NCBI GenBank assembly: GCA_001557505.1
Contig: LSAX01000001.1
Span: 2,356,001-2,420,000 of the forward strand
Reading direction: 5' to 3'
Source of the DNA: Reticulascus tulasneorum
Taxonomy: Eukaryota; Ascomycota; Sordariomycetes; Glomerellales; Reticulascaceae
DNA length: 64,000 nucleotides
Part shown: piece after piece, positions 1-64,000 of the stretch
Layout: each line of letters starts with the position of its first letter
How positions within the stretch are numbered: the stretch's first letter is position 1
Notes under the pieces: model-generated
Told to the model about the DNA's origin: nothing
Databases searched by the model: none
The model's input: only the letters and a program-made list of their open reading frames with translations
Position numbers and translations under genes: made by a program

Positions 1-3000
1 ACTGCTCATGTGGGCATATTCGTGTTCTCTCAGATATTCCACGCTCCTGTTATACGCGACAGGGGGAGGCGGCGGGGGCTCACGAGGAGGCTCGCATACT
101 GGAGGTCAGGATTAGCTTCTGACCGAAATGCTGTTTTGGGACAGCATCTGAAGGAACAAAATCTTACCGGATGAAATGGTCAGGGAGTGGAGGCACCGGA
201 GTGTGTTTGGGTCCAGGTCGAAAGGATTCGTCCCCTCCATCTCGAAGCTGATCTGCCACGGCGGCTACCCGGGTTGAGCAAATTTTGGTCGTGGAGAGGC
301 GAGCAGAGGGCAGCACTTCAAGTCTGAAGCCAGACAATTATATGCCGGCCCTTTAGCTTTTTTAAAGGAACCCGTGAGATGCTCCAAAGGTAAACTGGCA
401 ATACGAAGGAATAGGTTGGAGAAGAAAGAAGAGAAAGTCCAGAGCAGATGTGCTGGAGGTGGCCTACTTACCCGCTTCGCTTGGAATAGAGCCATTCTCC
501 TCCCCCCCATCTGGACCCGATAGCTCGGTTCAGACGTGAATGGAACTTCATTTTAGCGTAGGAAGATTTTACAGAATAGCCGTAAATATCGGCACCACCG
601 CGACGCCGGCGTCTCCACCAATGCTATCGAAACCAGACGTGCCAGGTTGGAAGATCTTCACGACGTCGACCTGTAGCATCTCGACCTGTAGCATCTCGAC
701 CAAGCCATCCATTTCTGCGCTTGCTTACTGTACCACAGGATTCTCCATCTGGTAGAGGAGGACTGTAACTATTCCCAGTTTGGGTGCGCTTGCGACCCAT
801 CAGGACGCGAACGGGAGAAAGATGGTGGGCCGCGCTGACCTGTTGGAGTATCTCCAACCAACGAAGCGAATTCATCTCGGCTGACTTGACTCTAGCCTGC
901 CTGCAAGAAGATAACACGAAGGCATCCAGCAGCATGTTACAGTCTAGAAACAAGTTGCCTTCATCCGCAGCGAATCACACATTTTCTGTGTGATATTGTG
1001 GCTTGCTAATGATCAGCAGCTCGCAACCAACAACATCATGCATTAACAATAGTGGCCAGTGCTTCGTGCCAGATAAACTGCAGGCTCCCAGATATGGCTT
1101 AAGTCAGTTCGACGTGCAGTCGGTGCCAGTAATCTCGAGCCAGATACACGAGAAACTGGGGAATCTAGACCGTGAAAAGACGACAATGCATAGATGAGAA
1201 ATTGGAGAGAGTGCGCGAAGGCAACAGAGGAGGTCTGCGGATCCCAGGGTGGGTAGGGTGGCAGACCCTGCTGATTGGTGACCGGCTCATACGGAGGATC
1301 GCGGCAGGATCCCGCTACCAATAGCCACGTTGCCACGAGGGTTCTCTCTTGATAAATAGAGGCACGAAGATTGCGTATACTACATCCGACTCTCCCCAAG
1401 TGGCGGGGATTTAGGCGCTTGTGAGCCGCAGACGCCTCAATATCGACCCGCAGCTTCTGAAAGTAGTCTGCCTCTCGGAACCCCCTCCTCTAGCCAGAAC
1501 TGGGAAGTCGGAGATGGCCTTTTGCAGTTGGGACTAGAGAAGGTCGCGAAGGATCCCCGGAGAGTTTCCGCCACTTGGAATGGCCACGTATATCACTGAT
1601 ATATGGCTGATATGCCCATCAGGGTCACTTGGGGGCTCGAAGGCAAGGGGAACCGACGGTAAGGTAGTCACCGACGCGGAAAACCGGCATGAAGTAAGAA
1701 GCCCCGAGATGACCGTCATTAAGGAGTAGTGTAGTTCGGAACTGTAGATGGAGTCCCGCGGTGCGATGCCGTAGGTCGAAGATGCCGTTCGCCAAGCCCC
1801 GCCAACGCGGTGTCACCCTGAGGTGGTGAGATCAAAGATGGCGGCCCAATGAAGACACCCAATCCATCTGTCGGCCACACCTGGAGCGTAGTAACCAAAG
1901 GGCTGCGATACTGCAACCAGTACGCGATGACATAGAGGCAGATGTCGGCCGATAGAAGCTGTCCAACGATGGGCGGGAAGATGAGGGGGGTTCCATCGAG
2001 GAGAAACCCACCATTCCAACCCAGTTCTTCCCGGGAAAATATTTGGAGAAAGCGCTCAGTGCCGGAGGCACGGCCTCAAGCGTACGTGCGCTCACAGCAG
2101 GAGGTGCCAACCGTGCTCGAGAAAAGTGATGAAGGAGCAGTGCATCTCGGATGTGAGCGACCGAAACCGGTCGAGATGTACTACGTAGTAGCACGATACG
2201 AGGGCATCGCGGCCACTCGCAGTCCATGCAGTCCACGTGCAATCCCAAGCCCTATTAAATAGGGCCCACTGGACCCCAAGTCGCAGTTTTGGGGGCCGAG
2301 ATGGTCGAAAGGAGGGGTGGTGGTGGGCGCCGAACAGCTGGGTGTGTCTTCTAAGATTTTAGTAACTTGTTTATCGAATCGTTGAAGATTGGCGCTCGGT
2401 AAAACTCTAATGAAATTTTGACAAATTCAATAACCTCATTGTATTATTTTCTGATATTTCTTGAAAGCTTCAGTTGATACCAGACTCCTCGTGCTTACTC
2501 ATAAGGTATGTAGTACAGAATACATTGGCAGTCTGAAAAGCGATCGCTTTGGACTGGCCCCCATAACTGGCCCTATACGCCGGACATCCCAGCACTTGTC
2601 CACTACTCATAGGCACTAAATAACCCCTACTTCCAAACTTCCAATGGAAACCCCGCAGATGGCCCAGATCAGCTCTCGTCAAGCACTAGCACCACCACAC
2701 CCGCCACCACCACCGGACGTCCTCTAGACTAATTACGTGCTAACGCCCAAGGCAATTAGGGTAGTTTTACAATGGAAGCCTTCCATCGCCAGCTGAGTGC
2801 ACCTAACCCACGGCGGGGACGCTTGGGCCATGCTAAGCCGGGCTGCCTGAGATTCGCGACGCTGACACTCCCCCTTCTCCTGGTTTCACCTTCAGGATGT
2901 CAGGAGCTCGCTGGGGGCTGTGTCCAGCCAGCTCAGTTCGTATCCAAAATGTCAACCCTCGTCGCTCGCTCGGAAACAACGGCAGCAAGGGAGATGCCAG

Positions 3001-3821
3001 TCCACCGGAAGCGAAGACGTCCGGCCAAACATTCTGCCCCCTCCACAGCCAATGGAGAGCCCCTGGCACTGGACGTCTAGATTCCCGAGTAACCCAAAAG
3101 TTGAGATCCTTATCTACAATCGCTGTTTTAGATCTGCCCCTTGTCCATGCTTCCCTCCCGCCGGCCAATGGTGTGCGGCGGCCGCGTTAAGCTTAAACCT
3201 CAACTTGCAATGCGCCAGGAGAACGGCTGAGCTACCCACGGATGATCGGCTTACACTAGATCGGGACTACGAATAAGGTAAGGCACTAGGCAGTAGTAGT
3301 CGTGGATCAATCTGGTCAAGAGATGCCGTTCGTGCAAACGAGATTTGTGCTAACAGATTTTGTACTCTTTGACTAGCTATGCGCAAGACCGACTACTCCT
3401 GGTATCATCTGTATCGTCCGGTTCCGTCGCTATGTACAGCTTCCTGAGTACGGGTTTCCTTGATGAACCACGCTCTGCCTCTCCATCTCTTTCTCTGCTG
3501 CGCCTCTTGAACAATCAACATTATTTACTAGGTGAAAAGAAATGGCAACCGTGTGCCTCTGATTCGGACAGACATCTCGGCCGTCCCGCCCACCCGTAAT
3601 AGGGCGGCCATGTGGACGAGCCGCGAGCCATGCATTAATTCCAGGGGAATCCAAGCCCCTGTACCCCCCAACGCCGAAAAGTCAAATAGTCGTGAACCCG
3701 TTTGCGGCAGCGCTGCTTGACACACGAAGCGGGAGGTGTCCAGAGCCGTGGTCTTTCCAACCACTTCTGCTCCGCCCAATCAAAAGTAAAGAATCAACTT
3801 GTGCCTTATGCCAAGGACCCT
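1..3821. other. Gene-free stretch
   Basis: I find no supportable gene. Open frames are short (up to about 140 codons), overlap on both strands and show no recognisable motif. A hydrophobic minus-strand stretch near 1740-2000 has no good start or spliceable continuation. The only structure I can point to is a small tandem duplication at 671-700. The last few hundred bases probably hold the 3' end of the SOD-like gene that starts at 4693 on the minus strand. Confidence 0.5.
671..700. repeat. 15-bp tandem duplication
   Basis: The unit CTGTAGCATCTCGAC occurs twice head to tail (671-685 and 686-700). It sits in non-coding sequence and looks like a simple local duplication. Confidence 0.85.
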
Positions 3822-4693
3822 TTAGAGCGTGAACATGACTGCCGCAATGGCAACCATCAGCAGCGTCAATGGCACGCCGCTCGTAGAAGCAGCACCTGGG
3901 AACGGCTCGAAGCTTCTTGTGGGTGAGGGCGCTCCGGTTCCGGTTGCGTGGCCACTCTCTGTGCAGTTATTGGGGTAGCTGGGAGTCGGCTTGACTCCGG
4001 CGACAAGCTTGAAGTTGGCGCAGCTAATACGGGTCTTGTTCGCAAAGTGGAAGACGAAGCTTCGGTTTCCGAAAAAGGCTCCGGGACCTTCCAAAGTAGA
4101 TACAAAGTCGTCGATATACGTAGCCTCATATGGGTCGATGGTGCCGTCCAAACCGCCGTGCTTGCCGCTCAGATCACCAACTTGGCAGCTCGCGAAGTTG
4201 CTCTTGTCGCATGGTGTAGCTTCGCCACGAATGAAGGGGTCAAGATGCGCAAGCGTTTTGGTGCAGTTGCCGTCCTCTGGGACGGGTCCGACGTGTAGAT
4301 GGTACGCTTTGGTCCAGGTTAGCTGCTGAGCGCCAAGACGGGTAAGGTGTCTTATGACGGGGTTGCCTTACAGAATGGTCCACCTTCCTTGGGAAGATTC
4401 TCAAACTTGACCTTGAACTGAACTCCCTCCCCACTGATGGGCGCGGTGGCGATGATTGAGCCTTTCACATTTCCGTCCAGGGATCCGGCTTTGAAAAATG
4501 GTTGTTCCGGCAAGACAGCTTCGTAGACCACTCCGACTGGATTGTTGGTAGTGACAACGGCATCACCGAGAGCCTATATAGATGTCAGTGAGTGGTCTAG
4601 CATTGGAAGGTGGCAAGTCAAACATACACCAGTGTCTTGTGCTACAACGGCGGCGGCCGCAGAGAGCAGCGAGAAGATGGCGTTGGAGCGCAT
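3822..4693 (-). CDS. GPI-anchored Cu-only superoxide dismutase-like protein
   Basis: Likely extracellular cell-surface superoxide dismutase of the fungal Cu-only type, converting superoxide to peroxide and oxygen. Exons are 4693-4628, 4573-4372 and 4306-3822, giving 250 aa; both introns (54 and 65 bp) keep frame. Residues 1-19 form a signal peptide (MRSNAIFSLLSAAAAVVAQ). The Cu-site motif HLH is at residues 92-94, a further His at 110 in AHLDP and the fourth candidate ligand His176 in FHF. Cysteines at 104, 122 and 130 suit a secreted protein. The C-terminus has a Ser/Thr/Pro-rich spacer and a final hydrophobic segment ending at the last residue, typical of GPI addition. The usual cytosolic zinc-loop spacing is not apparent, as in the Candida Sod5 group. 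It stands alone, with large gaps on both sides. The family call is firm; activity is inferred. Confidence 0.87.
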
Positions 4694-7600
4694 TGTGCAG
4701 ATTTTCAGGACGTTGTGAGTGCGTGTGGTGAGAGAGGGTCGGATGCTGGTGCTTGGGATGACTGTGCGTGGGAGAGTCGGATGGGGGGTCTCTCGAGGGT
4801 CCTTATATGATCCTATGGTTCTCAGAGCGGCGGAGACGAAAAGAGGATGTGCTTTACTTCGCAAACGAGTGTAATAATAAGACAAGATACTGGAAGATCT
4901 GCAGATGGTATGTGGGAGGGCTGTATATCTTATAACCTTGGGGCGGGATGGGTCAAGGCAAGGCAAGGTACGGACTGCGGATGTAAGGCAGGCCAATATC
5001 AAGGAGCCGCTCTGTCCGTGTGGAGGTGTGGAAGCTTTATTAGACAGGGAGCGGGAGCCGAAAGATCTGATGCGTACGGAGTAAATAAGTGATGAGTGTA
5101 ACTACGCGTATACATACCTCTGAGGGTACCTTGCCTATTGGTACGTAGTACGGAGTCTACATACATTTACGTATAATTACGGGTAGAGCAGAGCACAGAT
5201 TGCCTGGCCTCAGGTAGGGGCAAGCCCAAGCAAAATGCAGGTACCTCGCATCGTGCATGCCTTGGGCCGAACTTGGGGGAGGCGGGTGCGGCGTGATGAA
5301 TCACTGGTGATCTTAGTATCCTTCAAGTTCTCCGCAAGCAGTCGACCAGCCAGGAGTAACTTGCCGAGACAACCCACAAAGGCCAAATCATGCCTGATTA
5401 GGACTAGAATAAGCCGCAGCACTCTGGGGCGTTCCTGAATCACAACTCTTCCCTCTGTTGTTACTGGTCTTTGAGTGTCTTCGCTGGGTGGTGGTTGGGA
5501 ATGGGATGGGCGGATTTGAATCAATATTCCCCACGCTGTCGACAATTACAGTGTGCAATGAATGAGCGAGCGACACTGACTAACCTACTTTACCCTGAGC
5601 TGACCAAAAGATCCCTGAAGCGCATGTGCATCCATCATCCCTGGACAGGATCCTTCCTTTATCCGAACAAACGAGTGAGCGAGCGCGCGCACAGAACGGG
5701 GGTCCGACTCGCATCCGTCCACCACCATAGATCTCTCTGCCCCTCTGCGAATGACATGGAGTCGCCCTGCATCCAAGCGCTGCCGTTGTGTGCCTCAGAA
5801 TCTGCTGACAGGGGCAACCGCGCAGGACAGAACCAACAAGCCCAGCCCGGACGACGCCCGCCGCCCTGAGATGACGAGTTGCAGCTTGCTGGTCCTGAAA
5901 GACGAGGTTTCACGCTTGATCAAAGCCTCGCCATCCGAGCCGTCGGCTCGACAAGTTCCATTTTAGAGGTGTGGCCTGTGGGCCCGTCACCATCCAATCT
6001 CGCTCGCATTCTGTGGGACCCAGAAAGGCAAAAAGCATCCGGCATGGACGAATGCGACGGGAAAGTGAGTGACTGACATTGTACTTGCGTAAGACAGAAT
6101 TGAGTGGATTCTGATTCGCAGGTCCGTTTCTTCACAAGGCACAATGTGATGACATTGTGCCACATATTGCAGCACCGCTCATCATCATTTCAGAGCTCCG
6201 CAGTTGCTCCGTGAACAATTCCGCCTGTCTTGGGAGGGGGCACAGTCTGGGCAAAAGGAACCGGGATCCGAAAGATGGGGAATCACAGCGTACATAGTGC
6301 GTATTACAATAGGCTTTTGAGAACCAACTAATAAGTAACTAAAGTGCTGGAGGGGGAGGCTGGGGGGGCGGGAGCCAACCGGTACCTTACATATGGCGTG
6401 GTCACTTGCAGCGTCAAATGAGAATTTGATGCAGGTGGCCAATGCCCATGCTCCCCCCCTCTGTTGTGCCGTTTGGCCCAACATCAAATCACTGGAGGGG
6501 AGATATTCTTCCAAAGGGACGAAACAACTTTGAGCAACCCCCAGAGAAATTGCTCAGGGAACATCCGCTCCTGTTGCGCTGGCACCTGGCGCAGAGGAGT
6601 TTGAAGGAATGCAGCACTAGTCGCTTGATACAATCCTTGACCGGGGACTGCGCCTTGCCAAAGTAGACCCTGGAAACTTGCCACGAACTCTTACCATGTA
6701 AGTCGATCGTAAAAGCAATGCTGCGCTCGCTGCTCGACCCTGGTGACAAGAAAAGACGGTTCTTTCTTGGGGCGGTTGTAGGCGACTTTTGGCCGGAAAG
6801 ATAATGTATAAATTCATACAAAAATCACAATATCAAACTGCATTTTCATTACAATACTCAATCTGATATTCTGTCAACAGCTACTTGAATATCCAGATGT
6901 GCCACGGTCGGATTCTGTTCGAATTGGGCTTAAGCGTGGGATTGGTCGGGCTTGGTTTGGTTTCGACGCTCCTGTTTCCCGTGGCCTTCCATTGGCAGTC
7001 TGAGAGCCGCCAGACGCAGCTCCATTCCCATCACACGAATGCGAAGGCCTTGTTTGCCGCTAAAACATTGCGTTTCTCAGCTCCATCACATCACGCTCGT
7101 CCATCGTCACAAAAGTCATCACCGGCATCCCATTCTGACCAAGCAACAAGAATAGCTCTCTCGCTGCTTTGTAAATGTGAATAGCTGATGAGCGTCGTTC
7201 CGGATAAAGCAAGCACACTTGAGGTGCATGACACCTTAAGATTGCTAGTAAGAGAATCCGGCAACTCTTCCAGCCAAAGAGGATCCAGTCGGTTCGTCAT
7301 AGAAATCCATGGCCCCAAAAAAGGTCCAAAGGGAAGTGGAGGGAATGAATCAATTCCGGAAGGCTTGCTTCCAAACATTCTTGCAAGATCTCGGCACTGT
7401 TGCCGAACGCCTCGTTCCAGTGTTTTGTCCACCCCAGCCAACGCCTTGACGGATGTTTCTTCAGATGCGCCTAGTTGTTTCATGGCGCGGTGGCGTCTGT
7501 GCGTTCCTTTTGGCGTTTTGGACAACTGCTAGACCCTTGCGTTCAAGGTTGCTCCACCGAGAGAATGTCTCCGTGCTCCTGCGCAGGAGGCGGCACCGAC

Positions 7601-8537
7601 AACCATCCAGTTGGCCATGATTTCCGCCAAGTCTGGAGGACATCTCTTGGCATTTGGTCTTCGGCGCCCTGGTTTTTTCTTGTGATGAACTGCCAAGATG
7701 GCCTAGTGACATCAAAGCTATGCTATGCTATCAAGCGATCGTCGTTATCCATGCATCAGATAAAACAGCTCTGCTGACATTGAGCATCTATTGCCCTCAG
7801 GTGAGCGAATGGTCGTACCCTACAGGCCTACAACCCCATATCATATCACGTCTTGTATCTATGTCGCGTCTTAGTCTTCTTCCCATTACGGTCGCATCCC
7901 CCGTACCGACTTGGGAAGTTCTTCGGACGCTTGACCGTATCGTGAAGGCAATAGCATGAACTCCAAATGCCAAAGCATAAAGATCAACGGCGGCTCCGTG
8001 GCCTACGTTAAATCATATAGCAAAACCTGCCAATAGCCACTGTAACGCCGCCTTGGCCACGGAGCCTTCGTTGGGGAACTACCTACTTCCGGGACAGGCC
8101 TCTCCGTGGTTCTTGCAAGCCTCGGTGGCAGAGCTTATGCGTGTTCGTGGGGGAGGGGGGGGGGGCTTTTCGAAAATGGACAATGCCAAAATGCATTTCT
8201 AACGCTGACTCAAAGCAGGCAATCGATGAGCTGCGGGTAATGTCAATCCGCGAGAAGCCTTGGGGGTTTCAAACAACGAAGGCATCCACAATGAGCACCA
8301 GCCACTTTGGATGGCATCAGCCACAGCTCAACGCCGAGCCACAAATTGGATCAGCTTGTGGCCTCGAATTTCAGGCATTCCGATTGGACGTCACGATGGA
8401 GCTTGGCAAGCTGCAGCAGCAGCCTCAAGTCTCAACAGCATCATCGACGTCCATCCGAACGTCCAATCCACGAGCCCGTTCCAACAACGCCATCAACGCC
8501 GATACGGAGAGAGAAATCGCTCTCAACACTTGCAATC
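4694..8537. other. Gene-free stretch
   Basis: No gene is supported. The part next to the SOD start (about 4700-5200) is probably its promoter and is rich in TACGTA-like and GGTACC-like short motifs. A minus-strand frame at 7091-7525 is the longest candidate, but it has no recognised domain and its opposite strand is equally open. An inverted repeat at 7992-8066 and an 11-base G run at 8155-8165 lie just before the next gene. Confidence 0.5.
7992..8066. repeat. Inverted repeat with 12-bp perfect arms
   Basis: GGCTCCGTGGCC at 7992-8003 is exactly complementary to GGCCACGGAGCC at 8055-8066, with a 51-bp spacer. The match continues imperfectly outward (AACG with CGTT) and inward (CGTTA with TAACG after a small bulge). 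It could form a cruciform or be a remnant of a small inverted-repeat element. It lies about 470 bp before the V-ATPase subunit f gene. Confidence 0.7.
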
Positions 8538-8968
8538 ATGAAGCCCATCGTTAGTGCCATGCAAGCATGGCAATGGTACGTCTCGCTCTTCTTGTCTTCG
8601 CGCGCGAGAAATCTCCTACTTTTAAGCCTCACGTCGCCGCTGAAGATCGGCTAACACTGCTTCCCATCTAGCACGGTGATATCCGTCTTTGCCATCATAA
8701 TCCTCGGAGTCCTCGGTCTTCTCTTCAACAGCAATCACCACGAGCTTGTCGGGGGCGTCGAAGACCCGAAGAATGGTCCCGAGGTTGCAGCTACAATCTT
8801 CATCGCAGTGATGGTCTATACAGTGCGTCCTTCCTGATATTCCCTTTCCGACGACCCACCGTTCACGGAAACTAACTCCTGTTCTCACCATAGGGCTTCC
8901 TGGTATTCTGCGGCCTGCAAGGCTTCCTCCACATTCGGGAGAGCCGGCGAGGAGCGATCGCGTTGTAA
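8538..8968 (+). CDS. V-ATPase V0 subunit f (RNase kappa/YPR170W-B family)
   Basis: An 87-aa two-helix membrane protein that matches from end to end the small V0-sector subunit f of the vacuolar H+-ATPase (yeast YPR170W-B, animal RNASEK). Exons are 8538-8575, 8672-8822 and 8894-8968; all splice sites are GT-AG and the phases agree. Recognised features are the N-terminus MKPIVSAMQAWQC, a first hydrophobic helix (TVISVFAIIILGVLGLLF), the soluble loop with NHHELVGGVEDPKNGPEVA and a second helix ending in FCGLQGFLHIRESRR. The loop pattern NHE..VG...DP..GP.VA is the family signature. Length is right for the family (yeast 85 aa). The protein should sit in the V0 ring of vacuolar and Golgi membranes and help proton transport. 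Because no exon exceeds 151 bp, ORF-based gene calling would miss it. Confidence 0.93.
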
Positions 8969-11900
8969 CGATAGACGAATCGAGACGTAGAATATAGCGG
9001 CATCCCGGCGTTTTGGGTTTTATGTTATAGTATTGCAAGTGATGGTTTTGGCTCTCATTCATTTGAGGCGGATCGGTCAGAGTCTGGAATACGAAGAAGA
9101 GACCTCTCTTTGAGGCTCTTATGGTGGCGGGGACATTCTCTCCTAATGAGGAGATTCCACGTACCGATCGTGCACTGAAGAATTTTGTTTGTAGTAGGTT
9201 GTATACTCGAAACAAATTACCAGTGTCGGTTGCGAAGCCTTTGGTGCTGTGCTAGGGTCCCCCCAACGCAGCGGATCTGATGGCGATAACTATTCCGCCA
9301 AGATATATTTAGATTATTGTCTGCCTCCGACTGGAATTTTGAATCAGAACAAAGGACTGTTGCTGTCTCCCTAAGCCGCGCATGACCTCAATTACTCCGT
9401 GTCTGGGACTACCAGATCCCGGTGCCTACCGGTCTGATATAAACCCCAACACAGGACTAACATCTCAGCGTAGGGAACTGTGGAAGACTTGCGTAGGTAG
9501 TGCCAGATCATTGACAGCATAGCTGTCCAGACAGATGCATGCACACGAATTGATGGTCGCTAGTGTCTACCGTCTATCTGCGGGTGATACTCCTCACCGA
9601 AAGAGTGCTACAAACGACGAGTGCGCCCCGTTGATAGCTGGACCCAGACTGCTCGATCCGGCAGGGCATTCATCACAAAGGGAGCAGAGCCATCATGAGG
9701 TCCCAAGGGTAGCGGAAATAATATGGAAAGACATCTCTTTCTTAGTCGCTCCCTGTTCTTCTGAAGGTCAGCGCTCCTCAATGTTGGCAAAGGTTGCAGC
9801 GCAAAGCGTACAAATGTCCGTATAGTTGCATGCATGCGGTACCATTCTAACCACACATCACACTTTCAAGCTGCCCAGTGAACGAGTAATAGTTTGGCGC
9901 CAACAGGCAGCCGGAGTTTGGTGCAAGATCTCTCGCAATATCATTGGACATACAAGGGACAGAGTGAGAGCTCACATGCCTGTAGAAACCTTGTGGTCAG
10001 TCTTGTTCACATTTAGGAAAACGTGAGTTGGCGCAGGTGATGAGTCTAATGCGAAGATGGTATTTCTTCTCTCCTTGTGTATCTTGACCGGGTTACAGAT
10101 AGCTGGCAGTTCATCGATCCTTTATACAGATTGTCGAGGTCATTGATGTGCTCCATCCCCCTATCCCGCGGATGTAGTATGAGCTGTCTATCATATCCAG
10201 GCAGGCACATCGATGCTTCTGAATACCTGAGCTTCTCGAGTATTTACGTCTAGACTCTACCGAATAGTGAAGTATTCAGCAAAAAGCTGGAAGATTGGCC
10301 CGTTTAATGCTTCGCAGAGAGCATTTAGAGTCTCTACATACCTTTACATATAATATAATACGATGGCAAATACGGTGGCTGGATCATAAGAGCATATCTT
10401 GAATAAGGCGAACGGCTTGTCACAATACCTGCCGGAAGATTTGATATCTGTATTCATCAAGCACCAATTAGTTTCGAGAGTCTCAGCATGGCCACGGGCA
10501 CTTGAATCATACAACCGGATTCCTCCCAGCACATGATGGCCAGCCCTATGTATTCAGCCGGGCTAGTCAACGACGAGTTGATCGGAGTCGGGATGGTAGT
10601 ACGAGGCAGTCCGCATGTCTTGCGGTCCACCGCCAACCCTGACAGGTGCAAGTATCCAAATCGCTCGCGTTGGCCATCCATAGGCTGCGGTAGGCAGCCC
10701 TCACAGCGAAAGCAGGCAAAGCCGTCAATGTTTTGGCCTCGCGGTAAAGGACAGCGCCTCGACTGCAGCACACATCTATTGATGACAGCAATGCCACCAA
10801 GGTCAATGAAAGGCAATGAGCTATATCAAGGCCTCAAGGGTTGAGTAGCCAACGTACTTAGCTTCGTAATTTGGCCGGCTGGGCTTGAACTCCTGAAAGG
10901 CTTGGTGCTTGGTGCTTACCGCCCGAGTCCTATGTGTCATCCGTGAACAAGAACACAGTATCTCGTGTAAGAACCAACAGTACCGTCACAACGGCCATCC
11001 TGTCCCCATGGACCCTATTCGGATGCTCAAAGCACCAATTAACATGATCAGGTCTTCTGGTATACCCAGAGTATTCTGTGCACAATTGAGACTGGCACCT
11101 CGTGTGACACGGTTTCAAAATCGACACCTGTCACCTGTCTAACCACTTCCCTATTCCTCACCACCTCTCGATGACAATCCCCAGAACCCTGGCCGACGGC
11201 TTACTATCGAATACGTGCTACGATGCAAGGAAGACCCTGCGTCGGAGAGTTGGAGAGACAGCGATGGAGTACGCTCACGGGTCATGTTCCGGGCCAATGG
11301 CTGCCCGTCAAGTCCCACCAAACAGGAAAAGGGAGACCGTTCGCAACGCCACTTGTCGAAATGGCTGATACACTGTCATGATAGGCCCAGCCACGTGGCG
11401 CTAGCGTACTTTTCCCTCCAACCTGTCCAGGCTTTCCCATGGAGGAACGGTGGTATCGCGGGCATCCAGACCTACGACCATAGCCAAGTAGCTTTACACG
11501 TAACTGATCAAGAAATTGCAGGCATGTCGTAACCAGTATCACTGTTGTCGAAGACTCCAGACCAAACCCCGGAACCTTGCCGAATCTGGCCCCGCACAGA
11601 CGGGATCCACCGGGTACTACGGCGGGTCGTGATGATCATTGGTGATCCGCCTCAGGGGTCAAGCAGCCGACAGTCCGGCCTTGATTCGACACCCAGAGTC
11701 GAGGTCTGCCCTTGTGATCAACAGGGAATTAAAGGACGCTGAAGAGTGGTACGATGAAGTTGCACGCTAAGGTAGACTCGACGTGAATTGTCGCAGCGCT
11801 TAGTTGCTGCGACATTTTGCTAGTGCCCGTGACGGGGGACGATATCGGATGATTTGGGATTAGGAATGAACTGGTGACAACGAGTTCGGATGCAGCTCTG

Positions 11901-12616
11901 ATGTGTGTTTTGCTTTTCTGCAACGTTGGTCTTTGTGCTTCCTTTCTTTTTGTTCAAGCCATGTGTCGTCGAAACTGTGAGTCAATGCAGCTGAGACAGA
12001 GTTTCGATGGTAAAGTTCGAGCCGGAAACCTGGGCTGGTGGAAAGAACTAACGGAGATGAGAATACCTTCAAAAGTACCGTAGTTTTGTGTTTTAGTTTC
12101 AGTTGCATTTCTGCCGAGCTGGCTTCACACAAGCCAGATTCTGGCGTGTCTATCCTCCGCAGTAGGCGTTCGCACGGGCCTCGCTCGGATGGCTCTGTGG
12201 TCACGGCAGACATGTCACCCCGGCTAGCTCACCTGATCGACTCCAGATGCCGGCCTACTGCGTGAGAGGGACGCTATTTTAGCAGCAGTGGAGGATATTG
12301 TAGGGGGCAATGTCACGAAGTTTGCTCTCGCCATGGTTGGCTGTTCCTCGACGGAGTATCCTTGAGGAATGGGGATTTCACACTATTCCAGGTCAGGGCA
12401 CGGTCATAGCTATAGAATTTTGAAGCCAGGAAGCAATCTCGATCTCAGACGATATAAGCCAATGAAAACAACCTGCCCGATCAGGGGAATAATCTCAACA
12501 CACTGGTCCTGTGGAACCCATGGGTCCTTGACCTCAACCGAAACCTAAACTCCTCTTCGCCCCTAAAACAGTACTAGAAATAAGTACAGAGAAAGAAACA
12601 CATATTGTGATATCCA
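8969..12616. other. Gene-free stretch
   Basis: 3.6 kb without a supportable gene. No frame exceeds about 120 codons apart from an antisense shadow of the preceding gene, and none has a known motif or a plausible multi-exon model. I see no transposon domain, no long terminal repeat and no tRNA. Its ends probably contain the 3' untranslated regions of the two flanking genes, which converge. Confidence 0.5.
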
Positions 12617-14072
12617 TCAAATCATAGGCTGTCCAAAGCGACTTCTCTCTGTTCTAGCTACAGGAGGGAGCCTTGGTAAGCTAGCTCTATTGCCAGATAT
12701 GACTCTATGGTGGCCGTTGCTAGCTGGGCGTGACGCACCGTCTTTTTGTTCCGAGGTGATGTTGATGGATGTCTGGACATTTATGGCCTGCCGGGGAGAA
12801 ACCGGGGGGTCCCTAGACGTGCTGCCGTACTCAGTGTACCACGACGACTCTGGATCCGTGGAATACTGGTTGTTGGCGTGGTTGAGTTCAATGTCCGACC
12901 CATTGGACTCTTCATCTGCAGTTCGAGTTCGTGTTCCACTTGACTTGTCCATGGAGCCAACCTGCATCATGTGGTTGTTACCCTTAGACTTTCGCCAGTC
13001 GCGAGAGAACTCCGTAGACTGGCCGGGGCCGCTTGATTTAGTAGAGCCCCATCCAAGACCCATACCCTGGAAGAGAGGCCGCAAGGTAGCCGCACAAGCA
13101 GCAATGATGCCAAGGGATGGTTCGACTACAGTCCAGGTGGCCAAGTCTCTGTGCAAGAAATAGATTAGCATCGAAGGATTTGACATCAAAGAATCTGAGA
13201 ATCTCTTACATAGTCTCGTACAGGAAATCGGTCGATAATGCCAGGCGTTTGAGATAGGGAATTCGGACAATGAGAGCTACCCCGGCACTACAACGCATGT
13301 CAGTCTCTCTGCAAGGTGAGCATCAGGGTTCGGAATGGCAGAACTAACATCATACCCATGCTAAGAAGGAGGGCGATGATCACTTTGGTTCGTCGGTTGA
13401 TCTTGACATTCCACAATAGAGCTATTGGCAGCAGACCAATGCACCAGTCGGACACGGCCGAGACTACACTGTGTACTATCGTTGCATCGGGCACAATGTT
13501 GGGGTTCATGCAGGATCCCTCCTCTCCCAGCAGCTGCTCCCAGAAGTGAGATGGTGGCAGGCATTGAAACGTCATTAAGAAGAAATAGGCAATCGATATG
13601 GCCCAGACAACAGCAAGGTTGACGTAGATGATCCATTTGTAGACCCGGGTGGTAGCGATTCGAAGAAGCAGGAGGCAAATCGACGTTCGGACGCAGACGG
13701 TGATCGGCGAGTATAGAACTTCGCACACGTACCACGCTCGCAATGATACTATCGCTTGCTCGAGAGTGAGGGTCCCTAGATGCTTTCCGCTGGCTCCATT
13801 GAGGACACTATGCAAGGCGAAAGAAGCATAGACTATGTATAATGTCTGAAAGACGTAAGTATGATGATGGACATGAGATCTGACATTGGTATTACCATGG
13901 CAAAGAATATCAGGTAATCGTCCGCCGTCACTCGCTTGACTAACCAAACTTTGACGTATAATCTTGCGAGAACGAATAGGCCAGCGATGACAACGGAGGC
14001 CAGCTGCACCCAGAAGAGTTGCTCTCCCTTAGACCCGGAGAGGCCACGAGCAAAATTCTGCGTTGACTCCAT
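12617..14072 (-). CDS. Rhodopsin-domain (PTH11-like) seven-helix membrane protein
   Basis: A 427-aa integral membrane protein of the large fungal rhodopsin-domain family that includes PTH11-like receptor candidates. Exons are 14072-13896, 13845-13349, 13287-13210 and 13148-12617; total coding length is a multiple of three. The first ATG in frame (MESTQNFARG) is used; the frame upstream opens only with GTG. Seven hydrophobic helices occupy about residues 20-280, with family hallmarks such as ADDYLIFFAM after helix 2, a CMNP motif in an outer loop, VSDWCIGLLPIALLW, NRRTKVIIALLLSMG and the VRIPYL / DLATWTVVEP pair. The last 130 residues are a hydrophilic Ser/Asn-rich cytosolic tail. Members are plasma-membrane proteins of mostly unknown ligand; a signalling role is inference. 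The intron 2 donor (GTTAGT at 13348) was chosen because it alone restores the conserved AGVALIVRIPYL. Confidence 0.88.
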
Positions 14073-17000
14073 CTGAAATATGTTGAAGTGACTTCTTCCC
14101 ACAAGGCAGGACTGTAATCTGGGACGGCGAATCTACCCGATGGCAAGAAGGGGGAACAAAGGTTACTTATAGGGCATGAACCATACAGCTGCCACGATCA
14201 ACGGTATAAGAGATCAACAGTCAGAACCTAGATAGAGACATGATGGGTACCAAGGAAAATGAAATCCAGTTCGAAATTTACCGCTTAGCCTCATAGTAGT
14301 ATTGCCCTCTCAGGACAAGGCGTGTTATGTACCAACAGGTACTTGATCACAGTAGGGAACGTGGAATGCATGCTTCTCGAGCAACCATGGGGGTGAATAC
14401 TAGGGGTTTACCATGCATGTTTACTACCTAACTAGCGCAAGAAGAAACGTTCAGAACTAGTGCCGTTTAGCGTTGCAAGAATTGCGTAGGAGGAAGTTCC
14501 AATACCAAAAACAAGCACCACGTAGATGGCCTGTCGAGGTTTGGCCATATGTAACGGGCAGATAGGATTGGACTGCCGAGACAAGATGGTGCACTAGGCC
14601 CAGCTCTTGGTGTTGCCACTGGACAGTTACGTACCTGCAAGAGGAAACTGCACGGATGTGAAAGATGGGGCTGTGAGAAGTCGCGCTAGCGGCCATGGTG
14701 CAGATGGACTCTGAACGATGTGATTCGCAGGGGACGGTGTCCAAGAGCGGTGCCATCTGAGACTAAGACGGCGTCGAAGTCTCACTCTGTGGTGTCCGAG
14801 CCTCTGATACCTTGCAGTGATAGACCCACTAGGGTGACTCGAAATATCGACAGTGATCTGGAAAAGAAAAGGTACGTGCATGAGCATTTGTGATGAGCTG
14901 CAAATCAACCGCATTGGCAACCAGATCATAGATTGGTTAATTACCAGAATTCAATCACTGAAGAGTGCCAGCGGGGGAGCCACTACCAAAGCTGATCTCA
15001 AGCACATGGATGTCCCCTTCAGAGAGGCCGAGCTGATCTGGTGGAGCGAAATGACAAGGCTCGCCTGGTTGAAAAAGCAAAGGTCCTCCTCTCGTACGCC
15101 GTATCACGGGCGGTCAAAGCTTTGACGTGAACTCGCGTTTCGCCCACGGAGAACAATGGCGGGATGCGCCACACATGGCCTTTGAAATCGGTTCCCGGGA
15201 CCCGTTCTCATAAGCCACCAGACAAAGGCTGCTTTGGTGAGATCGAGTATCCGGGGATTGGCGCACTAAGAGCGCCTGCTGGATGGGCACCGTCAACATA
15301 CTATATTTTTGTTTGGGATAGCATCAGATTTGGGCTGTGTACAGCTCGTCTCCGTCACAACAGCTGATTGTCATGGTACGTCAGCTCGCTCATTCCAGGT
15401 GGTTTAAGTGACACATCAAAGCTTCTTTGACAATACTAGCCACCCCTGTGTCTTCCCGTCACTGGTAGATATCGCCTTAGCCGTCCGCGGGCCGGGGGAT
15501 GGCAATGATCCTCCTCATCCTTGAATGGCCGACTGCTTCCCAAGAAACAAATGACACCATTTACGGGACAGGGACAGGGCTAGTTTCGCAAGAGTCTTCG
15601 AGATAGGTAAAAGCGTGGGATGATGCTGGAGGCTCTGGAAATCGAGCGAATTCTGCGTATATGACCTGTCAAATACAAAAGAACCGGGTTGGGCTCAATG
15701 GGGGGTGGAAGAAGAAAGGGTTTGTCTCCATCTCGCCTCAGTGAGAGGGGAAGTTGAAATTCATGGGTGGCGAGCAGCCAGGGGTGTGTGATTGATCGAG
15801 AGCTGAGAGTTGGAGAAGCCTGCCTGATGGGCGGAAGAATGGACCCTGGAGAAAGATAGAAAGATCCGTCTGCCTGCATACCCGCCGAACCCGGCGGCCT
15901 TCTCGACATACGTACGTAGATACTCTACCTTATGGTATGGTACAGTACACAAACCAAGATTGAGAAGTGTCGCCAATCGATAAATGGTGGGGGTTCCTAC
16001 CCTTGATTGAAACCCAGATGTTCCCACAAAAAGACTTAAGATCTGATAGATCACGAAACGGACCAAGCGCCCTCCACACCCAAAAGAAGCCGGCAACTTT
16101 TTGGGTTGACTGAACATGGGCGCACGCAGTAGTGCGTGCGGCCAGAACCACCCACACGCCCGATCCCATCGTCTTTCCGGACGTCACAGACGATCTCCTG
16201 CGGCAGCACCGCAACATGGCCCTGCCGGTGGTTTGCAGCTTTTCTTTTCCGAGACGAACTGCTCGCTCTTTTCGGCCGGGCACCATCTTATCACCAGCGC
16301 AGAGGGCACAATATGACCAGTGTTCGTGCCTTTCCGGAGTATGATATCCCGAAGCCGTTAGACAAACCGATGGCCTGCGGGCAAGCACGGACTCTATCAG
16401 CCAGCATTTATCGTCATAGCCTTCTATCCTGTACCATGTATACAACGGTAAACACAGATCCGTAGTAAAGCCAAATGGTCGGATTGACAGTCTTCACCGT
16501 TGCCGCGAACTGGTGGCTCGACTCTCGAGATTTGTACTGACGCGAGGTGAATCTGGGACCGGGGCTTTTCTTCCTATCCTCGCCACTATATCACCTGATT
16601 TCAGCTTACTCAAAAAGCAACGAGGGTTCATGTGCTACCGGTCGGCAATGCTCTAATTACAATTTCCCGTTTACCTACTTTGCGCATTCGTATATCTAGT
16701 AAGTAGCTGTTTTCCGCTTGGCAGTTAGGCCTGCCTGCATAGGACATCCTCTAAGCAGACCGCACCAGTCCACTTTGGGCATCAAGTAGTTGAGACTCAA
16801 CGCCTAGACTTGGACCTTTCCTTCCCCATCCCCTCTGCAACCCTTCTTACGAGTGACCGCACAGGTAACTTGATATGTCGACGCTGCTAGGTAGTTGGGA
16901 GTGAGGGTAGGTGTTCATGCTACAAAGGACGTTGATGTTCTTCATTCACCCTTAACCATCAGTGGCTTCGCCTGCAAGGTCGAGTTAGGTTGTTATTCAG

Positions 17001-17319
17001 GGTCGAAACCCCACAATAATTCGGACCAACGTCGTAGTCAGGTATATGTTTGCACATCTCATACAATTCGGGTGAGTAAGACGCAGGATGCCTCATGAGG
17101 AGAACTGGGGTAATGTCATTTTGGGGACTCATGACGTCGATGACCTTAAGGAGACAATTTGCGTCATTCAGCAGCTTCCAGCGAACCCTTCGACTCGATA
17201 TATGTTGCGAATGATTGCCATTCCCAAACAAATAAAGCAAGACATCTTTCCTTTTAATCTACTTTGATAACATACGCAAAAACATCTCTTAAGTGGCAAT
17301 TGTCTAACAGGACGTCAAG
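14073..17319. other. Gene-free stretch
   Basis: 3.2 kb with no gene I can support. The longest frame (about 15930-16445, minus) is matched by open frames on the other strand and encodes nothing recognisable. The stretch holds the promoters of the two divergent flanking genes. I noticed no repeat longer than a few bases. Confidence 0.5.
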
Positions 17320-18353
17320 ATGTCAAGTGAAGGACAGTTCAAATCCGGTACGGTTGGCTTGTGGCCTTTTCATGCACTTCTGAGAGAGAAAGTGGCTCGC
17401 AGGTATTAACGAAATGCTCCATCCAGGACATGAGGTTCCCGTGACGCACCAGGAATTCCCAGGGAAGGAGAGTAAGATGCCGCACCCAACCCCACGGTTT
17501 GAGGACATCCCCACCAGCGACGGGGGTTCTCAACGCTACAGGGCCGCGGGCAAACTTACCGGCAAGAAGGCAATCATCACCGGCGGAGACTCGGGGATCG
17601 GGCGAGCGACGGCTATTCTGTTTGCCATGGAGGGTGCCGATTCGCTCATCGCGTACCTCAAGGAAGAGGAAGATGACGCGCAGCAGACCAAGGAGCGAGT
17701 GGAGGCCTACGGTCGCAAGTGCTATCTTATGGCTACTGATATCACTGACCGGGGCAACTGCCAGAAGATAGTCGACTATGCGCTGGAGCAAATGGGGCAG
17801 ATTGATATCCTGTTCAACAACGCTGCATATCAGATGATGGTGGATGACATTCAAGATCTCTCAGAGTATGCAACCCCCGCTGAATCTCTACATGCTCTCC
17901 ACGCACTAATACAGCAATTGAAGGGAACAGTGGATTCACACCTTCAACACCAACATCCACTCGTTCTTCTATCTGTCCAAATATGCGCTCTCGCACATGA
18001 AGAGCGGATCCACAATCATCAACAACGCCAGCATCAACGCCTATATTGGGCGGCCGGATCTCCTGGACTACACATCGACCAAGGGTGCCATCGTGTCCTT
18101 CACTCGGGGTCTAAGTAACCAGTATGTCGGCAAGGGAATCCGAGTCAATGCCATTGCACCGGGCCCGGTCTGGACGCCGCTCATTCCCGCGACGATGAAC
18201 GACGAGGCGCAGAAACAGTTCACCAGCCCCATGGGCCGCCCAGCCCAGCCCTCCGAGATTGCAACATGTGTTGTGTTCCTGGCTTCAACTGATAGTAGTT
18301 GCATCAGTGGACAGACGATCCACTGCAATGGCGGGACTATCGTCAACGGTTAA
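17320..18353 (+). CDS. NAD(P)-dependent short-chain dehydrogenase/reductase
   Basis: A 306-aa soluble oxidoreductase of the classical SDR fold, closest in layout to the bacterial YghA/GsP39-like aldehyde or glucose dehydrogenase group, which carries a roughly 50-residue N-terminal extension. Exons are 17320-17347, 17403-17865 and 17924-18353. The cofactor motif TGGDSGIG lies at residues 69-76, NNAAY follows in the middle, and the catalytic set is Ser200 (NNASINAYIG), Tyr213 and Lys217 (YTSTK). The C-terminal RVNAIAPGPVWTPLIP and SGQTIHCNGG are standard. The second splice acceptor (AAG at 17921-17923) is needed to give the expected SEEQWIHTFNTN; neighbouring AG choices break the frame. Substrate cannot be told from sequence. 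It stands alone, so the pathway is unknown. Confidence 0.92.
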
Positions 18354-19421
18354 GGTGATATGTGCCTTTGCATGACGAGAGAACGTGGCCGGAAAAGGCG
18401 CTGAGGATTAATACACAAAAGTCACGGGATACATATGGATGATAGCTGATAATAAAAGAATGATTCAGCAGCATGTTTTTCAAGATCCTATATGTGCTAA
18501 TTTCCCGTATGGTTTGAACAATTGAACAAATATTCAGGTCGGAAATCAGCGAAGTTTTGAGGTTTGACAGAACAACATCGAGACCTTTTTCCTTATGCGT
18601 AAAATGGAGCGATGAGGATGCAGATGCTTTTATGTGGCCAGTCGGTGACAGTCCTGAAGTGAAAGAGGTGATGTTCAAATTTTCAGTAGGAAAGTAACTT
18701 GCCTCATATTCCAAAGCCATCTTGTATCCGACCATCACAACCAGGGCTTGGTGTAGTACCAATGCTTGCATAGTCGGCCACGCTGGCTGATGGCGAATCC
18801 TACGAGAATTGCTCCGAATACGTAGGAATGGTACGGAGTCGTTGCAGTACAATGACAGAGGTTACATTCAAGACAATCAAGATAGGCCGTCTAGGATAAG
18901 GATTTAAAAACGTATCCCCAGGTTTTGTTTAAGGACCCTGCCGAGATGAGATGGGAATAGTCCCGAACCTCGCCCCAGTGAAACCCTGTGGCTGCCTTCA
19001 GCCTCCAAAAAGTCGATTCTTTTCTGGTTGGCTGCAACCTTGTGAGACAACGACAAAGACCCCTCATGGGACGCGGACAACGGGGAAGAAGAACTAGCTT
19101 CTGTATTGCCTGGGCAGGTGAAAATTGTCCCAAAATACTGTTGGACACGTAAAATATATTGGGGATCCAATATCCAGTTAGTTCCATGACTTTTTCTGCT
19201 AACCAAGACTGCGGCGTCTTGAAGACAATATGCAGTCCGACGTCAAGCCGCTTTAACCATGTACGTACAGATGCAGATGCGGTTCTGCAGCCACAGACCC
19301 TGGTCGGCCGGACATGGCTAAGCGTGGATTTTGACGGGGATGAAACCTGGAGACATGAAACGCGAGATCCCTGCAGACAAGCCGACGCACGTTGTTGTTG
19401 TTTGCATATTTTTTGGTGTTG

Positions 19422-19434
19422 CCCCCCCCCCCCC
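19422..19434. repeat. Poly-C run (13)
   Basis: Thirteen consecutive C in non-coding sequence, followed by TTTTAC. Homopolymers of this length are prone to sequencing and slippage error. Confidence 0.9.
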
Positions 19435-19805
19435 TTTTACCTTTTTTGACGTCCCTTGTCCCATCTCCATTGAGGTGAACCCCTATATCTCACGCCCTTT
19501 AACGGCCAGCATGTGATGGGACTTACATTGTCATTTTATTTCCGAACGATCATCTTTGAGATTGAGATCTGGCATCTGGGCAATGGCATGAGCTGAAGAG
19601 GAATGAGTTGGGAAGATCGAGGGGGGCGCAGGCCCAGAGCTTGATATCATACTGGCCGGGAACCGTACATATGGTAGGTACCTTGCAGAGGAGGGGGTTT
19701 GTGGTGCGGGGGAAACCTTACACTACTGCGTGGTACTGTACGTACATACACAAAGGGGCAAAAGTCAAAAGAATAGAGCCACGCTATCATCCGAGGCCCG
19801 CAGCA

Positions 19806-19832
19806 AGCAGCAGCAGCAGCAGCAGCAGCAGC
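19806..19832. repeat. (AGC)9 microsatellite
   Basis: Nine perfect AGC units, preceded by one imperfect CAGCA. No coding frame that could use it is supported here, so it is treated as a non-coding trinucleotide repeat likely to vary between strains. Confidence 0.92.
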
Positions 19833-20265
19833 TTGGCTCTAAGGGGACCTGACAGCTTTTGGTACGGTACTAGTATGTATGTAGTTATTTTAGTGCATAA
19901 CAAAAGTGTCTTAACAGGACGAACAACAAAACAACAACACGGGATGCATTGCTGGAGCCTAAGGTATGAGCAGCAGAGGCATTTGATAGACATGTACACG
20001 CGAGCCCAGTAGAAGGGAACGCGTCCTGGGCAGTATCGCTCTACGAAAGACACGTCTTCCGGCAAAATTGCAATGCGCGTCATGGGCCTCTCTGGACGAG
20101 CAGATCCAACCAGATTCTGTCTACATACCCAATCCATATCCCTCCAGTTTCCAACTTTCGTAGTATGTATTATATATGCACGTATGTATGTACATAGCTA
20201 CCTAATAACATGCGTACCTGGCTATGTCCACCCAAGGTGAAGTGAAGGCCAGGTAAGGTAGGGCA

Positions 20266-20282
20266 CCTAGGTAGGTAGGTAG
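20266..20282. repeat. TAGG tetranucleotide run in a promoter
   Basis: CCTAGGTAGGTAGGTAG, preceded at 20250-20260 by the related AGGTAAGGTAGGG. Short ACCTACC/TACCTAGG motifs are common in Sordariomycete promoters. Here they sit about 400 bp before the start of the gene at 20667. Function is not shown. Confidence 0.7.
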
Positions 20283-20666
20283 CTGCCCCCCTTCCTACCG
20301 CCAGAAATCCGTGTCGCGCCTGCTTGCTTGCCCCTTGCAACCAGCACTCCCTTCATTTTCTTTCTCCGCTCACTGCACCTCTTTGGAAGGTACACACACT
20401 CTCCCCCCCTTCTGAGAAACATCAACCCTCACCCTACCTATCTGCTGAGCCACCCGCAGCTTTCTCCTGTTTTCTTCTTTTTCTTCGCTTCCTCTCAAAC
20501 TGTCTCTCGCTCACGAACCTTGATGCCTCCCTTACTTTGACTTACCTTTTCTTCTCATCCCCCCCCAATATTTGCGGCATCCCTTTCCCAACTTCCGAGA
20601 CGATCAGGACGTACCTAAAGACGGCCAAAAACAGAGAGAGCAGACAGCCCCACCAACACCACCACC

Positions 20667-22421
20667 ATGTCTTCCTCCACCTACAAGCAGTTCTTAACTG
20701 CTCCCAACTCGGCCCTCCTCGCCCCAAACGCGACGCTCCACTATGTCACTACGACCACCTTCTTCAATGGCGCTACCGAGATCATCAAGCACTTCAGCAC
20801 CATTCGCAACCAGCTTAAGAAGAAGAAGGAGGACTTCCTCGATGTCATCCAGGGCCCCAATGCGCTCTTCGCCGAGATTGACACTACTCTCGAGTTTCTC
20901 ACGAGCGGAGGCGCCTACGTGCCTGAATTGGACGACAACTTCCTGTCTGACCGCACTGTCTACCTCCCAATTGTAAGCCCCCAGAACCTGCGCCCTCCTC
21001 CCATTCCCGACTGAGTCGTACTGACATGTGGCCCCTCATCATAGACGCACGTCGTTAGCTTCGACAACGATGGTAGGATTGCGCATATCCGGCAAACTTG
21101 GGACCAAGGCGCTCTCCTGAAGCAGCTCGACATCATTGGGAAGACTGGCCGCAACTGGCCAATTCGCGACAGCAGGGAACAGCTCAGGATGATCACCTCG
21201 GCCCTGAAGGCCAGCGGGAAACTAGTCACTGCCCCCGACACCAACGAGATCACCATTCGCCTGCGAGGTAACTCGTCCAACGCGATGCGAGACCCTCACA
21301 CCTCTCTGGATCTGTTTGCTCCTCGATCGCAGCAAGGTGACGAAACTCCGAGTCGATCTATCGTGTCACCTTATGCGGGGACCCGACCACACCAGAGATC
21401 CTTCACTGAAATCTTGGGCGACGAGCCGGTTGATGAGATATCCTCCCCGACACATGGTCGCGAACGCTCCCAGTCGCCGAGCAAGTCGATCGCGCCAAAG
21501 TTCGGATCCGGCAAGAATTACCCCCCTAGTCGCCTGTTTGATACAGATGAATCTATCGCCGAGCAGCAGGCTACTCCCGAAAAGGTAAACTCCCCAGAGA
21601 AGTTTTACCGTCCCCATCCCAACAAGTATCAACACTTTGACTTTGCCGATGGTTCTGAGCCCCAGGATGCACCCCAAGCTGGACATTCCCCGGAGAATGC
21701 GCCGAAGACTAAGCATGACAGCAATTGGTCCTTTGCTGATTTCGTGACCCCCCAAAAGGCCAAACCTTCCAAGTCGTTCAAACACAATGTCCGCCACTGG
21801 GATACCGACCACGATAACCAGGAGACTCAGGAGACCCCAATCCAACGCCCGCAGCAGCAGCAGGGACGTCGAGATGCCGAGGCGCACTTCGAACTACGGG
21901 ATGACGGCCTACCACAAGGCGAACCCCGGCTCCAGGCACGGCCCAAAGGCACTGCGCACAACGCTGGTCTTCGTCTCTACGATAACCATGTTTCCAGCGA
22001 GGATGGAAGCGCACCGCCTGCTGAGTCCGGCGCGCGCGCCCTCGGAAACATTACGAACTTGAAGAACCGCCAGCAGACGTTCGATCCCCACTTCGCCATG
22101 ACAGACGACTCTCCCAGCCAGGCTGATCAGGCTCAGCCAAAGGTTAGCGAAGATCGCAAGAAGGCTGTCAAGATGATGGACTCGAACTGGGATTCCTATG
22201 ACGAGTCTCCCGCGGCGAAGGAGAATAAGCCCGCGAATGGCTCAGGCCAAGGCCCCAAGGAAGGCGGAATTCGCATTGCTGGAGACGGCATGGGAGGAAC
22301 GAAGGGCACCAACCGAGACTGGCTCTACGACACCGAGCAGGATATTGTGTCGAAAGCGGTTCCCGGCAAGAAGCCACAGGGGTCTCAGAACAGGGGCCAA
22401 GGCAGTCTCTGGGACTTCTAG
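20667..22421 (+). CDS. NTF2-like N-domain protein with repeated aromatic short motifs
   Basis: A 560-aa protein encoded by two exons (20667-20972, 21045-22421; the 72-bp intron is GT-AG and phase 0). About the first 150 residues have the pattern of an NTF2-like alpha+beta cone fold, including HYVTTTTFFNGATEIIKHF near residue 25 and HVVSFDNDGRIAHIRQTWDQGALLKQLD near 105-132. The rest is hydrophilic and probably disordered. It contains a series of short conserved-looking blocks with an aromatic core: QHFDFADG, SNWSFADF, AHFELRDDG, DPHFAMTDD, SNWDSYDES, RDWLYDTEQD and a terminal SLWDF. This layout matches a conserved uncharacterised fungal family as far as I recall; no function is assigned. The repeated blocks could be docking motifs for a partner. 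The domain call rests on pattern reading only. Confidence 0.85.
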
Positions 22422-23366
22422 TAGACCGACCAGCTGCCGATGTGGTCAGAGTCTGGAATTCCAGGGTCTACAACGCTGTCGCAATCCAACAAAGCAAAAC
22501 CATAATGTCTTTCAACTGTTTCTACTGATGATTACATGTCTAAATGCGGCTTATGATTCACGAGGATGTCAAAGTCTTCGAACATCACACACATCAACTC
22601 GACAATTCCCTTGACGTATCCGTCTCTCTGTTTTCCCTGTTTGACTTGTTTGTTTTATCTGTGCGTCTCCAGACTGGATGCAAGTTCTTCTTTCCCTGTA
22701 CGAAATACTGCTTTTGTGGGAGCGTGGTGGGCGGCTAGATACAAAAAACCTCTGCATGAGGGAGAGTAACTTGGGTCTTTTGAGACATGGAGTTTTGCCA
22801 GGTCCTTCCGCCCGATTGTACAAAGATAGTTAGGCTCAGATATCAACAGACACTCTCAGTGAACACTGGTACTCAAATGTGATTTTGCAATGCGTACGTT
22901 AGTAGTTCGACTAGCACAACCAGCCAGCGAGGTCATCCGAGCTTTAATAAACTATCCATTGTCATGGTCTCATTCCTGTCTCTCAGATATGTGAATGATA
23001 ACGAGTAGCGTAGAGAGGTCACTCCGGGTATCTTGCAGCCCGTTGACTGATCTCCAGCCAGGCTCGCATTATGACATATAAGCCCATGGGATACAGACGC
23101 CACGAATCCGACCCATTTAGATCCCACATATCCCATCCCCTCCATCAAGCCGCGACTTGATGGGCCAAAAACCCTTCCGTGGTGCCCTTAGGTATTAGCC
23201 CTTATTCCGATACGCCTGTATATATTCCTCCACCGAAACTCCTTGCTGCGCTTGTGCCATTGCCCGACATCGTTGTTTATACACGCCGGGGTTTATATTT
23301 AAAGAAGAAAAAAGCCAGAGAAGCAAATAAAAGGGAAGAGCGAAAGTGAAGCCGGTGGGGGGTGTA
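22422..23366. other. Convergent intergenic region
   Basis: Lies between the 3' ends of the NTF2-like gene (+) and the permease gene (-) and so should contain both 3' untranslated regions. It is relatively AT-rich, with AATAAA-like sequence (AATAAA at 23325-23330 and its reverse near 22945). No gene is seen. Confidence 0.6.
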
Positions 23367-25423
23367 CTAGCACATGAACTTGTACACCTTCTTCCACGTT
23401 GGCCACGCCTCCTTCTCCTCCTTCTCTTGCGCCACCAGCACCGAGAGGTTGAAGTCGCGACGTCCGGTGTCGATGTCCATGTCCCGGACGCGCACGAAGA
23501 CGGTGCGGTAGTACAGTTTATGCGAGGTGTACATGATGGCCACGATGGGCGCAGCCATATACTTGAGGAAGAAGCTCTCGGCCAGCTCGAGACGGGTGTT
23601 CTTCTCCCAGCCCACGGGGAAGGCGCCGACCCAGAATTGGGCGACGAGGACGAGGAGGTTCATGATGAGGCCGCACCAGGACCCGATGGTGCCGACCTGG
23701 GACTGGAAGGCGAGGTCCTCGGGCCGGTTGCCCTTCGCGATCCAGGCTTTTCGGAAGCGGATGTGGCACATGCAGATGGAGCCCCAAGTGAAGATGGACG
23801 ACAGGCCGGAGATGGCGAGAAGCCAGTCGAGCACCGTCCGTTGCTCCTTTAGGTCGGCGAGGAAGGCGAGGAGGCCGAAGGCCGCGGCAAAGCCGATTGC
23901 TACCAGCGGCCGCCCCTTACGGTCAATGTAGGATAAGAACCGTGGCGCTTGTTTCTGATCCGCGAGCGCGGCCAGGGTTCTGGAGGAACCAAACACGGCC
24001 GAGTTCCCGACGGAGAGCACGGCGATGAGGATGACGGCGTTCATCACGGATGGGAGGACTTGGATGCCGGCATTCTCGATGGCTATCACAAACGGGGAGG
24101 CGTTAGCGTTGGCCGACTCGTTCGTGTTCAGGCGCTCGTCGTTGTACGGGACCAGCAGGCCGATAAGGGTGAGGGCTACAATGTAGAACAAGGTGATGCG
24201 CCAGAACACCTGCTTGATGGCCGTGGGGAGCGATTTCCGGGGGTTCGCTGTCTCGGCAGCCGCGAGACCGACTAATTCCGTTCCGGCAAACGCGAACGCC
24301 GCCGTGACGAAGACGCTACAGAGGCCCTTGAAGCCGTTGTGGAAGGCACCCGGGTTCTGCCAGAATCTCCCGCCGATATATCCTCCGTCAGGCGTGCCAC
24401 CGCAGTTAAGAACTATGCCGAGCAGACTTTTTGGGGGGCGTTCCGTCAGCAAGCCGGATGGAGCTTGGGAAGCACCAAGTTGGGAAATGAAAACTCACAT
24501 GAAGCCAATCACGGCGACGACCTTGATGATGGCGAAGATGAACTCGGCCTCACCATAGCCCTTTACGCCGAACATGTTAATGGTGATGATGGTGATGAGG
24601 AAGACGGTGACGAAGATGGCCCGGGGAATCTTCTCGTCCCAGTACGATATTGTGATGGAGGCGGCAATGATTTCGAGCGGTAATACTATCAGCCACTGCA
24701 TCGCATAGCTGAAAAGGTTCCGGTTAGCTTTTGGTCGCGACTACGGAGAACCTAACGGAGGGGATGTCCCCCGACGGATCGGCGCGGTGAATACTCACTT
24801 CCAGCCCATCGCAAACCCCCACGACGGATCCAGAAACCGTGTCGAATACGCCGAGAACGAACCAGCGACCGGGAACACCACGGCCAGCTCGCCGAGAGCC
24901 TGGCACGTGCAATACAGCATGCCTCCGATAAGGGAGAATGCGATCAACAGCGACGCCGGGCCGCCGGTTGCGAGTGCCCCTCCGGACGCCACGAATAGAC
25001 CGGTGCCTTTGACGCGAGGAATGTTAGACAGCCCGTGCCGGAAGCATCGCGCTAGGCTTTGAGACAAGACAAAAAGGAATGCGTACCGATCGAGCCACCA
25101 ATGGCTATCATCTGCAAATGTCTCCCCTTTAGCTTCCTCGCAAGACCCGAATGCGCCGTCTGCAAATTGGCGAGACGAATATCGTAATAGTGGTTCCCAT
25201 TGAGCACCCTCTCCTCGCCCTCCTCTAAATCCAGTGCGCTCAGATCCTTCGGCGTGATTGTCCGATTCGGATCCCGCTTGAATGACTGCAAGAAATTGGA
25301 CATGAAGCCCGGCCGGGGCCTCTCCTCGTACACCGGCTCCCGCATACTGTAGCTGCTCCCGTGGGCGAAGGAGTCTTCCTTGATCTTTAACGTGTGTAGC
25401 TCAATATCCCGGTGTAGCGCCAT
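23367..25423 (-). CDS. Amino-acid permease (YAT/Gap1 family, APC superfamily)
   Basis: A 604-aa, 12-helix plasma-membrane amino-acid/proton symporter. Exons are 25423-25087, 25006-24799, 24708-24499 and 24426-23367; the sum is in frame. The hydrophilic N-terminus of about 95 residues precedes the family signature RHLQMIAIGGSIGTGLFVASG spanning the first intron. Later marks include the helix-2 LGELAVVFPVAGSF, the FAFAGTELVGLAAAE.ANPRKSLPTA block (around residues 300-325, a hallmark of fungal AAT) and DRKGRPL near helix 8-9. The C-terminal tail ends KKVYKFMC, close to the FWC-type ends of Gap1-like permeases that matter for turnover. Substrate range cannot be read from sequence. The open frame just upstream on the plus strand is treated as promoter. 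Confidence 0.95.
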
Positions 25424-27656
25424 TCCGGAGGAGGCGACGGTTCCGGCGCTTGTCTCAACGACAATGGGTATCGTTTGCCCAACCCCTCGACAACAGTTAT
25501 GACGATGGGCGGGCTCGCGTGGGCGATTTCGCTATCCGTCCTCGTGGGTTTTCGCTAGTTCCCACTCGATCTCAGACCGCGCCTAGCTGTCTCACTGACC
25601 ACATGCCTGTCCCGAAGATTGTGCCCCAGCTGTCGATCAGAATGTTCGTGGGGGGCGGACTCGGTGAGGACCTGATGATCGGTCGCCGGAGGGGGCCAGA
25701 GAGAGATTCGGGTTCTGGAGGTCGAGGTGAAAATCGCGGATGTCGTTCGGATAAGTTCGATGGTGGTGCACCGAATTGCAATCTGTCGGGCAATGTTGCG
25801 AGGGACTGCTCTGGCTTCCTCTACTACATATTATGTACCAAAGGGGCTGGGCTCCGTGGGGAGATGGGCTTATCTTGGACCGCAGCCACGAAACGGCGAC
25901 TTTCCACATTGGCGTTGGCGGATACGCTTTTTGCGACCGGGGTCGTCAGCACCACCACCACCACACTGCGTGAGAGGGCCAGACCGTGTGGGAAGACGGC
26001 AGCGACTGGGCGAATGAGATTGAGCACCAAACCGAGCACTGCAGCCATGCCTGCGCCAATCCGTCCCACCAGGTCTGGAGGAGTCGTACAGATTGGCAGC
26101 AGCTGAGAACCACTATCAAACGGGAACAGATAATACGGACAAATGATTGTCATTGCAGCCCTACTGCAACCCCCGAATTCGGATTCTGGTGAATCAGCGA
26201 CCAGGACGCCGGCCCTGGTCAGCGTTCAGAGACTATTAAAGGGTGTGCCTTATTCCCAGTAATTTGGTCCTAGCAATAACAGCTACGGGCGCCGTACACA
26301 ACGACCCTAGATGTTATATGGCCCGTGATATTAGTGTTTGTCGAGTGTGTCCGTCCAGCAGCTACCCAGAGCATGACAATGTCTGTGACCAGATAACAAA
26401 GATCACCACCGACAGACCGACCCCTCGCACCCAATCTGGCTGTCCGTTCGTCACGCCATGAGAATCGGCGGTGTCAAACTGTCTTTCCACCTTCCGCTGA
26501 CGGTCGGATCATCCCATCAGTAACGGACACACGGTTCAGGTGCCGCCTCAAGCTCGCCGTCACAGATTCACCACTTGCGACGGAGGTGGAGACAGATGAT
26601 GGGGGTCATCCCTAGCGGGGACCCCAGCGATGAATGAAAATGGGATCATGGCCTTATCTTTGGCTAGGTCTAGTCCCTGTGCTGGCTTGGTCTCTGCCAC
26701 ACTGTGCCGCCGCCGCCCGTTGTACTTTGATGAAGGATGGCCCTAACCCCTCACTAAGCTGGCTGGGCGGGATTCCAATAGTGTGTGCGAAACGCCCGTC
26801 TCCCGTGACTCAGTGTCATACAACTGTGAGATGGGCTGCATTTCATGCAGAGCTAGAAGCACATCTCAGGGCATTCTGGGATTGCCTTGCCTGAGTTTGA
26901 CAGACCTCAGCTCTCGCTCTCTCCATGGTGGAGCAGGCCGTCCATTAATTTACCCCAGGCTCTTGATCAGCGAGATCGAAGCTCCAGCCAAGCTGAGATC
27001 GCTCTTGAGCTCATTCTTTCGGACTAGATTCCAATCTTCAATGGCGGCGTGCCATCCGTCCCATCCGGGTCCAAGATGTCTTGGAAGCTCTTGGATGGAT
27101 TCTTGTGAAAAGGAACATGGGGTAAGAGCTCGACGATCCTCTGGATGGGGGGGGGGGAAAGGTGATCGCATTTTAGGTTTGGTAAGACTGGATGAGGCGC
27201 ACAGTGTGCATGTTTGCTCTGCACACAATAGCGTCTGACCCAGTCGGTGCCATGCTCCCAATCATCTTGAGGCACCCTCGCTGCGTTGTCAAGCTTTCCT
27301 TGTCCCCTGGCCTTCAGAATGCCTTTAGTGAAGCAAGTATGCGGCGTCGACAAATGCCAACACTGGCTATCCTCTCAGGCGTCTGTGCACGACAACAGAA
27401 TGTAATGACGAACATTATGCGATGATCGGCGATTCAAAGCCCTTGTGGATGCAAATTTCCCTTCTGCTGGCATATGTACACTATACCTACATCTACTCCA
27501 AGGCACATTCTCTTCTCCTTTTTTAGCTGCCACGTCTCTTGATTTGTACAATTGTATCTCATAGTAAAAGTATAGTCATTCCATTCCCACAATGCTGCCA
27601 ACGTGATCTGTCGACCATTTGTTCCTGATAACCCCGATCTTACAACAAGAAGAAGC
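25424..27656. other. Gene-free stretch
   Basis: Starts with the promoter of the permease gene. A 218-codon plus-strand frame (25450-26106) begins only 26 bp from the permease ATG and has low-complexity, Arg/Gly-rich composition, so I do not call it. An 11-base G run lies at 27147-27157. The last part holds the 3' end of the mannosidase gene. Nothing else is recognised. Confidence 0.5.
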
Positions 27657-29892
<2,236 letters not shown>

Positions 29893-30546
29893 CTAGCCGC
29901 AAGTCGCATGTTCAAGGAAAATGTGACTGTCTAGAGAGGAGGAGGAGAAGGACACAATAAAGTTCGAAATGCCTCAGCTCATGCTGAGAGACCACGGAAG
30001 CATCGATGGATGCAAAGCACTAAATGAGACATCGAATTGAAGAGAGGATGCCGCTTGCAGAGACCCGACCGCACGAGATCAAAGCTCCAGGTGTTCTACT
30101 TAGCCCAGCAGCCCTGATCAACTTCCATCCTTGGCAAAGGCCACTAGCGCCTCGACCCCTGAAGAGGACACCTGTAACTCCGTACTTAATGATGTTCCAC
30201 CCGAATGCGCCTAAAGTTGTACGTGGATGGCACGCGCCAGTCCCGTCCGATAATTCGCCACATAAGCGACCCCAATCCATATTGATCAGTGCAGGTGATG
30301 CCTGACACTCAATACACACCCTGCTTCTGATTTTGTGGTTGTCATTATAATTCCCCCAATCCCATGAGTCAAGACAAGTTACCCGGCTCCGATCTTCAAA
30401 TGGAACATCAAGAAGCATAGCTCCGATCTCGCACGTCATCGTTGAATCAAGTCTCGCTTAAACTTGTCCCGCAACCTCGTGAGAGGCTTGCCTTGCGCAA
30501 GTCTGGTGTAGCCGGCATACGCATGCTGAGCAATCGCGTATCTGTA
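29893..30546. other. Divergent intergenic region
   Basis: Promoter region shared by the mannosidase gene (-) and the Atg10 gene (+). The frame of Atg10 is open upstream to 30442 but starts there with TTG. ATG codons occur at 30523 and 30547, so the true 5' end of Atg10 may be slightly earlier than annotated. No other gene is seen. Confidence 0.6.
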
Positions 30547-31449
30547 ATGAGCCACGCAGGAGATTTTAAGAGCTACCCCCTGATCAACAAGGAAGAGTTT
30601 GCTGAAGTATGTCACCAACTCGACAAAAGGTATCGTCAGGCAACCTTAGGCCCCATACGGAGGAAGTGGAAGTTGAGGGTTTGCGCCGCACTCGACACTT
30701 CGTTTGCCCTGGGCGCAGAATACACAACGTATATCCAAATCATTCGGCCTCTTGACACGGCTCTAGACCATACAGATCTCTCTTCGTATCTAGACAGATT
30801 CTCCTTTCAAGAAGGTTCCGTCCAAGGCAATGCGTCGGCTGTGGAAGAAGACATGGGTATGATAGAAGCAGATGAATATGACGAGGTAACTGTCACGGCA
30901 ACATTATTTGATTTCAGTAAATCTTATAGTAGGAACAGGCGGCCCTCTATAAGCAGCATGAGCCAGAATCGGGACATGTCGTGTACGAAATTCATCTCCA
31001 CCCAACATACCAAATGCCCTGTTTATGGTTCTCTCTTCATGGTTTGCCATCTGACGAGGTAGCTTTCAACATTGATACGGTCTTCCGAAGACTTGTGCCA
31101 GATGAGTTCAAAGCAGCACTTCGGGGTCTCGGTGGGATCGGTGGCATTTCAGGAGATGTAAGTTCGCATGTTGCTGTGATCCAGTCAATTAGAAGCTCTG
31201 AGGAGACCATGTGCAGGCCTAGACTAACTCGTTCGCATGCAGCATCACCCTTTAACCGGCGTACCTTCATTTTTTGTTCACCCTTGCCTCCTTGGAGATG
31301 CCATGGCGGGATTCGATTGCTCCAAGGAGGATTACCTCATGGTGTGGTTAGGAATGGTCGGTGGATGCGTTGGTCTTTGGATCCCAAAAGAAATGGCCAT
31401 GGAGAGCAGCCAGCATCCCCGAGCGGTTTCCAACAACAATTCTGGCTGA
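30547..31449 (+). CDS. atg10: Autophagy E2-like conjugating enzyme Atg10
   Basis: E2-like enzyme that transfers Atg12 to Atg5 during autophagosome formation. Exons are 30547-30885, 30939-31157 and 31243-31449 (254 aa). An alternative acceptor at 30932 adds Glu-Gln and is equally in frame. The N-terminus YPLINKEEFAEVC starts the fold. The middle block IHLHPTYQMPCLWFSLHG is the family beta-sheet motif. The third exon carries HHPLTGVPSFFVHPC, whose final Cys (residue 201) is the catalytic thiol of the HPC motif shared by Atg3 and Atg10. The ATG at 30547 is preferred because of a purine at -3; one at 30523 would add eight residues. The stop lies only 26 bp from the stop of the convergent snRNP gene, so the 3' untranslated regions must overlap. 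Confidence 0.9.
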
Positions 31450-31475
31450 GTCGCAGAAAGTACGTAAAACGCAGA

Positions 31476-32198
31476 TCAATCGTCGTCACTATCCTCCTCC
31501 ATTGCCACATCACTGTCATCCTCTTCTTCCTCCTCTTCATCCCGTGTACGCTTCTGGCCTCGGCCGTCAGTTGTCTTCGCGTCTTCCATGGCATGGTCTG
31601 CGCCAGAAGGTTTTCCAGGCGGAGCAGCTGCCTTGACTCCAGGAGCACCAGATGTTGTACCAGGGGCAGGGGCATTAAAAATGCTCTGCTGTAGCTGTGT
31701 TACCTCTACGTTGGCAGCACCAGTATTCGGCATCTTGAACGACCCATCGAGCTTAGCTACAAAATCCGACTTCGATTTGGCGTATTGGATTTTCTAGTTC
31801 ATAAGACATTAGCGGCAAGGCAGGTAAACAGGGCAGGGGAACTACCGTACCAGTTCACGCCCCAAGAATTCGAATCCCTCCAAGGACCTCATTGCCTGAG
31901 TAGCTGCCTGCACATCTCTGAAAACAATATGCGCTTGGCCACGCATCTTCATGGTCTTGAGAGCCACGATATCGAGGATAGGTCCATAGGTAGAAAAGAG
32001 CATGTATAACTCAGTTCTCAGGTCTGCTTTCTGGATCTTTGAAGAAGGGAGATTCGTTACGTATAGTCTGTCCGGTCAGCAAAGACATCTTGTGGGGGAA
32101 ATGCTCCCTACTCACGTCTGGTTAGGTGGGATACTTGGTAGTTTGGCTGGTAGTGATGCGTTCGACGGAAGCCCTCGTGGCGGTGCGACTGCTGCCAT
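31476..32198 (-). CDS. U1 snRNP A / U2 snRNP B''-type RNA-binding protein
   Basis: Spliceosomal RNA-binding protein that holds a stem-loop of U2 (and possibly U1) snRNA. Exons are 32198-32116, 32067-31851 and 31793-31476, giving 205 aa. The single RRM covers residues 25-105: PPNQTLYVTNLPSSKIQKADL at its start (RNP2 is LYVTNL), then RGQAHIVF as RNP1, then FLGRELKIQYAKSKSDFVAK. The IPPNQTLYV opening and YAK.KSD close are diagnostic of the U1A/U2B'' group. No second RRM follows. Instead there is an Ala/Pro-rich stretch and a very acidic tail (about 30 Glu/Asp near the end). It faces Arpc1 across a 425-bp shared promoter region. Confidence 0.92.
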
Positions 32199-32623
32199 GG
32201 TTGGTGGTGTGCTTGCTCTTTCAAACGGCCTGGTTTTTGGTAGTCGATAGGCAGTCTTCCTAAGTCAAGTGTCGGTATAGGGTTGTAATACGTGGGGTCG
32301 GACCTTCGTTGATTCAATTGAGTTGGCTCGCGATTCCCGAAATTTTTCAGTTGTGAGGTTCTGGAGCTCCCAGAAGAAGAGCAGACCCCGTGGGGTATGC
32401 ATAAAGTGTTAGCGCCCTTTCGTACTACGTACCTACGTAACCCCTCAGCCCCGCCATCGACCACATGGCAAGGCATAGCGAAACAATTAGAGACGAACAT
32501 TTAGGATTATCTCTGTCAAGACAGAACACCATCGTCACCAAGCAGATAGTAGTGATAGTAGAGAGCTCCTCCTATCACGAAATATTGGCACTCCTCCTAT
32601 CACGAAATATTGGCACTCCAAAG
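32199..32623. other. Divergent promoter region
   Basis: Sits between the snRNP gene (-) and Arpc1 (+). It contains the perfect 25-bp tandem duplication at 32566-32615, which ends eight bases before the Arpc1 ATG. No gene is seen. Confidence 0.65.
32566..32615. repeat. Perfect 25-bp tandem duplication in the Arpc1 leader
   Basis: Two identical 25-bp units (32566-32590 and 32591-32615), each beginning CTCCTCCTATCACG and ending ATATTGGCA. They lie immediately before the Arpc1 start codon at 32624, so they should be in its 5' untranslated region or core promoter. Confidence 0.95.
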
Positions 32624-33831
32624 ATGGCCGCCCCCGAAGTCCACCACCTTTTCCACAATCCCATTGCCGACCACTCTTTCTCCGCAGACCGGAAGACACT
32701 GGCAATTGCTCGTGGGACTGCGATCGAGCTGTATGGAAAGACGGCCAACGCTTTCAAGCTCAAGGACGAGCTCAAGGGACATGACAAGACAGTCACCAGT
32801 GTCGATATAGCCCTCAAGAGCGGGCGCATTGTATCGTGCTCTCAAGGTTCGTGGGCTCTATGAAAGGGTTCCCTTCAGTAAAAGGGCCGAAGTTGACAGC
32901 AGCAATCAAGATCGTAATGCATTAGTCTGGGAGCCATCTCCGACAGGCTATAAGCCCACTCTTGTTTTACTACGAATTAGTCGAGCCGCTACGGTTGTGC
33001 GCTGGTCTCCATCGGAAACCAAGTTCGCTGTTGGATCTGGAGATCGAGTTATCGCAATATGCTACTTTGAAGAGGAAAATGACTGGTGGGTGTCCAAGCA
33101 CCTCAAGAAGCCTATTCGAAGCACCATCACTTCGGTAGCCTGGCACCCCAACTCCGTTCTCCTCGCTGCTGGGTCTACGGATGCCCATGCTAGAGTCTTC
33201 TCCAGCTTCATCAAAGGAGTCGACAGCAGGCCAGAGCCGGGAGTTTGGGGTGAAAGACTGCCTTTTAACACAGTCTGTGGGGAGTACTTGAACAACTCTG
33301 CCGGATGGGTTCATTCTGTCTCGTTCTCGCCCAGTGGAGAAGCACTTGCCTTTGCTGCCCATGACAGCAGTATTACAGTTGTCTATCCAAGTGGGCCAGA
33401 CCAGCCACCGCGTGCTGTGGTGTCGATCTCAACCCAGCTTCTTCCGTTCATGAGTCTGCTTTGGAATGGAGAAGATGAAATCATTGCTGCTGGTTATGAC
33501 TGCGAGGCATTCCGCTTCAAAGGCGGTGAAAGTGGCTGGCAGCTCACGGGAACTCTTGAAGCTAAGGGTAGAGGGGGTCTTGCTGATGCTCGAGAAGAAT
33601 CTGCTTTGAACATGTTCAAGCAGATGGATCTCAAGGGAAAGGTCAAAGATGACACACAATTGAAGACGGTCCACCAGAACACAATCACAACCATTCGACC
33701 ATACGAATCTTCTGGCGGAAGATTGTCCAAGTTTAGCTGTGAGTATCTCCCATCCATGTGTTTCGACTTGCATGCTGATCTGAAACGAAGCAACTGGGGT
33801 GGACGGTAGAATTGTCATCTGGAATGTTTAG
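32624..33831 (+). CDS. arpc1: Arp2/3 complex subunit 1 (ARPC1/Arc40)
   Basis: WD40 beta-propeller subunit of the Arp2/3 complex, which nucleates branched actin at sites of endocytosis and growth. Exons are 32624-32846, 32911-33738 and 33791-33831, giving 363 aa, the usual length. The family is marked by FHNPIADHSFSADRKTLAIA at the N-terminus, LKGHDKTVTSVDIA, SQDRNALVWEPSPTGYKP across intron 1, the highly conserved ATVVRWSPSETKFAVGSGDR and NDWWVSKHLKKPIRSTITS, then WHPNSVLLAAGSTDAHARVFS. The inserted helix near residue 300 (ESALNMFKQMDLKG) is the ARPC1-specific arm. The last exon supplies only STGVDGRIVIWNV, closing the last blade, and its acceptor (AAG at 33788-33790) is fixed by phase. Confidence 0.97.
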
Positions 33832-34131
33832 AGTAGAGTACAATGAGATTCTGCACCGTTTGATATGCGCACTTGACCACCTGGATTCAGCATTACAGCC
33901 ATACCTTGAAAGTAACAATTGATGATGTTCTGAGGAGTTCCCTGATTGAGCGGAATGATCTAGAAGCTCGATGCTGTTTATCGTCAGCCTGATATATAAG
34001 TTGGTCGAGAATTTTCAATTTTTAAGACTGACTACTGCAGAAAGTCAATACCACCATCACTACCGGTGCTGAGAGTACAACTAAATTCTCCAAGCAGATT
34101 CGCCTACGATAGCAAATATCACACATCTAGG
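33832..34131. other. Short intergenic region
   Basis: Terminator of Arpc1 and promoter of the following gene. The next frame is open from 34066 but with GTG; the first ATG is at 34132. Nothing else is seen. Confidence 0.55.
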
Positions 34132-35103
34132 ATGAACCGATATATGGTGATTGACAGCGTCGGACTAGCTGACCATGTTAATGATAGCCCAAGGTTTCGT
34201 CCTGTTATCTGGGATAACTCATCCAGGCCAACAGTTCCTGCACTCTCCCAGAACAGTATCCCAAGACATGGGCCGCAACTCAGCGGCTGTCCCGGAACTT
34301 ATGATGCTGTTTACACCCCCCCGAGACCTGAAAGCATGACGATGGACGGCGGAACGGATGGGGACACCGAGGTTGGATGCCAGTTGCAGGAGCAACCAGC
34401 AGCAGTCGATCAATCTTATCCGACTTGGAACGAATCAGACATGAGGCATCGCCGATTGCCAACATACCATAGCGGCAACGAAGTTACCTACAGGTTGCCT
34501 TCCCTGATGAGCATTGAGAACGCCAGAGCTCCAGGCGGCCAACTGAATGGTCACCAATCTAAATTTAGCGTAATAACCACGTCGAGGAGTGTACACAGCC
34601 ATGTACAATCCTCGCTCATTTGCGCCGTGCACGACATCTGTTTGCAAGCAACCAAGAACTATCTGGCAAAGCGTCGAGTCAATTGGCGACTTCGGGGAAA
34701 GACTGCCTTGCACTCTATCATCTTCGGAAGCCCACACCACCACTCTCGACCCTCTCTCCGGTTCTCGCCATACCAAGAGGCTCGGCGCGAGAGCTCTGCT
34801 TCCGTCGATGCTGGTCTGCCAACGCCGACAGACTCGTTATTGACTAACATCAGCCACATCTGCAATGTGGCCTGGAGTCAAGCACGAAGAGATAGGCTCT
34901 ATGTGCCAGGCACGGAGCAGACTTGCGTTGCTAACATGGCACGTTTACTTGACTGGGCGGAGACTATCGTGTGCGGAGATGCGGAAGACTGGGCCGCGGG
35001 GGAGAAGCAGGCAATTCATCGAATTGTGGCAGCTGGAAAGAATCTGTGCGCTTGGCTAGGAGATGAAGACGGACGAGATATGATTGAGGCTCAGGAGACG
35101 TAA
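34132..35103 (+). CDS. Uncharacterised protein with conserved-looking C-terminal helical region
   Basis: I do not recognise this gene. The frame is a single uninterrupted exon of 323 aa from the first ATG (MNRYMVIDSVG). The first 150 residues are polar, Pro- and Ser-rich and probably disordered, with no membrane segment or signal peptide. From about residue 170 it becomes helical, with several Cys and Trp: SSLICAVHDICLQATKNYL, a basic patch (AKRRVNWRLRGK), then NISHICNVAWSQARRD and MARLLDWAETIVCGDAEDWAAG. The second half looks like a folded domain. An intact frame of this length, in the same direction as its neighbours, supports a real gene. No function can be proposed. Confidence 0.72.
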   Translation: MNRYMVIDSVGLADHVNDSPRFRPVIWDNSSRPTVPALSQNSIPRHGPQLSGCPGTYDAVYTPPRPESMTMDGGTDGDTEVGCQLQEQPAAVDQSYPTWNESDMRHRRLPTYHSGNEVTYRLPSLMSIENARAPGGQLNGHQSKFSVITTSRSVHSHVQSSLICAVHDICLQATKNYLAKRRVNWRLRGKTALHSIIFGSPHHHSRPSLRFSPYQEARRESSASVDAGLPTPTDSLLTNISHICNVAWSQARRDRLYVPGTEQTCVANMARLLDWAETIVCGDAEDWAAGEKQAIHRIVAAGKNLCAWLGDEDGRDMIEAQET

Positions 35104-35972
35104 CAATTGGTAGGCATGCTCCATGTTGCCATTGTTCTAATGTAGCCTACTGTTGTCGGTTAGGGTCTTGATGCGTTGAGGAATGCCACGGCGGACAGGC
35201 TATAACTTTGAAGCGTATCTTCGTCATCGCGATCAGCACGGTGACATTTTGTCGTTTTTATGTAATAAAGCCTCCTTTGGCCCATGGTCATAGTCTTATC
35301 CTGATGTATATCCGAATCTTTGATCCCCAAGATATAAATTACTACGATATACATATTGACATGCACATATCATACCTATGTGGGGGGCTCTCAGGCTGGC
35401 TTTCCCGGTTTTGCCCCCACAAATCGCTCTGGGTTTAATAGGTAGCTGACACGAGCCCGCTGAGGCCCAAGCGTCCCCTGTATCACGGAACCGCCTCACG
35501 CAATCAAGGCGCTAATAATAAGGAGTTAGTAATAGTGGAACTGGCTCCGATGGATAATTATGGACGGGATGGGTTCTCCAACATGAACCGCTGACGACCC
35601 ACCGCCAGCTCAACCCCACTGCCTGGCTATCTTTCTGACATATAGTCATCGCTGCACCTAATTTTTGATCCGTTTCCGAGGATAAACACAAGATTTTACG
35701 TCCTCTATATACGGACTTCGTGCAAACCGAGTTTCTCAAATATCTGACTCAGGCGTTCTCGATCGCGAAAAGGTCTACGCTACGCTTTGCCTTGTGTAGA
35801 ACAGCTACCCGGTCAGCCTCGCCACGAAAGGTTTCCAGTTGGGCTCCTGGCACAGGTCCGACGAAACCCCTCCAACCTCGAAGTGCTTCCTTCGCCCTGC
35901 ATACCTCTTTGTCCCGAATCCCCCAAACCCTTCGAAGTACCGGCGTCGATCGAGAAATGACAGTATAATTCT
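35104..35972. other. Intergenic region upstream of Ubr1
   Basis: Holds the 3' end of the preceding gene and the promoter and leader of Ubr1. Short frames on both strands have no recognisable content. The last 250 bp are probably transcribed leader. Confidence 0.5.
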
Positions 35973-38900
35973 ATGAGAGCCCTCCCGATGGATTCGACCA
36001 TGTCCACTCAAGAGCAGCAGCTCTGCGAGTTCCTCAGAGAGCTGCCAGCTCGATGGAGCTACCGTTACGGCGATCCTGCCTGCTCAGACCTGCTCGAGAG
36101 TCTGTTCTGGTCGTTGGCTGGTGGGAAACCGGAATATATGAGCCTATTCTTTCCAGGAGGCCGACCATCCCACGACCTAAAGCTGCGGGATGCGCAAGGT
36201 GCTGTTGAAGGCGCGGAGTATACAGAAGGCGCTCGGGGCAAGCGTTGCGGGCACATCTTTAAACCAGGAGAAGCGTCTTACGCATGCCGAACTTGCAGCA
36301 CTGATGACACATGTGTCCTTTGCAGCAGATGCTTCGATTCAACGGATCACGCGGGGCACATGGTGCGCATATCCATCTCGGTAGGAAACAGCGGCTGCTG
36401 CGACTGTGGCGACGATGAAGCGTGGCGGCTCCCCATGTTCTGTACCATCCATTCCGAGAAGGAATCAGGAAAGTCGGCCGGGAAAGGCAAGGAGGCAGCA
36501 GGACTGCCCGAGGACTTGGTGCAAAACATACAAATGACAATCGGCAGGGTATTCGATTACATCTGCGACGTGATATCATGCTCGCCGGAACAACTGAGGC
36601 AGGCAAAGACGGCCGATTCCATAAGGAAGGACGAACTGATGTCGCGGTTGTCGACAGAGGCCTATGGGGAGAGCTCCAAGTCTCCGTCGGAGTTTGCACT
36701 GGTCCTGTGGAACGACGAGAAGCACACAATCGAAGATGTCCAGAACCAAATAGCCCGAGCTTGCAAAACAACTGAAGCTCAAGGCCTTGCCCGCGCTACC
36801 GAGACAGACATTGTTGGTCGAAGCCTCTTAAAGCACTTGGACGACCTGGATGCCCTTCTCGAGATGGCAAAGAAGTTAGACGAAATCAAGGTCACCGTGA
36901 CAATACGATCCTCGAGAGACACTTTCCGCGAGCAGATGTGCGGTAGTATGATCGAGTGGCTGAGTGATATCTCCGGATGCAGCGTCGGCTCTGATCATGA
37001 TATCCTACGACAAATTGTTTGCCAGGAAATGATGAAGCCGTGGCGGAAAGGCAGTCCTGGTTCGCACGCCATTGTTGGCAAGGATGGCATCTACGACGAG
37101 GAGCGCCACTTGAATCATTCGGACTATCCAATGGGTTTCACTCGAGAGGTCATCTTACAAATGCAGCGTGCTGGTCAGCGGATAGATGGCTTGGAAGACA
37201 GTAGTGATGAAGATGACCTCGACACCGATATGGCAAGAGGTGCTGATCGTACCCCTTCCAGTGGTGCGGGTGATGACGACGACGATGACGACGATGTCAT
37301 GATGGTTGACGTTCGAGCTGAGGCACCAGGAGATATCGGGTTGGAATGGCGCGGGACGGACCAAGCATTAGAAGAAGACGAAGCTACGATGGCCGGCTAC
37401 CCACCTCCGCCTCCCCCTCCTGTAGTTCCAAGACGGGCTATCAGGGACCGGGATCTCACCCCATCCGATTCGGACACTGCGGAGCCACTTATTGCCCCTG
37501 CTATATACGCCAAAGCCAACCTTGAGATTCCGAAGACACCAGGGCAGACAGACAAGGCGCCATCACCGAAACCTGGTCGCTATTGGCTAGAGACACCACC
37601 TGGGTACATGGATCGAGACAACATCCCACCAGCCGAAGATGTGTTTCAGAGAGTTCGGCTCGACTGGTTGATTCTCTTTGACCTTAGGATGTGGAAAAAG
37701 GTCCGAAATGATCTAAGGTCCCTCTATATATCCACTGTGGTGACCATACCAGAGTTCAAGCGCGTACTTGGTCTTCGTTTTGCTGGCCTGTACACGACTC
37801 TTGCTCAACTCTATCTGATCGGGGATAGAGAGCCCGACCACTCCATCATCAACCTATCTCTACAGATGCTCACTACCCCTTCTATTACAGCCGAAATCGT
37901 CGAGCGCGGCAACTTCATGACGAGTCTTCTCGCTATACTTTACACCTTCCTCACGACGAGGCAGGTTGGGTATCCATGGGACGTCTCGTCCAATGCGGTC
38001 CTTGCTTTCGACACAGGGTCGGTCACGAACCGGCGTATGTATCACTTTTACCTAGATCTGAAGTATCTCTTCGGGTCGCCACATGTTCAAGAAAAGCTCC
38101 GAAGCGAAGAGCGCTACTTGCTGCAGTTCCTTGACCTCATCAAGTTGCACCAAGGCATTGGACCCAATGTTCGGGCTGTTGGAGAGCATGTTGAATACGA
38201 AACGGACAGCTGGATCACAGCTTCTCTAGTGACGCGAGAGATCAACAGGTTAGCAAGGCAGCTTGCAGACTCGTTCCGAAACATTGCCGAGTCCGAAGCA
38301 CCATACCTAGCACGGGCGATCAGGCTATCAGCCAAGGCTGTTATTCTCAACTCGGTTGGCGCTGAGCGAGGGAGGTTCAAGCAAGCAGAAATCAAGGAAG
38401 AGGTCAAATTCAAGACCTTGGGTGACTTCGAGTTCGACGTCGAATCTGCCAGATACGACGTTGTCAAGTTCACCGTTGAAGAGGATTCCATCAGTTTCCA
38501 CCACGCACTCCATTACACGCTTTCCTGGCTGATTGAGTGCGGAAAGTCTCTTCCTGCATCAAGCCTTCGAACTCTTCTGAGCTTTTCAACGCAGGATTTG
38601 AAGATGCCGCCTCGCTCCATGGGCCGCAGAACAATGCCGAGGCGGGACTATCTTCCTGAAGACTTATTAATGGCCGCGTTCGATTACCCGCTTCGAGTTT
38701 GCGCATGGCTTGCTCAAATCAAGGCCAATACGTGGGTTCGGAATGGCATAAGCCTACGACACCAGGCTGCGACGTACCGGGGAGTTAGCCAGAGGGATGT
38801 TTCCCATCATCGAGATATCTTCTTGCTGCAGACGGCGATGGTCATTTGCGACCCAAGTCGCGTGCTTGCCTCGATCATCGACCGCTTCGGCATGGAGAAG

Positions 38901-41900
38901 TGGGTCAAGGGGTTCTTTGAGCAAAAGTCGGCAGCTCAAGATGACGCACAGCACCTTGACGTAGTAGAAGACATGATTCATCTTCTAATTGTCCTTCTAA
39001 GCGACCGAACATCACTGATCGCAGTGGAGGACGAGCCGAATTCAAGTATTCTCGCAATACGGCGTGATATTACGCATATACTATGCTTCAAGCCACTCTC
39101 GTTCAACGAGATTTGCAATAAACTACCAGAGAAGTTCCAAGAGCAGGAGGAGTTTCATCGAGTTCTTGATGAAATGGCTTCGTTCAAACCCCCGGAAGGT
39201 GTCTCAGATGTCGGCACCTTTGAACTCAAGGCGGAATTCATCGAGTACATCGATCCGTACATTGCGCACTATAACAAGAATCAAAGAGAGGAATCCGAGA
39301 TGGCATACCGGAAGAAAATGGCCGTGAAAACTGGAAAGGTGGCGGAAGAGATTGTATACGAACCAAAGCTCCGGCCAATACCTTCTGGCCTCTTCAAAGA
39401 TCTTGCAAATTTCACGAGCACCGGAATGTTCGCCCAAATCATCTACTACTCGCTGCTGTACCCCCTCGTCGCAGCCAAGCTCACGCCGAATGTTCCCTTC
39501 ACTCGCATCGAGACCTTCCTGCAAGTTGTCCTCCACTTGATTCTCATTGCCATATCCGAGGACAAAGCCGATGAAGACGAAATGACAGAGGAATCGTTGA
39601 AGTCATTTGTCTTCATTGCCCTGACGAGAACAGCACGGAGCAACTTCATGCCTGAAGCACCCAACGCTAAGACAATAGTTTCTTTGATGGATATGATGTC
39701 GACCAAGGAAGAGTTCAAAGCGTGCCACCCCAAGATAGGGTTGATCCTGAAGAGAATGCGCCAAAAGCGGCCACGCAACTTTGAGAATGCGTACATGAGG
39801 CTTGGTGTCTCGGTTGATCGTATTGACACTGCTTCTCCAGCAAATAATACGTCTGTCGAAGAGGAACGCGAAAGGAAGAAGAAGGCTGCTCTGAATCGTC
39901 AAGCGAAGGTAATGGCTCAATTCCAGCAGCAGCAGAAAAGCTTCTTGGAAAACCAGGGGACTGTTGTCGACTGGGGCTCCGATCTCGATGAGGATGAAGA
40001 CATCAAGAAGATGGAGGACCGCAAGAATAACTGGAATTATCCATCTGGAACCTGCATCCTCTGCCAGGAAGACACTGATGATCGTCGCCTATATGGGACC
40101 TTTGCCCTCTTCAACGAGAGCTTGATTCTTCGGCAGACGGATCTCCAAGATCCGGATTTTGTGCGTGAAGCCTCCCATACACCATCCAACTTAGATCGGT
40201 CCGCCGAAGATATCAGACCGTTTGGAGTAGCCCACGAAAACAGAAAGACGGTGGAGAAGGTTAATGCTCACGGTGATATATTTACGGCAGAGCGACAGAC
40301 TATTGGGAAAGGCTTCCCCGCGAAGCTGTCTCGTCAAGGGCCTGTCTCTACTGGGTGTGGTCATATGATGCACTTCAGTTGCTTCGAGTTGTATTTTGAA
40401 GCGACAAATCGACGCCATCATCACCAAATTGCCAGACACCACCCCGAGAACATGCGCCGACAAGAGTTTGTATGCCCACTATGCAAAGCTCTAGGCAATG
40501 CTTTCTTGCCTATAATTTGGAAAGGACAGGAGGAGTCTTACCCCGGGCGTCTCCATCCGCACACGGTCTTCGCGGATTTCTTGGATACGCAAATGAGATC
40601 CGCGTACTACGTTCTCGGAGCATCTCGGCCTCCGGATCCAGTGCAAGCAACATTTGCCAGCTACACTGCAGAAGCAGTCACGAGTGCTCTCGCTGAGAAA
40701 GCGTCGCAGTTGCTAGACGAAGCTTGGGTTAAGGATGAGTCAAGCAGTGACTCTGTAACCTCTGGTACACCTCTCAGCTCGGTTTTCTCGGCCATCAATA
40801 CTCCGGTTCCCACAAGTCGTGCAGGTGCAGCGGACCCGGCCAATATCATGGGCGAGCTCGTTCGGGTCTATCGCCGCTTAAGAGACACAATAAGAGCCAA
40901 CGGCTTCAAGACCCGACATCCAATTGATCCACTGGAGGCTCGAGAGCGGGATGAACTGCTTTCAACTGATGTTCTTGCAAGACTAGTCGGGTACTCCATT
41001 TCGGCCACCGAGATACAGCAGCGCGGTGTAGAGGCACAGTATGGCTTGACGTTTTTGGAAAAGATACCCGAGCAAGTGTTAACGCATCTCCGGATTCTCG
41101 CCGAGACTGCGACATCGTACATCGCTGTAGGCGGACTCAAGGCAGGAGGCGAAAATCGTGTAGACGAGGAGTTCCGGAAAGATAGCGAACGCCAACACTG
41201 CCAGCTCTTCATCTCGCAATATTTCGGCGAAGAAACGGAACACGTGCGCCGACCCGTGGATCTGTATCCACCATTGCTCAGTCAAGATGCATTCCTCTTC
41301 CTCACCGAGTGTGTTTATGGACTGCTTCCAGCCCAGGGCTTTGATATAACGCATATTACCAGACTTTGCTACCTTGCGGAAATCGTCAAAGTGGTCTACC
41401 ATATGGGACGCAATATTCCGGTGGCCGTATGGATTGACCGACTCATCAACCGCCAGACACAAGATCCCGCCCTCAACAACTTTGCGGAGTTTTGCTTAGC
41501 CATCACACAGTGTGGCATGAAGATTAATGCAGCTCATCTGGATTTCACAAGCGATATTGGGGAGAACATTGGCTTTGAGCAACCAGGTCTAGATAGCCTG
41601 GAAGGCTACTACTCGTTTGTCAAGAAGTATGCTTTGACGTTTCTCAGGAAGTCTCTCATACTTCACTACGTCAAATTCGGCGTGGACTTCAATAGCCACA
41701 TCTCTCCCCAGCCGGAAGAAGATGAGCTCAGCAGGTTGACTGAGGCGTTACGTGTCTTATCCTTCGATGAAATGTGTGCCGCGTTAACCGCACATGGACC
41801 AACGTACGGTTGGCCGTCCACCACAGAGGCACTGGTGAGTGGATGGATTCGCCACCAGATTATGTGGCCTGGTTCGAGTCAGGAGCAAGATATTCCCAGC

Positions 41901-42471
41901 TCGGCATTGCTCAGTCATCCAGGCATCTTCGAGCTTGTTGGATTGCCGAAGCACTTTGACACGCTTATCGAAGAAGCAACACGAAGCAGATGTCCCACGA
42001 CGGGCAAGGATGTATCAGATCCGATGATATGCCTTCTCTGCGGAGAAGTCTTCTGTGGTCAAGCTGTGTGCTGCCTCAAGGAAGAAGAAATAGCAATAGA
42101 CAGGGAACCACAAAGAATTGGTGGTTCACAACAACACATGCGAAAGTGAGTATTCTTCTTTTTGTTCGTCTCCTTGCGGCATTTCACTAACAATGACCCT
42201 CAGGTGCCAGAAGAACGTGGGAATCTTCCTGAACATTCGCAAATGCTGCATCTTTTACCTCTTCCGCATGTCGGGCTCGTACAATAGCGCCCCATATATT
42301 GACAAGTATGGCGAGACGGACTTCGGACTAAGACACGGCCGTCAGCTACATTTGAACCAGCGGCGGTATGATTCGATGCTTAGAAACACGTTCCTGAGCC
42401 ATGGCATTCCGAGTTTTATTAGTCGTAAGCTCGAGTCCGAGATCAACAACGGCGGCTGGGAAACTATTTGA
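35973..42471 (+). CDS. ubr1: E3 ubiquitin ligase Ubr1 (N-recognin)
   Basis: Large ligase of the N-end rule pathway; it binds destabilising N-terminal residues and builds ubiquitin chains with an E2 enzyme. Exons are 35973-42145 and 42204-42471, giving 2,146 aa. The UBR-box zinc finger covers residues 92-162 (KRCGHIFKPGEASYACRTC ... CDCGDDEAW) and binds basic N-termini. A ClpS-like domain starts near residue 240 (FALVLWNDEKHTIEDV) for bulky hydrophobic N-termini. An Asp-rich stretch near 434 and a Pro run near 475 form a linker. The atypical RING lies at about 1355-1515 (CILCQEDTDDRR ... GCGHMMHFSCFELYF ... FVCPLCKALGN). The C-terminal auto-inhibitory cap is split by the only intron and contains CLLCGEVFCGQ and SYNSAPYIDKYGETDFGLRHG. 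ATGs at 35988 and 36000 are alternative starts. Confidence 0.97.
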
Positions 42472-42691
42472 ACCAAATGAACGGGGTAACAGGATTAAGG
42501 GGTTCATGGGGCCAGGGTTTACTGCATCCTTAGCTACCAAGGCCAGGGAGTTTATCAGAGGACTAGGTGGCCATCGCTCGTTTGGTAGAAGTTCATCTCA
42601 TGTACGATGATCGCGACTTAGACATCCAAAAATCACATCTGTTTAGACATATGAAGTGTGGTCCTAAATTGCTTTGGAATGCATCATGAGC

Positions 42692-44318
42692 CTATATGTT
42701 TGTAGACGCCAATGCCTCCTCCGGTTCAACATCCTCCTGTTTAATCGGCGGCTCTGCGCTTTCTACCTTTTCCAGTGGGGATTCAGCCACATTCAGGGCG
42801 GGAGCACTCACTCCTTCCAGTTCCAGGTTTGGGACTAGATTCCGATAGACCTTGATACTCCCGTCTTGCCCAGCGCTGACCATGGTTTGGCCATGGACAT
42901 CGACCCAGAAACACACGCCGGCGTGGCCCTTGACTCTCTGCACAACTTGCTTGCTCTTCACATCCCAGAGCACGATATCGCCATCCTCGCTTGCAGATGC
43001 CACGAAGGCGCCGCCGTCCGGCAGGACGCCGAAACAGCCCCCCACCGCAAACCTCTCGTTTCGGTGGCCTTGATACGTCTTCTTGACGCTGCCGGCGACG
43101 TAGTCCCAGAGGCGGATGCTGTTATCGAGACTAGATGCGAGGACGAAGCGGCCATTGGGGGAGAAGCAGACACTAGTCACGGCAGGGTTGTCTTCGTGGA
43201 CGAGTGTGCGGAGACACTGCCCTGTGGAGGTGTCCCAGACTCGGCTACATGAAAGGCCGCGTTAGCAAGGAAGGTCATCTTTGGTAGGGGAGCGTAGGTT
43301 CATACATCAAGCCGTCGGTGGAGCAGCTCACGACCAGCGTGCCGTCGCGGCAGAAATCGATACCGCTGACCGGGTCGCTGTGCGCGGGGAGACTGCGCAT
43401 TTGCCGTCCGGCTCGCACATCCCAGAGGAATACCGCCTCGTCGTAGGAGCCTGATGCCAATATATTGCCCTTTGGTGAGAAGGCAAGGCAATAAATGTAG
43501 TTATGATGTCCAAGCAAAGGTCGCATCGGCCGAGCGACACCGTCTTTTGAACCCCCGACGCTCTTTGCGCTCACTTTCGGTCGTCCTGTGACTCGGTCCC
43601 AGAGGCGGATCGCCTTGTCATCCGAGCCTGTCGCCAAAGTCCCGCTGTCCGGACTCCAAGCCACACAGCTCACACCGGCCATGTGTCCGACCAGTGTGTC
43701 CATATGCGCCCCGCTTGCCGCGTCCCAGATCCGTACGGTCCCATCCGCCGAAGCGCTCGCTATCCACCGCCCATCAGGCGAGATACGTACTTGCGACACT
43801 GCTTGCTTGTGCCCGCTCAACACCATGCTAGATCTATACTTGGGCCGCAACGGCTCTTTGGGAGGTGGCGGTGGCGCATGCGAAAGGAGCAGCTGTTGTT
43901 CGATCTTCTCCGCAAGGCTCCTCGGCGTACTCCTATCCGAGCTCAACGGCGACCTCGATCTCGACCTCGTCCGCGACCGTAACCGTGAACGGCTCCTCGA
44001 TCGTGATTCCGATGCTGTCGGTGACCGTGATCGGGATCCGGAACGCGATGAGCGCGAGTAGTACGCATTGTTCAGCTCGTCTTCGCTCGGACTCCGACTC
44101 GGCGACCTGCTAGGTCTGCTTTTGCGAATTGAGATCCGCCGCGGGGCGGACATGAGCTTCCCGTTGGGCGTCGACGCTACATTCGGATAGTCGATGGTGC
44201 CCAGCTCATCGGGCGAACTGTAGCGGGGTGTGGGAGTTGCGCTGAGATCGAGGACTTTCCGGCGTTTGGGTGGTGGTTCGGGGAGAGGCGTCACGTTCGC
44301 AGAATCCAAGTCCGCCAT
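42692..44318 (-). CDS. swd3: COMPASS subunit Swd3/WDR5-like WD40 protein with an RS-rich N-terminus
   Basis: WD40 propeller protein of the Set1/COMPASS histone H3K4 methyltransferase, in the nucleus. Exons are 44318-43306 and 43244-42692, giving 521 aa. About the first 165 residues are disordered and contain a long Arg/Ser-dipeptide region (roughly 60-135). The propeller begins at SSMVLSGHKQAVSQVRISPDG and runs through seven blades (WIASASADGTVRIWD, TLATGSDDKAIRLWD, ILASGSYDEAVFLWD, a blade joined across the intron with RVWDTSTGQCLRTL, FVLASSLDNSIRLWD, FVASASEDGDIVLWD and a last one ending SIKVYRN). The blade order and NPAVTSVCFSPNGRFVL match WDR5/Swd3. A generic WD40 protein remains possible. 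It is divergent from the Isc1 gene, 732 bp apart. Confidence 0.85.
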
Positions 44319-45050
44319 GTCGGCTTCGAGATTTGGGGACTGTGGAAAGGAGGGGGGCTTAACCAGGGATGTGTGGATGGGGGATGCGGGTGTGAGGAGC
44401 GACGAGAGACGCGGCGAGGCTGAAGGCTTGAGGTCAACTTTTTTTCAGGTTAGCTGGTCTGACAAGGGGGTCGGTTTGCTGGCCTGGCGCACGGATACGG
44501 AAATGTGACTACGCTACGGACTACAAGTGTTGGTGATGTTGGTGCTGTGCCGATTGGTCAATTGGGCATTAAGGGTGGAAATCCACAGGGCCCAAGCGCT
44601 GGAACCTTGAACTTTGCACCCGCTAAACTGGCGTTCGCCGGGGCACAATCACAGGCGTTCCCTGCCTGAGCATTGATGTCAAGGGGTCTCCTCGGTGGCA
44701 CTAGCTAATTATCATCTCATCATCGCAAACAAGGTATAAATCCCGGGAGGGCAGCGATGGGTGCGAGAGATCGTCAGGTGCTCAGCTCGTATCAGCGGGA
44801 TGTATTTAACAGCAAACACGCCGGGCTTTCTGCGATTTGTATTCTTCGCTCTGGCTGTTTCCTGGCTACCTAGCTAGCGCTGCCAGATACCTTACGAACG
44901 GTCTCTGTTCGGAAGCTTCGGTCTCTAACGCTTGCCACCTGGGTAACCTCTTTACAAAAGTTTCATTCGTAAAGAGCTCCCCATTTCGTCATCCGCTCAT
45001 TTCTTCTCTCAATTCGACCGTATTTGAGCTACGTCTCAGCTGGAACAGCA
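44319..45050. other. Divergent promoter region
   Basis: Shared upstream region of Swd3 (-) and Isc1 (+). The final 100 bp are C/T-rich, as expected for a leader. A possible upstream extension of the Isc1 frame begins at 45024 but without ATG. Nothing else is seen. Confidence 0.55.
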
Positions 45051-46575
45051 ATGGAAGAACTCCCAACAGAAATCAGCATCATCACCCTCAACTGCTGGGG
45101 TCTCAAGTTCATCTCAAAGCTGCGCAATGAGCGCCTGACCGAGATTGGCCGGCGGATCGCGCTGTCGGACCCCCCGCCTCAGATCGTTGCGCTGCAGGAA
45201 TGTTGGACACAGGAAGACTACAAGAGCATTCGGCGGGAGACTCGCTTCGTCCTGCCGTATGGCAAGTTCTATCACAGCGGAGCGTTCGGTGGCGGCCTGG
45301 CGATCCTCTCGAAGTGGCCTATTGAGGAGAGTACCATGTTCCGCTACCCACTCAATGGACGGCCTACGGCTTTCTTTCGAGGAGATTGGTATGTGGGTAA
45401 AGGTGTTGCGTGTGCTAAGATCAGGTATGGGTCGGCACCGAAGCAGGTCGTAGAGGTGTTCAACACTCATGTAAGTTGAAGGCAGGCAACGAGGGGCCGG
45501 AGGAGTTTTGCTAAAGTTCTTTCAGACCCACGCTCCTTACGAGAAAGAGCCCAATGACTCCTATATCTGCCATCGCACCGCCCAAGCTTGGGAAATCTCT
45601 AAGCTCATCCGCGGCGCCATCGATCGAGGTCATCTTGTTCTTGGCGTCGGTGACTTCAACATGCGGCCACTGTCCCTGGCCCATCGTATTATTACGGCGC
45701 ATGCGGGAGTTCACGATACCTGGCGAGTGCTTCATCCAGACAGCTCCCTCGGCACAGCAGATGACCCAGCAGAGAGGACTCGGCGGCGCCCCATTCCCAC
45801 GGCCGAATTCAACGTTCGCGAGAATGGTGCAACATCAGATAGTGTCTACAACACGTGGCGATGGACGCCACAGCAGCAGAAGCTTCTTAGCGAAGGGAAT
45901 CAGTGCGTGGTACCGAACGATGCCATCGACCGACGGGGCAAGCGGCTGGATTACATCTTCGTGGGAGATGGGAGTCCATCGGGGGCAGGATGGGCCGTGA
46001 AGGATGCGAAAGTGGGAATGGTAGAACGACATCTCAATTTGGGGTGCTCGTTAAGTGATCACTTCTCTGTCGAGGCGACTCTGGCATACCATGTGGCGCC
46101 AAAACCGCGGAAACATCACGACGGAGTGACGAATGGTGGTACCTATCTGCATAGCCCGACAAGGAGCGAACGCAACAATTCCAGCAGCTCGGATGCCCAG
46201 CTCAAGCCACTATCCGCAGAGGACTGCGGCCTCCCCGGCGCGACATACGACGAGATCCTCTCCATGATACACAAGTACGTCCAGCGGGAGAAGAAGCAGC
46301 AGTGGTGGAGGGCCGCACACTTCTACTTCTGGCTCGCCATCTTCGTGGGGTGTCTAGTAGCCGTGTGGTTTAGTCCCCACAACTACGTGGCGTTCGTTCT
46401 GATACTGCTGAGCGGCTTGGGCTTGACGGCGGGCACAGTTGATGGTCTGATGGCGCTGCTGTTCTTTAGTTCGGAACTCAGGGCCCTCAAGGAGTTTGAG
46501 TGGGAGATTATGAACGCGAAGGCAGCTGCTGCTGGGGGAGAGGTTGTTCAGGAAGAGGGTGACAAGAGCTGGTAG
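45051..46575 (+). CDS. isc1: Inositol phosphosphingolipid phospholipase C / neutral sphingomyelinase (Isc1)
   Basis: Mg2+-dependent hydrolase that releases ceramide from complex sphingolipids; yeast Isc1 acts in the ER and mitochondria. Exons are 45051-45470 and 45526-46575, giving 489 aa. It has an endonuclease/exonuclease/phosphatase (DNase I-like) fold: LNCWGLKFISKLRNERL (Asn14), LQECW with metal-binding Glu50, FNTHTHAPY created across the intron, GDFNMRP and SDHFSVEA with the catalytic Asp-His pair. The C-terminal 90 residues contain two membrane segments (FYFWLAIFVGCLVAVWF and VAFVLILLSGLGLTAG) followed by a short tail, as in Isc1 and nSMase2-type enzymes. The intron falls exactly in the NTH.H motif, and phase 0 splicing preserves it. 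Substrate choice is inferred from the fungal family. Confidence 0.94.
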
Positions 46576-47520
46576 AACGTGTTGGATGACGCAAGCCCAT
46601 GCTACGAGGAAATGAGCTATATACCTATACAATTATGTCTGTGAAGAACCTGAGACTTTCTCATTTACCTTGGAGTATCATTTGTTCGCATCAATTGGCG
46701 TTTTACACCATAGGGGCCCGGCCCTCACTGACCTCTTCGTGAATTACGCAGCCTGGCTCCCTCTGATTCTTTACGTCTTGCGTATGAAAAGTCACATCCA
46801 CGTCGCTACTTGCGCAATCAGGTGGATGGCGTGTTTGCGTAGGGGGGTGCGTACAACCGCCTGCCTGGTCCAAGAGAAAGCTCCAGCGTATATATTGCCT
46901 ACCTGGAATAGGAGGAACAGTTGCAAGTATGTACGGCAGGCGGAGTGATCAAGCATGGAGAGCGGTGTGCAAGTGAACAAAGTCTGGTGGCTGGCAGCTG
47001 CGTTCACCGTTCACTTGTACATCAGCACTCATGAACACTGGGAAGGGTACCTGAGCCAGCCCCCCGCCCGGCGCCTAGCCTTCGTGCGCGTACTAATAAG
47101 GTGCCTTAGTTAATTGCAGAGTCAGGTCTTTTAGTGCATCTCAGCGAGGTAACGCAGCGGACAGGGGTCCCATTTGCGGGCGGTGTCCAACTGTCAAATC
47201 ACGTCGCACAGCGGTTGCCACTAGACGGATAAGCTCCCTTATCGCGCTAGCTGATTCGATTTTTTGCGGTGGGGTCAAAAAAGTTTCTGGAGTGAGTGAG
47301 TGTAGAAAAAAATTTCGGCCAAAGCTCTCTCGTCGAGAACCTCGCCTTCCGTCCAACACTTTGGAAAAAGCACCTCCCCACGCTTTTCGATCCCGTGTTA
47401 TACAATTCAAGTTGTGTTAAACCTAAGCACTTCAATTCACTCGCTGCAGGTATTTGCGCATCACAAGCGCAATACTCCACCTCTTCTCCTCTTAAACCTC
47501 ACGTTCTCACCGCAAGCATC
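46576..47520. other. Intergenic region
   Basis: Holds the 3' end of Isc1 and the promoter of the FKBP gene. About 47270-47400 is rich in A and T tracts (GAAAAAAATTT) close to the probable transcription start. The frame open through 47296-47832 overlaps the FKBP first exon out of frame and is a shadow. No other gene is seen. Confidence 0.55.
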
Positions 47521-49269
47521 ATGGCACCTCAGCCTGTCGCCCTGTACGGGCTCGAGATCCCCCCAGGCGATGTTCTGATTCCAGCATCCCCGGATTTCCC
47601 GGCATCTGTATGTATATTCTCGCATTTGCAAGAGTTGCGGCTGCTGCATTTGCACTTGCGCCTGCGATTTGGCGGATTTCAACACTCTTCTGTCCATCTT
47701 GTTGCTCTTACAAGAATCCAAGCTAACAATGGCATTCTTAGTTCCGTATTACCATGGCAGCCATTGACCCCACCGAGGCGCCCGAGCCTGACGAGGATGG
47801 AAACGTTCCTGCCGTTCCCCGTTCCACCCTAAGGCTCGTCAAGCAACGATTTGGTGATGACGAGGATGATGATGAGATCGATGATGAGTACATGAAGGCC
47901 CTTCTGGCTGCTTCCTCGTCCGATGATGAGGATGACGAAGACGACGAGGAAGACTCGGATGCGGAGCCCAATGGTGGCCCCAGCGATCCGTCCAAGTCAA
48001 AGAAGAAGAAGCAGGCAGAGGCAATTCAAAAGCTGATCAAGGCTGTCAGCAAGGATGAGGACGAGGAGTCCGATGAGGAAATGCAGGATGCCAAGCCCAA
48101 TGGCGTCAAGCCCGCCAAGAAGGGCAAGCAGGTTGCTACCGGCGAAGAAGACGATGAGGAGGAAGAGGACGACGAGGAGGACAGCGATGATGAGGACGGT
48201 CTTGACTTGGAGAACTTCGTCATTTGCACCCTGGACACTGAGCGTGTAAGTTTCGTCCAGGATCCAATTTATGCGGCCCAGATACTAACACTACGTTCCA
48301 GAACTTCCAGCAGCCACTCGACATTACTGTCCGAGAGGGCGAAAAGGTCTTCTTCGTTGTTTCCGGTACCCACACTGTTCACCTTACCGGTAACTATGTT
48401 GTCGATGATGATGAGGAGGAAGACGACGAGGAAGACGATGAGGATTATGACTTGCCCCCTGATGAGCTTGACTACGCCCTAGGCGAGCAGTTGTCGGGCG
48501 ATGACAGTGACGAGCTTGACGATCTCGAGGACCCCCGAGTTACTGAGGTCGACTCTGAGGAAGAGGACGCTCCTAAGCTCATTCCTGTCGAGACCAAGAA
48601 AGGCAAGAACAAGCGGCCCGCCGAAGAAGAAGTCGAGGGCCTGGATGATTTGATCTCCAAGGCGAGCAAGGTCGACGAGACTAAGCTTTCCAAGAAGCAG
48701 CTCAAAAAGCTGAAGAACAACAAGGGGGAAGCCGTAGCTGCCGAGGAAGCAAAGTCTACTCAGAAGGATGGCACCACAAAGTCCGATAAGAAAGTTCAGT
48801 TTGCCAAAAACCTTGAGCAGGGCCCGACCGGCTCGGCTGAGAAGGCCAAAGCAGCTGGCTCCAAGCCCGTTGTTGGCGTAAAGGTCGTCCAGGGTGTTAC
48901 CATCGATGATCGCAAGATTGGTTCCGGACGGACTGTTAAGAGCGGCGACACAGTCGGTGTCCGATATATCGGAAAGCTTACCGACGGCAAGGTCTTTGAT
49001 GGTGAGTTTGAGACGCCGTGATTATTCATTCTGCAAAGCATTGATTTCTGACCGAACTTGTAGCAAACAAGAAGGGCAAGCCATTTTCCTTCAAGGCTGG
49101 AAAGGGCCAGGTCATCAAGGGTTGGGATATCGGAATCATCGGTATGACCATTGGAGGCGAGCGGCGAATGACCATTCCCGCCCACCTTGCATATGGCTCC
49201 AAGGGCATGCCGGGTATTCCTGCGAACAGCACCCTCCAGTTCGACGTCAAGCTGCTTGAAATCAAGTAA
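47521..49269 (+). CDS. fpr4: Nucleolar FKBP-type peptidyl-prolyl isomerase (Fpr3/Fpr4 family)
   Basis: Prolyl cis-trans isomerase and histone chaperone of the nucleolus and chromatin. Exons are 47521-47607, 47742-48245, 48302-49001 and 49064-49269, giving 498 aa. Exon 1 gives [16 protein letters not shown], the first strand of a nucleoplasmin-like domain that resumes after a very acidic insert at [14 protein letters not shown] and [21 protein letters not shown]. Several Asp/Glu-rich tracts and Lys-rich patches follow, as in Fpr3/Fpr4. The FKBP catalytic domain is the last 110 residues: [13 protein letters not shown], then across the intron [28 protein letters not shown] and [14 protein letters not shown]506-binding residues such as the Trp of KGWD are present. 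The in-frame ATG at 47754 would remove the first strand and is not preferred. Confidence 0.95.
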
Positions 49270-50131
49270 GCAGCTACTCGCGTCGAATTGTGCTAGCAGC
49301 CCGATGATCATCCGCCTTGTCTGATACCATCCACGAACCTCGATCTCGGTCGTCATTGTACTCTACATACCCGCCCAGGCAGGTGCCTCTGATGGCTGAA
49401 CCTCCGACCTGGCTGCTAATAGCTGAATTTCTACTTTTTCTTGTCATGATTCGCATCGATCGTCAACTTCACTATACGCCATGCCGTAATGAAGAGTCTC
49501 CGACCTGGGCAATCTGTTGGGATCCGTTCTCCTTCAAGGGTGCGGTATCAGATCTTGTTAGATGGGATGACGAGGCGAGGACTTGCGTTGCATTGGTTGG
49601 CGTAGGGTAAAAGTTTCGTTTCTTTCTTTTTCTCTTGTGGTAAATTTGTAGGAATTTGATCGATCACCCTTCGTGATTCCCCTCCGGACTGGATGTGTCT
49701 GGGTGGTTTCTTACCTCTCTCAATAAATCTTACGTTTAAAACAGACCTGCAGTAGCTGATTCCTTCCTGTCATCACGCAATGTCTTTCAACTTCCTTAGG
49801 TAAGGTACCTTACATCCATGTCGACTTGCCAGAACAAGATTGAAGGCTTAGCCAGGCAGTTCATTGGGCTCCTTCTCCGCGAATACACAGCTGCGACTAC
49901 CTACTAGAAGGTAGGAACGTGGGTTGCTGTCGCTGACCCTCGGATATGGGGGCTAAGATATTGCATTCCCCCCCTTCTCGTCTCTCTTTTAGCCATCTTG
50001 CACCCCCATTGTTCGATTCTTACACCCCAAGCTGGATAATCCGGCCTTGTCTCTCTTTTGGACATCACGCATTACACAAAGTCGTTATAGAAGCAGAATC
50101 TTATTCCATACGTTAGCCTCGTCCGTCAAAC
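49270..50131. other. Intergenic region
   Basis: Holds the 3' untranslated region of the FKBP gene and the promoter of the kinase gene. A palindrome-like TAGGTAAGGTACCTTACATCC lies near 49798-49818, of the GGTACC type seen elsewhere upstream of genes in this window. T-rich tracts occur at about 49610-49640. No gene is seen. Confidence 0.55.
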
Positions 50132-52824
50132 ATGCATCGTCACTTCGTCAACGAAAGCTCCGTTTCCCTCGGCAACCCTCTTTCTGATCAGTGGTCCGGA
50201 TCTCCATTGGTAACTGGATCTCTCGAGCTTTACCCAGAAGGCTTGGGCTTGGAGATTGATGGCACTGGGACGTCGCCGCAACGTCGAGTGGGGATGTTAT
50301 GGTCTAGCAAACTCCAGGCCCGCATCCGGGGCATTGGGAGGAGCCGCAGTATACACCTCCCTATTGCAGTCATCAGCTATGTTTTCTGACAATTCATAGG
50401 CACCCGTGGATCTGCCGGTACTGACTTGAGTTCAAGTGCATCAAGATCACATACTCCCATGGTGAGGAGACTTCTGCGGAGGCTTTCCGAAAACTCGATA
50501 TTCGGAGTGTCTCCAAATACTACCATCCTACGGCGCGAATCGGTATCGAAAGACGGGGCCACTGTACCAATCCAGCCAAAGAGCCTCTCTCAGCCAAGTG
50601 CAGGTAGCTCACAGTCAAGTGGTGACCAGAGCAGCAAGTTTACAGTTGCTGACGAGTCAACCCGGAAAACATCCTTGGCGTCACAATTCTCAAGTCCGCC
50701 AGAAAAGCGTAATGGCAGGCGTAGCCTTTTGGGCTTATTCAATCCTTACGGTCCTCTGGGTACCATTGAGGAAGTCGATTGGGATGGAGCCACCGTCATA
50801 ACAGTCGAGAGGGCATCTGCCGCCAAGATATACTTGGAAACGTATTACAAAGAGGTATTGGGTGATTATCCAACACCTCGCTCAATGCGGCGACGCCACT
50901 TTGAGTGCTTGCTCGATTGTAGCTTTGACCTCAACTACGTCCAGAAAGCGCAGCTGCGTCAGCAATTCTATCGTCAAGAAAGCTGCCATCTTCGAGAAAC
51001 CAGAGCCTTGAAGCGCCAGAGTAGCAAGGCAGCCCAAGAAGATGCGTTAGGGCCGTACTTCAACGATTACGAACCTATCAAGATCCTCGGGAAGGGAAGT
51101 TTTGGGGTTGTTAGACTGGTACGGGAGAAGCATTCCAGGCCGGGCTCTGGCCGGCGTCAGGTGTATGCCATGAAGGTGATCCGGAAGTCAGACATGATTC
51201 GGAGCAGTCAGGAGGGACATCTGCGGGCAGAGCGAGACTTTCTGGTCGCTTCCGAGAATTCCGAGTGGTACGTCTACACCTGGAAACAAACGACGATGGT
51301 TTGCATGGACTAAGTATCATTATACTAACAGTTTCATGCTAGGATTGTTCCTTTATTTGCCAGCTTCCAGGATGCTACGAATTTATACCTCGTTATGGAA
51401 TACATGCCAGGTGGCGACTTCCTAGGTCTTCTCATCCGCGAAAACACTCTCCAGGAGCGTGACGCCTGCTTTTACATCGCCGAGATGATTCTCTGCGTTG
51501 AAGAAGCACACAGACTTGGCTGTATTCACCGGGATATCAAGCCCGATAACTTCCTGGTCACAGCTTCCGGTCATCTGAAGATTTCGGATTTTGGTCTTGC
51601 ATTCGATGGCCATTGGTCTCATGATACGTCGTACTACAGATGGCACCGAGAGACCCTGCTGGGGAAAATGGGACTTGTCGTCGAAGGCGATGCCATTGAC
51701 CAGAAGGACGAGCGGAAGTTTCAAACATCCTACAGGCGGCACGCCGCTCAGGCAATGCTCGAAAAGCATGAGCCACCAAGAAGTGTTGGGAGTGTTGAGC
51801 AGCTCCTGAATTGGAGGGTCCATCACGGCAATCGGTCTTCTGCTCATTCAGTTGTTGGCACCAGCCAGTATATGGCCCCTGAAGTAGTCCAGGGGCAGAG
51901 CTATGATGGCAGATGCGACTAGTGGAGTGTCGGAGTCATCCTATTCGAGTGTCTTTACGGCCATACTCCATTTCTGGCGGACGAGGGGCGACAACAAACA
52001 AAGCAGAATATTCTCGTAAGTTAAGTATTCGGATTAACAAGGCTTGGCCCAACATGCTGACAAGCACTACTCAGAACCATAAGGAAATGTTCAGCTTCCC
52101 CTCGAGGCCGCAAGTCAGCAACGCTTGCAAGCATCTAATCTGGAGTTTGATTCAAGAAAAGGAGAGACGGTTATCGTCACTGATATACCATCAAAAGGAT
52201 CTCGAATGCAGTCAGGGTCCCAAAGCTGGGAATCTTTCCGGCTACTACGTCTTTGCCGACGATGCCCAGGATATAAAGGCTCACAGGTGGTTCAGGGACT
52301 GGGATATCCCATGGAACACCTTACAAATGGTGGCACCTCCGTTCGTGCCCCAAATCAGCAGTCTGGAGGATACGCACTACTTCGACGAGGAAGAGCCGAT
52401 CAGCGACTGGTCCGATTCTGTGGACTCCGTGGCAGTCGAGCCAACACCACAAGATATTAGGAATGTGCTCCGTACGTTCCGAAGCAGCGTCCAGACTTTT
52501 GCAATGCAGCTCATCGCGAACCCATACGATACACTCAAGCTGAGACAGATCGACCAACAAGTTGATTCGGCCCCCAGACTGCGCCCTCGTGAGAAAGAAG
52601 CGCTCAAGGACTTTGTGAGGTTGTATGGGCGCAAGGACCGCAAGCGTCCCAGAGACAAGCTCTTACGCGACGAGAAAACAAAGTCAGTGGTGATGCAAGT
52701 GAGAAAGAAGACTGCTTTCTTGGGGTATACGTGGCGGAGGGGATTGCCGATTGATCAGGACTTTGCGTCTGTTGCATACTGGGCTCCGCGACCTGGCTTC
52801 TCTAGTCGGATGGCCCTATACTAG
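50132..52824 (+). CDS. puk1: NDR-type AGC protein kinase of the PUK1/STK-21 kind, with one in-frame UAG
   Basis: Serine/threonine kinase of 835 residues if the internal stop is read through. Exons are 50132-50348, 50400-51267, 51343-52015 and 52075-52824; phases agree at all three introns. An NDR-like helical region (AAKIYLETYYKEVLGDYP ... RRRHFECLL) precedes the kinase domain at about residue 295. ATP loop GKGSFG, YAMKVIRK, HRDIKPDNF (around 424) and SDFG (around 444) are intact. A long insert, typical of NDR kinases, separates SDFG from VVGTSQYMAPEV. Then comes Cys-Asp-stop-Trp-Ser: codon 555 (51920-51922) is TAG where relatives have Trp in DWWS. The frame continues intact for 280 codons through the C-lobe to a hydrophobic motif FLGYTW with Thr805. 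In Fusarium graminearum PUK1, tandem UAGs at this place are corrected to UGG by A-to-I editing in perithecia. The same is inferred here. Confidence 0.88.
51916..51932 (+). promoter_or_regulatory. Candidate A-to-I editing site in a small hairpin
   Basis: CGAC (51916-51919) can pair with GTCG (51929-51932), leaving a nine-base loop that starts with the stop triplet TAG; the target A is 51921. Fungal A-to-I editing favours the A of UAG with U before it, and sites in hairpin loops. The stem is only four base pairs, so the structure is suggestive, not proven. Confidence 0.5.
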
Positions 52825-53161
52825 GCTGTGTGCAGAATGTAGAGGCTAGTCGTGCTGCTGCAATAGAGTATAGTTAAGACGGAAAGAGTTGAGCGTGAGT
52901 GGAGGGCATGGCACATTGGCAGCCGTGACCTGGTGGCAGGAGACCACAAGGATCAACTGAATAGAAATACGTTATATTCTTTGTCCTTTCTCCTCTGTTC
53001 TCGGTTACTAGGAGGGGCCGAGGCGCGAAAACCCTACTATTTTTGCTCAGAGCCTACAGAGTCTGGAGCCGTGTCGAGGTCAGTTGTTGCATTGAAATCC
53101 AAAGAGGTGCATGGCGCTTCCAGCCTACCTAGGTAGTCCACTCATTGCAAGCTTTTATCCG
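52825..53161. other. Convergent intergenic region
   Basis: Lies between the 3' ends of the kinase gene (+) and the F-box gene (-). It contains ACCTACCTAGGTAG-like sequence near 53126-53138. No gene is seen. Confidence 0.55.
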
Positions 53162-54292
53162 TTACTCCTGCTGCTCACCTTCCGTTTCGACCTCTGCAAG
53201 GACGGCTTCTGCTTTACTTAATACGGTTGGCCAGACGATGAGAGCTGCATCTGACCAAGTCTTCTGGGCCTGCAATATTAGTAACTCCAACATCTTCATT
53301 CTCTGGTAATCCCATATCGCGAATCCAAAGCGGCGGAATGGATCATATGCCATATATTGCAATGGCGGACGGGGGAAACGGCAGAGTTTGCCAAATCGGG
53401 AGCCGACGGCGTTGTTGCGTAGTTGTCTCCATGGCCTACTATCAAGTTCGGGAGGAGAATTCGGTGCCACCCAATATCTCTTGTAGGTGGTAGGCAACGG
53501 CGGGAGCTTATGAGCCTGCCTTACACCAGATGCTGGCTTTTCTTGAGATGGCTCGTCCACCCGCTGCATCTCCTGCACGTACTCGAAGATTGTCTTGAAC
53601 TGCTCCGGGTTTCCCTGCAAGCACCCGCAAAACTCTACAGCGTCCATGATCTCAAACCTGTAAAGGTCTTCACGGGGCCATTTGAGAAGTCCGTGCATTC
53701 TTGCATCTTGGAGATCTGAGAACAGTTGGAGCCGCCAGAATGCACGCACAACGCGCTGCTCTTCTACCCATGTCGGCGGCGACTCTTGCGCCTCAAACGG
53801 CTGGCACTCGGGTTTTTGCTTCCAGCGAGACTTTGTGTGATCGTACTTGAATTTCCCACCTATGGTACGGGGCACTACGAGAGCCCTGGTACGCTCGAGA
53901 TAATGATCCAGGCAGGAATAGCTTAATCGCCATATGTGTGCTGCGGAGGCCAGGAGGCCCCATACAACCTCCGCCGCCGTGTCCTTTGAGATGGATTCGG
54001 GGAGCGAGGTCGGGCCGTCGAGTGGATTTCCCATATACATTGCCTTGAAGGCGTCAAAGGTCTCACATGAGAGCGCAGATGAGCGGACAATCGCAGCGAT
54101 GCGGATGATGGTTTGGACTTCTCCCGGGAGGCTTGGCTGGAGCACTGTTTCGAAGATTTCTACGGCATAGTTTCTGAATATTGTGGCTGCGCCTGGCGAC
54201 GCTTGGACGAGGGCTTGCAGACTTAGCAGATCGGGAAGCGAGGTCATGATATCGAGGAGAACCTCGACGGGAAGGCGGTCGAGCAGACTCAT
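53162..54292 (-). CDS. F-box domain protein
   Basis: A 376-aa single-exon protein. The first ATG gives MSLLDRLPVEVLLDIMTSLPDLLSLQALVQASP, a standard N-terminal F-box that would bind Skp1 in an SCF ubiquitin ligase. The frame runs 34 codons upstream but opens with GTG, and the F-box is normally close to the N-terminus, which supports the ATG at 54292. The remainder contains Trp/Phe-rich blocks (VVRAFWRLQLFSDL, LYRFEIMDAVEFCGC, FGFAIWDYQRMKMLELL) but no WD40 or leucine-rich repeats. Proteins of this layout are numerous in filamentous ascomycetes and mostly uncharacterised; a substrate cannot be named. Confidence 0.85.
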   Translation of the reverse strand: MSLLDRLPVEVLLDIMTSLPDLLSLQALVQASPGAATIFRNYAVEIFETVLQPSLPGEVQTIIRIAAIVRSSALSCETFDAFKAMYMGNPLDGPTSLPESISKDTAAEVVWGLLASAAHIWRLSYSCLDHYLERTRALVVPRTIGGKFKYDHTKSRWKQKPECQPFEAQESPPTWVEEQRVVRAFWRLQLFSDLQDARMHGLLKWPREDLYRFEIMDAVEFCGCLQGNPEQFKTIFEYVQEMQRVDEPSQEKPASGVRQAHKLPPLPTTYKRYWVAPNSPPELDSRPWRQLRNNAVGSRFGKLCRFPRPPLQYMAYDPFRRFGFAIWDYQRMKMLELLILQAQKTWSDAALIVWPTVLSKAEAVLAEVETEGEQQE

Positions 54293-56469
54293 CTCGGGAC
54301 TCAACACGCGCCGTCCGGCCCAAATGCTAGTAAGTTCATAAAGATATTTCTGGATAAAATTAACAGTTGCTAGAAGGGTGGCTAAACTGGACACTCAAAA
54401 AGCGTGCGCCGTTGGTTTGGGTTTGGGTTTGGGTTTGGGTTCGGTCGTGTGAGGTATTGATGTTCATTCGCCGAGGCTGAGGCTCAAAACGACTAATGCG
54501 CTTGAGGAACCAGTGGGAGTCATCCTACCAAAGTCACCTATATCCCATCCCTCCTTTGCCTTGACGTTCATGTAACTCAAAACCTACTGCGTCGCCGGCC
54601 TTGCTTTGATGGCTTTGGCAACACATATATATTCATCATCATTTTGTGGCTTCGTAACATCATGTCTGGTGCAACAAGTCGAAAACAGCTAGGCGAGGGT
54701 ATCGTCCTGCCAGCTTGCGGAACCAAACTCGGAAAAGATTACCACCGTGGCAACAGTATCTGATGCGAGATCACAATAGACTAAAAGGATCTTTCGCATT
54801 TGCATTCGGCTGACAACCTGGATACGTTGAGGACACGAGCTCCATCTCCCTGGAAGCTTTTGCAGCCCCCGAGAGCGTGACAAAGAAAGAACCCTGCTGG
54901 TCGCATGGTAAATGAGTACGAAAGTCCCATACAGTGAAAGATTTGGTTAGAGTATAATTAGCAGGACATATAGCCACTTGTTTAGCTCCCGCTCACATCA
55001 TCTGCTTCGCATCTCGACCCGTACGCCTCATTTCGCATCAGATACTCTTCTCCGAGCTGAGACTTTTCCTCCAGTAACCCAACCACAGAGGCCAGCCCTA
55101 CTACGCATTCTCTCACAATGCCGGTGTGCAGCTTCACGGATGAAGAAGCTCAAAACAGAGAGTGAGAGCCATAGCTTCGAGACTGTTCCTGAAGACCATA
55201 TTTCCTTAGGAATCGTTCCAAAGACCTTCGCAGACAGACCTCATGTGAATGCCAACTTATGGGATGGAATAGAAGCATGATTGGCTCATGATTTCCATCC
55301 GTGACTTTCGCAGACTGTCTTTGCAAGACTTGGTCAAGGGGCTAACTACCCTAAGCGTCTTTAACGCGACCTCCTCTGCTATGGGGCGCTCAATATCTTA
55401 GCCTTGCCCATAGCCTCCAGCATAAGCTCACCTACCAACCATTGCATTGGGAAGGGGTTTGAGAGTAGTCAGGAGTTTCCTCTTCCAGTCCTGACGAAGT
55501 GTCCACTGTTAGGATCTGGTCATGAGCACTACTAAGAGTGTCGACGGCCGATAATCTGTACACGCGACGTGTCCTGCTCTAATACACAGAAAATGAAAAA
55601 AGGGCCTGAGACTGAGCTCGAGCACGGTCCGGAATACTGCCGAATACCCCTTGAGCATGATGAGATTCGACCGAAATTGTGCCCATTGTCGATCTCATTT
55701 TGCTTTTTTTCAATTTTTTCAATTTTTTCCCAGAAAGAAGCATGGTCTCGGGCCATCGAGATACGATCTCAACCATGTCTCCCAAAGCAAGAAGGGAGAG
55801 CAGATCCAATGCTCAGAGCTCCCATCGAGTCTCAGCTTGGTCTGTGCAAGTATCTTCCTCCCTGTTCGCTCCTTGCGTGGCCTTTCTCCGTGTCTGGAGA
55901 GGACCAATCAATTGTCGCGTAATCACGTCCACAGAATGGGGAGATAGGCGCCGCCAGGCGTGGTTTAAGCTTGAGACTTGGTTCGTCAAATTTGCTGAAC
56001 TACTAGTAGGACTCGAGGCATTAAGTACACAACCCTTTGTAGAGTCGATTCTACGATCGACGAATTTGACAAGTTCCGTCTGTAGCACACCATGGACGCC
56101 GGGATAAACCTCAAAACTTAGGAAAACTTAGCCGGCTCCATACCCGCAACCTTATCCCAAACTCCCTATTTAGAAGTTCGGCGGGACAAGTGACAGAACG
56201 CCTCAAGTATGATCGGATCGTCCTCTGGAGGAGAGAGACTCTCGATCGAGGTTTGGAAATCTTTGCCGGGCCGCACACACCAGAGCCTCTGATGAACTAG
56301 ACTCCGGAACAGCAGGCTCTGATTGTAGATCAATCTTGTGCTACTCGCGTTTAAATCTCCTGCGAGAAGCAGTAGGCTTGGTCCAACCCCTCAACTTAGT
56401 TGATGCCTATGTAGTCCCAGTGACGGTTCGTGGAGCTCGGTTGAATGCCTTCTCGCAACTGCAGGCCAA
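54293..56469. other. Gene-free stretch
   Basis: About 2.2 kb. It begins with the promoter of the F-box gene and its TTTGGG-like repeat. Short frames near 54978-55280 and 55532-56107 lack ATG starts or recognisable content; one is driven by a T-rich tract (two copies of CAATTTTTT at 55704-55724) that reads as a Lys-rich peptide on the other strand. The final part is the 3' side of PYM. No gene is supported. Confidence 0.5.
54414..54441. repeat. GGTTTG hexanucleotide repeat
   Basis: About four and a half tandem GGTTTG units in the region just before the F-box gene. It resembles but is not the fungal telomere repeat TTAGGG and lies in the interior of the window. Confidence 0.85.
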
Positions 56470-57081
56470 TCAAGCGGTTTTGTCGTCCTCTTTAGCAGCC
56501 GGGCTATCTCCAGCCTTGTTCTTCGGCTCACCCTCGGCATCGAAACCAAGAGCATCCAACTCTCTGATGAGCTCGCTGATCTTGATGACCTTGGCAATCT
56601 GCTCCGGAAGCAATGCCTCTCCCCCGTCCTTTTTACTCTTCAGATCCTTAGCCTGTTTCAGCTTCTTCTTGATATTCCTTGCCTTTTTCTCCATCTCCGC
56701 CTCTGTATCTGCCTCTTCGCCATTGGCCTCGCCATTTGGATCCTTCTTGGACGACTCAGCCTCGGTATCGCCAGCAGCCTTGGCTTTCTTCCGGGCTTCT
56801 CGTCGCTTGGCATTCTTATTGCTTGCACTGGAGCCCTGTTCGGGGGTGTCGTCTTTCAGTCCCGCAGCGCCGGGTATGCCTATCCGCTGGGTCCGCTCAC
56901 GGAATCCTTCGGCCGTGCGGTTCTTGTAGACCTCGACATCTTCGGGTGGACGGTAGCCCGGCCTGATCTTGATGGCTTTCCGAGTGCTGCCATCTGGGCG
57001 CACAGATTCGGGGATTTGCCGCTCGCCACTGTTCTCGTCCGTGATGATGCCCGCATTGGTGGGCTTAAGCTCCGAAGGCAT
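56470..57081 (-). CDS. PYM/WIBG homologue (Mago-Y14 partner)
   Basis: A 203-aa single-exon protein. The N-terminus carries the Mago-binding motif of PYM: GIITDENSGERQIPESVRPDG, then KAIKIRPGYRPPEDVEVYKN. In animals this segment binds the Mago-Y14 dimer and strips exon-junction complexes from mRNA at the ribosome. The middle is highly charged (Lys/Arg/Glu/Ala-rich, NAKRREARKKAKA) and a Lys-rich helix with a short conserved C-terminal part (PEQIAKVIKISELIRELDALGF) follows. Length and order match PYM. Start is the only ATG near the motif. Function in the fungus is inferred from the family. The gene is divergent from the Ca2+-ATPase across 2.2 kb. Confidence 0.92.
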   Translation of the reverse strand: MPSELKPTNAGIITDENSGERQIPESVRPDGSTRKAIKIRPGYRPPEDVEVYKNRTAEGFRERTQRIGIPGAAGLKDDTPEQGSSASNKNAKRREARKKAKAAGDTEAESSKKDPNGEANGEEADTEAEMEKKARNIKKKLKQAKDLKSKKDGGEALLPEQIAKVIKISELIRELDALGFDAEGEPKNKAGDSPAAKEDDKTA

Positions 57082-59271
57082 GGCTTTGGGCAGGTAGAGT
57101 TGGAAGTGGGGTTAGGCAGATCTCGTCGGGCGAGCGGGCTGCTCGATTTTAGATTTCCAACGTGGAGTGGAGGCTGAAAGCCGATCCCAGGGCAGTGAGA
57201 TTGGCGGGCGCAAGGCTGACAAGGACAGCGCAGGGCTGGAACAGTATACGGATAGCGGTGCGAGCCCCAGATAGAGGGGCTCCGGGGTGGGTTGGTCTCG
57301 CTTTGTTAGTGGTGGAAAGGCAAGGGACGGAGTGAGGGATGGGCGGTGCGGTACGGCGGCCGCACTGTGGCAGGGAGGAAGCACGAGGTAAGTTAGTGAG
57401 GTGTGATTGTTGCGAAACGCTCGGTCGGGGTCAGACAGGATGGTAGCCGACATGAGGGTGGGGACTCGGCAAGCTGGTCAAGCTCGTGCACCTTGAGATT
57501 TGGCGAGATGGTCCAGAAGTCGAAAAAGTCGCCAAATGGCAAAAATGCGCCCCCGGGACTCCTGATTGGTCGTCGTGAAACCCGCTCACCAACAGTTCAG
57601 TTCTGGCTGCGCAGGTCTTGGATGCCACGTGTATGCCGAATGCAGCCAAAGTAGCGATGTGGTACTGTTGGACAGTTGTACTTCCTACTTTCGTACTACG
57701 TATTGACAATCGGGCCCAGCTCGCCATGGGGCTTGGGGGACGCTTGCTTGGGCTTATTTTTGGTTTCCCAATCTCTTGCCCAGCAGCGATAATAACAATA
57801 ATAATAAGCGGGCGAGGTCTTCCTCCGATATACACAAGTCCCATCAGCTCACCCTGCGCGTATGACATTTGGCCTTTCCGACAGTCAATCCCTGAAGAGG
57901 TAGGGATAGACACCTGCCTCGATATGGTAAACAAATTGCTCGAGCAACAAAACACCACGTACCAGCACTGACTTGATTACCTTGTAAGTACTTTCGCCCG
58001 GGCTGTCTCCGAATCACATCCCATGTTTCAGCCAAATTTTGTTTGTTCCTTTTTGGCTGGGGACTAACTGTAGAAGCCGCTAGCTTTTTGAGGACCAAAC
58101 GCCCAAGACACAGTAACTAATTATCTGAACCATCTTTCGTGGCTGGCTACATACATACTAATTACATACGGACTACGGTTCTGAGGGCTGCCAGCAAATC
58201 TCGCATCAAACAAGAGCGGTCTGTCTGTAACCGGGAGCACAGATCGTCATGAATTCCTTTTGCTGTTGGCCGTTTCCCACCTGCGAATGGGGTGGCATTT
58301 ACGACCGAGTAAGACAAGAAAATCCTCGAGTGAGGGACAGCACTCAACGCCCTGCTGCCGGCTGATTGGCCGCCAATCCCTTTGAAGCCGCTGCGCCAAG
58401 AGGCTATCATGATGCAGCTTCGCCAAGGTGAGGCATCCCCCCAACAGGCAGGGAGAGCCTTCTGACCGGCGACGAAGAAAGAAGAAAGAGAGATGAGGGG
58501 GCCCGCCCAGGACCTAGAGCGCACCAAGAGGCACATCTCCCTTTTTACCAAGGCCTTTTGTCCACGCTGGCCCGTCTTGCCCGTCAATCAAGCTTTCGTT
58601 GCTCCGCCGTATTGCCAAGACCGCTGGATTGAGATCGTGGAGCGCCGTCATCAAAACAAAATTGGGGGGGGTGAAGCCAATCTGCCGCCTATTGGAATTT
58701 GTGCCTGGCTCCTTGGCATGAGCTTATCCTTGTTTCTGCCTCTGCATTTTGAAATGGGAATGGTCTTCGTCATTGCCCGTGGACCGTGGTACTGTACGGC
58801 CTTGTTGGGTATCGTCGATTGATTGCAGTGCTCTCCCAATGTGTCTCATGCCCTTTGTCCCAGCCAGCCAGCCCGTTCGCTCGGTCTCTGTCTTCATCGT
58901 CCAGTTCTGGGGAGGCCTCTCTCACTGACCCTTCTTTCTTCATCCCAGCGTCCTGTTGGCTTCTCACTACAGTGATTGACCCTTTTGCCTCTCCGAGTGA
59001 TTCATTCACTGGCTTTCTTGTTCTGAACAACACAAATTGTGTTGGATTGGCTCCAGCTCCCTGGCCGTTGGCCTCGCTTTCCTTCTTTCCCTATTTCCCT
59101 ATTTGGGCCGCTTTAACAGGCCAACGCGTTTTTGGTGGTATACCACCCCAAATTTTATTTCCCACGCGCAAACGCGCAACACACTCGAACTTGAGCTTCC
59201 TCTGAAATTGAGAGACTGGCACCGTTCTAAAGCAGTGTGTTTACGTTCGCGATCAATATCCCGTGTGAGCA
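57082..59271. other. Long divergent promoter region
   Basis: 2.2 kb between PYM (-) and the Ca2+-ATPase (+). It has an (AAT)-rich patch at 57786-57810 and a pyrimidine-rich stretch from about 58860 to 59100, the probable leader of the ATPase gene. Frames at 57618-57971 and 58786-59205 have no recognisable content; the second opens with GTG. No gene is supported. The length suggests a long, regulated leader. Confidence 0.55.
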
Positions 59272-62200
59272 ATGGCTACCACGGAGAAGCTGGACCCTGA
59301 GAAGGGCGCGAACGTGACGGTTAGTTACCTGGAGACCTTTGCGCCTTCTTAAGCTGGGAATAGTGGCGCTGACGATGTGATTTGTTGTATGCAGGGTGAG
59401 GAAGTCACTGAGAAGTCGCCACCCTCAGATGAGGCGCCCAAGGCTCTCCATGAGCCGCGGAAGTTTAAGCTGGATCTGGCAGATGCCTTCACCCCAGACC
59501 GCGGCACCGAGGACATGTACAATGTGAAGGACAACAAGTTCGCCTTCTCGCCTGGTCAGCTGTCGAAGCTTTTCAACCCAAAGAGTCACAATGCATTCTT
59601 CGCCCTCGGCGGCCTGGCTGGCTTGGAAAAGGGTCTTCGCACCAACAGAGCCACCGGTCTTGGCGTGGATGAAGGCACGCTCGATGGAGTCGTGACCTTC
59701 GAAGAAGCTGCGAGGAAAGGTGCCCCCAAGTATGGCGAATCTGGCGATACCTTGCCCCAGCCTGATCCCAATGCGAAGACGGATATCCCACCCCCACCTC
59801 CGGTAGACAACTCGGGATCATTCCCAGACCGAAAACATACGTTCAGAGATAACCGGCTCCCGGACAAGAAGACCAAGTCTCTTCTTGAGCTCGCCTGGAT
59901 CACATACAATGATAAGGTTCTCATCCTACTTACAATTGCAGCCGTCGTGTCTCTTGCTTTGGGTCTGTACGAGACCTTCGGCCAGAAACACGAGGAGGGT
60001 GAGCCTAAGATTGCATGGGTTGAAGGCGTTGCTATTATGGTCGCCATCATCATTGTTGTCATTGTCGGGACCCTGAATGATTTCCAGATGGAGCGCCAGT
60101 TCAACAAGCTCAACAAAAAGAACAACGATCGTACGGTCAAGGTAATTCGGTCTGGAAAATCTGTTGAAGTCTCCATCTTCGACATTATGGTTGGCGATGT
60201 CATGCATCTTTTCACTGGAGACATGGTTCCGGTTGACGGCATCTTCATTGACGGACATGGAGTCAAATGCGACGAGTCTTCTGCGACAGGCGAGTCTGAC
60301 CTTCTGAAGAAGGTTCCTGCCGACGAAGTCTTTGCAGCTCTTGAGGAGATGGAGCGCGAAAAGACCGAAAACCCGAGTGTCGAGAAATTAGACCCTTTCA
60401 TCATCTCTGGCAGCAAGGTCCAAGAAGGAACCGGAACTTTCCTTGTAACCGCTGTTGGCGTGAACTCTTCGTACGGACGTACCACTATGTCTTTGAGGAC
60501 TGAGCAAGAAGACACACCACTGCAGAAGAAGCTCAACATCCTAGCCGACTTCATTGCAAAGGTTGGCGGTGGCGCTGCCCTCCTCCTCTTCGTTGTTCTG
60601 TTCATCAAGTTCTGCGTAGGGCTTCCCACCAACAAGGGGACCCCTGAAACGAAAGGTCAGGAATTCTTAGAGATCTTCATTGTATCCGTCACGGTTGTTG
60701 TGGTGGCCGTACCGGAGGGTCTCCCACTGGCAGTCACTCTTGCTCTAGCTTTCGCTACGACAAGGATGATGAAGGATAACAATCTAGTCCGTATCTTGAA
60801 GGCCTGTGAGACCATGGGAAATGCCACCACTGTATGCTCGGACAAGACCGGTACTCTGACGCAGAACAAGATGACGGTTGTCGCGACGACCCTCGGCAAG
60901 AGTCTTAGCTTTGGTGGCACCGACGCTCCTCTTACCGAAACCAAGGACGACAAAGCAAAGGCCAATGGAGCTCCCTCTGACGAAACTCCTATCAACTCTG
61001 TTCCCAATGTTGCTGTTGCCGACTTCACGAAAGACTTGAGTCCAGAGACAAAGCAGCTTCTGATCCAAGGAAATGCCGTCAACTCCACAGCTTTCGAAGG
61101 CGACGAGAATGGAGAAAAGACGTTCATCGGCTCGAAGACGGAAGTTGCTCTGCTCACCTTCTCCCGAGACCATTTAGGAGCTCGCCCTGTTCAAGAAGAG
61201 CGCACCAACGCAAATGTCGTACAGGTTGTTTCTTTCGATTCTGCGGTCAAGTACATGGCTACCATCGTCAAGCTTCCTAACGGAACATTCAGAGCTTATG
61301 TCAAGGGAGCGTCCGAGATTCTTCTGGGCAAGTGCACAAAGGTTATCGCCGATCCCACCAGCTCAGAGATATCGGGCATTGACCTTACTGCCGAGGATCG
61401 CGAGATGTTCGCTCAAACCATTAGCTCGTACGCCGGCCAAACGCTTCGCACCATCGGCTTCTCATACCGCGACTTTGAATCTTGGCCACCTGCGGAAGCC
61501 GTCTCCACTGAAGACCCACGGACTGCTGACTTCCATAAGCTGCACCAAGACATGACCTTGATTGCTATCTACGGTATCAAGGATCCATTGCGACCATCCG
61601 TCATTGAGGCTATCAAGGATTGTAAACGTGCTGGTGTTGTCGTTCGAATGGTTACTGGTGACAATATCATGACTGGAAGTGCCATTGCTAGGGAATGCGG
61701 CATCTATCACCCGGAAGAGGGCGGTATTGCTATGGAAGGTCCAGATTTCCGCAGGAAGACCGAGGAGGAACTCAAGGAACTTGTGCCTCGCTTACAAGTC
61801 TTGGCTCGATCAAGTCCTGAAGACAAGCGAATCTTAGTCCGGACCCTGAAGGATCTCGGTGAGACTGTCGCTGTTACTGGCGACGGAACCAACGATGCTC
61901 CTGCCCTGAAGATGGCTGATATCGGCTTCTCCATGGGTATTGCCGGTACTGAAGTGGCAAAGGAAGCATCTGCTATTATCTTGATGGATGACAACTTTGC
62001 GTCCATTGTCAAGGGCATGATGTGGGGAAGAGCTGTCAACGACTCTGTGAAGAAGTTCCTTCAGGTAAGTATTTATCACGATAGCCAGGCAGCGTCTTGT
62101 CTGTGTAGACCCATCTAACAACGTGATAGTTCCAACTGACTGTCAACGTTACCGCTGTTGTCCTAACATTCGTCACCGCCGTCGCTAGTGAAGACCGGAA

Positions 62201-63052
62201 ACCCGTTCTCAACGCAGTTCAGCTGCTCTGGGTTAACCTGATCATGGACACCTTCGCTGCCCTTGCCCTTGCGACCGATCCTCCTACCCGAAGCGTCTTG
62301 GACCGTAAGCCTGAGCGGAAGTCCGCGCCTCTAATCACATTGAGAATGACCAAGATGATTGTCGGCCAGGCCATTTGCCAACTGGTTATTACATTTGTGC
62401 TCAACTTTGCAGGTTGGAAATTGATGGGATACAACGAATGGGAAGATGAAGTAGAGGCCCAGGATCACTTGCGCACCCTCGTTTTCAACACCTTTGTCTG
62501 GCTCCAGATATTCAACGAAATCAAGTACGTATAAACAGTCTTTGCTCAGTGTAGATCTTGACTAACACAACCTACAGCAATCGTCGCCTTGATAATAAGT
62601 TGAATATCTTTGAGAACATTACCAAGAACTACTTCTTCATTGTCATTAACCTGATCATGATTGGTGGCCAAGTCCTCATCATCTTCGTCGGCGGACAAGC
62701 CTTCAAGATCACTCCGCTGAATGGCAAGGAGTGGGGTATATCGATTGGAGTCGGCGCAATCTCTGTCCCTTGGGGAGCTGCCATCCGTCTCTGTCCAGAC
62801 CACTGGCTTGCGGCTATCCTCCCCTGGTTCATCCGCAAGAAGTGGGCTCCCGAGACCATCTCTGACAAGCTTAAGGAGGAGCATCGCGATGAAGTGGACG
62901 GCGTCCATCCACCTCTTCGAGTGCTGACTGGCCTCCGAGGTGCCCGCGCACGAAAGCATATTGCTTTCCGGCAACGAATGCACGATACTAAGGTCAAGGT
63001 GAAGGCGAAGGTCAATGGGCCCAAGCCTGTTGGCCCGATCAAGGAGGTGTAG
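59272..63052 (+). CDS. pmc1: P-type Ca2+-ATPase (Pmc1/PMCA, type IIB)
   Basis: Pumps Ca2+ out of the cytosol into the vacuole (or across the plasma membrane), keeping resting Ca2+ low. Exons are 59272-59319, 59395-62064, 62130-62524 and 62578-63052, giving 1,195 aa. Marks in order are the first membrane pair around residues 190-245, SATGESD of the actuator domain, VPEGLPLAVTLAL in helix 4, the phosphorylation site Asp499 in CSDKTGTLTQNK, VKGASEILL of the nucleotide domain, MVTGDN and VAVTGDGTNDAPALK, then the C-terminal helices with LLWVNLIMDTFAALALATD. The first exon supplies only 16 residues. The C-terminal tail is short and basic, so regulatory sites probably lie in the N-terminus, as in fungal and plant IIB pumps. 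Vacuolar versus plasma-membrane location is not decided by sequence. Confidence 0.97.
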
Positions 63053-63636
63053 GGTTCGCATTTTTGGGGACTTGGGGGCGAGGGGCCCGACTCCTCGCCC
63101 TTGGCTTCTGGGCTCTTCTTTCAAAACTTGTGATTATTTCTCCCCAATAAATATGGGAAGGGATATTTATTTGTAATACCTTTGGTGGTCAAAAGGCTGG
63201 CGTGGGTCTGCGTTTCCTTACCTAGAGTGTGATACCATACATGCAAGTTTACTCACTTAATTTCATTTGTTCATGAAACTGGCTCAGGAGCGCTGTTCAA
63301 ATTTTGCCCATGATCTATTGCAGTCTTAAGATTTGCCTTATGTGATTGTACGTAGTTAAAAGGCAGTGTGAGTAATTCAAATGACGAAGTGCGGCGACCT
63401 ACATAATTACTGCGATCGTCTGTGTAAGGTAGGAACCTAAGGTATTGAGTGTGGATACTCTGGGCCAATCAGAATCGACTTAATTCGGCTACGCTGGATC
63501 TCGGAACTTCGCGAATTTCGTCAGGAACGTAACCTGAACTCGAACGCCAACAATTCATCCCTTTCCAGCGACCACGCACGAACCGCAACCACCTCAATTC
63601 CTGGACCAAAGTGCTCAGTCACAGATCTTATTCAAG
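63053..63636. other. Intergenic region
   Basis: 3' region of the Ca2+-ATPase gene (with CCAATAAATATGG at 63145-63157, a likely polyadenylation signal) and the promoter of QCR9. No gene is seen. Confidence 0.6.
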
Positions 63637-64000
63637 ATGGTAAGCTTGAAGGCTCGCAGCTCCGCCTCTGCGAGGTGCAATCAGCTAATCGCGCAACCCA
63701 CAGTCCGGCGCCACAGCTCGTCCGCTTTACACGCAAGCACCCCCCGACCCGAATGCGGCCATCGATATATGCTAACTACGGCTGCAGTGCGATCTTCAAG
63801 AACAACTTCACCATGCTGGGGTTTGTCTTCGCGACGGGCTTCGCTTTCGAGATGTGCGTTTGCCGAGGCGGAACGATCGTGAGAGAAACCAGGCTAATTG
63901 GCTGTAGGGGCTTCAACGGCGCGATGAACAAATACTGGGACTACTCGAACCGAGGCGTAGGTTTACATCCTTTTCTGGATGAAATGGAGAGCACGCTAAT
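63637..64000 (+). CDS. qcr9: Cytochrome bc1 complex subunit 9 (Qcr9/UQCR10), partial
   Basis: Small single-helix subunit of mitochondrial complex III, next to the Rieske protein. Exons seen are 63637-63639 (ATG only), 63704-63732, 63788-63853 and 63908-63956; the rest lies beyond the window. The 49 residues read include MSGATARPLYTAIFKNNFTM, then GFVFATGFAFEMGFNGAM and NKYWDYSNRG, which fit the Qcr9 family (Tyr, FKxN, helix with FAFE, W-NRG). Intron 2 (63733-63787) has a GC donor (AC|GCAAGC) and a normal CAG acceptor with CTAAC branch sequence; the only nearby GT donor gives a wrong frame. The first intron follows directly after the start codon. The final donor (GTAGGT at 63957) is inferred. 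Confidence 0.9.

Follow-up and report, generated by a model that had tools for sequence, protein, structure and literature searches.

In the window (the whole stretch of 64,000 nucleotides analysed here), we identified on the plus strand, at 50132-52824, a gene that is, by sequence comparison, the sole orthologue in its genome of Fusarium graminearum PUK1 and Neurospora crassa stk-21, encoding an NDR/CBK1-like AGC kinase. Its reading frame carries a TAG codon at the position of the first tryptophan of the Asp-Trp-Trp-Ser (DWWS) motif. By analogy with these orthologues, we consider adenosine-to-inosine (A-to-I) editing of A51921 during the sexual stage as the best explanation for this stop, and a highly probable one. 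The finding is that of a known editing system recognised in another order, the Glomerellales, and its novelty is small.

Gene structure and in-frame stop codon

The gene model, based on splice borders, phases and open reading frame, comprises four exons, all on the plus strand. Exon 1 (50132..50348), placed by phase and splice borders, starts with the ATG at 50132 and is followed by intron 1 (50349..50399; 51 nt, GTATAC...CATAG). Exon 2 (50400..51267) encodes the N-terminal region and the kinase N-lobe with its GKGSFG and AMK motifs (Pfam Pkinase at residues 296-450), and intron 2 (51268..51342; 75 nt, GTACGT...GCTAG) contains a branch-like CTAAC. The catalytic loop HRDIKPDN, SDFGL, APE and the interrupted D-(W)-W-S are encoded by exon 3 (51343..52015), delimited by the frame and the splice borders. 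Intron 3 (52016..52074; 59 nt, GTAAGT...CTCAG) separates it from exon 4 (52075..52824), which is supported by frame and alignment and holds the remainder of the C-lobe, the AGC tail, the hydrophobic motif with Thr805 and the final TAG. All three introns are bordered by GT and AG, agree in phase with their exons and contain branch-point-like sites. Once joined, the exons form 836 codons with stops solely at codons 555 (TAG) and 836 (TAG), i.e. a full-length protein of 835 residues. A second in-frame TAG lies five codons past the final one (window 52822-52845), and stop-loss editing at the final TAG would therefore add just six residues.

Codon 555 is the TAG at 51920..51922 (plus strand; reading frame AGA TGC GAC TAG TGG AGT GTC). 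Its A51921, base 1664 of the coding sequence, is the predicted A-to-I site, where UAG would become UIG and be read as Trp. We compared this codon with homologous kinases: 7995 candidates, those with most words in common, were scored, 3173 matched, and the best 120 of these were aligned. In these best 120 of 3173 relatives, column 555 is W in all 55 rows with a residue, the remaining rows being gapped, and column 556 is W in 69 out of 69 rows with a residue. The first-pass annotation had described a kinase frame open over four exons for 836 codons except for a TAG replacing the first Trp of DWWS, with the second Trp present and everything downstream intact, including the Thr805 motif. This description was confirmed, with a minor correction in that the 836 codons include the final stop; no other stop or frame break was found, and all 38 near-invariant residues past the stop are kept (see below). 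Thr805 lies within FLGYTW, and T occupies that column in 78% of the 120 rows.

Identity, orthology and genomic context

The predicted protein matches the Pfam Pkinase domain (4.6e-53). Among solved structures, yeast CBK1 chains come closest in sequence (2.7e-75), with C-D-W-W-S as the aligned residues at the site. In a quick gene tree of 121 rows, from which the columns around the stop were excluded and in which long branches were flagged, the query clusters with both Glomerellales rows, Verticillium longisporum and Colletotrichum tofieldiae (SH-aLRT 92). Within the genome itself (42.8 Mb in 35 contigs), the second-ranking kinase match shares 46% identity with the query over residues 292-448. 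The neighbouring gene (48242..49266, plus strand; open frames 48242-49021 and 49045-49269) was identified by sequence match as an FKBP-type isomerase with nucleoplasmin-like and FKBP_C parts, and aligns with the N-terminal portion of a database protein from Stachybotrys (67% over 245 and 88% over 67 residues). This Stachybotrys model (P0002) combines the FKBP and the kinase in one fused gene model, probably an annotation error that has preserved the gene order. As the FKBP-kinase pair is common to Stachybotrys (Hypocreales), it constitutes a synteny mark of orthology. The CBK1-like DWWS match, the Glomerellales grouping, the FKBP neighbour and the single copy thus all support the PUK1/stk-21 identity that was first proposed for this gene.

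The position of the fungus was also read from a UBR1 gene of the window (open frame of 2062 residues). Four Colletotrichum species match it at 83% identity, C. trifolii at 80% and Verticillium nonalfalfae at 79%; among themselves, these five Colletotrichum rows share 86-98% identity. These values place the fungus in the Glomerellales (Sordariomycetes), near Colletotrichum yet outside the sampled species. A short run of TTTGGG-type repeats was also observed in the window (54414-54441), just upstream of a minus-strand open frame (53162-54394).

Selective constraint on both sides of the stop codon

We then investigated whether the gene is dead, by measuring the identity of the query and of 87 Sordariomycete rows to 29 Leotiomycete rows (the 4 unnamed rows of the 120 were omitted). 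Orders and classes are those that we take the genus names to indicate. Over residues 296-530, which precede the stop, the query ranks rather low, with only 11 of the 87 Sordariomycete rows below it in identity to Leotiomycetes. Past the stop, 52 of these rows are below it for residues 565-630 and 65 for residues 640-800. The ratio of divergence after versus before the stop is consequently low in the query (1.04, whereas the rows average 1.21, sd 0.14), with 78 out of 87 rows at or above its value, and the same holds for the tail (1.47, against a mean of 1.68, sd 0.12; 86 out of 87 rows). In addition, the query retains every near-invariant residue (defined by a column conservation of 98% or more, gaps disregarded), i.e. 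105 out of 105 before the stop and 38 out of 38 after it.

In a rival reading, the TAG is a plain nonsense mutation, either in a recently formed pseudogene or in a loss-of-function allele carried by the sequenced strain, and only one G-to-A change would be needed. Moreover, F. graminearum puk1 mutants are reported to grow normally (PMC4817773), and loss of the gene could therefore occur in a laboratory strain. However, the coding sequence offers 329 single-base routes to a stop (84 of them transitions), of which two yield TAG at codon 555 or 556; a stop arising at random would create TAG at one of these two known editing codons in 0.6% of routes and 2.4% of transitions. Since this lesion is the only one in the model, and since conservation past the stop is, in relative terms, higher than in most relatives, with all near-invariant residues kept there, a decaying gene is very unlikely. 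An assembly or base-calling error, the true genome reading TGG, would likewise need to hit one of the two published editing codons, and other long frames nearby in the window are uninterrupted (e.g. 2062 and 921 codons); we regard such an error as highly improbable.

On the gene tree, the end branches of the two other Glomerellales copies measure 0.89 (V. longisporum, P0001) and 0.95 (C. tofieldiae, P0095), versus 0.34 for the query. One or both of them show the lowest identity to Leotiomycetes in three of the four regions compared, and P0001 is also lowest in the fourth. This divergence could possibly reflect relaxed constraint where sex is rare, both models being potentially faulty (the source flags P0095 as LOW QUALITY, and P0001 contains an internal duplication).

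Proposed mechanism

In vegetative cells, the transcript would yield a fragment of at most 554 residues, ending inside the kinase domain. A premature stop located well upstream of the last exon junction can trigger RNA decay. The junction at intron 3 is 93 nt downstream of codon 555, so the unedited transcript may be degraded by nonsense-mediated decay, in which case the edit would control the amount of RNA as well as the length of the protein. In perithecia, Tad2-Tad3, enabled for mRNA by Ame1, would turn A51921 into inosine, and the UIG codon would be decoded as Trp, giving a full-length kinase for the formation or release of ascospores. Full-length kinase would then be confined to fruiting bodies, as the first-pass annotation had suggested. 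The editing itself, its sexual-stage timing, the decay of unedited RNA and the role in ascospores are predicted here from what is described in F. graminearum and N. crassa.

Alternatively, the short 554-residue product could be functional, or the stop could be read through without editing. The short product would end within the kinase domain, and the constraint downstream of the stop indicates that a full-length protein is made. As the final stop of the gene is also TAG, this codon is not reassigned. Furthermore, non-editable alleles are reported to fail to complement in both F. graminearum and N. crassa (PMC7306014). We therefore hold either version to be extremely unlikely, and editing remains the preferred reading.

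Sequence context of the predicted editing site

Editing in F. graminearum is described as favouring U at -1, C or U at -2, A or G at +1, +3 and +4, G at +2, and hairpin loops (PMC9600606). The bases at the site (C, U, [A], G, U, G, G) match five of the six base preferences. This match carries little weight and is not independent evidence, because the codons for Asp, stop and Trp nearly fix it. Regarding the structure, the minimum-energy folds of all six windows of +/-15 to 50 nt around A51921 place it in a hairpin loop, with a local stem GAUGC/GUGUC (51912..51931, plus strand). In sampled structures, its probability of being in a loop is 0.99-1.0 for +/-15 to 25, 0.72-0.74 for +/-30 and 0.97 for +/-40. 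When all 84 UA sites of the coding sequence (A51921 included) were folded at +/-30, the mean was 0.31 and 23% scored as high as A51921. The hairpin does not count as strong evidence, in view of the probability of 0.33 at +/-50 and of the 201-nt minimum-energy fold, in which A51921 is paired. As modelled, the local stem would support editing only mildly at most.

Editing machinery and mating-type genes

In F. graminearum, the tRNA deaminase Tad2-Tad3 is reported to edit mRNA when the DUF726 protein Ame1 binds Tad3, an interaction that needs a Met-Val pair in Ame1; this pair is given as Met-Val in Sordariomycetes and Lys-Asn in Leotiomycetes (PMC11087585). We found three DUF726 genes (five matches) in the genome. 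One of them, an open model of 803 residues (C12:1857670-1860198, minus strand), is identified by its DUF726 domain and alignment as the AME1 orthologue, with 78-84% identity over residues 285-740 to its 17 top homologues, 16 of which are named Colletotrichum. It has Met-Val at the diagnostic site, while the two paralogues in the same genome have RN and LD. The Met-Val pair is at 30 from the hydrolase-motif Ser, versus 31 by the F. graminearum numbering, and the displayed rows are gap-free there. Among the 120 listed of 2474 AME1 homologues, the pair is MV in 40, KN in 58 and KS in 16, six others occurring once each; the named MV rows are, as far as we recognise the names, Sordariomycete genera, and the named KN and KS rows Leotiomycete genera.

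Two deaminase genes were found by motif. The TAD2-like one (C25:2995947-2996381) has HAE and PCVMC, and the TAD3-like one (C12:3576337-3577407, ends obtained by arithmetic) has V replacing the catalytic E; both names are assigned from these motifs. At the level of genes, and as judged from sequence, the genome encodes the known editing machinery, i.e. TAD2, TAD3 with its E-to-V change and AME1 with Met-Val. Together with the otherwise intact kinase gene, these three genes support the earlier proposal that expression of the full-length kinase would depend on editing of the stop.

An alpha-box mating gene (C25:2745421-2745849, L031) and a split HMG-box gene (C25:2734204-2734455, L033) were also found about 11 kb apart, which makes a sexual cycle plausible. 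They are flanked by frames that we take to be APN2-like and SLA2-like. This layout is possibly a self-fertile (homothallic) arrangement, and the HMG-box gene could instead be MAT1-1-3.

Distribution of the tryptophan doublet in related proteins

Automated annotation is reported to bypass such stops with false introns, PUK1 being the published example (PMC4817773), and three kinds of annotation damage have been listed (PMC11169179). We therefore used residues missing at the DWW doublet as a proxy for a bypassed stop. A search for the DNA of relatives for the PUK1 alignment gave 18 pattern hits in viral_contigs and 58 in genome_contigs, with 0 confirmed in either set. The survey consequently reads protein models, as a proxy for codons, among the best 120 of 3173 relatives. 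In the 87 Sordariomycete models, both Trp are present in 20, neither in 49, only the first is missing in 16 and only the second in 2. One or both Trp are thus absent from 67 of the 87 Sordariomycete models versus none of the 29 Leotiomycete ones, and all 4 unnamed rows carry the full doublet. By order, the doublet is complete in every row of the Magnaporthales (6/6), Diaporthales (5/5) and Coniochaetales (1/1), and in part of the Sordariales (2/6), Xylariales in the wide sense (3/29), Hypocreales (2/38) and Glomerellales (1/2). As a control, the motifs GKGSFG, HRDIKPDN and SDFGL lack no residue in the same 87 rows. The gaps spill into the neighbouring motifs GTSQYMAPE (16-26% of rows) and CLYGHTPF (17-21%), and a variable stretch near residues 631-640 is gapped in about half of the rows of both classes.

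The models also differ in where they resume: 16 restart at the second Trp, which fits a TAG at the first codon with its AG taken as a false splice site, and 23 restart at the following Ser, which fits a stop at the second codon. Three others restart just past this Ser, and 25 have larger gaps that are uninformative on which codon is concerned. False introns probably hide this stop in many Sordariomycete database proteins. The gene studied here offers such an intron, an in-frame stretch of 39 nt (51884..51922, plus strand) that begins with GTAGTC and finishes with ACTAG, a possible trap for gene finders. If this stretch were truly spliced, codon 555 serving as the 3' splice site, the stop would be removed; 65 of the 87 Sordariomycete models indeed have no residue at the column, and 16 restart exactly at the second Trp. 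However, splicing would remove residues 543-555, including the Asp of DWW, the intron would be shorter than the others of the gene (51, 75 and 59 nt), and no branch-point consensus was seen by eye in 51884-51922. Moreover, the predicted intron of the F. graminearum counterpart is reported as unspliced in cDNA and RNA-seq (PMC4817773, PMC7306014). Removal of the stop by splicing is thus extremely improbable.

The proxy agrees with the published states for Fusarium, whose rows are scarred, and for Pyricularia oryzae, which is intact (N. crassa and Claviceps paspali are absent from the rows). In Claviceps, seven rows appear scarred whereas C. paspali was published as intact. The initial expectation of TAG inside the class and TGG outside was half right according to this proxy: the Leotiomycetes all keep both Trp (29/29), but so do 20 of the 87 Sordariomycetes. 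With scars as proxy, the 121-row gene tree requires a minimum of 11 changes between the two states. As the stop is probably hidden in many of the models (67 of 87 being scarred), its true distribution must come from raw DNA.

We tentatively propose that TGG and TAG have switched repeatedly at either Trp codon throughout the Sordariomycetes, depending on Ame1 and on fruiting. The stop would be present only with an editing-competent Ame1, and strong constraint would persist only in lineages that still fruit, as exemplified by the slower copy found here, in a genome with both mating-type-like genes, versus the fast copies of C. tofieldiae and V. longisporum. Taken jointly, these claims fall somewhat below an even chance of being right. 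Once such a toggle is mapped on DNA, a comparative analysis could distinguish an adaptive from a neutral origin of these stops.

Comparison with known editing systems

In F. graminearum, the UAGUAG of PUK1 (FGRRES_01058) is reported to become UGGUGG by editing in perithecia, N. crassa NCU03242 has UAGUGG, also edited in perithecia, F. verticillioides FVEG_01191 has UGGUAG, and Magnaporthe oryzae and C. paspali have G at both sites (PMC4817773). The editing level reported for F. graminearum at the site equivalent to A51921 is 91% (PMC11156358). PUK1 editing is reviewed in PMC7306014 and PMC5381528, the former describing ascospore or ascus defects upon loss of F. graminearum PUK1 or N. crassa stk-21. 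The machinery, and the idea that restorative editing resolves trade-offs between survival and reproduction, are reviewed in PMC11156358 and PMC12754623.

The closest case is N. crassa stk-21, an orthologue with a single UAG at the first Trp (UAGUGG), which differs by belonging to the Sordariales instead of the Glomerellales; editing in the present gene is predicted. F. graminearum PUK1, characterised by perithecium-specific editing and by ascospore defects on deletion (PMC4817773), is an orthologous kinase with a stop in the same motif, but in tandem (UAGUAG) where only one is found here. The F. verticillioides gene also has one editable stop, located however at the second Trp. The first-pass annotation saw the single UAG as a possible evolutionary intermediate. 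This idea has to be abandoned: because the N. crassa state is already published, with F. verticillioides as its mirror (PMC4817773), the single UAG is no missing intermediate. The correction of premature stops by Tad2-Tad3-Ame1 described in Sordariomycetes (PMC11087585, PMC11156358) is paralleled here, at the level of genes, by the presence of all three genes and of Met-Val in AME1. No report of this codon in Glomerellales was found in the titles and abstract openings of the matching open-licence papers. The gene adds another case with exactly the N. crassa state, and would extend a well-studied switch to the Glomerellales.

Finally, we looked for other genes with a premature stop codon. A loose search limited to the RID DNA-methylase family (PF00145) gave four domain matches, all four without an internal stop, a result that carries no weight either way, and the PF00400 matches were too repetitive to reveal a second such gene. 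Separately, WD40 arrays with many closely spaced repeats and long open frames were observed at C4:206654-207898, 218703-220199, 599799-601418 and 739743-741365, and presumably resemble fungal NLR-like incompatibility genes.
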